Assembly (NCBI GenBank): GCA_944325075.1
Contig: CALUYU010000016.1
Location: forward strand, 1-42,111
Reading direction: 5' to 3'
From: Candidatus Gastranaerophilales bacterium
GTDB taxonomy: Bacteria; Cyanobacteriota; Vampirovibrionia; Gastranaerophilales; Gastranaerophilaceae
DNA: 42,111 bases
Within the stretch, counting starts at the first letter, position 1. Every line of letters starts with the position of its first letter. Below are positions 1 through 42,111 of this stretch, one piece after another. A program made the translations under genes and the position numbers. The notes under the pieces are model-generated. The model saw only the letters and a list, made by a program, of their open reading frames with translations. It was not told where the DNA came from and ran no database searches.

Positions 1-2
1 TT

Positions 3-1082
3 AAAAACAATGTAGGTTGGGCTTTCAGCCCAACATTAAAATATTGTTGGGGTAGAAACCCCAACCTACATAAAAACTGCGATGACCTCATAGGGAAAAA
101 GTCAATAAATAGTTCCCCATGTCATCCTGAACTCGCAGCTCCTCTTGTTGCCGACGAAAAGGAGGCTTACAAGGGAGGGTGCTCGCAGAGTATTTCAGGA
201 TCTAGCCACCGACAAAAATGTTCGACTATCTGTACACAAAAATCTAATGTTGGGCTGAAAGCCCAACCTACATTGATTTCCGTATCATCTCGTCGTCGGA
301 GCATTGTAATGCAGTGCCTCAGGCCCAACTCGCCTCGTAGAATTGCATTTACTCTGGCAGAAGTTCTAATAACCCTGGGCATAATCGGTGTTGTTGCCGC
401 TATGACGCTGCCGACATTGATAAATGATTATCAGGCTAAAGAAACTGTTACAAGGTTAAAGAAGGTTTATAGTATCATGAATCAAGCATACCTGCAAGCT
501 CAAAATGACCTTGGAACTATTGATAATTGGGGCCTTTCTAAATCCGAATTTGAGGAGGATCCGGATACCGGTGAGCAAATAGTTGGAGATCAGGCACTAG
601 CTCAGAGGACATTATTCTGGTCTCGAATGTCTCCATATTTGAAAACATTAAAAACTTGCATTAATTCAGATGATAGTGATTGTCTGTCATATCCTTATAC
701 ACTCTTAGGCGGTTACTCATCAGGTCGTAATTATGAACCCAGCATAATTTTAAATGATGGAACAAGTTTCTCCGGCGGCTGGATAAATAATCCTAATTGC
801 GGGGAAAAGGATCTGTGTGCTGATTTTAGCGTTGATATTAACGGTGCGAATCGTCCAAATGTTGTTGGGCGGGATATTTTTTATTTTCGTGTCTATAAAC
901 ATAAGATAAATCCTATAGGAGTGGTTGATGATACTACCCGTACGTTTGAAAATTATTGTTTACGCAATAGCGTAAAAGATTTTAACGGTTATGGTTGTGC
1001 TGCCTGGGTAATATTTAACGAAAATATGGATTATTTAAAGTGTGACGGTTTAAGTTGGGCCGGTAAACACAAATGTAAGTAA
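3..1082 (+). CDS. Type IV prepilin-like protein (KHKCK C-terminal family), 5' end outside window
   Basis: Prepilin or pseudopilin, exported and assembled by a type IV pilus or type II secretion-like machine. The signature is SPRRIAFTLAEVLITLG followed by IIGVVAAMTLPTL, the class III signal and hydrophobic helix; cleavage would fall between Ala and Phe (Ala instead of the usual Gly). The mature part has paired cysteines, a VDINGANRPNVVGRDIF block and the C-terminus NENMDYLKCDGLSW...KHKCK shared with the pilins ending at 4827 and 41542. The frame has no stop from base 3 onward, so the true start is probably left of the window, as in the paralogue at 4827-5945. Alternatives are TTG 273 or ATG 309, just before the signal. 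The upstream codons come from palindromic repeats. A terminator follows. Confidence 0.8.
   Translation, partial: KNNVGWAFSPTLKYCWGRNPNLHKNCDDLIGKKSINSSPCHPELAAPLVADEKEAYKGGCSQSISGSSHRQKCSTICTQKSNVGLKAQPTLISVSSRRRSIVMQCLRPNSPRRIAFTLAEVLITLGIIGVVAAMTLPTLINDYQAKETVTRLKKVYSIMNQAYLQAQNDLGTIDNWGLSKSEFEEDPDTGEQIVGDQALAQRTLFWSRMSPYLKTLKTCINSDDSDCLSYPYTLLGGYSSGRNYEPSIILNDGTSFSGGWINNPNCGEKDLCADFSVDINGANRPNVVGRDIFYFRVYKHKINPIGVVDDTTRTFENYCLRNSVKDFNGYGCAAWVIFNENMDYLKCDGLSWAGKHKCK
11..70. repeat. Pair of palindromic repeats (GTTGGGCT family)
   Basis: Two hairpins lie back to back: GTTGGGCT-TTC-AGCCCAAC type near 17-34 and GTTGGGG-TAGAAA-CCCCAAC near 46-67, flanked by TGTAGG/CCTACA. More copies lie at 246-272 and 5838-5900. 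In the prepilin frame they read NVGWAFSPT and the like without stops. Confidence 0.8.
121..213. repeat. Imperfect palindromic repeat inside the prepilin leader frame
   Basis: The stretch starting CATCCTGAACTCGCAG and ending near TTTCAGGATCTAGCCACCGA is an imperfect palindrome with an inner AGCTCCT/AGGAGGCT pairing. A close copy lies on the other strand at 5697-5790, at the same place in another prepilin gene. Both copies are open in the pilin frame (ELAAPLVAD, then SQSISGS). Confidence 0.75.
246..272. repeat. Palindromic repeat (GTTGGGCT family), third copy
   Basis: ATGTTGGGCTGAAAGCCCAA followed by CCTACAT is the same hairpin as at 11-36, in the opposite orientation. It sits directly before the candidate TTG start at 273. 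Confidence 0.8.
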
Positions 1083-1087
1083 TATAT

Positions 1088-1117
1088 AAAGCGGATTTTT
1101 ATCCGCTTTTTGTTTTT
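1088..1117 (+). terminator. Rho-independent terminator of the first prepilin gene
   Basis: Stem AAAGCGGAT / ATCCGCTTT (9 bp, loop TTTT) followed by TTGTTTTT, six bases after the stop codon. Confidence 0.85.
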
Positions 1118-1198
1118 AGGTGGGTATAGCCAAGCAGGTATGGCTTTTTAACACCGGTTATTTTTTTCTGTAACTTTTGATGACTCAAAATACTCTAC

Positions 1199-1227
1199 TT
1201 GCTAATTTTGTTAATTTAGGCTATAAT
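1199..1227 (+). promoter_or_regulatory. Sigma70-type promoter of the NfnA-like/etf cluster
   Basis: TTGCTA, a 17-bp spacer and TATAAT, about 30 bp before the ATG at 1257. An AGAGGAG ribosome site lies just upstream of the ATG. No terminator is seen before etfA ends, so it could drive all four genes. Confidence 0.7.
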
Positions 1228-1256
1228 ATAATTAATCGTATAGAAGAGGAGAAAAA

Positions 1257-2096
1257 ATGGGATATAAAATTTTATCAAAAAAAGAAATTTGTCCTAATCA
1301 ATTTGAATTGACTATTGAAGCTCCTTTTGTTGTAAGAAATGCCAGAGCAGGCCAATTTATAATTTTTAGAGCAGAAGAGAACGGAGAGAGAGTTCCGTTG
1401 ACAATTGCTGATGTAAATAAGCAATCCGGAGAGCTGACAATTGTATTTATGGCAGTAGGTTATTCTACAAAGAAATTGGCTCAGCTTGATGTCGGGGACG
1501 AAATCCCTGATATTGTAGGGCCACTTGGAAAGCCAACTGATATAAAAAAATATGGTACGGTGGTATGTCTTGCCGGCGGTTATGGTGCAGCGCCTTGTTA
1601 TCTTATTGCTAAAGCATTTAAAGAAGCCGGGAATAAGGTTTATATGATCATGGGCGCCAGAAATAAAGATTTAATCTTCTGGGCAGATAAGATGAAGGAC
1701 GCGTGTAACGAACTTTTTATCACTACAGATGATGGATCGCTTGGGGAAAAAGGATTTGTTACAGATGTTCTTGCCCGGCTTATGGATAAAGAAAAAATTG
1801 ATTATGCAATTGCCGTGGGGCCTATGCCTATGATGCGTGCAGTTGCAGAACTTACACGTGATAAAGGTATTTATACTGAAGCCAGTATGAACCCTATCAT
1901 GGTTGACGGTACAGGTATGTGCGGAGCATGCCGTATTACAGTTGGCGGAGAAGTTAAGTTCGCGTGTGTTGATGGTCCTGATTTTGATGCGCATAAAATT
2001 GACTTTGATGAAGTCATTAACAGAACAAAAATTTACAAAGATCAGGAAAGAAAACGCGATGAAAATTGTAATTTGTTAAAACAGTCTAATATTTAG
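1257..2096 (+). CDS. NfnA/PyrK-like FAD/NAD-binding oxidoreductase subunit
   Basis: Ferredoxin-reductase-type flavoprotein of the sulfide/dihydroorotate dehydrogenase-like family (the NfnA small subunit is its best known member). Residues 1-95 form the FAD-binding barrel (GQFIIFRA, VPLTIAD), about 100-205 the NAD-binding fold (CLAGGYGAAP, IAVGPMPMMRAV). The C-terminal cluster motif DGTGMCGACR...FACVDGP fits a [2Fe-2S] site with three Cys plus the preceding Asp, as known for NfnA. Length (279) is normal. The usual NfnB/GltA large subunit does not follow; etfB and etfA do. It may pass electrons between NAD(P)H and the flavoprotein pair; that pairing is inference. Confidence 0.85.
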   Translation: MGYKILSKKEICPNQFELTIEAPFVVRNARAGQFIIFRAEENGERVPLTIADVNKQSGELTIVFMAVGYSTKKLAQLDVGDEIPDIVGPLGKPTDIKKYGTVVCLAGGYGAAPCYLIAKAFKEAGNKVYMIMGARNKDLIFWADKMKDACNELFITTDDGSLGEKGFVTDVLARLMDKEKIDYAIAVGPMPMMRAVAELTRDKGIYTEASMNPIMVDGTGMCGACRITVGGEVKFACVDGPDFDAHKIDFDEVINRTKIYKDQERKRDENCNLLKQSNI

Positions 2097-2124
2097 TATT
2101 GGAAGGTAGTGTAAAGGAGAAATA

Positions 2125-2322
2125 ATGGCAGAGAGAGAAAGAGAAAGAAAAGAAATTCCGTTTTGTCCGCTAATGAGCGCCGGTTCTGATGTTGATATGG
2201 TTTGTACCCAGGAAAGATGTGCTTGGTATCTTTCTTCAATAAAAAAATGTTCAATCTATATTATAGCTTTTAATGCATTGCTGGAAGCAAATCTGAAACA
2301 AGTACCTAAAAAACGAATATAG
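2125..2322 (+). CDS. Small cysteine-motif protein in the etf cluster
   Basis: 65 residues with a strong AAGGAGA ribosome site. Cysteines are spaced C-x12-C-x4-C-x9-C (FCPLMSAG, MVCTQERCAWYL, KKCSIY), which suits a small Zn or Fe-S site. The N-terminus is highly charged (AERERERKE). It lies 28 bp after the NfnA-like gene and 71 bp before etfB, so it is likely co-transcribed. The family is not one I can name; a role as a small electron carrier or assembly factor for the cluster is only a guess. Confidence 0.65.
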   Translation: MAERERERKEIPFCPLMSAGSDVDMVCTQERCAWYLSSIKKCSIYIIAFNALLEANLKQVPKKRI

Positions 2323-2393
2323 TTCAGTTAGACCGGTATATCAGGGAAGTAATGATTAAGATATATATTGTATTATAAAAGAAAGATAAAGTT

Positions 2394-3179
2394 ATGAAGG
2401 TTATTCTTTGCATTAAACAGGTTCCTGATACATCTGATATTAAATGGACTGAAAATAATACTATCCAGCGTGAAGGATTAGAAAGTATAATTAATCCGTA
2501 TGATGTTTACGCTATGGAAGTATCTCTTTCATTAAAAAAGAAATACGGAGATGTAGAAATTACTGCTTTATCAATGGGGCCGCGCCAGGCTGATAAGATG
2601 TTGCGAAAAGCACTTGCTGTTGGCGTTGATAAAGCGGTTTTGCTTTCTGATAAAAAATTTGCCGGAGCTGATACTTATGCTACTGGTAAAACTATTGCCA
2701 AGGCTGTTGAGACTAAACTTCCTGGTTATGATCTGATTATTTGCGGACAATTTGCTGTAGACGGAGACACTGCCCAAACCGGGCCAAGTATTGCAAGTTT
2801 TCTGAATATTCCCCAAGTAACTTATGTAAAGGAAATTCTTCAGTATTCAGAAGATACTCTTACTGTTCTAAGAGAACTTGATTGCGGCATAGAAAAGGTT
2901 AAGGTTAAACTTCCGGCGTTAATTTGCGTATTAAAAAATTCCTTTGAACCATCAAGAGCATCAATTAACGGAGTAATTGAATCGCAAAAAGCAGATATTC
3001 CGGTTTACGGTCTGGATGATATGGGGCTTGAACCGGATGAGGCTGGTTTGAAAGGTTCGCCTACATATGTGAATAAAGCTTTTAGAGCACCTCAAAAGGA
3101 GGTTGATTGTAAATTCCTTAACAGTTGTGAAGATTTATTGCAGGTAATAGAGCAATGTGGAGGGCCGGATAATGAGTAA
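2394..3179 (+). CDS. etfB: Electron transfer flavoprotein subunit beta
   Basis: EtfB, partner of the EtfA encoded next; the heterodimer carries FAD (plus AMP or a second FAD) and moves electrons to or from acyl-CoA dehydrogenases or other partners. Start MKVILCIKQVPDTSD is typical. The nucleotide-binding segment is visible (CGQFAVDGDTAQTGP), as are DKAVLLSD and GADTYATGKT of clostridial-type EtfB. 261 residues is standard. The stop overlaps the etfA start by 8 bases, implying translational coupling. No acyl-CoA dehydrogenase or FixC/FixX gene is present in the cluster, so the partner is unknown. Confidence 0.93.
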   Translation: MKVILCIKQVPDTSDIKWTENNTIQREGLESIINPYDVYAMEVSLSLKKKYGDVEITALSMGPRQADKMLRKALAVGVDKAVLLSDKKFAGADTYATGKTIAKAVETKLPGYDLIICGQFAVDGDTAQTGPSIASFLNIPQVTYVKEILQYSEDTLTVLRELDCGIEKVKVKLPALICVLKNSFEPSRASINGVIESQKADIPVYGLDDMGLEPDEAGLKGSPTYVNKAFRAPQKEVDCKFLNSCEDLLQVIEQCGGPDNE

Positions 3180-4176
3180 AGGTATTCTTATCTATGCGGA
3201 AGTTACCCGTGATGATTATTTGCATACTGTTGTTTTTGAACTTGCAAATAAGGCTGTTGATTTGTCACAAAAATTGCAGAATGCTCCGGTTATGGCACTT
3301 ATTCTTTTAAAACCAAATCTTATTAATGAGTATAAAGAAGCACTGAAAAATAACGGATTTGACAAAGTTTTTTATATAGCGGACGAGCGGTTTGGCGAGT
3401 ATAAAACTGACTTGTATGCTAAAGCTGCTATTCAGGCTGTCAGGGAAATAGATCCTGAGATACTTTTAATAGGTGCGACCAATCAAGGGCGTGATTTGGC
3501 TCCGCGGATTTCTACTGCTTTACATACCGGGTTAACTGCTGACTGTACGGATTTAGATATAATTGATAATTCAAAACTTGCAGCAACAAGACCAACATTT
3601 GGCGGGCAGCTGATGGCTACTATTTTGTCAAAAAAATATCCTCAAATGGCAACTGTTCGTCCAAAAGTTTTTAAGCCTGCAAAGGAAGATATTAAACGCG
3701 ATACGACATTTATTAAATTAGGAATGAGTTTTGATGACTATGAACCATCAGTAGAAATCATTGAATTTATAAAAAATACTGTTAGCGAAATTAATGATAT
3801 TGATAGTGCGGAAATTATTGTTGCAGGCGGCCGTGGTATGCAGTCTAAGGAAGGCTTTACATTGTTAAAGCAGTTGGCTGATAAATTAGGAGGAGCCGTT
3901 GCAGGGAGCCGTACTGCGGTTGAGATGGGATTAATTTCTCCGGAGTATCAGGTTGGACAGACCGGAAAGACCGTCACGCCTAAACTTTATATAGCATGCG
4001 GTATTTCCGGTGCATTGCAGCATACGGTTGGAATGTCCTCATCAAAGACGATTATTGCGATTAACAAAGACAAAAATGCTCCGATATTTGATATTTGCGA
4101 TTATGGATTTGTTGGAGATGTTTTCGATGTAATTCCCCGGCTAATTGATGGGCTCGAGTCCGAAGACTGTCTTTAG
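3172..4176 (+). CDS. etfA: Electron transfer flavoprotein subunit alpha
   Basis: EtfA, 334 residues from ATG 3172, chosen because GGAGGG lies 7 bases upstream and MSKGILIYAEV is the normal N-terminus; an in-frame ATG at 3157 lacks both. The C-terminal FAD-binding domain has the diagnostic VGQTGKTVTPKLYIACGISG and SSKTIIAINKDKNAPIF segments, ending DYGFVGDVFDVIP. It overlaps etfB at its start and, at its 3' end, overlaps by 4 bases the convergent truncated pilin. Acts as the FAD-bearing half of the Etf dimer in the cytoplasm. Confidence 0.95.
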   Translation: MSKGILIYAEVTRDDYLHTVVFELANKAVDLSQKLQNAPVMALILLKPNLINEYKEALKNNGFDKVFYIADERFGEYKTDLYAKAAIQAVREIDPEILLIGATNQGRDLAPRISTALHTGLTADCTDLDIIDNSKLAATRPTFGGQLMATILSKKYPQMATVRPKVFKPAKEDIKRDTTFIKLGMSFDDYEPSVEIIEFIKNTVSEINDIDSAEIIVAGGRGMQSKEGFTLLKQLADKLGGAVAGSRTAVEMGLISPEYQVGQTGKTVTPKLYIACGISGALQHTVGMSSSKTIIAINKDKNAPIFDICDYGFVGDVFDVIPRLIDGLESEDCL

Positions 4177-4742
4177 AATTTTACCGGATAATCATCTTCG
4201 ATCTGCCAGCCATCAAATTGAATTAATTTTGAGCAGTAGGCTCCACCGTTTTCTGTGCAGCCATAAGCATCTCCCTGTATCATTAAGTCTTCCCGTGTGC
4301 CATCCCAATCCCAAGCGTATGGTTCAAATTTTTTGTTATGCTGGAATTTGTCTTGTTCCCCGGTTCCGGCGACAGTTTCTATAGGGCTGAACCTGAAGGC
4401 AAATTGATTCCTTCCGGACATTGTGTTTGTCAAGGCTTTTTCGTTTAAGTATACCTCCATATCTCTGGCATTATTATTTATAGCCAAAATGGTTCCGTCT
4501 GCAAAATATACAAGTATTCCTTGATTTTGAAGCGCTCCTGTACTAGGGTCGCTGCCGTCATCATCGCTTGTTTTTCTTTGTATAACTTTGGTTGTTTTAA
4601 GGTAAGGTCCAAGATATTTATCATACCAGTCTTTCAATTCAGGATAAGTTGTAGACCCGCTTTGAAACGGGTTTGAGGCGCTTAGTCCATCCCAATATTT
4701 GGCTTCTCCGTTTTCAACCTCTGACATCTGTATCGCCTGGTT
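4173..4742 (-). pseudogene. N-terminally truncated pilin (DDYP C-terminal family)
   Basis: From an internal ATG at 4727 there are 184 residues that match only the mature part of the pilins. NGEAKYWDG matches NGETEYWEF of the pilin at 13647-14750, GILVYFADG matches GILLYFADG, and the end FDGWQIEDDYPVKF matches its INGWTIPDDYPIRF. Five more homologous codons (NQAIQ) precede the ATG, then an in-frame TAA. No FTLAEV signal, helix or ribosome site lies upstream; instead there is the terminator of the neighbouring prepilin. It is therefore a 5'-truncated copy: a relic, or possibly a silent donor cassette. Its stop overlaps the etfA stop. Confidence 0.7.
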
Positions 4743-4757
4743 TTATATTCAACCAAT

Positions 4758-4809
4758 AAAAAGTTGTTTAGCAAAATAGCTTGTCGATATTTTTGCTAAA
4801 CAACTTTTT
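4758..4809 (-). terminator. Strong terminator hairpin after the second prepilin gene
   Basis: Perfect 19-bp arms (AAAAAGTTGTTTAGCAAAA and its complement) with a 14-base loop, ending in a T run on the minus strand. It lies 17 bases beyond the stop of the gene at 4827-5945 and separates it from the truncated pilin. The arms are A/T-ended, so it could also act on the plus strand. Confidence 0.85.
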
Positions 4810-4826
4810 AAAATTTATTTATAATA

Positions 4827-5945
4827 CTATTTACATTTATGCTTACCGTTCCATGATAAATCACTACATTTCAGGTAATCCATATTTTCATTATAAATAA
4901 TCCACGCAGTGCAATGATATCCGTTCGCATTTAAGCAGTTTCTAACAAAATCATTAGGACTGCAGCCATATTTCCCGCAAGAAGGTACTCCGCCCGGGAA
5001 TATTCTGTCACCTACCAAAAACCAGTAAAAGAAATCGACTCCAAGCTGGTTTGGTGGCTTATGTCCGTTAATATCTGCATATATTTGAGCAAATATTCCG
5101 TCTGCCGGTGTAGTATTTATATACTCTGTTTCACCCTCCGAATTTGTTATGCCTGCTCTTCTTAGATTAAACATTATAAAAGTTCCATCAGCCAGAATTC
5201 CTGATGCTCTGGTATTCCCTTTACCGTCATATCTACTGTAATCCCCGCCTTTAACATCTTTGTACATTGTATTTTCCCAGCATTCTCCAACATTTCCCGG
5301 ACATTTTTTCTGGAATTTAAGATATTTGGCAAATTTTTCCATTAAAAGATCGTCGTCCCATTCAAATGTTTCGCTGTTAACCATTCCTCCGCCTTCTTCT
5401 TCTCGAATTAGCGTATAAGCTTGGGCAAGCTGAGAATTAATTTTCTTCAACTGTGTAACCGTTTGCTTTACTTTATAATTTTGGATGAGTGTTGGCAAAG
5501 TCATAGCTGCAACAACCCCGATTATGCCTAGGGTTATAAGAACCTCCGCTAGGGTGAAAGCAATTCGACGAGGCGAGTAGTGCCTGAGGCACGACACTAT
5601 TATGCTGCGCTCTTCAGTATTCAACGTAATATTATTGTATGTTGTGCATACTTGCCCAACATTGGATTTATTGATATTGAAATCTGTATATTCTTGTCGG
5701 TGGCAAGATCCTGAAATACTCTGCGAGCCCCCTCCATTGTAAGCCTCCTTTACGTCGGCAACAAGAGGAGCTGCGAGTTCATGATGACATGGGAAATTTT
5801 TTATCGACCTTTTCCATATGCGGCCCACACTGCTTTTTTGTAGGTTGGGGTTTCCACCCCAACAAAGTTTTATTGTTGGGCTGAAAGCCCAACCAACATT
5901 ATCTCTTTTTCCTTTGGCGAAATTTTTTTTGAAAAACTTATTCAT
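4827..5945 (-). CDS. Type IV prepilin-like protein with long repeat-filled leader
   Basis: 372 residues from ATG 5945, which has an ideal ribosome site (AAAGGAGG, 7 bases away). The first residues MNKFFKKNFAKGK resemble MDRFLEKILNKLN of the third prepilin. Residues 15 to about 115 are encoded by palindromic repeats kept in frame. The prepilin signal SPRRIAFTLAEVLITLG and helix start near residue 124. The mature part has two Cys pairs, DINGHKPPNQLGVDFFYW and the C-terminus NENMDYLKCSDLSW...KHKCK, as in the first and fourth pilins. A GTG at 5597 would give a short leader. If translation begins at 5945, the prepilin peptidase would remove a leader of over 100 residues. Confidence 0.8.
   Translation of the reverse strand: MNKFFKKNFAKGKRDNVGWAFSPTIKLCWGGNPNLQKSSVGRIWKRSIKNFPCHHELAAPLVADVKEAYNGGGSQSISGSCHRQEYTDFNINKSNVGQVCTTYNNITLNTEERSIIVSCLRHYSPRRIAFTLAEVLITLGIIGVVAAMTLPTLIQNYKVKQTVTQLKKINSQLAQAYTLIREEEGGGMVNSETFEWDDDLLMEKFAKYLKFQKKCPGNVGECWENTMYKDVKGGDYSRYDGKGNTRASGILADGTFIMFNLRRAGITNSEGETEYINTTPADGIFAQIYADINGHKPPNQLGVDFFYWFLVGDRIFPGGVPSCGKYGCSPNDFVRNCLNANGYHCTAWIIYNENMDYLKCSDLSWNGKHKCK
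5697..5790. repeat. Imperfect palindromic repeat, second copy
   Basis: Near-identical to 121-213 in inverted orientation (GATCCTGAAATACTCTGCGA to CAACAAGAGGAGCTGCGAG). It lies in the leader of the second prepilin gene and reads in frame as ELAAPLVAD and SQSISGS. Confidence 0.75.
5838..5900. repeat. Two palindromic repeats (GTTGGGCT family)
   Basis: GTTGGGG-TTTCCA-CCCCAAC near 5844-5863 and GTTGGGCT-GAA-AGCCCAAC near 5875-5893. They repeat the paired arrangement seen at 11-70 and are open in the prepilin frame (NVGWAFSPT). Confidence 0.8.
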
Positions 5946-6191
5946 AAAATACCTCCTTTTATTAGCGAAAAAAATTGCAGCACAAAATGGCGAAATAAAA
6001 ATATTTCACCTAAAATTCCTTCCAAACAGAAAGATTGAATCCAAAAATTTTCCCAAACTCTGCGGAAAATTTTATTTACCCACACAAAACAATCAATACT
6101 AATACGTAAAACACGCTCAGTATAAGAGTTTAGACCCTTAGTATGCCCCCCCCCTAATCAGGGAAATCCGCTCTATGATTGCGTTTTGCAT
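5942..6191 (-). other. Short ORF with G9 tract; opens to 82 codons if one G is lost
   Basis: ATG 6191 has an ideal AGGAGG site 7 bases upstream. As sequenced it reads 17 residues (MQNAIIERISLIRGGAY) and stops at 6138, just after a run of nine G (6146-6154, C on the plus strand). With eight G the frame runs to TGA 5944-5942, overlapping the prepilin ATG 5945 as ATGA. The 82-residue product would be hydrophobic and would contain LGEIFLFRHFVLQFF. The matching ORF at 14769-15042 has LGETFLFRRFVMQIF with synonymous changes (GGT/GGC, TTA/CTG, CGC/CGT), which indicates coding selection. Likely a phase-variable or slippage-expressed small membrane protein coupled to the pilin; sequencing error in the tract is the main rival. 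Confidence 0.6.
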
Positions 6192-6210
6192 GTGAGTACC
6201 TCCTGATATT

Positions 6211-6238
6211 ATTATACCATGTTTTTTTATTTTTTCAA
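6211..6238 (-). promoter_or_regulatory. Promoter of the G9 leader/prepilin transcript
   Basis: On the minus strand TTGAAA, a 16-bp spacer and TATAAT. The expected start near 6204 would put the AGGAGG site of the short ORF at the very 5' end. The same TTGAAA/TATAAT pair precedes the G10 leader at 15054-15082. Confidence 0.75.
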
Positions 6239-6251
6239 GCCGCGGTATTGT

Positions 6252-7332
<1,081 letters not shown>

Positions 7333-7348
7333 GGGGAGAAATATATAA

Positions 7349-8191
7349 ATGTTTAGCACTGATACTGAATACGAAATAGTAGCATTTTCTGTCGGCGACA
7401 CCAAGGCCGGTACTAAAATGGGAAAACTTCAGCTTAAAAGCACTGAAGATAACTCGATATTGAACTGTATATTATGGGAAGAGACTCTTAACCGGTTTGA
7501 CAGCAAGGTTTTCCGTACGGGAAATATTGTAAAACTTATTACCGCCTCATTTAATGAGAAGTTTAATAATTGTCTTGTTTCTGTTTTAGAAGTCGTAAAA
7601 GAAGCTAAAACCGGGCTTGATGAAAATGAACGGGAAAGATATTACGGCGAATTAATGGATTATATCTCCAAAATCGGGGATGAAAGATTAAATTCATTTC
7701 TTGTCCGGTATTTTATGGAACATAAAGATAAAATTAAGATTACACCGGCAGCGAAAGTTATGCATCATAATTACATCGGGGGCCTGATGGTTCATATTCT
7801 TGAATGCTTGCAGTATGCTGAAGCTAATATGCTTATGAGCGAATATAAATTCAATACTGATCATATATATGCGGCCTGCCTGCTGCATGATATCGGAAAG
7901 ATTTTTGAATATACAGTTGATCTGGAATCGGGATTAATTGATTATGATGAAAACTTTAGAAAAGAGTGGCTTACCCATTCTCAATATGGGTTTACTCTTT
8001 GTATGAGCGAGGGGTTCAAAGAAGTTGCCAAGATGATTGCCGCCCACCATGGAAGAAGTGATTGGGGCGCAATTATTGACTTAGATCAGAAAGATTTAGA
8101 GCCTGAATTGTATTTTATACATCTGATAGATAATCTTTCTGCTAAGTTCGGGAAAATATGTGTTGCAAAATTAGAGAAAAAAGAGGTATAA
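7349..8191 (+). CDS. YhaM-like 3'-5' exoribonuclease (OB fold plus HD domain)
   Basis: 280 residues. The N-terminal ~95 residues resemble an OB-fold nucleic-acid-binding domain (LNCILWEE, GNIVKLI). The HD metal-dependent phosphohydrolase part shows HHNYIGGLMVHILECL, CLLHDIGK and AAHHG, with HLIDNLSAK near the end. This order fits the YhaM family, which trims RNA and single-stranded DNA from the 3' end. GGGGAG lies before the ATG. It follows ilvC by 16 bases and abuts the first thymidylate-kinase-like gene by one base. Confidence 0.85.
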   Translation: MFSTDTEYEIVAFSVGDTKAGTKMGKLQLKSTEDNSILNCILWEETLNRFDSKVFRTGNIVKLITASFNEKFNNCLVSVLEVVKEAKTGLDENERERYYGELMDYISKIGDERLNSFLVRYFMEHKDKIKITPAAKVMHHNYIGGLMVHILECLQYAEANMLMSEYKFNTDHIYAACLLHDIGKIFEYTVDLESGLIDYDENFRKEWLTHSQYGFTLCMSEGFKEVAKMIAAHHGRSDWGAIIDLDQKDLEPELYFIHLIDNLSAKFGKICVAKLEKKEV

Positions 8192-8192
8192 C

Positions 8193-8867
8193 TTGTCTAA
8201 GTTAAATACAAATCATGATTTAAAAGGAACTCTTGTTTGTGTAGAAGGGATTGACGGCTCCGGTAAGTCAACTCAGTTGTCTCTCTTACGCGATTGGCTT
8301 AAGAACAGAGGCCAGGATGTTATTTTTACCGAGTGGAACTCTTCCGAATTAATTTCACAGACGACCAAGCTTGCTAAAAAGAAAAATTTATTATCCCCAA
8401 GAACTTTTTCGCTGCTGCATGCTGTTGACTTTGCGGATAGACTGAAACAGGTTATTGCACCTGCTTTAAAGGCGGGATTTATTGTGCTGGCTGACCGCTA
8501 TGCTTATACTGCTTTTGCAAGAGATGTTGCCCGGGGCGTTGATCCGAATTGGGTTCGTAAAGTTTACGATTTTGCGTTAAAACCGGATTTGGCGCTTTAC
8601 TTTGATATTGATCCAAAACTTTCTATGGAAAGAATTTGTTTTAACCGTGCACCGAAATTTTACGAGGCCGGCATGGACTTAAAACTCAGTAATGATCCTT
8701 ATGAAAGTTATATGATTTTTCAGGGGCGGGTTATTGACGAGTACAAAAAGATGGTTGACGAATTCGGGCTTGTAAAGCTTGACGCAAAAGATTCTATCCA
8801 TTCCAAGCAGGTTAAAATACGTGAAATGCTCTGTGATATTTTAAATTCTAAAGGTATAAAAATTTAA
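8193..8867 (+). CDS. Thymidylate kinase-like protein, copy 1
   Basis: P-loop nucleoside monophosphate kinase of the dTMP kinase fold. Walker A GIDGSGKSTQ near residue 20, the DRY motif LADRYAYTAFARDVARG near residue 98, and LALYFDID for the central strand. Start TTG 8193, preceded by AAGAGGT. The segment after the first strand reads TEWNSS rather than the EPGGT of classical Tmk. It is followed 8 bases later by a second, similar gene. One may be the essential dTMP kinase and the other may act on a different nucleotide; the sequence does not decide which. Confidence 0.8.
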   Translation: MSKLNTNHDLKGTLVCVEGIDGSGKSTQLSLLRDWLKNRGQDVIFTEWNSSELISQTTKLAKKKNLLSPRTFSLLHAVDFADRLKQVIAPALKAGFIVLADRYAYTAFARDVARGVDPNWVRKVYDFALKPDLALYFDIDPKLSMERICFNRAPKFYEAGMDLKLSNDPYESYMIFQGRVIDEYKKMVDEFGLVKLDAKDSIHSKQVKIREMLCDILNSKGIKI

Positions 8868-8875
8868 GGTGATTT

Positions 8876-9553
8876 ATGGCAAGAAAAAAGTATAAAACAA
8901 AAAGCGGCTATGAAGGACTTTTAATTGTTATAGAAGGTACTGACGGTTCCGGCAAGTCAACACAGCTTGAACTTCTTAAGCGTTCTATTCAGGATAAGTC
9001 ATACGGAGTAATGGTTTCCGAGTGGAAAACGTCACGGTTAATTGCAAACGTTATTGATGATGCTAAGGATCGAAACCTTCTGAATGCAACAACATATAGT
9101 CTTTTATATGCGGCTGATTTTGCCGACCGGCTTGAAAACCAGATTATACCGGCTTTAAAATCGGGTTTTGTTGTACTTCTTGACAGGTACTATTATACAG
9201 CTCTTGCGCGTGATGTTGTAAGAGGTCAGGATATTGAGTGGGTTAAAAATTTATATGAATATGCCCCGGATCCGGATCTTGTTTTTTACCTTGATATGCC
9301 GGTGGATGTTCTGTTAAAAAGAATTATTGGAACAACCGGGTTAAATTATTACGAAAGCGGTAGAGATGTCGGCTTTTCTACTGATTTTTACAAAAGTTTT
9401 CAGATTTATCAGCAAAAGTGCCTTGATGAGTATAATAATATGAAGGCTGCATATAATTTTAAATCTATTGACGGCACTCTGAGTATAGAAGAAATTCATA
9501 GAATTATGAACGATGAAGTTCAAAAAATTCTCGATTCAGGAGTTCTTGCTTAG
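8876..9553 (+). CDS. Thymidylate kinase-like protein, copy 2
   Basis: 225 residues, a tandem paralogue of the gene just upstream. Same layout: Walker A GTDGSGKSTQ, SEWKTS after the first strand, LLDRYYYTALARDVVRG, and LVFYLDMPVDVLLKRI. The shared deviations (EW in place of EP; a GRDVGFS or GMDLKLS lid region) show a common ancestor rather than two unrelated Tmk genes. GGTGATTT lies before the ATG. Both copies keep the catalytic residues that I can identify, so neither looks decayed. Confidence 0.8.
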   Translation: MARKKYKTKSGYEGLLIVIEGTDGSGKSTQLELLKRSIQDKSYGVMVSEWKTSRLIANVIDDAKDRNLLNATTYSLLYAADFADRLENQIIPALKSGFVVLLDRYYYTALARDVVRGQDIEWVKNLYEYAPDPDLVFYLDMPVDVLLKRIIGTTGLNYYESGRDVGFSTDFYKSFQIYQQKCLDEYNNMKAAYNFKSIDGTLSIEEIHRIMNDEVQKILDSGVLA

Positions 9554-9584
9554 GGTTCAGAGGTTTAACGGGTGATAATTTTGT

Positions 9585-9722
9585 ATGACCCTAAAATATT
9601 TCATTTATTTTGGAAAGAAGCTTTTTAATTTTGAAGCTCTGAATTTTTGTTATGAACATTTAACCGACAGCGGCCAGTTCTCAAAATCTATTCATGTTAT
9701 TGTCCTGGGGGGATTGGGATAA
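9585..9722 (+). CDS. Possible 45-residue ORF after the kinase pair
   Basis: ATG 9585 opens 45 codons (MTLKYFIYFGKKLFNF to HVIVLGGLG). A GGTGAT lies upstream. A GTG start eight bases earlier gives a different 18-codon frame. No family is recognisable; it could be a short gene, a relic or chance. Confidence 0.25.
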   Translation: MTLKYFIYFGKKLFNFEALNFCYEHLTDSGQFSKSIHVIVLGGLG

Positions 9723-9749
9723 GAAATTAATCAATTATAATTTCTTTTT
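9721..9749. terminator. AT-rich hairpin between convergent genes
   Basis: AAGAAATTA / TAATTTCTT arms followed by TTTT on the plus strand. It would end plus-strand transcripts from the kinase genes; it overlaps the rqcH stop codon on the other strand. Confidence 0.4.
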
Positions 9750-11316
9750 CATTTTTGTAAGTGACATATCCGGGATTTGCTTTAGGCGGTTTTTTAAGAT
9801 ATTTTCTTTTTGTATAAATTACCGCTATCTTTGAGGATTCCGAGGCCGAAGAGTAGTGTTTTGCAAGTTTTGCGCATTCTAATATAATTTCCGGGCCCGG
9901 ATTTTCTCCGCGCAGAAGAACATGTGAACCGGCGCAATCTTTGGTGTGAAACCATAAATCATCATCTTTTGCAAGTTTTGATACAATAAAATCATTCTGC
10001 CGGTTATTTTTACCTATGAAAATTGTGAAATCTCCTTTTATAATTTTTTCTGGCTCTATTGCTTTCTTTTTTGAGCCAATCGCCGTATCATCTTTGATGA
10101 GTTCTGGTTTAATTTCGAGAAGATCTTCATATGTTTCTGCCATGTTTAGAGAATATTGGATTTGTTCTAAATATGTTTTTACTTCTGACAGCTCCCGGCT
10201 TAACTCTGTAAGTTTTTCGCGGGATGTTTTCCCTTTATTGTATAATTTATAAAATTTGTTTGCGTTTTCTTTTAATGTTTTTGTCTGATCAAGTTCAACT
10301 GTTATATTTTTGTCGTTTTCATAATCATAGACCTCAATATTTTCAGAGTAATCTTTCCCGTTATATAGATTTGCCATAATTAAATCGCCGTATAACCTGT
10401 ATTTGTCACAGTTTGCCTCCCGTTTAATCTGGATATCCATTTTGCTTATGGAATGTTCGGTTCTCTTTAGTTTTTGGGTTGTGATAGAAGAAAGATGGGA
10501 CTTTAGAGTGTCAAACTGATTTTTCTCCTGGTAAAATGAAAAGTAATTGTCTATCATTGAATTAACAGATTTTTGTAAAACGGCCTCAGGCAGCAGCTCT
10601 TCAAACAAACAAAACTCTTTAAAATCAGGTGATATTGCAGGGTTTAGGTTTTCAAGGTTAACGTATTGCTTTAAAGTGCTAAGGCTTTTCCCTTTGCATA
10701 ATCCGGCAAAAGATTTTGAAAACAAATAGAAATCAGTGCTTAGCTTTTCATAATCGATTGCTCCGTTATAAGTTAGAATATCGTTTTTATTTTGTTTGGG
10801 CGGATAGGTATAAGGAAGAGTTCCTGCCATTTCTCTTTCCCGGCTTTTTTCGGCCCCGACATTATGCGCGCAGCCTAAGATAATGTTTGTGTCATAGTTG
10901 TACAAAATAACGTTGGAATGCTTTCCCATCAGCTCAATTGCAAGACAAAGATATATTTTTTCATTAATCTCATTGTACGTTTCAACATAAAATTCTAAAA
11001 TCCTCTCGTTCGGAGGCTGGTTAACCCTGCAAATCCTTGCGTTTTCAAGATATTTCCTAAGCAGCATGCAAAACATCGGCGGTTTTGCAGGTATAGATAT
11101 TCTTCTTCTTTTTTCTGTTTCCGGAGTCATAAAACAAATATGATGGAATTGCGGGTTTATGTTTATGTAGAATTTCCTGCTCTCTCCGGATTTTCTTATT
11201 GTAAATATAAAATCACGCCTTGTCGGCTGCTGTATTTTCTGTATTCTTGAATCTGTTAAAAATTCTGTGTTTTCTTTTAGAAATGCTTTTAGGGTTAAAC
11301 TATCGAATGTAATCAT
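9727..11316 (-). CDS. rqcH: RqcH/NFACT-family ribosome quality control protein
   Basis: 529 residues with the NFACT layout. N-terminal NFACT-N domain (FDSLTLKAFLKE, HICFMT, PPMFCMLLRKYLENARI, LELM-like AIELMGKHSNVIL), a central coiled coil at about 340-400, and the C-terminal NFACT-R (DUF814) domain with DLWFHTKDCAGSHVLLRGENP. Bacterial members bind stalled 50S-peptidyl-tRNA complexes and add alanine tails to mark the nascent chain for decay. Older names are fibronectin-binding protein. No RqcP/Hsp15 gene is visible nearby. Gene stands alone on the minus strand. Confidence 0.92.
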   Translation of the reverse strand: MITFDSLTLKAFLKENTEFLTDSRIQKIQQPTRRDFIFTIRKSGESRKFYININPQFHHICFMTPETEKRRRISIPAKPPMFCMLLRKYLENARICRVNQPPNERILEFYVETYNEINEKIYLCLAIELMGKHSNVILYNYDTNIILGCAHNVGAEKSREREMAGTLPYTYPPKQNKNDILTYNGAIDYEKLSTDFYLFSKSFAGLCKGKSLSTLKQYVNLENLNPAISPDFKEFCLFEELLPEAVLQKSVNSMIDNYFSFYQEKNQFDTLKSHLSSITTQKLKRTEHSISKMDIQIKREANCDKYRLYGDLIMANLYNGKDYSENIEVYDYENDKNITVELDQTKTLKENANKFYKLYNKGKTSREKLTELSRELSEVKTYLEQIQYSLNMAETYEDLLEIKPELIKDDTAIGSKKKAIEPEKIIKGDFTIFIGKNNRQNDFIVSKLAKDDDLWFHTKDCAGSHVLLRGENPGPEIILECAKLAKHYSSASESSKIAVIYTKRKYLKKPPKANPGYVTYKNEKEIIID

Positions 11317-11383
11317 ATAAATATTTTATTATAAAAAATTTATACTTATCGTTTAATTTTTGTAAAAATTTGCACGCTAAACC

Positions 11384-11416
11384 CGCAAAAATATTTATTT
11401 TTAGACTTTAATATAA
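11384..11416 (+). promoter_or_regulatory. GCAA...ACTTTAATATA promoter motif
   Basis: GCAA at 11385 and ACTTTAATATA at 11405-11415, one base shorter between the boxes than in the other members. It lies about 30 bp before the ATG at 11444. Confidence 0.5.
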
Positions 11417-11443
11417 GCGTGTGTCTGAAAAGGAGTTATTATT

Positions 11444-11935
11444 ATGTTTATCAAATCTGTTTCTCCAATTAGTTTTCGGGCTGATAACATTCAAAATCCA
11501 AATGAACCGCCCCGATCCCCAAAAAATACCACTCCAATAGACAATTCTGCAGATATGAATTATGTGAACACTTCACCGAACAGCACACAAACTCCGTTTA
11601 AAAACGGAATTGCAAATATTGCTAAATTATTTGTTGTAACTGGAGAGATGACAAAAGGTATAATTAAAGCTGTTTTATATGGCTTTTTAACCGGTACGGC
11701 TATCGCCGGCTGGAAGTGGACAACCAAGGCTCTTCCAAAAGCATTTACAAAAGAAGGCTCAATAAAAGAAACATTTAATCATCCGGCAAGAAGTATCGGT
11801 TGGAAAGCAAATCTTCTTGCAGGGACTGCTGCCCTTGGTGTTGCAGCTTACCATATTGTACGGGCAAGGTTAAAATCAAACCAAGGTACGGCTAATGTTG
11901 ATCATCAGCTTTATACCGGCCATAGAGATATCTAA
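11444..11935 (+). CDS. Lineage-specific protein with ISF motif and hydrophobic segments
   Basis: 163 residues, AAAGGAGT before the ATG. The N-terminus has SVSPISFRA, then a Pro/Asn/Thr-rich disordered stretch (15-50). Two hydrophobic stretches follow: GIIKAVLYGFLTGTAIAGW (about 75-93) and LLAGTAALGVAAYHIV (about 127-142). This suggests a membrane-associated protein. The ISF segment recurs in the unrelated protein at 36477-37379. Function unknown. It is driven by the GCAA/ACTTWATATA promoter shared with several small genes. Confidence 0.7.
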   Translation: MFIKSVSPISFRADNIQNPNEPPRSPKNTTPIDNSADMNYVNTSPNSTQTPFKNGIANIAKLFVVTGEMTKGIIKAVLYGFLTGTAIAGWKWTTKALPKAFTKEGSIKETFNHPARSIGWKANLLAGTAALGVAAYHIVRARLKSNQGTANVDHQLYTGHRDI

Positions 11936-11937
11936 AT

Positions 11938-12387
11938 TTAACCCATCCAATAGTTATTCCTGAAGAAGCTGTTATCAAATACATCAAATCCAGGCATTTT
12001 ATATGCTCCCGGGTTATAATCATAACCCATGTAAGGATTACTCATTGTATCCCACATCCCCATAGGATGGTGCATATAACGCGGTCCGCCAAACAGTTGC
12101 CCAAGCTGTGCATAAAACAAACTTGTCATTGTTGTATTTTTCACTGCTTGTGCTGCATTATCTCCGGCCTGGCTCTTTGCAAAATATCCCATATTACTGC
12201 CGGTTGCCCGTCTTAGTTCTGCCGCGTTTTGTGTTGCGAGTGAATTCCCAAAAAGGTTTATTCCGGCTGTGGATACCTTGTCACCAAGCGATTCTCCGGG
12301 TTTTCGTGGATTCATTAAATCTAATCCGAATTGCAAGCCGTCGCTTACATAACTTAAATTCATATTAAGTTTTGCCCAATCAACCAT
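11938..12387 (-). CDS. Hypothetical protein with Met/Gly/Tyr-rich tail
   Basis: 149 residues. The N-terminal half looks helical (LNMNLSYVSDGLQFGLDLM); the C-terminal 50 residues are rich in Met, Gly, Pro and Tyr (YMHHPMGMWDTMSNPYMGY) and end FFRNNYWMG. No signal peptide or known domain is visible. GGAGAG lies before the ATG and a strong copy of the shared promoter ends about 23 bp upstream. It converges on the gene at 11444 with only two bases between the stops. Confidence 0.65.
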   Translation of the reverse strand: MVDWAKLNMNLSYVSDGLQFGLDLMNPRKPGESLGDKVSTAGINLFGNSLATQNAAELRRATGSNMGYFAKSQAGDNAAQAVKNTTMTSLFYAQLGQLFGGPRYMHHPMGMWDTMSNPYMGYDYNPGAYKMPGFDVFDNSFFRNNYWMG

Positions 12388-12409
12388 ATTTATACTCTCC
12401 GGTTATGTG

Positions 12410-12449
12410 CTATATATATATTAAGTATTTCATTCCCAATAAATTGCCT
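12410..12449 (-). promoter_or_regulatory. GCAATT...ACTTAATATATA promoter motif
   Basis: Minus strand AGGCAATTTA, then AAATACTTAATATATA. Spacing matches the copies at 20133, 25388 and 26931 without gaps. Confidence 0.65.
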
Positions 12450-12560
12450 TTTTAAATAATTTTGTAAACTTATGTTAAGTTTTTGCTTGTTTTTTTAAAG
12501 TTTTTATTAATATATACCGATATATTTTTTGTAAGGAAATTCAAAAGGGATATTGAAAAA

Positions 12561-13088
12561 ATGGCAATTAGTGTTTATGAACAATTAAATAATATGGGAT
12601 TAAACATTGACCGTGCTACTTTGCAGCAGGTTTCACAGGCAATATTGAAACGTGCTGATCAGAAAAACAGTCAGTATAATGTGAATACTGTTCAGAATTT
12701 TTTTCAACAGCGGGATTTGGGAGTCGACTTGTATAGTAACAAAGTTGACTTAAATCTCTCAAAACAAGTTGCCATGAACAATTCAGGTTTCCAGGTTACA
12801 CTAAATCAGGAAACATTGTCAAAAATTAATTACTTAAATTCAATGGCTGCTCAAAATGTGCAAAAGAGTGTTGGCGGGCGGATTACAGTTTCCGTAAATG
12901 AAATTACGTTAAACGAGCAAAAAACGCCGGTCAACACAACAAGCAGAATTGTCAGCCAGGAAACAGCTAAAGACAAAAACGGTTCAAACCCGTTTTACCA
13001 CGGTGAACTTTTGATGATGAACGGTAAAAAGCAGAATGAAGATACTTCTGATGTGCAAAAAGTTATTACAACAAGTATATTTGCTTAA
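12561..13088 (+). CDS. Hypothetical protein starting MAISVYEQL
   Basis: 175 residues from ATG 12561 (AAAGGGAT upstream); an upstream in-frame start at 12483 lies inside the AT-rich promoter zone and is unlikely. The N-terminal 30 residues look like a small helical unit (MGLNIDRATLQQVSQAILKRADQ); the rest is Asn/Gln/Thr-rich and soluble. A weak version of the shared promoter (GC...ATTAATATATA) lies at about 12485-12520. The opening MAIS also starts the gene at 18128. Its last codon overlaps the convergent gene at 13085. Function unknown. Confidence 0.65.
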   Translation: MAISVYEQLNNMGLNIDRATLQQVSQAILKRADQKNSQYNVNTVQNFFQQRDLGVDLYSNKVDLNLSKQVAMNNSGFQVTLNQETLSKINYLNSMAAQNVQKSVGGRITVSVNEITLNEQKTPVNTTSRIVSQETAKDKNGSNPFYHGELLMMNGKKQNEDTSDVQKVITTSIFA

Positions 13089-13495
13089 TCAACAATATCT
13101 TCAATTTCATCGTTATTATCAGAGTTATTCAGGGCTACATCCTCACTATTATTAATACTTCCAATTAACGACTCCTCGTGTTTTTTCTTTAAAAGTTTTT
13201 GAGCATTTAATAAATCTTCCTGCTTTTTGGCTTCAATTTTTTTTGCATTAATAACGTTTGCAACATTCATCATTGCAAGTGAGTTAAGAGTCGCTCTTAA
13301 TACAGCGCTTCTATCCATGTATTTTTCATGTTCGGGACGCTCATTTTCATCTTCTTTAGGCTGCTGGGCAAAATATTCTCCTCCCTGCCCCATTTTGTCA
13401 TCCTGAGTTTTGGCCGCGGTTCCTGAAATGTCGCCGCTTTTAAAGTTGAATGCGCCGCCAATTCCGAAAAATCCAGCTGACCTGTTATCGACCAT
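13085..13495 (-). CDS. Hypothetical charged coiled-coil protein
   Basis: 136 residues. Starts MVDNRSAGFFGIGGAFNF, followed by a polar Gln/Asp/Glu-rich middle. A helix with likely coiled coil spans about 65-115 (VINAKKIEAKKQEDLLNAQK), and the tail is acidic (NNDEIEDIVD). No known domain. A G/A-rich site (GAGGTTAAGG) lies just before the ATG, and a GCAA-N17-ATTTAAAATA version of the shared promoter lies about 60 bp upstream. It overlaps the convergent gene by 4 bases. Confidence 0.6.
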   Translation of the reverse strand: MVDNRSAGFFGIGGAFNFKSGDISGTAAKTQDDKMGQGGEYFAQQPKEDENERPEHEKYMDRSAVLRATLNSLAMMNVANVINAKKIEAKKQEDLLNAQKLLKKKHEESLIGSINNSEDVALNNSDNNDEIEDIVD

Positions 13496-13552
13496 GATTC
13501 CTTAACCTCTGTTTATTTATTCTACCTACGTGTCCAGTATAGAAAAATTAAC

Positions 13553-13585
13553 ATTATTTTAAATCCTCTAAATAAATTATTTTGC
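13553..13585 (-). promoter_or_regulatory. GCAA...ATTTAAAATA promoter motif (weak)
   Basis: Same box spacing as the strong copies, with the second box ATTTAAAATA instead of ACTTWATATA. Confidence 0.4.
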
Positions 13586-13646
13586 TACAATGTTAATAAA
13601 TTTTTACATTTTAACATCGGGTAGAATGTAATAAACTTTATGGGTT

Positions 13647-14750
13647 TTAGAATCTTATCGGGTAATCATCCGGTATTGTCCAGCCGTTAATTTGTATTGC
13701 TTTTGTATACATTGACGGGTGGGTATATAAATCATTCTTAGTCACTAATCCCGGAGTATCCGTATTGATACTTCCGTCAGGATTCCTCAAATCACAGTAT
13801 ACGTGTGGTTCAATACCTTTATTGTAGAAATTTTGGTACCCATAACTTCCAGTCGTGCATGATCCGTTCTTACTTGGATAAAAACCAAAATGAAAACATT
13901 CTCTCCCCAGAAGATCATTTTGGGTACTATTTTTACCGTTTCCTACATCATCTATATTTTTTGCGTCAAGACAGTATAACCAATCGTGCCCTTTGTTAAC
14001 TACCTGTGCACCGCTGCCGTCGGCAAAATATAATAATATTCCCGCGTTATCTGGTGCATTGGTAATTTTAAGAGTTTTCAACTCATCTTTAAAGTACTTA
14101 TTATAGAAATTAAGAAGTTCTTCGGAATTGTATTCTGCAGGAAATTCCCAATACTCAGTTTCTCCGTTTTTAACAATACTTAATTTAACGGCCTGATTTG
14201 CGGTTGTATAGAATTTTTTTAAAGATGTTTCAACTACGGATTTTTTGTACTTTGCAGTTAATGTTGGCAAAGTCATAGCGGCGACGACTCCTATAATGCC
14301 AAGGGTTATTAAAACTTCAGCCAGGGTAAATGCGACTCTGCGAGGCGAGTGGTAGTGTGGTGAAAAGACCTCAGCCAGGGTAAATGCGACTCTGCGAGGC
14401 GAGTGGTAGTGTGGTAAAAAGACCTCAGCCAGGGTAAATGCGACTCTGCGAGGCGAGTGGTAGTGTGGTAAAAAGACCTCAGCCAGGGTAAATGCCGTGG
14501 CATAGCCACCTCTTTTGATTTCTTCTTTGTTCTTTTTCCCTTTTTGTGAGCTGCCAAAAAGAAAATGCGAACCGAAAAAGAATAACTTACCGTTACACTT
14601 TCCCGCCTTAAGGCGGTGATTTGACCATTTAGGAGACTGAAATGCTTGCGCATTTCCTTCGATGTCGAACTTATTTCTCTCTCGCCCGTTCGCCTCTCTA
14701 TCCTCTGCATAATTTAGTTTGTTCAATATTTTTTCTAAAAATCTATCCAT
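13647..14750 (-). CDS. Type IV prepilin-like protein with tandemly repeated signal motif
   Basis: 367 residues from ATG 14750 (AAAGGAGG, 7 bases away). Starts MDRFLEKILNKLN; residues 14-85 are of unclear origin (FGSHFLFGSSQKGKKNKEE). Then the cleavage motif appears four times: FTLAEVF plus 11 linker residues (HYHSPRRVA type) repeated, the last copy running into FTLAEVLITLGIIGVV. Only this copy has the full helix. The mature part contains NGETEYWEF, GILLYFADG, several Cys and ends INGWTIPDDYPIRF, like the truncated copy at 4173. It is preceded by the G10 leader and its promoter. Which repeat the peptidase would cut, if any but the last, is unknown. Confidence 0.8.
   Translation of the reverse strand: MDRFLEKILNKLNYAEDREANGRERNKFDIEGNAQAFQSPKWSNHRLKAGKCNGKLFFFGSHFLFGSSQKGKKNKEEIKRGGYATAFTLAEVFLPHYHSPRRVAFTLAEVFLPHYHSPRRVAFTLAEVFSPHYHSPRRVAFTLAEVLITLGIIGVVAAMTLPTLTAKYKKSVVETSLKKFYTTANQAVKLSIVKNGETEYWEFPAEYNSEELLNFYNKYFKDELKTLKITNAPDNAGILLYFADGSGAQVVNKGHDWLYCLDAKNIDDVGNGKNSTQNDLLGRECFHFGFYPSKNGSCTTGSYGYQNFYNKGIEPHVYCDLRNPDGSINTDTPGLVTKNDLYTHPSMYTKAIQINGWTIPDDYPIRF
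14317..14495 (-). repeat. 54-bp tandem repeat encoding the prepilin cleavage motif
   Basis: Copies start at 14317, 14371, 14425 and a partial one at 14479, an exact period of 54 bp (18 codons). Within the repeats I see only a change of TGAAAAG to TAAAAAG. The last boundary runs into a GTGGCTATGCCAC hairpin. Confidence 0.92.
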
Positions 14751-14768
14751 AAAATACCTCCTTTATTT

Positions 14769-15042
14769 CTAAAAAATTTGCATCACAAATCGACGAAACA
14801 GAAAAGTTTCGCCTAAAACAATCCGCTTCAGTCCCAAAATACGGATTAAAAAATCTAATCCGTAAACAACTGAACTCAAAAAAACTTTTAAAATCCAATT
14901 ATACCAATTAAAAACAGAAATAACCTCAAGCAAAAGCCCCGCTACAAGCGGATTTTGTCCCTTAAGCTGCCCCCCCCCCTATCAGGAAAACGCTTACTAT
15001 GATTGGGTTTTGCTGGTATCTCAACATAAATAAAATATCCAT
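14769..15042 (-). other. Short ORF with G10 tract; opens to 90 codons if one G is lost
   Basis: ATG 15042 (or in-frame ATG 15027) reads QQNPIIVSVFLIGGGAA and stops at 14962, right after ten G (14970-14979). With nine G the frame continues to TAG 14771-14769, just before the ribosome site of the prepilin. The 90-residue product would be strongly hydrophobic (GLLLEVISVFNWYNWILKVF) with the C-terminus LGETFLFRRFVMQIF, matching the ORF at 5942-6191. The ribosome site is weaker (AAGGA, close to the first ATG). Both copies are out of frame by the same one base. Interpretation as in the first copy. Confidence 0.6.
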
Positions 15043-15053
15043 ATTCCTTTTTT

Positions 15054-15082
15054 ATTATAACAATATCTCATAAAGTTTTCAA
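15054..15082 (-). promoter_or_regulatory. Promoter of the G10 leader/prepilin transcript
   Basis: Minus strand TTGAAA, 17-bp spacer, TATAAT; same boxes as at 6211-6238. Confidence 0.75.
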
Positions 15083-15095
15083 GTATAGTTATAAA

Positions 15096-15119
15096 AAAAG
15101 ACTCCCGAAAGAGTCTTTT
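15096..15119 (-). terminator. Terminator of the dfx-ftn operon
   Basis: Stem AAAAGACTC / GAGTCTTTT with a 6-base loop, followed by T residues on the minus strand, 8 bases after the ferritin stop. Confidence 0.85.
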
Positions 15120-15126
15120 CTTGTTC

Positions 15127-15639
15127 TTATTCAGAATATTTATGCGGTTTATATTCCCTCGCCATAAGTTCTTTGTCTAAATGATATAAAATTTGGCCTT
15201 CTGTTCCGAACATTTTTATCATTTTTATTACATCCAGTACATTTGCTTCTTCTTCAACCTGTTCACTTATGTACCAATTAATAAAATGTCTTGTTGCCAT
15301 ATCACATTCATCTTCAGAAAGTGATGCAACACATTCTATGCTGGCTGTAACACTTTTTTCGTGTTCCAGGATCATTTCAAAAACCTGCAGCGGGGATTTG
15401 AAGTCCTTTGACGGAGACTCAATTTGTCGTAAATCTACATTGCCGTCACGCTCTATTACGTAATCAAATAATATCATTCCATGATCCATCTCTTCTTTAG
15501 CCTGAACTTTTGTCCAGTTAGAAAAGCCTTTAAGACCAATTTCATCAAAATAAGCAGACATTGCAAGATACAAATAAGCGGAATAGAATTCTTTATTAAT
15601 TTGTGCATTTAAAATGTCCTCTACTTTTGGATTAATCAC
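15127..15639 (-). CDS. ftn: Ferritin (non-haem, bacterial FtnA type)
   Basis: Iron-storage cage protein, 170 residues from GTG 15639. That start is chosen because GGGAGG lies 6 bases upstream and the family begins like INPKVEDILNAQINKEFYSA; an upstream ATG at 15678 would only add residues overlapping dfx. Ferroxidase ligands are visible in NKEFYSAYLYLAMSAYF, KEEMDHG and HEKSVTASI, then INWYISEQVEEE. It overlaps the desulfoferrodoxin gene by 8 bases, so the pair is translationally coupled. Together they would detoxify superoxide and store the iron. Confidence 0.93.
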   Translation of the reverse strand: MINPKVEDILNAQINKEFYSAYLYLAMSAYFDEIGLKGFSNWTKVQAKEEMDHGMILFDYVIERDGNVDLRQIESPSKDFKSPLQVFEMILEHEKSVTASIECVASLSEDECDMATRHFINWYISEQVEEEANVLDVIKMIKMFGTEGQILYHLDKELMAREYKPHKYSE

Positions 15640-16027
15640 TTCTGCCCTCCCATAAACCATGCAAATTACAAAGTGCAAGCGCTTTTTCTTTGCCGATTTT
15701 ACTTTCTAATAACATTTTAGGTTCATCTCCGGGATTAAGATATTGCAGCTTAATCCTTTTTTCATCTTCAGAGATTGTTTCAATGAACATTATATGGTGT
15801 TCGTTAATCATCGGGTGAGGTTCTTTTCCTACTTGAATAACTATGCCGTTTTTGTCCGTATATTTATATACAGGAATATGATATTCGGTGTTTACTTCTT
15901 CCCGGGTATTTGCTTTTAGAAGTTCCATTGGTTCTCCGCAGCATACAAGTTCTCCTTCTCCGGATAAAATTACTTGTACTAAGTTCCCGCATATTTTACA
16001 CCGATACATTTCTAATTTCTCGGTCAT
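15632..16027 (-). CDS. dfx: Desulfoferrodoxin (superoxide reductase, two-iron-site type)
   Basis: Reduces superoxide to hydrogen peroxide without making oxygen, typical of anaerobes. Residues 1-40 are the rubredoxin-like domain I with YRCKICGN and VCCGEPM (four Cys for the first iron). Domain II carries the square-pyramidal Fe site: EYHIPVYKY, EPHPMINEHHI and the C-terminal CNLHGLW. At 131 residues it is the class with both sites. Ribosome site GGAGTT before ATG 16027. First gene of a two-gene unit with ftn. Confidence 0.95.
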   Translation of the reverse strand: MTEKLEMYRCKICGNLVQVILSGEGELVCCGEPMELLKANTREEVNTEYHIPVYKYTDKNGIVIQVGKEPHPMINEHHIMFIETISEDEKRIKLQYLNPGDEPKMLLESKIGKEKALALCNLHGLWEGRSD

Positions 16028-16110
16028 CTTTAACTCCTTTCTTAGAGAATATTAATAAAAAATATTATTATATACATTCTCCGGGTTGGCAGTTCTCTTA
16101 TTGCATAAGC

Positions 16111-16668
16111 TTATCTTGTTGTCGAATAATCAAATATTACAAAGTCAATTCTGTTATTAGAAAAGTTTTTTGCAGAGACATTCCCCTTAAAGGGCATGAT
16201 ATCTCCAAACCCAATGGGCGTAAGACGTTCTGAGTCAACTCCGCAGCATTTCGTTATAAAGTTTGTAATTGCCGTAGCACGTACGATACTTATTTCCCAG
16301 TCCTCTTTATAAATGGAGTTTTGAGGGAGTTTTTCTTCTGTATGGCTTTCAACTGTGCATTTATTATTAAAACTGCTTAGGACCGATGCAATATTTCTAA
16401 GTAATATTTTCCCGTTTTCACTGATTTTTGTTGAATTCGGGCTAAAAAATTCCTTTTCGGCAACACTTACTATTACTCCACGGGGAACCCGGGTATATGT
16501 TATAGTTGTTTTCGACGGAAGAGTCGTTTTAAAACTTTTTATTATATAAGTAACTTTAGCGTTAAAATTTACGTTTAAAGCTATATTTGTCTGTTCTGTT
16601 TTGCCTGGCAGAGGAAATATTATTATTTCAATTAAACTTAATAATATTATTAATATATACCTAAACAC
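16111..16668 (-). CDS. OmpA/MotB-like domain protein with N-terminal anchor
   Basis: 185 residues from GTG 16668 (GAGG 6 bases upstream). A hydrophobic N-terminus (ILIILLSLIEIIIFPL) serves as signal or anchor. The C-terminal part matches the peptidoglycan-binding OmpA fold: FSPNSTKISENGKILLRNIA, VESHTEE, then RATAITNFI and ERLTPIGFGDIMP, ending NNRIDFVIF. It probably sits in the periplasm bound to peptidoglycan. It follows the M16-like gene by about 60 bases on the same strand, so they may be co-transcribed. Confidence 0.75.
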   Translation of the reverse strand: MFRYILIILLSLIEIIIFPLPGKTEQTNIALNVNFNAKVTYIIKSFKTTLPSKTTITYTRVPRGVIVSVAEKEFFSPNSTKISENGKILLRNIASVLSSFNNKCTVESHTEEKLPQNSIYKEDWEISIVRATAITNFITKCCGVDSERLTPIGFGDIMPFKGNVSAKNFSNNRIDFVIFDYSTTR

Positions 16669-16699
16669 ACATAATACCTCATAATTATTATGTGTGTTT
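16663..16699 (-). promoter_or_regulatory. Hairpin enclosing the GTG start and ribosome site of the OmpA-like gene
   Basis: Perfect 14-bp arms (AAACACACATAATA and its complement) around a 9-base loop. On the minus strand the GAGG site is in the loop and the GTG start codon in the 3' arm, so the fold would hide the start. It could also be a processing or terminator hairpin for the M16-like gene. Confidence 0.55.
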
Positions 16700-16727
16700 T
16701 TTGAAGTATATCGTATTGCCCGAATGA

Positions 16728-17942
16728 TTAAGGTTTAAGGATTGAAACTACTGATGTATCATTCAGGTACTTATTGGCACAGCGCTGTACATCTTCCGCC
16801 GTTACCGTTTTTATTTTTTCTTTTGCACGGTCATTGAAGTCAAAACCAAGACCCTGAATTCCGTAATTTGCATATAAAATTGCCTGGTTATTGTTTGTTT
16901 CCTGGGTGAATGCCCATTTGCCCAGCATATTTATTTTTGCGTTTTCAAGTTCTTCTTCACTAACCTTATACTTTTTGATTTTTTCTATTTCTTCTTTGAA
17001 CCCATCTAATGAAACATTTATATTTTTAGGTTCTGTTGCTATATAAATATAAAAATCAGCGGCTTGAGCAAATGTTTCATACGAACTGCGTACAACATAG
17101 GCGAGTCCTTTTTTATCTCTTAATTCCAGAAAAAGTCTGGAAGAAAGGCCCGATGCTCCTAATATGACATTCAAAAGCAATAATGCAGGATAATCCTCAC
17201 TTGTTGAAGTTCCGGCAAGCCATCCTTTTATAATATGAGCCTGATTTGCATCCGGTTTTATTATTTCGGCATATTCTGCCTGAGTTAATACCGGTATTGG
17301 TATTGAAGAGGTTATTTCTTTTGAGTCAGGCAGGCCGCCGAGATATTCATTAAGCTTCCTTTCAACCGTATCAAAATCTATATCTCCTACAACAGAAATA
17401 ACTTTTTTACTGGAATTAATAAGGCTGTTGTATGTATCAAGAACTGCTGTTTTTGTTATATTTTTTATATTGTCCAGAATTTTTGTATTTGTATTTCCAT
17501 AAGGATGGTTTTTAAATAAGTTTGCATAGTAATTGTCAATAACTTTTGCTCTAGGGGAATCCAACTCTGCTATAATTTCCCCTTCCATTTTGACCAGTTC
17601 TTTGTCAAAATCTTCAAATGTAGAGTTTTTAATTATATCAGCCATTATTTCAAGTGCTTTATCAAAGTCTTCATTCAGGCACAAAAATTTTAATCTTATA
17701 TAATCAGGCCTTGAATCTGTTGAAAATTCAATTGCATATGAATCCAGCTCATTTGCAATGTCTTCAGCCGATCGGTTTTTTGTCCCCTGCATGAATAATC
17801 TTGCCATTATGCCTTCAACACCCGGAGTAATTTCGGCTTTACTGCTTTTTATATTGAAACATAAAGCTATCCTTGGGGTATTTGGATTTTTTTTACAGAA
17901 AACCTCTGTGTTATTTTCCAGTTTAAAAATTTTTTGATCCAT
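16728..17942 (-). CDS. M16-family (insulinase-like) protein lacking the zinc motif
   Basis: 404 residues from ATG 17942 (AGGAGAG upstream). The fold is that of M16B peptidases: PRIALCFNIKSS, then GVEGIMARLFMQGT where active enzymes have HxxEH, and the C-terminal SSRLFLELRDKKGLAYVVRSS that carries the substrate-binding Arg and Tyr. Because HxxEH is missing, it is probably the non-catalytic partner of a heterodimeric M16 enzyme; no catalytic partner is encoded nearby. No signal peptide is seen with this start. Confidence 0.85.
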   Translation of the reverse strand: MDQKIFKLENNTEVFCKKNPNTPRIALCFNIKSSKAEITPGVEGIMARLFMQGTKNRSAEDIANELDSYAIEFSTDSRPDYIRLKFLCLNEDFDKALEIMADIIKNSTFEDFDKELVKMEGEIIAELDSPRAKVIDNYYANLFKNHPYGNTNTKILDNIKNITKTAVLDTYNSLINSSKKVISVVGDIDFDTVERKLNEYLGGLPDSKEITSSIPIPVLTQAEYAEIIKPDANQAHIIKGWLAGTSTSEDYPALLLLNVILGASGLSSRLFLELRDKKGLAYVVRSSYETFAQAADFYIYIATEPKNINVSLDGFKEEIEKIKKYKVSEEELENAKINMLGKWAFTQETNNNQAILYANYGIQGLGFDFNDRAKEKIKTVTAEDVQRCANKYLNDTSVVSILKP

Positions 17943-18074
17943 AGTTCTCTCCTGTTGTCTGAATTTTAGCATAAGAATTATCTTTTCGCAATCCTGCTGT
18001 TTGTTGAGGATTTTCTTAATCCGGATAAATGTAAACAAATGTAACAAATATATCCTCTTGTGAAATCCGGTCTC

Positions 18075-18107
18075 TAAAATTTTTTTTATATATATACTAA
18101 GTATAAA
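18075..18107 (+). promoter_or_regulatory. AAAATTTTT...ACTAAGTATA promoter motif (variant)
   Basis: Variant of the shared promoter at the correct spacing: TAAAATTTTT in place of GCAATTTTT and ACTAAGTATA for ACTTAATATA, about 20 bp before the ATG at 18128. Confidence 0.4.
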
Positions 18108-18127
18108 AATGAAGAGAGGCGAGAGTT

Positions 18128-18526
18128 ATGGCAATTTCAAGCATGCAAGAGACTTTGTTAATGTACACAAAGCAAAAATCTATGATTAACGAAAAGATTT
18201 CAAATATTCAATTTAATTTGCTGTCCGCATCACGGGAAGCAAAAGAACTTCAGGACAAGTACAACCAAAAAGAGCAATATTATTATTATCAATATTACGG
18301 TCAGGATGATCTCAGAGATGAATATCAGGAAATCTGTGAGCAATTATTAAAAGAGCATGAGTTTGATCTGGCTAATATAAATTCCTGGGAGCAGGAGCTC
18401 GAAACAGAAAAAAATAACTATGAAACAAGACTTAATGAAATAACACAATACGAGGCATCATGGCAGAAGTTATTAGCCACAAATATTAAAAGTGATTTCT
18501 CTTATGGAGGTGTACAACAAGGCTAA
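18128..18526 (+). CDS. Hypothetical coiled-coil protein starting MAISSMQE
   Basis: 132 residues, almost wholly helical and charged, with a long heptad-like region (about 15-115: SASREAKELQDKYNQKEQYY, EQELETEKNNYETRL). No cysteine-rich motif, signal or membrane segment. The MAIS opening is shared with the gene at 12561, and a variant of the shared promoter lies upstream. A bidirectional terminator follows. Function unknown. Confidence 0.65.
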   Translation: MAISSMQETLLMYTKQKSMINEKISNIQFNLLSASREAKELQDKYNQKEQYYYYQYYGQDDLRDEYQEICEQLLKEHEFDLANINSWEQELETEKNNYETRLNEITQYEASWQKLLATNIKSDFSYGGVQQG

Positions 18527-18542
18527 ATTTGATAAATATATT

Positions 18543-18577
18543 AAAAAAGGTTCACATATTAAATGTGAACCTTTTTT
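18543..18577. terminator. Bidirectional terminator
   Basis: 15-bp arms AAAAAAGGTTCACAT / ATGTGAACCTTTTTT, loop ATTAA. It serves both the gene ending at 18526 (+) and the rubrerythrin gene ending at 18595 (-). Confidence 0.9.
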
Positions 18578-18594
18578 ATTGTTAATCTGTCAGA

Positions 18595-19131
18595 TTATGA
18601 AAAATATCTTTTTAATAATCCGTCAAATCCTTTCCCGTGCCGGGCTTCATCTTTAGCCATTTCATGAACCGTATCATGTATTGCGTCATAGCCCAATTCT
18701 TTAGCACGTTTTGCGATTGCAAGTTTACCTTCACAAGCGCCGTGTTCAGCTTCAGCTCTTAATTCAAGGTTTTTCTTTGTTGAATTAGTAACAACTTCAC
18801 CTAACAATTCTGCAAATTTTGCAGCGTGTTCAGCTTCTTCAAAAGCGTATCTTTTGTAAGCTTCAGCGACTTCAGGATAACCTTCTCTTTCAGCAACTCT
18901 TGACATTGCAAGGTACATACCTACTTCAGTACATTCTCCTGAAAAATGAGCTCTAAGACCTTCCATTACTTCTTTATCTTCAACTACGCCGTCGCCAACA
19001 TTGTGTTCACAAGCATAAACTTTTGCTCCTTCTTTTACTTCTTTAAAAGTTGTAGCCCCGCATAAAGGACATTTTTCAGGAGCTTTATCTGCTTCTGTTG
19101 ACCAACCGCATACTGTACATACAAATTTCAT
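18595..19131 (-). CDS. rbr: Reverse rubrerythrin
   Basis: Non-haem di-iron peroxidase of anaerobes, 178 residues from ATG 19131 (AAAGGTGG upstream). The rubredoxin domain is at the N-terminus ([15 protein letters not shown]) and the ferritin-like di-iron domain follows ([49 protein letters not shown]). This order is the reverse of classical rubrerythrin and defines the revRbr type, which takes electrons from NADH-rubredoxin reductase systems to reduce H2O2 and O2. It complements the nearby superoxide reductase. Confidence 0.93.
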
Positions 19132-19211
19132 GTTTACCACCTTTCTTTTTCTCTCCTCTTTTATTGTATATGAAAAGAAAAAAAATGTAAAGTGGGAATT
19201 ATTCTCATTTT

Positions 19212-19766
19212 TTATATTAAACTCTTTAGAACTGATGTATCCAGTCCAATTATATTTTCAAGGCTGCCGGAAAATGATTTGATATATCCCTCAGGCATTT
19301 CCTGGATACCGTAAGAACCTGCTTTATCAAGGGGATTGTAGTTATCAATATAATTTTTTATTTGTTCATCTGTAAGTTTTTCAAATGTAACATAGCTTGT
19401 TGTTGATTTTTTGCGTATTTTTTTCGTCTTTGAGTCTGCAACTGCAATGCTTGTTACAACAGAGTGTGTTTTCCCTGATAATTTTTTCAACATTTCGTAT
19501 GCACCTTGCTTCCCTTCAGGTTTCCCAAGAATTTTATTATCGAGAACAACAACAGTGTCTGCCCCGATTATTAGCGATGGTTCTTTTACTAAAGGTATTA
19601 CGGCAAGCGCTTTATTGGCTGCAAGAGTTTCTATAAATTCATAAGAAAAATCCGTCCTCGTATGGTCTTCAATATACGGTGACGGAATAATTTCAAAGTT
19701 GTACTTTGCTTTTTTTAGGAGATCTTGTCTTCTTGGTGAAGACGATGCCAAAATAATTTTTCCCAT
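19212..19766 (-). CDS. maf: Maf-family nucleoside triphosphate pyrophosphatase
   Basis: House-cleaning enzyme that hydrolyses non-canonical or modified NTPs to monophosphates. Motifs: [15 protein letters not shown] at the start, [35 protein letters not shown] and the end [10 protein letters not shown]. 184 residues is normal. AGAGGAC lies before the ATG. The family also includes proteins tied to septum inhibition, which cannot be separated by sequence here. Confidence 0.93.
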
Positions 19767-19819
19767 AGTTTAGTCCTCTTTTTTTATTATATCAAAAAAG
19801 AGGATTATTAAACTTTTTG

Positions 19820-20059
19820 TTAATATGCACGTCTTGATTGATTATACTTGGCATTACGGGCATTAACCGCATAACAAGCAATATTCAGTCTTTGCTTAAG
19901 CATCATCATATTTTTATACATGCTTGCATAATCGTTCATTGCACTCATCATTTTGTCCGGATCAACCATTGATTCCATATCGTCATGGTTGTCGACTTTT
20001 TCTTCTGCGTATTTTTTGACCAGCAGTTGATCAATATAGTCTTCTGCACCTATCGCCAT
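19820..20059 (-). CDS. Small hypothetical protein starting MAIGAEDY
   Basis: 79 residues: an acidic first half (EEKVDNHDDMESMVDPDKMM) and a basic, Met- and Asn-rich second half (MMMLKQRLNIACYAVNARNA) ending YNQSRRAY. Strong GGGAGG site before the ATG. A near-perfect copy of the shared promoter lies 74 bp upstream. No known family. Confidence 0.65.
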   Translation of the reverse strand: MAIGAEDYIDQLLVKKYAEEKVDNHDDMESMVDPDKMMSAMNDYASMYKNMMMLKQRLNIACYAVNARNAKYNQSRRAY

Positions 20060-20132
20060 AGAGACCTCCCTGTGTTTTCCTTGTTTCCTTAACTATGAGA
20101 AAGTATATGTTTTGGTATCCTAAATATTCCTT

Positions 20133-20170
20133 ATGTATATATTAAGTATTTTATTCCACAAAAATTGCTT
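20133..20170 (-). promoter_or_regulatory. GCAATTTTT...ACTTAATATATA promoter motif
   Basis: Minus strand AAGCAATTTTTGTGG, then AAAATACTTAATATATA, aligned without gaps to the copies at 12410, 25388 and 26931. Confidence 0.65.
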
Positions 20171-20217
20171 AAAATATCACAAATATTAAGAAATATTAAA
20201 TACTTCCTAAACTTAGT

Positions 20218-20499
20218 TTAAAACATATCATTATTAGGGCGGTTAAAAAAGTTTACAGGCTTAAGTTCTTCTTTCTTAATTATTTCACCGCATTTTGAGC
20301 AGGCGAGAATTTCTCCGGTTGAATCTATCGGCATAAATATATGTTCGCAATTTAGAGAATCATCATCTCCGTCTTCAAAATCCTCTTCAAGCGGAATTCC
20401 TTCAAGAGGGTTAATGCTCATTTTTTTATCATGTTCTTCAAGAATTTCCGTGAACTTATCTTTCATCAGATATTTTGCGATAGCTTCAAAAAAGAACAT
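20218..20499 (-). CDS. Small zinc-ribbon-like protein downstream of cdd
   Basis: 93 residues. Acidic middle (PLEEDFEDGDDD) and a C-terminal metal-site candidate, NCEHIF...LACSKCGEIIKK, with three Cys and a His. It starts one base after the cytidine deaminase stop, with AAGGA inside the end of cdd, so the two are co-translated. Function unknown. Confidence 0.65.
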   Translation of the reverse strand: MFFFEAIAKYLMKDKFTEILEEHDKKMSINPLEGIPLEEDFEDGDDDSLNCEHIFMPIDSTGEILACSKCGEIIKKEELKPVNFFNRPNNDMF

Positions 20500-20500
20500 A

Positions 20501-20884
20501 TTATAGATTAAATCCTTCCGGCAACAATTCTTCCAATTTTACAACTTTCAGTCCGTTATCTCCGCATGTAATTACATCCAGCCCGTCGTCGGATTTAAAT
20601 TCGTTTAAAACCTGACGGCACGCTCCGCAAGGATAACAATACTGCGCGTTTGGAGAATAGACTGCAACCGCTCTGATTTTTCTTTCTCCTTCTGCAACAG
20701 CAGAACCAACAGCATTTCTTTCGGCGCAAATTGTCAGTCCGAAACTTGAATTTTCGAAATTACACCCGCAATAAGTATTCCCATCCTGGGTAAGCACACA
20801 GGCACCCACTGCAAATTTTGAATACGGCGAGTATGATTTTTCGGAAGCTTTTATTGCCTTGTCTATTAATTCCTGATAATCCAT
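20501..20884 (-). CDS. cdd: Cytidine deaminase
   Basis: Deaminates cytidine and deoxycytidine in pyrimidine salvage. Zn-site motifs CAERNAVGSA and PCGACRQVL are intact, and SPYSKFAVGA at the start is standard. 127 residues fits the tetrameric form. Promoter candidates are not obvious; it heads a two-gene unit with the zinc-ribbon protein. Confidence 0.95.
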   Translation of the reverse strand: MDYQELIDKAIKASEKSYSPYSKFAVGACVLTQDGNTYCGCNFENSSFGLTICAERNAVGSAVAEGERKIRAVAVYSPNAQYCYPCGACRQVLNEFKSDDGLDVITCGDNGLKVVKLEELLPEGFNL

Positions 20885-20977
20885 GTGTTATTCTCCTATT
20901 GTATTATTATTTTAATTTAACGGGTAAAAAATATAATCCGTTAGTTGTATGAAAATTTTGTGTGCTATAATTAAACT

Positions 20978-21829
20978 ATGAAAAATTTTGTAAAATTTTT
21001 TATAATTTTTCTTTCTATGCAGGCGGCATTGGCTGCAAATGCTGTTGTATCTTTCAATGTAGTTGTATTACCTGCGGACTTATTTAAAATATGCGCAAAT
21101 TATTACTGTTTTCCTGAGATGTCTGAAATAATAGCTCAGGATGTTATTAAAAATTTTAATGAAACCGGAAGAATTAATTCTCCAACTCTGTACTCTGTGC
21201 GCAAAACTCTTGAGGGTAACCCTTCAATAAAAAATTATACAAATAGCGTTCTTACCAGGTATACAAATGATAAAAGCCTTGATTTTACGGCATTAAAGTA
21301 TATAGCTAACGCTTTTAATGCAAAATCGGTTTTAATTATATCCAATGATGTGCCTGTAGATAAAGCATATGTAAGGCGTAATGTATGGGAAATGCTGGTT
21401 TTATCTACAGATTTTGATATTTCTTATCCTTACATAATGGAAACAAATGCGGTTTTGGTTGATACATATAACGGGCTTGTTATGTGGAATGGTGTTTACA
21501 CTAAAAAAATATCCGATGAAAATGATAATTTTAAGGCCCCAAATTCTTCTGATGCATATGCCAAGCTTGAATATTTCAGGCTGTATTCCCGTGATATATT
21601 AGCAAAAATGATTTCACAGAATATTTATTTAAGATTTTTTCCTAAAACAATTGATCCCCAACCGATAGTTGAGGATCAAAAACCTGAGGGAGCATATTTT
21701 AGGTATGAAAGCAATTCAAATATCCCGTCATTACAGAACAAACGTGCGGAGGAAGATAAAGCTAAGTCCGGCGGCGCTGACGGGAATAATATGGAAAACA
21801 ATTACGGAGAAGTCATTTTCGGTATTTGA
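20978..21829 (+). CDS. Exported protein of unknown function
   Basis: 283 residues with a signal peptide (FVKFFIIFLSMQAALAANA, cleavage near residue 20). The body has FNVVVLPADLF, LKYIANAFNAKSVLIIS and VLVDTYNGLVMWNGVYTK, an alternating pattern that recalls envelope proteins of the CsgG/TolB-N type, but no firm match can be claimed. The tail (240-283) is polar and disordered. TATAAT lies about 15 bp before the ATG. Its 3' end overlaps the convergent gene by 28 bases. Confidence 0.7.
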   Translation: MKNFVKFFIIFLSMQAALAANAVVSFNVVVLPADLFKICANYYCFPEMSEIIAQDVIKNFNETGRINSPTLYSVRKTLEGNPSIKNYTNSVLTRYTNDKSLDFTALKYIANAFNAKSVLIISNDVPVDKAYVRRNVWEMLVLSTDFDISYPYIMETNAVLVDTYNGLVMWNGVYTKKISDENDNFKAPNSSDAYAKLEYFRLYSRDILAKMISQNIYLRFFPKTIDPQPIVEDQKPEGAYFRYESNSNIPSLQNKRAEEDKAKSGGADGNNMENNYGEVIFGI

Positions 21830-22098
21830 GGTTTCGGAGAATTTTCCGGAATTTGCGGCTTAATGCCATCCATTTCTTTTAAAATTTGCTTATCAGGCTG
21901 ATTTATTCCTTCGTCAAGCTTGTCTATCCTTTTGTTCTTAACTCCTTCCCCTTTAGTTTTTTGTATTGGGCTTTTCATTTCAACCTGAGCCGGTGTTGTA
22001 GCGGCAATGTTTTCAAGCTCTTTGAATCTTTCTTTTGTATCTATATATGCAAGATAGGTAACTGCCAATATCCCTAATATTATTAGAAAATTTTTCAT
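21802..22098 (-). CDS. Small membrane-anchored protein with Pro/Lys-rich tail
   Basis: 98 residues: one N-terminal membrane helix (NFLIILGILAVTYLAYI), then a charged, Pro-rich tail (KPQIPENSPKPQIPK). AAGGAGT lies before the ATG. It probably projects from the inner membrane. It overlaps the convergent exported-protein gene by 28 bases. No known family. Confidence 0.6.
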   Translation of the reverse strand: MKNFLIILGILAVTYLAYIDTKERFKELENIAATTPAQVEMKSPIQKTKGEGVKNKRIDKLDEGINQPDKQILKEMDGIKPQIPENSPKPQIPKMTSP

Positions 22099-22244
22099 AG
22101 TTTACTCCTTTCCGAATATTTTTATATTTTCCTTAATAAAATAAATCCTCCAGAATGTTAGTTCTCTGTGATATAATTACTTGCATAAACATTTAATCGA
22201 TGTTAATATTAATGGTGTAATTTAAATAAATAAGAGAGGAAATT

Positions 22245-22415
22245 ATGGCAAGATTAGTAAGACCTTCATGGGCAATAAGATGCGTTCAATCCGGATGCAG
22301 AACTTTATTTGAAGTTGCTATTTTGGAAAAAGGCAAGCAGCAGGAAGTTGTATGCCCTAATTGCGGAGAGCATTATGTTTATCCGATTATTGATGAGGAT
22401 GAGAAAAACTCATAA
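22245..22415 (+). CDS. 56-residue zinc-finger-like protein
   Basis: ATG 22245 with AGAGAGGA upstream. Two Cys pairs, RCVQSGCRT and VCPNCGEHY, make a likely zinc ribbon of about 35 residues. The end is acidic (IIDEDEKNS). It lies just before the radical SAM gene (nine bases), in the same direction, so the two are likely co-transcribed. Role unknown. Confidence 0.65.
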   Translation: MARLVRPSWAIRCVQSGCRTLFEVAILEKGKQQEVVCPNCGEHYVYPIIDEDEKNS

Positions 22416-22423
22416 TATTGGTT

Positions 22424-23344
22424 ATGTTTAACGGAACCGACAAAAGATATAATCAGTATAGTGCATATTTAAAAAAAAAGTTTGGTGCTAAGGTCTATAA
22501 AATAACTATTGACGCGGGATTTTCGTGCCCGAATAGAGACGGCACTATATCACGCGGCGGGTGTATCTTTTGTGATGAAGGGGGAAGTTTTTCCCAGGCC
22601 CACTCAAATAAGTTGTCTGTTGAAGGCCAAATTGAAACCGGTATTCAAAATTTGAGCCAAAGATTTAAAGCTGAAAAATTCATGGCTTATTTTCAGGCTT
22701 ACTCCAATACTTATAAGCCGGTCAGTGAGCTGGAGAAAATTTATAATTCTTCTTTAGAGAATAGTAAAATTGTGGGAATATCTATCGGAACAAGACCGGA
22801 TTGTGTAGATGAAGACAAATTAAAACTGATCAGTTCATATAAAGATGATTACTATACCTGGATAGAATATGGGCTTCAATCTGTTCATAACAAAACTTTG
22901 GCTCGCATAAACCGCGGGCATGATTATGATTGTTTTTTGCGTGCATATGAAAGGACTAAAGAACTGGGGATAAACATTTGTGCTCATGTTATTTTCGGAC
23001 TCTGGGAAACTCATGATGAAATTATGCAGACAGCTCAGGAATTAGCAAGGCTGAAAGTTGACGGAGTTAAGATTCATATGCTCTGTGCACTTGAAAATAC
23101 TAAGCTCGCTAAAATGTATGAAGATGGTGAAATTTCATTTATGAGTGAGGATGAATATGTGTCTACGGTTTGTGACTTTCTTGAATATCTGCCTCCCGAT
23201 ACAACCATCCATCGTCTTGCCGGAAACGGTTTGAGCAGAACTCTAATTGCTCCGCAGTGGCTTGGAGCGAAATTTGACTGCCTTAATAAAATTGATCGGG
23301 AGTTATTAAGACGAAATTCTTATCAAGGTCTAAAATATCAATAA
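22424..23344 (+). CDS. TIGR01212-type radical SAM protein
   Basis: 306 residues from ATG 22424 (a TTG at 22418 is possible). The Fe-S cluster motif is CPNRDGTISRGGCIFC (C-x11-C-x2-C), followed by DEGGSFS. Then SIGTRPDCVDEDKL, EYGLQSVHNKTLARINRGHD and HVIFGLWETHDE, all typical of the YhcC/YtqA family of radical SAM enzymes. The substrate is not known for certain. The 62-bp tandem array follows 40 bp after the stop. Confidence 0.88.
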   Translation: MFNGTDKRYNQYSAYLKKKFGAKVYKITIDAGFSCPNRDGTISRGGCIFCDEGGSFSQAHSNKLSVEGQIETGIQNLSQRFKAEKFMAYFQAYSNTYKPVSELEKIYNSSLENSKIVGISIGTRPDCVDEDKLKLISSYKDDYYTWIEYGLQSVHNKTLARINRGHDYDCFLRAYERTKELGINICAHVIFGLWETHDEIMQTAQELARLKVDGVKIHMLCALENTKLAKMYEDGEISFMSEDEYVSTVCDFLEYLPPDTTIHRLAGNGLSRTLIAPQWLGAKFDCLNKIDRELLRRNSYQGLKYQ

Positions 23345-23384
23345 TCCTAATGTGTTTGGCTTGGCTGCCTTTGTGAGGGGAAAA

Positions 23385-23685
23385 GTCTTTAAAAAGTGTA
23401 GATAACAAGTAAAGATATTGCAGTGGCTCAGCCACCTTTGTGGAAAGTCTTTAAAAAGTGTAGATAACAAGTAAAGATGTTGCAGTGGCTCAGCCACCTT
23501 TGTGGAAAGTCTTTAAAAAGTGTAGATAACAAGTAAAGATATTGCAGTGGCTCAGCCACCTTTGTGGAAAGTCTTTAAAAAGTGTAGATAACAAGTAAAG
23601 ATGTTGCAGTGGCTCAGCCACCTTTGTGGAAAGTCTTTAAAAAGTGTAGATAACAAGTAAAGATATTGCAGTGGCTCAGCCACCT
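23385..23685. repeat. 62-bp tandem repeat array upstream of tuf
   Basis: Units begin at 23385, 23447, 23509, 23571 and 23633; the last is cut short at CAGCCACC, where the tuf promoter begins. Units are nearly identical and alternate GATATTG/GATGTTG (A-B-A-B-A). Each holds a GTGGCTCAGCCAC hairpin and TTTAAAAAGTGTAGATAAC. There are no spacers and no long ORF. The stretch 23345-23384 before it holds a related piece (GGCTTGGCTGCCTTTGTG). Confidence 0.93.
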
Positions 23686-23716
23686 TGACAAAAAATATTG
23701 AGCAAATATTATTATA
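23686..23716 (+). promoter_or_regulatory. tuf promoter abutting the tandem array
   Basis: Consensus TTGACA at 23686-23691 starts exactly where the last repeat unit ends. AT-rich -10 candidates (TATTAT at 23711) follow at a spacing of 17-19. Confidence 0.6.
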
Positions 23717-23776
23717 TTATGGCTTAAAATACCAAATTAGTATTGTAGTTATAAGTAAAAAAAGGAGATTAATCTC

Positions 23777-24985
23777 ATGGCAAGAGAAAAGTATGAACGT
23801 ACGAAACCGCACGTTAACATAGGTACCATTGGTCACGTTGACCACGGTAAAACTACGTTGACCGCTGCTATTACAGGCGTTATGGCTGCAGCTGGTAAAG
23901 CTCAAGCTAAAAAGTTTGATGAAATCGATGCTGCTCCGGAAGAAAAAGCAAGAGGTATTACCATCTCTACAGCTCACGTAGAATATGAAACAGATGCAAG
24001 ACACTATGCACACGTTGACTGCCCGGGCCACGCTGACTATGTTAAAAACATGATTACCGGTGCTGCTCAAATGGACGGCGCAATTTTGGTAGTTGCAGCT
24101 ACTGATGGTGCAATGCCTCAAACTCGTGAACACATCCTTTTAGCAAGACAGGTTGGTGTTCCTAACTTGGTTGTATTCTTGAACAAATGCGATATGGTTG
24201 ACGACCCAGAATTGTTAGAATTGGTTGAAATGGAAGTTAGAGAACTTCTTTCTTCTTATGAATTTGACGGTGATAACATTCCTTTCATCCACGGTTCAGC
24301 TTTAAAAGCTTTAGAAGCTGTTCAAGCAAACCCTTCAGTAAAACGTGGAGATGACAAATGGGTTGATAAAATCTGGGAATTGATGGATGCTATTGATACA
24401 TACTTCCCAACTCCGGTTCGTGATTTGGATAAACCATTCTTAATGCCGGTTGAAGACGTATTCTCTATCACTGGTCGTGGTACTGTTGCTACCGGTAGAG
24501 TTGAACGTGGTATTGTAAAAGTTGGTGATGAAGTTGAAATCGTAGGTCTTGGTGATACTAAGAAAACAACTGTTACCGGTGTTGAAATGTTTAGAAAATC
24601 TCTTGACCAAGGTCAAGCTGGTGATAACATTGGTGCATTGTTACGTGGTATTGATAAAACTGAAATTCAACGTGGTCAGGTTTTGGCTAAACCGGGAACA
24701 ATTCATCCGCATACCAAATTTACTGCTAACGTTTACGTTTTGACAAAAGAAGAAGGCGGTCGTCATACTCCGTTCTTCCCTGGTTACAGACCTCAATTCT
24801 ACATCAGAACAACTGACGTTACCGGTTCAATCAAATTTGACGGCCAAATGGTTATGCCTGGCGATAACGTTGTAATGGAAGTTGAACTTATCGCTCCGGT
24901 TGCAATCGAAGAAGGTATGAGATTTGCTATCCGTGAAGGTGGCCATACAGTTGGTGCCGGTGTTGTTGATAAAATTATTGAATAA
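23777..24985 (+). CDS. tuf: Elongation factor Tu
   Basis: Delivers aminoacyl-tRNA to the ribosome as a GTPase. G motifs [24 protein letters not shown] and GSALKALE, the effector loop [11 protein letters not shown], and domains 2 and 3 ([32 protein letters not shown]) are intact. 402 residues, with a small insert before VDKIWELMD, as in many phyla. AAGGAGA lies before the ATG. It stands alone: no fusA or rps genes adjoin, and a terminator follows. Codon use is biased towards strong expression. Confidence 0.98.
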
Positions 24986-25005
24986 TTTTATATAACATCA
25001 AATTT

Positions 25006-25038
25006 AAAAAAGGACGAATTTTTAATTCGTCCTTTTTT
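25006..25038 (+). terminator. Terminator of tuf
   Basis: 15-bp arms AAAAAAGGACGAATT / AATTCGTCCTTTTTT, loop TTT, followed by more T. Confidence 0.92.
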
Positions 25039-25115
25039 TTAATATCGTTTTTCCCCCACATTATATGATAATTTGAAAACAAGCTAATGAAAATTATTGT
25101 TATTTTAAATTCAAA

Positions 25116-25331
25116 TTAATGAATAGCATTGATTTTCAATTCATCATATTTAGTATTGGATTGTACTTTTTGTAAGTATTTTGTCAAAGATTTAGCAACC
25201 ATCTTAGAACGTTTTTGAGCTTCTTTGTCAAGAATTTCGAAATATTCATCAACTGTTGTTACTGTGTAGTCCCCGAATAATTCACCAAGTGTTGACATTA
25301 CATAATTTTTTTCAGTAGCTTTGTTTTCCAT
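25116..25331 (-). CDS. Small protein of the DEYFEILDKEAQKRS family, copy 1
   Basis: 71 residues. The core DEYFEILDKEAQKRSKMVA, then KSLTKYL, is nearly identical to the protein at 26472-26657; the N-terminus has an extra LGELFGDYTVTT. It is charged and helical and without a known domain. A strong shared-type promoter lies 57 bp upstream. The two paralogues sit on either side of tcdA. Confidence 0.7.
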   Translation of the reverse strand: MENKATEKNYVMSTLGELFGDYTVTTVDEYFEILDKEAQKRSKMVAKSLTKYLQKVQSNTKYDELKINAIH

Positions 25332-25387
25332 AATTTTTACCCCTTTATCCTTTCTGTGATTCCCTTTGTTTGTTTTTAAATCCCTTA

Positions 25388-25424
25388 CATATATATAAAG
25401 TATTTTTTTAACTAAAAATTGCCT
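25388..25424 (-). promoter_or_regulatory. GCAATTTTT...ACTTTATATATA promoter motif
   Basis: Minus strand AGGCAATTTTTAG, then AAATACTTTATATATA, in ungapped register with the other strong copies. The ATCCC...ACAT context 3' of it also recurs at 26931. Confidence 0.65.
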
Positions 25425-25605
25425 ATTTCATATATAAAAATTATACAATTTGTAACAAAACTTTATATTTCTTCTGTAAACGGGCACTATTACTGATGGT
25501 CGACATCTTAGTAAAATAGCGGGATATAGAGGAATTGAATATTTTGTAATTTATTATACTCGTGGTAGAATAAATATACCTAATATATTCAAGCGGATTA
25601 AAGTA

Positions 25606-26358
25606 ATGTTAAATAGATTTTCAAGAACAGAATTGCTATTTGGGAAAGAAGGGATGGAAAAACTTCACAATTCGCGTGTTGCTGTTTTTGGAATTGGCGG
25701 AGTAGGTGGTTATACTGTAGAGTCATTAGTCAGGGGCGGTATTGGATCAATTGACATAATTGATAATGATAAAGTATCGCTTACTAATATTAACAGGCAG
25801 ATTTATGCAACGACTTCAACTATTGGGAAATATAAAGTTGATGTCGCAAAAGAGCGGATATTGGATATAAATCCTGATATTATTGTGAACTCGCATAATG
25901 TGTTTTATTCTGCTGAAACTTCCTCTATGTTCGACTTAAGCGAATATGATTATGTTATCGATGCAATAGATACTGTTTCCGGTAAACTTGAACTGGTGGT
26001 AAAAGCGACGGAGGCAAATACTCCTATAATTTCTTCAATGGGGGCGGGAAACAAGCTTAATCCAGCGAGATTTGAGGTTAGCGATATTTATAAAACATCT
26101 GTCTGCCCGCTGGCCCGTGTGATGAGGCAGGAACTCAAAAAACGAAATATAAAAAAGCTTAAGGTTGTTTACTCCAAAGAAATTCCGATGAGCCCTTCTA
26201 TAACTGAGGCTTATGGTGCTTCTGAAGGAAAGAATTCTTGTTGCAGCGAAATCCTCCCCGGCAAGCACAGAGTTCCGGGTAGTAATTCTTTTGTTCCTCC
26301 GGTTGTCGGGTTAATTATTGCGGGGGAAGTAATTAAAGATTTGCTTGAGCTTAAATAA
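25606..26358 (+). CDS. tcdA: tRNA threonylcarbamoyladenosine dehydratase (ThiF/E1 superfamily)
   Basis: ATP-dependent dehydratase that cyclises t6A37 of tRNA to ct6A. N-terminal RFSRTELLFGKEGMEKL, the nucleotide-binding GIGGVGGYTVESLVRGGIG, DNDKVSLTNINRQIYA, and DAIDTVSGKLEL are the family hallmarks, with SSMGAGNKLNPARFEV after them. 250 residues is normal. No strong ribosome site is seen. A hairpin follows the stop. Confidence 0.92.
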   Translation: MLNRFSRTELLFGKEGMEKLHNSRVAVFGIGGVGGYTVESLVRGGIGSIDIIDNDKVSLTNINRQIYATTSTIGKYKVDVAKERILDINPDIIVNSHNVFYSAETSSMFDLSEYDYVIDAIDTVSGKLELVVKATEANTPIISSMGAGNKLNPARFEVSDIYKTSVCPLARVMRQELKKRNIKKLKVVYSKEIPMSPSITEAYGASEGKNSCCSEILPGKHRVPGSNSFVPPVVGLIIAGEVIKDLLELK

Positions 26359-26390
26359 GTTTGCAAATCCTTTTTATAATTCAAGTAAAC

Positions 26391-26422
26391 AACGGAGTCT
26401 GTTTTTTTTAACAGACTCCGTT
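26391..26422. terminator. Hairpin after tcdA
   Basis: 13-bp arms AACGGAGTCTGTT / AACAGACTCCGTT with a loop of T. There is little T tract after it on the plus strand, so termination there is likely but weaker. Confidence 0.6.
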
Positions 26423-26471
26423 ACATCTTCTAATATTTTTCCCCTAATTAAAACTTTTTATAATAATAAAA

Positions 26472-26657
26472 TTAATGCATAACATTTGTTTTAAGCTCAT
26501 CAAATTTATTATTTGTCTGAATATTTTTTAAATATTTTGTTAAAGATTTTGCAACCATTTTGGAGCGTTTTTGAGCTTCCTTGTCAAGAATTTCGAAATA
26601 CTCATCAATTGATGACATAACGTAACCGTTTTCATTTTCCAGATTGTTATTTAACAT
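26472..26657 (-). CDS. Small protein of the DEYFEILDKEAQKRS family, copy 2
   Basis: 61 residues; from DEYFEILDKEAQKRSKMVA through KSLTKYL it matches the gene at 25116-25331, and the tails KFDELKTNVMH and KYDELKINAIH correspond. CAGGGG lies before the ATG. It follows the ribbon-helix-helix gene by 45 bases with no terminator, so it is probably in one transcript with it. Function unknown. Confidence 0.7.
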   Translation of the reverse strand: MLNNNLENENGYVMSSIDEYFEILDKEAQKRSKMVAKSLTKYLKNIQTNNKFDELKTNVMH

Positions 26658-26702
26658 TTTCCCCTGATCCTTTCTGTTAATATTATAAACGAAATCCTTG
26701 AT

Positions 26703-26891
26703 TTAGCCAAGTAGTGATTCTAAAATTTCAGCATTTTTTAATGCTTTTTGAGAATTTCTTACTTTATTTCTGTACATGTAAGTTCTGAGAGCTTCTCTAA
26801 TGAGTTCAGAGCGTGAACGGTTTTCTGAACTGGCTACGTTGTCAATTTCGTCTAAAAATCTTTCAGGCATTGATATTAAAACTCTTGCCAT
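26703..26891 (-). CDS. Ribbon-helix-helix (CopG/Arc-like) DNA-binding protein
   Basis: 62 residues: a beta-strand ARVLISMPERFLDEID, then helices with SSENRSRSELIREALRTYM, the usual RHH pattern. It would bind operator DNA as a dimer. AAAGAGGT lies before the ATG. It is preceded by the shared promoter, which it or a relative could regulate, and followed by the small paralogue gene. A toxin partner is not apparent. Confidence 0.85.
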   Translation of the reverse strand: MARVLISMPERFLDEIDNVASSENRSRSELIREALRTYMYRNKVRNSQKALKNAEILESLLG

Positions 26892-26930
26892 AATTTACCT
26901 CTTTCATTTTTCCCTATTGTGTATCCCTTA

Positions 26931-26967
26931 CATTTATATAAAGTTTTAGTTTGTTTAAAAATTGCTT
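26931..26967 (-). promoter_or_regulatory. GCAATTTTT...ACTTTATATAAA promoter motif
   Basis: Minus strand AAGCAATTTTTAAAC, then TAAAACTTTATATAAATG, same register as 12410, 20133 and 25388. Confidence 0.65.
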
Positions 26968-27035
26968 ACATATTATATATTTTTTATAAATTTCTTAACA
27001 AAACTTTATGTAAAACTCCTGAATTGCAGATATAA

Positions 27036-27779
27036 CTAGAATCTTCTAACGTAATAGTTTGTATCGTTTTTTAGCTGGACTTTTGCTTTTTGCAAATCTT
27101 TGTCCTCAAAATTTGTTGAAAGTATTTTTGCTGTTTTTTCTCTTATAGTGTATTCATCAATATCTTTTGTTTTTAAGAGGATTGATTTTAGTATATGAAA
27201 ATCGACGTTTTCATAGAAAATATTTAACGCTTCAAGACACCAGTAAAGTTGAAATATAACTTTATTGGTCTTGTATTTTTTATCTTTATAATCAAAATTG
27301 TCTATATTTTCAATTAATTTAAGAATTTTATCTGTTAGCATCCGGGAAAATATTTTACAAAACTCTGTATTATTTTTAAGATTTTTAATTGCGCTGATGA
27401 TGTTTCTGCATATATTTCCGTTAATATCGGTTATTGCTGCCAGAAATAGTTCTGCACGTTGTTTGATATTGTCATGGAAAAAATATTCAAGCAGTGCCTG
27501 ATTATTCATTAGTTCTTCAATTTTCAACGACACGGCTTCTCTGATTTTTCCATCCTGGCCTGTAAGGTTATTTAGAAGAAGGTCTCCCTCTTCAGTTGAT
27601 TTGATTGTGTCAAGTCTGAGCGCAGCCAATTGTTTTTGAGGGATATTGCCAGTTTCCAATAGTTCAATTAATTCATTATGAGACAGAGGCTTTTCTATTA
27701 AATTTAAAGCTTCATTAAAATTTTCATATAAAGTTTCATAATAAGTGTTATTCAAATTCAAACCCTTTTTCCAGTACAT
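27036..27779 (-). CDS. HEAT-repeat-like helical protein
   Basis: 247 residues, all-helical in appearance, with repeating units such as LAALRLDTIKSTEEGDLLL, KIREAVSLKIEELMNNQALL and YTIREKTAKILSTNFEDKDL, which resemble HEAT repeats. No catalytic motif. There is no clear ribosome site before ATG 27779. It is divergent from the small gene at 27872. It probably mediates protein contacts; the target is unknown. Confidence 0.6.
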   Translation of the reverse strand: MYWKKGLNLNNTYYETLYENFNEALNLIEKPLSHNELIELLETGNIPQKQLAALRLDTIKSTEEGDLLLNNLTGQDGKIREAVSLKIEELMNNQALLEYFFHDNIKQRAELFLAAITDINGNICRNIISAIKNLKNNTEFCKIFSRMLTDKILKLIENIDNFDYKDKKYKTNKVIFQLYWCLEALNIFYENVDFHILKSILLKTKDIDEYTIREKTAKILSTNFEDKDLQKAKVQLKNDTNYYVRRF

Positions 27780-27808
27780 TAATAATATAACATAAAGTAC
27801 AATGAAAT

Positions 27809-27837
27809 TTGCATATTCCTCCGGTTTAATGTATTAT
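27809..27837 (+). promoter_or_regulatory. Sigma70-type promoter
   Basis: TTGCAT, 17-bp spacer, TATTAT, about 35 bp before the ATG at 27872. Confidence 0.7.
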
Positions 27838-27871
27838 GATAATAGAAATAAAATTTGTGAGGAGATACATT

Positions 27872-28045
27872 ATGAACAGTATTGTCGCATTTTTAAAAGA
27901 TATATTCACATTAAACGGTGATGACGGTGTAAAAGTGGGGTTGTCACAGTTTAAAAAGCCTGAACCTAAAAAAATTAAAGACCAGAATGTTGTTAGCAGA
28001 CCAAGTGAAATTAAGCTTTCTGATCTGATGAGAAAAAGTTATTAA
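27872..28045 (+). CDS. 57-residue hypothetical protein
   Basis: ATG 27872 is chosen for its GAGGAGA site; an earlier start at 27836 overlaps the promoter. Sequence: a short hydrophobic start (NSIVAFLKDIFTLNGDDG) and a Lys/Pro-rich end (KKPEPKKIKD, then LSDLMRKSY). No known family. It has its own promoter. Confidence 0.6.
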   Translation: MNSIVAFLKDIFTLNGDDGVKVGLSQFKKPEPKKIKDQNVVSRPSEIKLSDLMRKSY

Positions 28046-28081
28046 CTTAATGATATGATAAATAAACGTTTTATATGTTTG

Positions 28082-28101
28082 TATTTATTTATTTATTTAT
28101 T
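28082..28101. repeat. TATT tetranucleotide repeat, five copies
   Basis: Five contiguous TATT units in the 178-bp gap between 28045 and 28224. Nothing else recognisable lies in the gap. Confidence 0.7.
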
Positions 28102-28223
28102 CTCTGATGATCTAAAAACTAAAAAGTTCAATTCTTGTGCAAGGTAAGTAAGTTACAAACATGTAAATGCTGATTAGTTTCAAAGATGATTGTGTTGTAG
28201 AATATTCTGCATATTGTTAATAA

Positions 28224-28814
28224 TTATCTTTTGTAGTAGCTTTCTTTTTCAAATACTCTTATTTCAGGATTATAACTATTCAAATACTTAATTACATCCT
28301 GAGGGGTGTTTGAGATGTGATAAATTTTGCTGGCATCTTTGTTTGCAAATTTTTGCCGAATTATTTCATTCATAAAGTCAATAAGTTTGTCATAAAATCC
28401 GTTTGTATTTAGAAAGACAATCGCTTTATTGTTATAGCAGAGCTGCTTTTGAACGATAATTTCCGCAATTTCTTCCAGTGTTCCGAATCCGCCGGGCAGA
28501 GCTATAACAGCATCTGAAAGCGCATCCATTTTTGCTTTTCTTTCTCGCATTCCTTTGGTGAGAAAAAATTCATCGCAGATGTTGGCTGAAACTCCGCAAT
28601 CGTTAAGTTTTTCAGGCATTACCCCATATAACTTTCCGCCTCCCTGCTTGAGTGCTCCGGCACAAGCCCACATAAGCCCAAGCTTGCTCCCGCCGTATAC
28701 CATCTCATACCCGTTATGAGCTAACAGCATTCCTAATTCAGAGGCTGCTTTATAGTAGCTGTCTTCTAAATAATCACAGGAAGAGGCAAAAACACATACT
28801 CTTTTTTTAGTCAC
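28224..28814 (-). CDS. LOG-family protein (cytokinin-type phosphoribohydrolase)
   Basis: 196 residues with the Rossmann fold of the TIGR00730/LOG family: VCVFASSCDYLEDSYYKAA, MVYGGSKLGLMW, RKAKMDALSDAVIALPGGFG and GTLEEIAEIIV. The GGSxxGLM and PGGxGTxxE motifs are the active site. Known members cleave ribose 5'-phosphate from nucleoside monophosphates. It overlaps the upstream pilin-like gene by 8 bases and is the last gene of the rny operon. Confidence 0.92.
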   Translation of the reverse strand: MTKKRVCVFASSCDYLEDSYYKAASELGMLLAHNGYEMVYGGSKLGLMWACAGALKQGGGKLYGVMPEKLNDCGVSANICDEFFLTKGMRERKAKMDALSDAVIALPGGFGTLEEIAEIIVQKQLCYNNKAIVFLNTNGFYDKLIDFMNEIIRQKFANKDASKIYHISNTPQDVIKYLNSYNPEIRVFEKESYYKR

Positions 28815-29454
28815 TAAAATTTCCCCCGATTTGATAGTAATATGAGCAGCCTATTCCTTTCCCATTTTCCGAGCAATCATTTTTTAACTCTTGTAGCGAT
28901 AAATCTTGTCCAAGCGGCTCTACCTTATTTGAATAAATCTTTGCTCCGAATACATCTTTTCCCCATGTATTTGGAGGCAGAAATCCGTTTATATCAAAAG
29001 TCATCATGAACATAGTATCTTCAGAACCATTATTTTTAATATCAGAGTTAGGAATATCTTTTATGCCTACAATCATTTTGTTGTCGGAAAAGTAGTAATC
29101 TTCAATATAATATACTGAAGTTGTTGGAACCGGTGTTTTATCCATAAATTTAACTTTATATCTTTTAGGCACTTTGTAGTTTGCAAGACGAAAATAAGGT
29201 TTTATCAGCTCTATAATAAGATCTTCCCGCTGGTCTGGTGTTTTGGCCCTTTTAAAACTTGTCAGAATCTTTTCTTTTTCTTGTTTTAAAATAACATCCT
29301 GCATATAAGTCAGCTTTTTGTAACAATCTTTCCATTTTGCAATAATATTTGCCTGAACAGTTGACCTGAGCGATGTTGGAATAAAGAATAACACCCCTGC
29401 AAATATTATTAATAATGTAATTGTATATTCTACTCGCCAATCACTTATTTTCAT
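28807..29454 (-). CDS. Pilin-like protein without prepilin signal
   Basis: 215 residues. One N-terminal membrane helix (TITLLIIFAGVLFFIPTSL) replaces the FTLAEV signal. The C-terminal half copies the layout of the pilins here: MTFDINGFLPPNTWGKDVFG, then IYSNKVEPLG, and a Cys pair (LKNDCSENGKGIGCSYYY). GAAGG lies before the ATG. It sits between a PHP phosphatase and LOG in the rny-ymdB operon. It is probably a membrane-anchored pilin relative whose leader has diverged; its part in any pilus is unknown. Confidence 0.6.
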   Translation of the reverse strand: MKISDWRVEYTITLLIIFAGVLFFIPTSLRSTVQANIIAKWKDCYKKLTYMQDVILKQEKEKILTSFKRAKTPDQREDLIIELIKPYFRLANYKVPKRYKVKFMDKTPVPTTSVYYIEDYYFSDNKMIVGIKDIPNSDIKNNGSEDTMFMMTFDINGFLPPNTWGKDVFGAKIYSNKVEPLGQDLSLQELKNDCSENGKGIGCSYYYQIGGNFSD

Positions 29455-29468
29455 AGCAACCTTCTTTT

Positions 29469-30317
29469 TTATGCCATATCAATGCATTTTTTTTCTTGTA
29501 TTAATTTATCATAAATCCATTCAGGAACAAAGTTTTTTCCTAATATTATTTGGCCGTTCATAATATTCGGAGCGTGGAAATCAGAGCCTCCGGTTACAAT
29601 TAGCCCAAGATTTTCTGCCATTGATGAAAAATACTCTACACACGCCGGAGAATGTTTTCTATGATAAGCTTCAATTCCTCTAAGTCCATGTGTCATTAGT
29701 TCCTTAATTAATGTTTCTGCAATATCAATGTCATGCGGATGGGCAATTACCGGAACTCCTCCTGCTTCGTATATAATCTCAACTGCATCCTGCGGAGTTA
29801 CGGTTTTTCTTGGAACATACACCGGAGAATCATCATGAATATATCTGGCATATGCTTCTATGACACTTGATGTTCCGCCAGCATTTGTTATTGCCTTTGC
29901 AATATGCGGACGGCCTATACTTCCGCCTTCTGCAACCTGTTTTTTTATATCTTCAAATTTTATTTTTATGCCTTCTTTTTTTGCAAGTAAATCTATTATT
30001 TGGTTTACCTGCTCTATTCTTGCATTCTGTTGGATCTTTAGCAGATTTTGAAAATCGCTGTTTTCTGTGTCCATTAAATATCCTAAAATATGAATTTCAT
30101 AATTTTTGTACAAAGTATTAATTTCAACCCCTTGCAGAATTTTTAATTTTTTCCCGGTTGATTTAATATAATTTTGTGCAACATTATAGGATAAAACATT
30201 ATCATGATCAGTTAATGCAATAACCTCAAGCCCGACATCAATGGCTGTGTCAACTATTTTCTCAGGTGAGAAAACACCATCTGAATAGTATGTATGGATG
30301 TGGAAATCTGATTTCAT
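29469..30317 (-). CDS. PHP-domain phosphoesterase (RNase AM/YciV-like)
   Basis: 282 residues. Metal-binding motifs of the PHP fold: DFHIHTYYSDG, ALTDHDN, GVEINTLY, HILGYL, VIAHPHD and GGSDFH. Family members remove 5'-terminal nucleotides or act on 3',5'-bisphosphates such as pAp. The start codon overlaps the ymdB stop (ATGA), so the two are coupled. Operon with RNase Y and YmdB points to RNA turnover. Confidence 0.9.
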   Translation of the reverse strand: MKSDFHIHTYYSDGVFSPEKIVDTAIDVGLEVIALTDHDNVLSYNVAQNYIKSTGKKLKILQGVEINTLYKNYEIHILGYLMDTENSDFQNLLKIQQNARIEQVNQIIDLLAKKEGIKIKFEDIKKQVAEGGSIGRPHIAKAITNAGGTSSVIEAYARYIHDDSPVYVPRKTVTPQDAVEIIYEAGGVPVIAHPHDIDIAETLIKELMTHGLRGIEAYHRKHSPACVEYFSSMAENLGLIVTGGSDFHAPNIMNGQIILGKNFVPEWIYDKLIQEKKCIDMA

Positions 30318-31165
30318 TGACTGTTTTCCTCTTCTATTTCTTTTCTACTACAATAAAACCTTTTTATAGCAACAGCATAGCCTGTCAATATATTTATCTC
30401 CACTTCCACAGCATTTATCTGGGAAATTTTACTGTCTGCTATTTCGTAACGTTCTGGGATACCTGTTAAAAATCTGCTGAGAGATGTTTTATAATCCATT
30501 CCTATTACGCTGTCGCATCCGCCGCAAAAACCGGCATCTGTGATGTATCCCGTTGTGTTATTTATAATACTTTCATCAGCAGTCTGTACATGGGTGTGTG
30601 TGCCAAAAAATGCTGAGCACCCAAGTTCTGCACAATATTTTGCGAAACAGATTTTTTCCGCTGTTGCTTCTGCATGAAAATCTATTATTATTATCGGAGT
30701 TATTTCTTTTAATCGTTCAATTTCTGATTTTACGATTTCCCATTGAGAGTCAACAAGGTTCATAAAAACACGGCCAAGAACATTAATTACAGCAATTTTA
30801 ACTCCATTAAATTCAAAAATACCCGAACCTTTTCCCGCGACTATTTGAGGGTAATTTATAGGGCGGATTAGTTTATCGGCCTTATCTATGTAATTGATAA
30901 TATCTTTCTTATCCCATATGTGATTGCCTGAAGTCATGCAATGTATTCCGTAATCACATAATTCATTATAATTCTTTTCTGTAAGACCAAAACCATGAGA
31001 TGCATTTTCTACATTTGCAATGATAAAATGGTTTTTAAATCTGTCATTAGGACAATCAAAAAATGTTTCAGGATTCTGCAAAAAATCCCGAACGGCGTAC
31101 CTTCCCGGTTTACCGACCATATCACCAAAAAATAATATTTTTATTGTTTTATCATCACCTGTCAT
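30314..31165 (-). CDS. ymdB: YmdB/TIGR00282 metallophosphoesterase
   Basis: 283 residues. Motifs: ILFFGDMVGKPGR, NVENASHGFG, TSGNHIWDKK, IIDFHAEATAEK, GTHTHVQTADE and YITDAGFCGG, all of the YmdB family. In Bacillus the protein hydrolyses 2',3'-cAMP and affects biofilm or motility decisions; it lies next to rny there too. Here it follows rny by 53 bp, separated by a perfect palindrome. Confidence 0.93.
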   Translation of the reverse strand: MTGDDKTIKILFFGDMVGKPGRYAVRDFLQNPETFFDCPNDRFKNHFIIANVENASHGFGLTEKNYNELCDYGIHCMTSGNHIWDKKDIINYIDKADKLIRPINYPQIVAGKGSGIFEFNGVKIAVINVLGRVFMNLVDSQWEIVKSEIERLKEITPIIIIDFHAEATAEKICFAKYCAELGCSAFFGTHTHVQTADESIINNTTGYITDAGFCGGCDSVIGMDYKTSLSRFLTGIPERYEIADSKISQINAVEVEINILTGYAVAIKRFYCSRKEIEEENSQ

Positions 31166-31186
31166 ATGTTTTCCTGTTTATGTTTG

Positions 31187-31220
31187 AGAAAGAAACGTGA
31201 GGATCCTCACGTTTCTTTCT
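31187..31220. repeat. Perfect 34-bp palindrome between rny and ymdB
   Basis: AGAAAGAAACGTGAGGA and its exact complement, no loop. It overlaps the rny stop codon. The U-rich 3' arm could give partial termination, or the hairpin could be a processing site that sets the rny/ymdB ratio. Confidence 0.75.
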
Positions 31221-32739
31221 ATTTTGCAATTTCTGTTGTTCTAAACTCTCTAACAACTGTTACTCTTATTTGGCCAGGATAATCCAATTCATCTTCAATA
31301 CGTTTTGCAACATCTCTTGCCAGTCTTTGAGAGGCCAGGTCATCAAACATTTCAGCCTGAACTATAATTCTGACTTCACGTCCGGCCTGAACCGCAAAAG
31401 ATTGTTTTATACCTTCATAGCTGTTTACAATTTCTTCAATCTTTTGCAATCTCTTAATATAGATTTCCAAAGTATCTCTTCTGGCGCCCGGGCGTCCTGC
31501 CGATATTGCATCGGCAACTTTTACGAGCACGGCCTCTATTGTGTTAGCAACAACGTCGTCATGGTGAGCTTCAATTGCGTGAATAACCTCCGGTCTTTCT
31601 CCGTATCTGTTTGCAAGTTCAACACCTAGTTGAATATGAGTTCCTTCCTGGGTTTGGTCAACTGCCTTCCCTATGTCATGAAGAAGTCCTGCACGTTTTG
31701 CAACTGCAACGTTAGCTCCAAGTTCTGCCGCAAGCATACCGGCTATATGACCTACTTCAAGAGAATGTTTAAGAACATTTTGTCCGTAACTTGTTCTATA
31801 GTATAGGCGTCCTAAAGTTTTGATTAACTCTTTATTTAGCCCCATAACTCCCATATCAAGTGCGGCATTTTCGCCTTCGGTCCAAATTTTCTTTTCTATT
31901 TCTTCTGTTGCTTTTTCAACCATTTCTTCAATCCTGACCGGGTGAATTCTTCCGTCCACAATCAGTTTTTCCAACGCTAATTTTGCAATTTCACGCCGTA
32001 CCGGATCAAAACTTGATAATACTACGGCTTCCGGGGTATCATCTATAATTAAATCAACTCCGGTTAAAGTTTCAAGTGCCCGAATATTTCTACCTTCACG
32101 GCCTATGATTCTTCCTTTCATTTCATCATTCGGAAGTGCTACTACTGAAACTGTTGTTTCAACAACTTGTTCTATCATACAGCGTTGCATTGTTGTTGAT
32201 AAAATTTCTTTTGCTTTTTCCAAGGCTGTTTCTTTTATTTTAGCCTCATTTTCTCTAATTAGGGTCATTTGTTCCTGTGCCAGATCATGTTTAAGCTGTT
32301 CAAGCAACATTGTTTTGGCTTCTTCAGCGCTCATTCCGGCAATTCTTTCAAGTTCTGTTGTTTGTTTTTGGACGATTTCTGCCAAATAATCTTCTTTTTC
32401 TAAAAGTTCGTCTATTTTTCTTTGAACCTGAAGATCTTTTTCTGTATATTCCTGGATCTTATCTTCCAGCATATCTTCCCGTTTTGCAAGTTTTGCTTCT
32501 TGTCTTGATAACTCCTGTCTTCTCTCTCTTTCTTCTTCGTTTAATTTTTCTCTGTCTTCCTGAAGTTCTTCGATAGCTTTAATTTTAGCTTCTTTAAATA
32601 AGATTTTTTCTTTCTCTTCTAAAGCAATACGGTCTTTTTCTGTGCTCTGGAGAATAGTTTTCATCTTGTTGTGCTGAACGTACAGCACGGCGACTAAGGC
32701 TATTACCGCAATAATCGCAAGAATTAGTGAAATTCCCAT
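31219..32739 (-). CDS. rny: Ribonuclease Y
   Basis: Membrane-bound endoribonuclease that starts mRNA decay. 506 residues: N-terminal membrane helix ([17 protein letters not shown]), a long coiled coil (about 30-190), KH domain ([15 protein letters not shown]), HD domain ([36 protein letters not shown]) and the conserved C-terminal region ending [13 protein letters not shown]. Length and order are standard. It heads the operon with ymdB, PHP, a pilin-like gene and LOG. Confidence 0.97.
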
Positions 32740-33039
32740 CGAGTATTTACCTTATCCTTTTCTATTTTTTTATAATACACGCAATGCCCGATACATTTAA
32801 CCTATCGAGCTTCTGTTTAAATTTCTCTTACTCAAACAAATATCATTGCATATATTTCCAAAAATATTTACTACTACATCTGATTATAGCATACCATAAT
32901 TATGGGTTTTTGTATAGCTAATTTTTAAATTTTGATACAAAAATTGAACAGTTGATTATTTTAAATATATCAATTATTGTTTATTCTAAAATTTATGCTA
33001 AAATATTTGTAAAAGAGTGAGAATTTGTTGGAGAAAATT
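32740..33039. other. Divergent intergenic region, rny / M20 peptidase
   Basis: About 300 bp, AT-rich, holding the start regions of both genes. TTGTTT-N16-TAAAAT before the plus-strand gene and TATTATA-like boxes for rny are plausible but not strong. I see no ORF, repeat or structured RNA in it. Confidence 0.5.
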
Positions 33040-34209
33040 ATGGATTTAATGGAAGTAAGAAAAGAAAACGGGCTTATAGATTTGTTTTGTAATTTGGCAG
33101 AAATTCCTTCTCCTTCTTTGGGTGAGGAAAAAGTTGCACATTATATAAAATCTTTTTGCGATAAAAACAATATCGAATGTGAACTGGATAATTACGGTAA
33201 CGTTTATATAAATATTCCACCGACCGCGGAAGGTAAGGGATGTTTGCTGTTATCTTCTCATATGGATGTTATAGGTGATGACTCTCCGGTGAAAACTTAC
33301 CTGGATGATAAAGGACTTATACACGCAGAGGGAAGGACTCTTGGTGCTGATGATAAAGCTGGGGTTGCAAATGCGCTTTATTTTGCAATGTATTTAGCAA
33401 AGTCTGATTTAAAACATGGCGGGCTTGAGATTGTTTTTACAAGAGATGAAGAATCTGGTATGTCAGGTATTAAAAATCTGTATAAGTCTAAATTAAAATC
33501 CAAGTATGTGCTTGTTTTAGACAGCGATAGCCTGGGGCAGTTTATGACGTCTGGGGCAAGCTATACTCTTGCAACCATTGAAATTCATTCCTTTAAGGGT
33601 GGACATTCCGGAATTGATATTGCAGATCCTGAAAGAGAAAATGCCGCAAAACTTCTTGCTGATCTTATCTCAATTCTTCCTCAGGGGGTATTTTATTCTG
33701 ATGAGACTGATCATCATGTTGTTACTTCTTGTAATCTTGGCGGAATTCAGTCAGGTGATGTTAATGTTACAAATATAATTAACACATATGGTAAAGCTAC
33801 TTATTCAATTAGAAGTTCAAGCAGAGAAAAGGAAGAAGAACTCAAAAAAATGATGCAATTCCATGTTGACGGATTTAATGAAGATTACGCCGGAATTGCA
33901 AAGGCTGAATTGACGTTTGAAGAACATCTCCCTCCGTTTGAAAAAAGCTGGGATAATTTTGTTCCTCAAATCTTTGAAATGGCCGCAAAGGCTGTTGGAA
34001 TTGAGCCGGAAATAGGTTCTTTCCATGCGGGGGCTGAAACCCATATTTACGCTAACAGTACAAATTCCAAAGGTGAAAAATTTATTCCGTTCCTGGTCGG
34101 GTTAGCTGACGTTCATAACATGCATTCCAAGGATGAAAATGTATGTTACAAATCTATGCTTAAAGGGCAGGAAGTTTTAAGAAAGTTTTTTGAAGAATTT
34201 AATAAATAA
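33040..34209 (+). CDS. M20-family metallopeptidase (PepT-like)
   Basis: 389 residues from ATG 33040 (GGAG 7 bases upstream; a TTG at 33025 is less likely). Zn ligands and catalytic residues: LLSSHMDVIG, LGADDKAGVA, FTRDEESG, VLDSDS and FHAGAETHIY. The dimerisation domain (about 180-290) includes KGGHSGIDI. The layout fits tripeptide aminopeptidases (PepT) of the M20 family; the substrate is not certain. A secreted-protein gene follows 18 bp later. Confidence 0.9.
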   Translation: MDLMEVRKENGLIDLFCNLAEIPSPSLGEEKVAHYIKSFCDKNNIECELDNYGNVYINIPPTAEGKGCLLLSSHMDVIGDDSPVKTYLDDKGLIHAEGRTLGADDKAGVANALYFAMYLAKSDLKHGGLEIVFTRDEESGMSGIKNLYKSKLKSKYVLVLDSDSLGQFMTSGASYTLATIEIHSFKGGHSGIDIADPERENAAKLLADLISILPQGVFYSDETDHHVVTSCNLGGIQSGDVNVTNIINTYGKATYSIRSSSREKEEELKKMMQFHVDGFNEDYAGIAKAELTFEEHLPPFEKSWDNFVPQIFEMAAKAVGIEPEIGSFHAGAETHIYANSTNSKGEKFIPFLVGLADVHNMHSKDENVCYKSMLKGQEVLRKFFEEFNK

Positions 34210-34227
34210 ATTGAAAGTGAGGCGTGT

Positions 34228-34668
34228 ATGAAAAAGATTTTGGTCTTACTGGTAAGTTTATTCTATTCAGTTGGTGTTATCTTTGCTTCAGACATGAATT
34301 TTGGGCAATGGTATGATCAGGATGGAAAACCGGTTTCGGACAGAGAGATTGGAGAAGCTTTTTCAAAGGCTTTTATGCAGGGGGCTGTTGATCAGGCTGA
34401 AACCTTAATGCCAATATATGAAATGATGAAAACCTGTTCTCCTGTTCAAGGTGATGTTATCACTGTTTTTGGAAAAACTAACGGGAAATGTCACTTTTCT
34501 TATGCTTCATATGACTGTTATGTCCCAATGAATGTTGCTCAAAATTTTTCAAGCAATGCACTAAAGTCTCTGCAAAATCTTAAAGACGGGAACTTTAGTA
34601 CTTCATCATCTGAGAGTCAGTATATTGAAAGTATTTTGAATAACACAACCTATTGTAAAATTAAATAG
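34228..34668 (+). CDS. Small exported cysteine-containing protein
   Basis: 146 residues with a clear signal peptide (KKILVLLVSLFYSVGVIFAS, cleavage near residue 21). The mature part is polar with four cysteines (TCSPVQ, GKCHF, YDCYV, YCKIK), so probably two disulfides or a metal site. GTGAGG lies before the ATG. No family recognised. It is likely co-transcribed with the peptidase. Confidence 0.65.
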   Translation: MKKILVLLVSLFYSVGVIFASDMNFGQWYDQDGKPVSDREIGEAFSKAFMQGAVDQAETLMPIYEMMKTCSPVQGDVITVFGKTNGKCHFSYASYDCYVPMNVAQNFSSNALKSLQNLKDGNFSTSSSESQYIESILNNTTYCKIK

Positions 34669-34730
34669 GTTGTCCGGGAAAGGTTTTCTATAAATAACAT
34701 ATGTGAAAATTCAATGGTAAAATTTCCCGG
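34645..34730 (+). terminator. Nested inverted repeats at the end of the exported-protein gene
   Basis: A 10-bp hairpin (ACAACCTATT / AATAGGTTGT) spans the stop codon, and CCGGGAAA / TTTCCCGG lies directly after, 41 bases apart. No T tract, so these may mark a 3' end or be protective. The rest of the 210-bp gap up to 34879 holds nothing I can identify. Confidence 0.4.
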
Positions 34731-34878
34731 TAACATCATGCGCGTCCGGCTTTAATCATTTCGGGTATCGGCTGATAAATGATTTTGTATAAATTTTAAA
34801 TAGTATCGGCAATATTTATTAACTGAAATTTTTGTGTAAATTCCTGAGAATATAATGCTACAATATTTATATAGGCAT

Positions 34879-35529
34879 TTATGAAACTATTTTTACACCG
34901 GAGCTGGTGCCTAAACTATAGGCTCCGGCTTCAATCATTTTTAGAGCTGTTTCTTTATCGCGGATTCCGCCGGAGGCTTTTACTTTCAGTCCAAATGGGG
35001 TAACTGTTTCATACATAAGTTTTACATCCTCAGCTTTTGCTCCGGCTCCGTTTTTTACGAACCCGGTTGAGGTTTTGACAAAATCGGCCCCGGCCTCTGC
35101 TGCTAATTCGCAGGCTGTTTTTATTTCATCTTTTGTTAGTAAATCTGTTTCCAATATTACTTTAAGCGGTATATCTCCGCATGCAATTTTTACTGCTTTT
35201 ATGTCTTCTTTTACATAATCATAATTTTTATCTTTTATCGCAGTGACATTTATTACCATATCAATTTCATCGGCGCCATCAGCTTTTGCTGTTGAGGCTT
35301 CAAAGGCTTTTACTTCTGTTTTGTTTGCCCCAAGAGGAAATCCTATGACTGTTACAACTTTTATATCAGTATCTTTAAGAGCGGCTTTCGCTGATTTAAT
35401 GTATGCCGGATTTATGCATACTCCGCGAAAATTATATTTTTTTGCTTCTTCATAAAGTTTGTTTAAATCTTCTGTTGTTGCATCTTGTTTTAGAAGTGTA
35501 TGTTCAATATATTTATTTAACTCTTTCAT
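34879..35529 (-). CDS. deoC: Deoxyribose-phosphate aldolase
   Basis: Cleaves 2-deoxyribose 5-phosphate to glyceraldehyde 3-phosphate and acetaldehyde in nucleoside catabolism. EHTLLKQDATTEDL at the start, VCINPAYI, VVTVIGFPLG, EIDMVINV, KVILETDLL, the Schiff-base lysine in DFVKTSTGF and KASGGIRD are all present. 216 residues is normal. AAAGGAGT lies before the ATG; it follows metF by 10 bp. The pairing with cytidine deaminase elsewhere suits nucleoside salvage. Confidence 0.96.
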   Translation of the reverse strand: MKELNKYIEHTLLKQDATTEDLNKLYEEAKKYNFRGVCINPAYIKSAKAALKDTDIKVVTVIGFPLGANKTEVKAFEASTAKADGADEIDMVINVTAIKDKNYDYVKEDIKAVKIACGDIPLKVILETDLLTKDEIKTACELAAEAGADFVKTSTGFVKNGAGAKAEDVKLMYETVTPFGLKVKASGGIRDKETALKMIEAGAYSLGTSSGVKIVS

Positions 35530-35539
35530 TTTAACTCCT

Positions 35540-36391
35540 TTATAAAATGTTTTCTAAAATTTTATAACTGGATTCGGATTTGTTCAATGTAAAAAAGTGC
35601 AGTCCGCTTACTTGTGATTGAACGAGTTCAGAACATTGTTTTATCCCGAATTCTATGCCAAATTTTTGCAGATCTTTTGGGTTGTGTTGGTATTTTTCTA
35701 TTTTTTCATTTAATTCTTTCGGAATTGTTATATTTGCAAGTTTTGTCATTCTGTTTATTTGATTTTTGCTAAGAATTGGCATAATTCCTGCGACCACCGG
35801 TACATCAATCCCGCTGTGTCTTACTTGCTCAAGGTATGAGAAAAATCTGTTGTTATCAAAAAAGAGCTGTGTAAAAATGCATTCAGCCCCGGCATCAATT
35901 TTCTTTTTAAGATTAAGTATGTCTGTTTTCAAATCTTTTGCTTCTATATGGCCTTCAGGATAGCCTGCAACGCCTACAGAAAGATTACTGTTTGATTTTA
36001 TAAAGTTTACCAGTTCATTTGCAAACTTAAAATCATTGCAGCATAAAGATTTATCATCCGGTACGTCGCCGCGCAGTGCCAGAATATTTTCAATCCCGGA
36101 GTTTTCCAAACTTCTGATATGATCAAATACAAATTCCTTTGTACTGCATATGCAGGTAAAATGCGGCATTACTGAAAATCCGTTTTGTGAAATTAATTTA
36201 ATCAATTCTGGTGAATTATTATTTTTTCCGCCGGCTCCATAGGTTAATGATATGAATGAAGGATTGAATTTTTTTAAATTTTCCAATTCCGTAATCAATG
36301 TTGAATAATCGGTAGTTTCTTTAGGTGGAAATACTTCAAAAGAAACTTTAGGACAGTTTTCCAGCTTGCTGTAAATTTCTCTTAATCTCAT
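35540..36391 (-). CDS. metF: Methylenetetrahydrofolate reductase
   Basis: Reduces 5,10-methylene-THF to 5-methyl-THF, for methionine synthesis. SFEVFPPKETTDYSTL, the SLTYGAGG motif, PHFTCICST, LALRGDVPDD, GVAGYPEGH and FTQLFFDNNRFF (FAD and folate site) are visible. 283 residues is typical of the bacterial type. It heads a two-gene unit with deoC. Confidence 0.95.
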   Translation of the reverse strand: MRLREIYSKLENCPKVSFEVFPPKETTDYSTLITELENLKKFNPSFISLTYGAGGKNNNSPELIKLISQNGFSVMPHFTCICSTKEFVFDHIRSLENSGIENILALRGDVPDDKSLCCNDFKFANELVNFIKSNSNLSVGVAGYPEGHIEAKDLKTDILNLKKKIDAGAECIFTQLFFDNNRFFSYLEQVRHSGIDVPVVAGIMPILSKNQINRMTKLANITIPKELNEKIEKYQHNPKDLQKFGIEFGIKQCSELVQSQVSGLHFFTLNKSESSYKILENIL

Positions 36392-36476
36392 AAACTAATT
36401 ATAACATAGACATAAATTATATATTATTAAATTATCAGGGGCAAAAAAAAATTTTTAGTGGTTTATTATAACTGCA

Positions 36477-37379
36477 ATGATAAAAATTAATGCAATAAAA
36501 TCTAATATTTATGAATGTTCTTTTTCTAACAGATATTCGGCGATAAGTTTTAACGGCAGAACGCGTATAAAGCCGGATACTTTTGAGAAAGAGTGTGTTT
36601 ATAAAAACTTTGATATGTACATGTACAACCCCCATACAAATTCATATAATCATAGTGTTGTATCTATAAATTTAACACAACCCCAAAAAATAAAGCTAAA
36701 AAATAATTCGAAAGCAAGTAAGGCTGACGTTGAACTTAATTTAGATTACAATTCGGAAAGATTTGATTTCTTATGGGATAAAAAACGGGGGTGTAAGCTT
36801 AAAACCGTAATTTTGATATCTCATAGCGGGAAATTTGAAACAGCATATCATTTTATGTCGCCGAAACTTGATAAAGAATACGGATATGTAAATCTGGTGG
36901 ATTATTTTGGAAAGTTGCCGGATAAATATAAGAATAATTTTATGGAAGAAGAATTATTTAAAGATTATAAGGCTCAGGGGATAACCGGGCCGCGTGTAAT
37001 TGTTGATTACCTTGAAAATTTTGATGATAAGTCTGTGGGAGGAGTTGGGAAACTTGCGGATAAGCTTGCAGTAAAGCATTGTCTTGATAAAAATATTGAA
37101 CCTAATATTATATCTGTTGCAGATTATAATTCCCATGTTGCCCATTATTTAAGAGGAAAAAGATTTTTCCCACTAAAAAAATTTTCGGATGCATACGATT
37201 ACTTTAAATGTGTTTATAAGGAAACTGACGTAAATAAGATACTTGAGAAATTAATAGAAAATTCTAAAAGTACCGGAGTGCGGATTGATATTAGTCAATG
37301 GGGAATTTTACCGATGTATATGCCTAAAGAACTAGCTATGAAATATATAGAAGAATTAAAAATTCATCCTATTCTTTGA
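36477..37379 (+). CDS. Lineage-specific protein with ISF motif
   Basis: 300 residues, no known fold. Near the N-terminus SNRYSAISFNGRTR echoes SVSPISFRA in the protein at 11444. The body is Tyr/Asp/Lys-rich (YVNLVDYFGKLPDKYKNNFM, NFDDKSVGGVGKLADKLAV). There is no ribosome site; TTTATTATAA lies only a few bases before the ATG, and GCAA lies 18 bp further up, which suggests a leaderless transcript from a weak shared-type promoter. Its 3' end overlaps the next gene by 11 bases. Confidence 0.6.
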   Translation: MIKINAIKSNIYECSFSNRYSAISFNGRTRIKPDTFEKECVYKNFDMYMYNPHTNSYNHSVVSINLTQPQKIKLKNNSKASKADVELNLDYNSERFDFLWDKKRGCKLKTVILISHSGKFETAYHFMSPKLDKEYGYVNLVDYFGKLPDKYKNNFMEEELFKDYKAQGITGPRVIVDYLENFDDKSVGGVGKLADKLAVKHCLDKNIEPNIISVADYNSHVAHYLRGKRFFPLKKFSDAYDYFKCVYKETDVNKILEKLIENSKSTGVRIDISQWGILPMYMPKELAMKYIEELKIHPIL

Positions 37380-37740
37380 ATGTAATAAACCGCCAGAATC
37401 TGATGATGTTTGATTTGAAATCATTTGGCATCGGAATATCTGCACGTTTATAATACTTTTCATAATTTCTAATAATATTATCCGGCAGGCTGTTACCCTG
37501 CTCCAGCGTTTGAAATACAAGGGTTAAATAATCATCTTGCTCTTCTCTATATAGAATATCGTGTTTCCTAAGATCTTCGTCCGCCTCGTAGTGAACTAAC
37601 GCGTGAAAAGCTGCTTCAATACTTTTGTCATGAGTATCAGAAGGGAAAAGCGGTAATGCTTTTGCAACAGATAATTCCCCGACCAAAACCTTTCTGATTA
37701 ATTCTGATACAAAAACTCTTGATTCTTCTATATAACCCAT
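37369..37740 (-). CDS. Hypothetical protein in the BlaI-like operon
   Basis: 123 residues, helical and acidic, with several His (HALVHYEADEDLRKHD) and no membrane segment. It starts one base after the BlaI-like gene, so the two are co-translated. Normal BlaI partners (BlaR1/M56 peptidase) are absent; this protein takes that place. Function unknown. It overlaps the convergent gene at 36477. Confidence 0.6.
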   Translation of the reverse strand: MGYIEESRVFVSELIRKVLVGELSVAKALPLFPSDTHDKSIEAAFHALVHYEADEDLRKHDILYREEQDDYLTLVFQTLEQGNSLPDNIIRNYEKYYKRADIPMPNDFKSNIIRFWRFITFKE

Positions 37741-37741
37741 T

Positions 37742-38080
37742 TTATTTTACTAAATTGAACTGGTCTTCAATAAATCTAATCATATCAATATAATCATTTT
37801 TAAAGAATTGTTCACCTATTTCTTTAATGCTGTCGCGGGCCATTTCTTCTCTATCCATTGTTGCACTATAGAAGAATTTTTTACCAACCTTATAACGTAC
37901 AAGAATACTTTTCGTTGTTAAACGGTCCATCACGGTTTTTATAGTGGTATAGGCACGTTTAATTCCATTTGAAGATAAGTTTTCAACTACATCTTGTATT
38001 GAGATGTCTTTCCCGTCATTGTTTGAAGTCAAATCCCAAATTGAATTCAGAATGTCTATTTCTAACTTACCGCAAGCCAT
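37742..38080 (-). CDS. BlaI/MecI/CopY-family transcriptional regulator
   Basis: 112 residues with the winged-helix pattern of the family: LEIDILNSIWDLTSNN, then IKRAYTTIKTVMDRLTTKSI, the recognition helix and wing (LVRYKVGKKFFYSATM). Such repressors bind dyad operators as dimers and are often released by proteolysis. AGTAGG lies before the ATG. The only partner gene is the hypothetical just downstream, so its inducer and targets are unknown. Confidence 0.88.
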   Translation of the reverse strand: MACGKLEIDILNSIWDLTSNNDGKDISIQDVVENLSSNGIKRAYTTIKTVMDRLTTKSILVRYKVGKKFFYSATMDREEMARDSIKEIGEQFFKNDYIDMIRFIEDQFNLVK

Positions 38081-38187
38081 TTTTTCCTACTTTCTTTTAA
38101 CTAACCATTAATAAAATACTACTAACATTGTAACATAAATATTTTTTATCTGCAACCTATTGTAAAGTATCTATTTACAAAGATTTA

Positions 38188-39345
38188 TTACATTTCATCA
38201 AATAAATTTGTTTCTTTTTTGAAATTTACTTTTCTTGTCCTGACCTTGTCATTTTTCTTTTTGGTTTTGTCCGAAACTTTTCTGTATGCATTATCCACGG
38301 ATATTTTGGTTAAAGGTTTTTTACTTCTGCGGTCATAGAATGTCAGCCAGAATTTTCTGTTAATATTGTCTACTGCAAAAGAAATATCTCCTATAACTTT
38401 ATCGCCAGGTTTGATTTGTTTAAACATTAATTTTGTATCACCAAAAATGGATGGTCTGAAAACTGCATTATAATCATTAACCAGGGCAGAGTCAAGACCG
38501 GAAAAAGTCTTATCGGACATATTTGAAATTAGAACCGTTAGAGTAATTGTATTTGCTTCTCCAAAAGGATCTTCTTCATGTTTTATGTTTGAAATTTTAA
38601 TATCCAATCCCGGATAAAACATCTCGTGCTGCATCAATGCGCTGTCTTTGTATACCGGAAGAGGGACTTTTGTGTTAATTTTAACTTTAATTTCATCTCC
38701 CGGCGCAATTAATACATCGTTGCCTTTCCGCATCAGGGCTGCTCCAAGGCCTAGTGCCCCGCCGATTGCGGCTCCGCCTGCAAGTGTATAACCTTGGGAG
38801 GCAATAGCAGCTTCAAGTCCAAGCCAATTAAGTGCAAGGAAACCTCCTACTGCTCCGCCTGCAAGTGTATATCCTACATCCTGGGCAACTATTTTTGCTG
38901 TAGATGCGACCGGGTGAAGTTTTGTTGACATTTTGCCTTCTATAGGAATTTCTCTTCCATCAGGAGTTATCAGGTAGTCAAAATCAAGTGAAATCGTTGC
39001 CGGACGTCCAAGCCTTTTTGATTCTGTTGTTTCTGATATCCGGCCGTGGGCAAAAGTTCCTTTGGGAATAATTACTCCGGTTTCCCCCTCAACGTCATTT
39101 ACTACTTCTGCAAAAAACTCATCGCCTTCTATATTAATGTTTGAATCAAGAACCTGTGATACGGTCATATGTATTATATCCGAGCGTTCAAGGTGTTCTA
39201 CTTTCCCGGTGAATAGTTCACTTTCGAGTTCTTTTCTTATTTGATCGCTTTTTTCTGCATGGCCCTCAAGCACATCTGCAAATGCCAGTGTGTTGTTTGC
39301 TAAAAACATTAATAATATGAATAAAGCTGTTATTTTTTTCTTCAT
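38188..39345 (-). CDS. Exported protein with glycine-zipper segment
   Basis: 385 residues from ATG 39345, chosen because a signal peptide then starts at residue 1 (KKITALFILLMFLANNTLAF). The region at about 170-220 has two copies of GYTLAGGA with Gly/Ala-rich helices (VGGFLALNWLGL, IGGALGLGAALM), a glycine zipper likely to insert into or contact a membrane. The upstream part carries FAEVVNDVEGETGVIIPKGT, recalling TrbI/VirB10-type barrels, but this is only a resemblance. The C-terminus is Lys-rich. Envelope role inferred. Confidence 0.65.
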   Translation of the reverse strand: MKKKITALFILLMFLANNTLAFADVLEGHAEKSDQIRKELESELFTGKVEHLERSDIIHMTVSQVLDSNINIEGDEFFAEVVNDVEGETGVIIPKGTFAHGRISETTESKRLGRPATISLDFDYLITPDGREIPIEGKMSTKLHPVASTAKIVAQDVGYTLAGGAVGGFLALNWLGLEAAIASQGYTLAGGAAIGGALGLGAALMRKGNDVLIAPGDEIKVKINTKVPLPVYKDSALMQHEMFYPGLDIKISNIKHEEDPFGEANTITLTVLISNMSDKTFSGLDSALVNDYNAVFRPSIFGDTKLMFKQIKPGDKVIGDISFAVDNINRKFWLTFYDRRSKKPLTKISVDNAYRKVSDKTKKKNDKVRTRKVNFKKETNLFDEM

Positions 39346-39495
39346 ACTATTAATTATATACTGCAAAAAATTCTTTTCCACTTTTTTACGAAACTTATTA
39401 TCTTAAAGTTTTTAATGTAAATAACTTTGACTAAATCCTTGTTTTTAGTAGAATTAAATATATGCAGGCAGCAAGTTTATAGGAGTAATGTAATT

Positions 39496-39804
39496 ATGAA
39501 AAAGAGACAACAGCGCTGGTATGATGTTGATCCTGTTTTAAGCAGGGCAATTGCTATCTGGGAAAAGGCTGATGAAGATCTTCAAACAATTTGTGCTGAA
39601 TATGTACTTGATAAATTAAAAGATTTTGATTTTAAAATGACTTTGGAGGATCAATATAATTATATTTTGCGCCGTTGGTATGATAAGAATATAAAAGTTT
39701 CACACGCTATGGAATATATTAAACATGCTCCGTTTGAACTCAGACACGAATTGGCTCTTGATATTATTGAGTATATTGAGAAAATGGAATCTGAAAAAGA
39801 ATAG
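39496..39804 (+). CDS. Small acidic/basic helical hypothetical protein
   Basis: 102 residues from ATG 39496 (AGGAGTAA upstream); an earlier in-frame start at 39427 lies before the ribosome site and is unlikely. Charged and helical, with Trp residues in RWYDVDP and RRWYDKNI. No known domain. It precedes the histidine kinase by 46 bp in the same direction and may be co-transcribed. Confidence 0.65.
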   Translation: MKKRQQRWYDVDPVLSRAIAIWEKADEDLQTICAEYVLDKLKDFDFKMTLEDQYNYILRRWYDKNIKVSHAMEYIKHAPFELRHELALDIIEYIEKMESEKE

Positions 39805-39850
39805 TTTGTTAATAATTTGCAATAGATAAAATATTTGTTACGATTAAGTT

Positions 39851-41527
39851 ATGGTTAGGGTTTTATTTGTATCTCAAAGAAATGAAAAAATAGATAAATT
39901 TGCTCAGCTATTCAAAAAGCTTCATTATGATTTTGTTACTTTTTCGGATGCTGCAATGATATATGATTACGCCAGCGCAGCTCCTTGTGAAATTGTAATT
40001 TTTGATATGCTTTCGGCCGAAATTGACTTCAAATCTGTTTTGAAAAAAATAAAACCGGCATTGGAAAATTCTGCTTTAATTTTACTAATAAACAAAAATT
40101 TTTCAGATAAAGAGTTAATAAAAAATTCAAATGCATTTATTGACGATGAGATGAATGAGGATCTTGTATCCGGTGTTATTCTTATGAATTTGCGAATGCA
40201 TTCCGCATTGGAAAAATTATCAAATACCAACCGGGATCTTGCGGACAGCAATTATCGTTTGAATGCTCTTTATTCTACAAGTTCTCAATTTGCCGGGTCT
40301 TTGGATAAAGAAAAGTTAATTGATTATATGCTGGAAGGAATGGACAAGGCATTAAGCTATTCTTTGACAAGTACTCTTTCGTTTTGCCACGGTGATGCGC
40401 CGATTTTGATTATAAATTCGCTGTATGAACTTTCTGAAGAACTTATAGATTCTCTTAAATTGCGAATTATTTTGCATTATAAATCTTTATTTGATGGTCG
40501 TTCTCTTCCATACGAAATTTCAGCAGAGACGCTTAAGGTAAGAAAAATTGTTAAATATCCTGCAAACAGATTTAACTTTACTTTGTTTCAATTTGACAAT
40601 ATGTTTTCACCGATTGCATTGGGGGATAATTTTTTCGGGTGCGTTGAAATTTTTAAGGAAACTCCGTTTACAACTGAAAATGCTACTTGTTTTCAAACTA
40701 TTGCGCAGCAGGTTTCTCTGCCGTTGAAGAGTGCAACTTTATATCAGGAGCTAAAGGAAACAAATTTAAAGCTTGCAAGACTTGAAAGACTAAAGTCTGA
40801 ATTTATTTCTATTGTCTCTCACGAACTCAGAACTCCGTTGACTTCTATAAAAAATTCCTTGGATATTATGTTAAGCGGGAAATGCGGAGAGATAACCCCG
40901 GCTTATGATAAATTTTTAACAATGGCAAAAAGAAATTCCCAGCGGTTGTCCGGAATTATAAATGACCTGCTTGATTTATCAAAAATCGAGGCAGGGAAAA
41001 TGGATTATCATTTCAAAAATATGAATGTTAATACTGTTATAGAAGATGTCAAATCGGCCTTATCTGTTTTGGTTAAAGATAAGGGGCTGATGCTGGTAAC
41101 TGATGAAGGGAAAAATTTACCTGAGATTTATGCTGATTCCCAGCGGCTTGAGCAGGTTTTAACAAATCTTGTATCTAATGCCGTTAAGTTTACGCCGGAG
41201 GGTAAAACTATTACTATAAAGTCTGAACTGGTGAATACGTCTGATTTAAAGTATCCTGAAAATTTTTCATCTGTTATGGAGAAACTCAAAGGCAATTACG
41301 TTCTTGTAAGCGTTAGGGATGAAGGAATCGGAATTGCCTCTGAAAATCTCTTGCATGTATTTGATAAATTTGCGCAAATTGAAAATTCGCTTTCCCGTAA
41401 AGTCGGAGGCTCCGGCTTAGGGCTTCCTATTGCCAAACAACTTATAGAAGCCCATAACGGTGCCATTTGGTGTGAAAGTGAAATAGATAAAGGTTCTACA
41501 TTCTATTTTGCAGTTCCTTCAATATAA
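39851..41527 (+). CDS. Sensor histidine kinase with N-terminal receiver-like domain
   Basis: 558 residues. Residues 1-115 form a receiver-like fold (VRVLFVSQRN, VIFDML, LLINKN): the Asp is kept, but the acidic pair normally found near residue 8-9 is replaced by QRN, so it may not be phosphorylated. A GAF-like sensor part (about 135-290) follows. HisKA has the phospho-accepting His324 in SHELRTPLTSIK, and the HATPase domain shows NLVSNAVKFTPEG, VRDEGIGIA and GSGLGLPIAKQL. No membrane segment is seen, so it is probably cytoplasmic. No response-regulator gene is adjacent. Confidence 0.9.
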   Translation: MVRVLFVSQRNEKIDKFAQLFKKLHYDFVTFSDAAMIYDYASAAPCEIVIFDMLSAEIDFKSVLKKIKPALENSALILLINKNFSDKELIKNSNAFIDDEMNEDLVSGVILMNLRMHSALEKLSNTNRDLADSNYRLNALYSTSSQFAGSLDKEKLIDYMLEGMDKALSYSLTSTLSFCHGDAPILIINSLYELSEELIDSLKLRIILHYKSLFDGRSLPYEISAETLKVRKIVKYPANRFNFTLFQFDNMFSPIALGDNFFGCVEIFKETPFTTENATCFQTIAQQVSLPLKSATLYQELKETNLKLARLERLKSEFISIVSHELRTPLTSIKNSLDIMLSGKCGEITPAYDKFLTMAKRNSQRLSGIINDLLDLSKIEAGKMDYHFKNMNVNTVIEDVKSALSVLVKDKGLMLVTDEGKNLPEIYADSQRLEQVLTNLVSNAVKFTPEGKTITIKSELVNTSDLKYPENFSSVMEKLKGNYVLVSVRDEGIGIASENLLHVFDKFAQIENSLSRKVGGSGLGLPIAKQLIEAHNGAIWCESEIDKGSTFYFAVPSI

Positions 41528-41541
41528 GATGCTACAATCAT

Positions 41542-42111
41542 CTATTTACACTTATGTTTACCGTCCCAGCTCAGGTCGTCACAGTGCAGGTAGTCCATAT
41601 TCTCATTATAAATAACCCAGGCTGTACAAGCTCGTCCGTTGTATTTATTATTTAACTTTCTATTACACGCCTGATCAAAAGTAACGGAAATTTTGGCAGG
41701 CATAGATAACGCTCCTGCCGGAACAAAACCTTTGTCATAAAACAATTTAAAATAAAAGATATCAACACCAACAGTACAACCTCTTTTTAAGCAATCCGGA
41801 AACATAATCATAAAATCAGTATTATTTGTAGTTTCATCATCGTTTACCCAACCCATTATTAAAATGCTGTTATCATTTAAATATAGGTATTGATCAGGAG
41901 GTCTTACTGATTTTTGCTCGAGAACACTTCCATTAAGTGTAAGAGATTTATAAGTTAAATTCCCTTTAGGTTTTTGTGTATTAAGGTTTTCCGCAAAATA
42001 CCCTAAAACTTTGGTCATCCCGGAATAGTCAAGAATTTGTTCCCCATTTTCATCAATTTCGCCAGTCTCAGTAGGTGTTAAATTCCAATATTGAGCGTCT
42101 CCGTGTTTTTC
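41542..42111 (-). CDS. Type IV pilin-like protein (KHKCK family), 5' end outside window
   Basis: The C-terminal 190 residues of a fourth pilin; the frame is open to the right edge, so the start and signal lie beyond it. GDAQYWNL matches the segment before the mature domain of the other pilins, and the end NENMDYLHCDDLSW...KHKCK is nearly that of the first and second. VGVDIFYFKLFYDKGFVPAG and Cys pairs are present. An internal ATG at 42018 is not the real start. It is convergent with the histidine kinase. Confidence 0.75.
   Translation of the reverse strand, partial: EKHGDAQYWNLTPTETGEIDENGEQILDYSGMTKVLGYFAENLNTQKPKGNLTYKSLTLNGSVLEQKSVRPPDQYLYLNDNSILIMGWVNDDETTNNTDFMIMFPDCLKRGCTVGVDIFYFKLFYDKGFVPAGALSMPAKISVTFDQACNRKLNNKYNGRACTAWVIYNENMDYLHCDDLSWDGKHKCK

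Follow-up and report, generated by a model that had tools for sequence, protein, structure and literature searches.

Poly-G tracts one base out of frame upstream of a large prepilin repertoire in gut Gastranaerophilales: a candidate default-OFF phase-variation system

In Neisseria, frameshifts within a 5'-proximal G tract of the pilus gene pilC reportedly switch pili on and off, an observation attributed to Jonsson in 1991. The nearest described system to the one presented here is that of the sortase-dependent pilus loci bbr_0113 and bbr_1889 of Bifidobacterium breve, in which a tract of 10-12 Gs is located between the start codon and the pilin ORF (PMC9187656). These tracts turn ON or OFF through replication slippage by a change of one G, and the ON state was enriched in mice; the annotated genome is in the OFF state, one G above the in-frame length, and tracts of 10 and 9 Gs were used to construct in-frame versions (PMC9187656). 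In Campylobacter, many poly-G tracts of 9-11 reside within the reading frames of surface genes, with per-genome medians in a draft set of 20 for C. jejuni and 15 for C. coli and a share of ON tracts near that of neutral drift (PMC6321876, PMC4965091). Campylobacter and Neisseria represent the general kind of switch (PMC6321876, PMC5084427). For the Melainabacteria/Gastranaerophilales, a literature search with subscription journals and preprints outside its range returned no relevant paper on phase variation or such tracts.

The window analyzed is a contig of 42,111 nucleotides from a Candidatus Gastranaerophilales bacterium, the genome of which (G000) comprises 2.26 Mb in 107 contigs. Comparisons were made on assembled sequence with one genome per species, including the congener G011, and the G tracts considered are a sample of the total. 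Tracts of at least nine Gs are far above chance (0.10 expected in the window) and number 128 in G000, 115 in G020, 91 in G033, 82 in G011, 51 in G031, and 45 in G024. The majority of the G000 tracts examined are placed directly upstream of prepilin genes, and a prepilin motif was found within 600 nt downstream in 64 of the 79 untruncated ones, as against 3.75% of random 1.5-kb stretches. Many of the G000 tracts are situated within ~200 nt of contig ends (C5, C7, C11, C20, C22, C29, C36, C39, and C42), and hence the 5' repeats of prepilin genes probably break this assembly. Two tracts of G020 (L169 and L170), of which one is in frame and the other is not, are located near the start of proteins of ~525-535 aa without a prepilin-like beginning.

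The locus at 14769-15042 lies on the minus strand (Table 1), and the layout ascribed to it in the earlier note, i.e., a promoter, an ORF, a G10 tract, a stop two codons later, and 90 open codons upon removal of one G, was borne out by the sequence in each element. The native frame past the tract reads ...GGG GCA GCT TAA with its stop at 14964-14962, and the shifted leader ends in a TAG at 14771-14769, 18 nt before the prepilin ATG. A -10-like TATAAT is present in other copies too, within unrelated upstream segments; the start at 15042 is without a well-placed Shine-Dalgarno sequence, whereas most other copies have one. The other window copy, at 6.1 kb, also has one base too many despite its G9 tract because its upstream start is one base further out, and the stop of its shifted leader overlaps the start of the downstream prepilin (TTATGA). 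The earlier statement that both copies have the same one-base offset is true and extends across the family and across genera. The C-termini of the shifted frames, LGETFLFRRFVMQIF in the 14.8-15.0 kb copy and LGEIFLFRHFVLQFF in the 6.1 kb copy, agree in LGExFLFRxFVxQ as claimed. Within the N-terminus of the prepilin at 13647-14750, three near-identical direct repeats of ~54 nt (14300-14500, minus strand) restate the cleavage motif (AFTLAEVFLPHYHSPRRV) ahead of the real helix, and doubled motifs of this type were also seen in C13, C72, and C67. Repeats such as CHPELAAPLVADVKEAYKGGGSQSISG and GWAFSPT...CWGRNPNLQK, which occur in frame inside long prepilin leaders (window 1-300 and 5600-5900, minus strand, and many copies), look like dispersed palindromic elements translated as protein.

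Table 1. Coordinates of features of the two leader copies in the window.
Feature	Position	Strand	Basis
Sigma70-like promoter, TTGAAA (15082-15077)-17 bp-TATAAT (15059-15054)	15054..15082	-	sequence
Start codon ATG	15042-15040	-	sequence
Native-frame ORF MDILFMLRYQQNPIIVSVFLIGGGAA, 26 aa, stop two codons past the tract	14962..15042	-	sequence
Block A, conserved motif CAAAACCCAATCATAG...TTTCCCTGATAG10C, one of 59 copies	14943..15012	-	profile search and copy comparison
G10 tract, one G in excess for the downstream frame	14970..14979	-	frame reading
Leader ORF with one G fewer, 90 codons; open frame, peptide unconserved	14769..15042	-	
Block B hairpin GGCGAAAC-TTTTCT-GTTTCGTC, preceding the prepilin ribosome-binding site	14792..14813	-	pairing analysis
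Prepilin Shine-Dalgarno AGGAGG	14757..14762	-	sequence
Prepilin gene FTLAEVLITLGIIGVVAAMTLPTL, body matching Pfam DUF6613	13647..14750	-	motif and DUF6613
G9 tract of the other window copy (6.1 kb), also one base too many	6146..6154	-	frame reading
Prepilin downstream of the 6.1 kb copy	4827..5945	-	N_methyl just under cut-off

The locus had been described as a second copy of one gene; the gene layout is indeed the same, but it is actually one of 59 copies in two genomes. A DNA search of G000 with the leader returned dozens of dispersed copies, and none was found in eleven other congeners at the stringency used. The profile search of sampled stretches for the block A leader gave 45 copies in G000, which is to be read as at least 45, and 14 in G011. 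In the fused class of loci, the frame past the tract continues into the prepilin, while in the coupled class, which includes both window copies, a leader of 50-90 codons ends at the prepilin ribosome-binding site. Class 1, that of the window copies, consists of block A and block B, the latter just ahead of this ribosome-binding site; in class 2, the block A DNA motif is present in another reading frame that is continuous with the prepilin. The use of the motif in two frames indicates that block A is not conserved as a peptide. In G031 (L196-L225), the tracts are longer (G14-G20), the leader is different (MKKELKNGCNVGIAPLS), and no phase dominates.

The label prepilin is based on the motif, on DUF6613 counts, and, for three proteins, on matches to Pfam. 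The N-terminal methylation motif (xFTLAEV and a hydrophobic helix) and a prepilin peptidase encoded in G000 are both in agreement with type IV pilin-like prepilins. The N_methyl match was above the cut-off for the class 2 example and just under it for 4827-5945, while 13647-14750 was recognized by the motif only.

To assign phase, the start (ATG with a Shine-Dalgarno sequence) and the prepilin frame were located independently of the tract at sampled loci. Nearly all copies of the block A family need exactly one base removed to link the start with the long downstream frame. Most fused loci were one base off in four genera: one G was in excess at 29/36 loci in G000, 30/38 in G020, and 15/17 in G024 (too many/in frame/too few, 29/5/2, 30/6/2, and 15/1/1, respectively), while one G was missing at 33/40 in G033, the fourth genus (1/6/33). 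The counts were 4/4/1 in G011 and 4/0/4 in G031. The rule is thus one base off, in the same direction within a genome, and G033 shows that an excess of one G is not universal. In-frame alleles were found in every genome with a dominant phase, and their share over the six genomes was 22/148 (15%), below one third (binomial p 3e-7, with the relatedness of paralogues ignored and the independent units nearer to four genera plus several leader families within them). The phase was constant at differing lengths, from G9 to G12 in the block A family, at G13 in the third G000 class, and from G11 to G14 in G020, which rules out that the tract length itself is fixed; the apparent compensation is partly A-to-G substitution at the tract edge and not paired indels, and such cases were not counted as independent. 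As in known poly-G phase-variable loci, the tract is present inside a reading frame, its length sets the downstream frame, and a one-unit change links the start codon to the gene. Neutral switching would leave about one third of the loci in frame along with both OFF phases; an offset as one-sided as this calls for selection, for a mutational bias, or for paralogues that have stable tracts and a common descent.

Among paralogues with near-identical flanks, tract length was equal in 73 pairs and different in 30, by one or two Gs, i.e., the variation typical of phase-variable loci was observed between paralogues and not strains. For example, in the third G000 class, G12 is in frame and G13 is out of frame. 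These differences, and the in-frame alleles beside OFF alleles, point to replication slippage. A 4-nt deletion adjoining an unchanged G10 brings the coupled locus L047 (G000:C34:1258) into frame relative to the 98.5% identical L098 (G011:C34:8087), and the deletion is also present in the neighboring copy C34:66. Between G000 and G011, 11 of 11 pairs with near-identical flanks had tracts of equal length, and the ortholog of the window locus in G011 (flanks ~86% identical) retains G10 and the phase, with its promoter and start part diverged. The edge of the cassette at CAAAACCCAATC is abrupt, window 15012 and G011:C33:8514 being dissimilar before it and ~98% identical after it, and it recurs in G000:C15:16746 versus G011:C31:3235, a pattern resembling replacement of the cassette downstream of a promoter and start that stayed in place. 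The syntenic retention of G10 and phase, together with an offset more one-sided than neutral, implies that selection for OFF, mutational bias, or expression slippage must contribute. The earlier suggestion of slippage-dependent expression rather than random switching is thus only partly upheld: in-frame alleles and paralogue length differences favor switching at the DNA level, but the uniform offset exceeds the neutral expectation. MutS1 is encoded in 57/57 genomes, which rules out MutS loss as the cause of the many tracts; its presence should slow 1-nt slippage and counts against it, although not decisively.

Substitutions in the pilin N-terminal regions amounted to 0.283, 0.185, and 0.522 at codon positions 1, 2, and 3, a strong third-position excess that was also found at OFF loci alone (G020, 0.195/0.143/0.519), the bodies of which are mostly full length. 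On this sequence evidence, purifying selection acts on the pilin bodies at OFF loci, indicating that OFF genes are used at some time. In the class 1 leader frame, substitutions were equal at the three positions (0.238/0.224/0.205; 60 alignable pairs), and leader ortholog pairs of G000 and G011 had 14, 19, and 15. Owing to these equal rates and to the occurrence of block B in at least two phases, the selection on protein proposed earlier for the shifted leader is not upheld. The check proposed along with it, in which equal rates and stops within the shifted frame would speak against such selection, gave equal rates at all positions but an open frame in nearly all copies, with 26/26 pairs open versus ~7.9 expected from substitutions alone, an excess that is strong but not exact as the pairs overlap and open copies were chosen by length. 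The shifted leader ends at +1/+5 or -15 to -50 nt relative to the prepilin ATG in most copies. An open frame that is free of peptide constraint and ends at the start of the next gene is as translational coupling would predict.

Block B forms a hairpin, GGCGAAA...TTTCGCC, ~40 nt ahead of the prepilin ATG, and is in phase 0 or 1 relative to the leader frame in most copies and in phase 2 in one. It was paired in 92.9% of cells versus 39-60% with slid partners, with little covariation; retention of the pairing with few compensatory changes is only suggestive. The presence of at least two phases and of the hairpin suggests that block B is kept as DNA or RNA and not as a peptide, and the LGExFLFRxFVxQ C-termini of the window copies are alike because block B is in phase 0 in both. 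Rfam scans of both window leaders gave sub-threshold chance matches and none at the gathering score, and RNA folding of the tract and ribosome-binding regions was no better than that of shuffles.

It is likely, at a probability of about 0.68, that these loci constitute default-OFF phase variation of a large, dispersed prepilin repertoire by poly-G slippage. The reading draws on features of the sequences, namely, the offset and its uniformity within a genome, the open leader frame, the constraint on OFF pilins, and the varied tract lengths of near-identical paralogues. Transcription and translation would start upstream of the tract, and at the assembled length the ribosome would meet a stop 0 to ~30 codons past it (two in the window copy). 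In DNA molecules that have lost one G, or gained one in one genus, through replication slippage within populations, translation would continue past the tract. In the fused class it would enter the prepilin directly; in the coupled class the ribosome would cross an otherwise unconstrained leader to the prepilin ribosome-binding site, and translation of the prepilin would be coupled to, and require, that of the leader. Pili would then be made from in-frame alleles, and the benefit may be a sparse and variable pilus display in the gut. Counting against a switch, the coupled prepilin has its own Shine-Dalgarno sequence and ATG and could be translated independently of the leader, and the G14-G18 tracts of G031 have no single preferred phase (4/0/4).

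The one-base-off tract could instead be the working state, with RNA polymerase or the ribosome correcting a few events so that each cell makes a little of many pilins. Such programmed slippage would account for an offset that is uniform within a genome despite varied tract lengths and start distances, for purifying selection on OFF genes, and for the unchanged phase of the syntenic window locus in another species. It is nevertheless unlikely, given the in-frame alleles in all genomes with a dominant phase, the opposite offset of G033, and the one-G differences among paralogues with near-identical flanks. Moreover, the distance from the tract to the native stop (0 to ~30 codons) defines no fixed recoding site, no slip site conserved at a constant distance from a stop or stimulator was found, folding did not exceed that of shuffles, and G/C runs are reported to undergo transcriptional slippage less readily than A/T runs (PMC5084427). 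If families had spread by duplication of an out-of-frame copy and tracts rarely changed, OFF copies would form a silent reservoir from which a few expressed loci draw by recombination, which is in agreement with the common 5' regions and differing pilin bodies (C13/C72), the sharp cassette edge, and the equal lengths in the G000/G011 pairs; however, every OFF copy retains its promoter and start codon, the pilin retains protein-level constraint, and close paralogues do vary in tract length, making this account improbable.

A DNA- or RNA-level element alone, such as a G-quadruplex or regulatory RNA, with a meaningless shifted frame, would suit block A in two frames, block B in several phases, and an unconstrained leader peptide. 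It is very improbable because in the fused class the tract separates the sole good start from the prepilin, the leader frame is open more often than expected, and neither the folding analysis nor the Rfam scans singled out a structure. As for a homopolymer sequencing or assembly artefact, Illumina reads G tracts poorly (PMC9187656) and the G000 lengths are as assembled; yet an excess of Gs in three genomes with a deficit in another, one phase across lengths from 9 to 14, and in-frame and OFF alleles side by side in one assembly leave it a negligible probability.

If phase variation by poly-G slippage is the correct reading, the gut Gastranaerophilales, non-photosynthetic sisters of cyanobacteria, would rank among the groups in which homopolymer switching is densest, its use here being devoted to pilins. 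They would also offer a clear case of an offset that is both coherent and default-OFF, an outcome not expected from neutral phase variation. In each genome, annotation would then probably have marked dozens of pilin genes as broken or given them false starts. More tentatively, and on balance doubtfully, the clade may keep its largest surface-protein family coherently one base off, with pili obtained only via slippage, either in rare in-frame cells as a lottery among roughly one hundred pilins or with polymerase or ribosome slippage as the norm.

Like B. breve, the present organism appears as a gut commensal with a G tract near the pilin start that is OFF in the assembled genome. Unlike the two sortase-pilus loci of that species, more than 100 tracts are present here, with type IV-like prepilins, a coupled-leader class, and a uniform offset over dozens of paralogues. 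Poly-G tracts within the reading frames of multiple surface genes are shared with Campylobacter, whereas here the six genomes counted have 45 to 128 tracts of at least nine Gs, mostly before prepilins, and an in-frame share of 15%. The G tract of Neisseria pilC is likewise 5'-proximal in a pilus gene, but pilC is an assembly/adhesin gene in one or two copies, in contrast to the large prepilin family described here.
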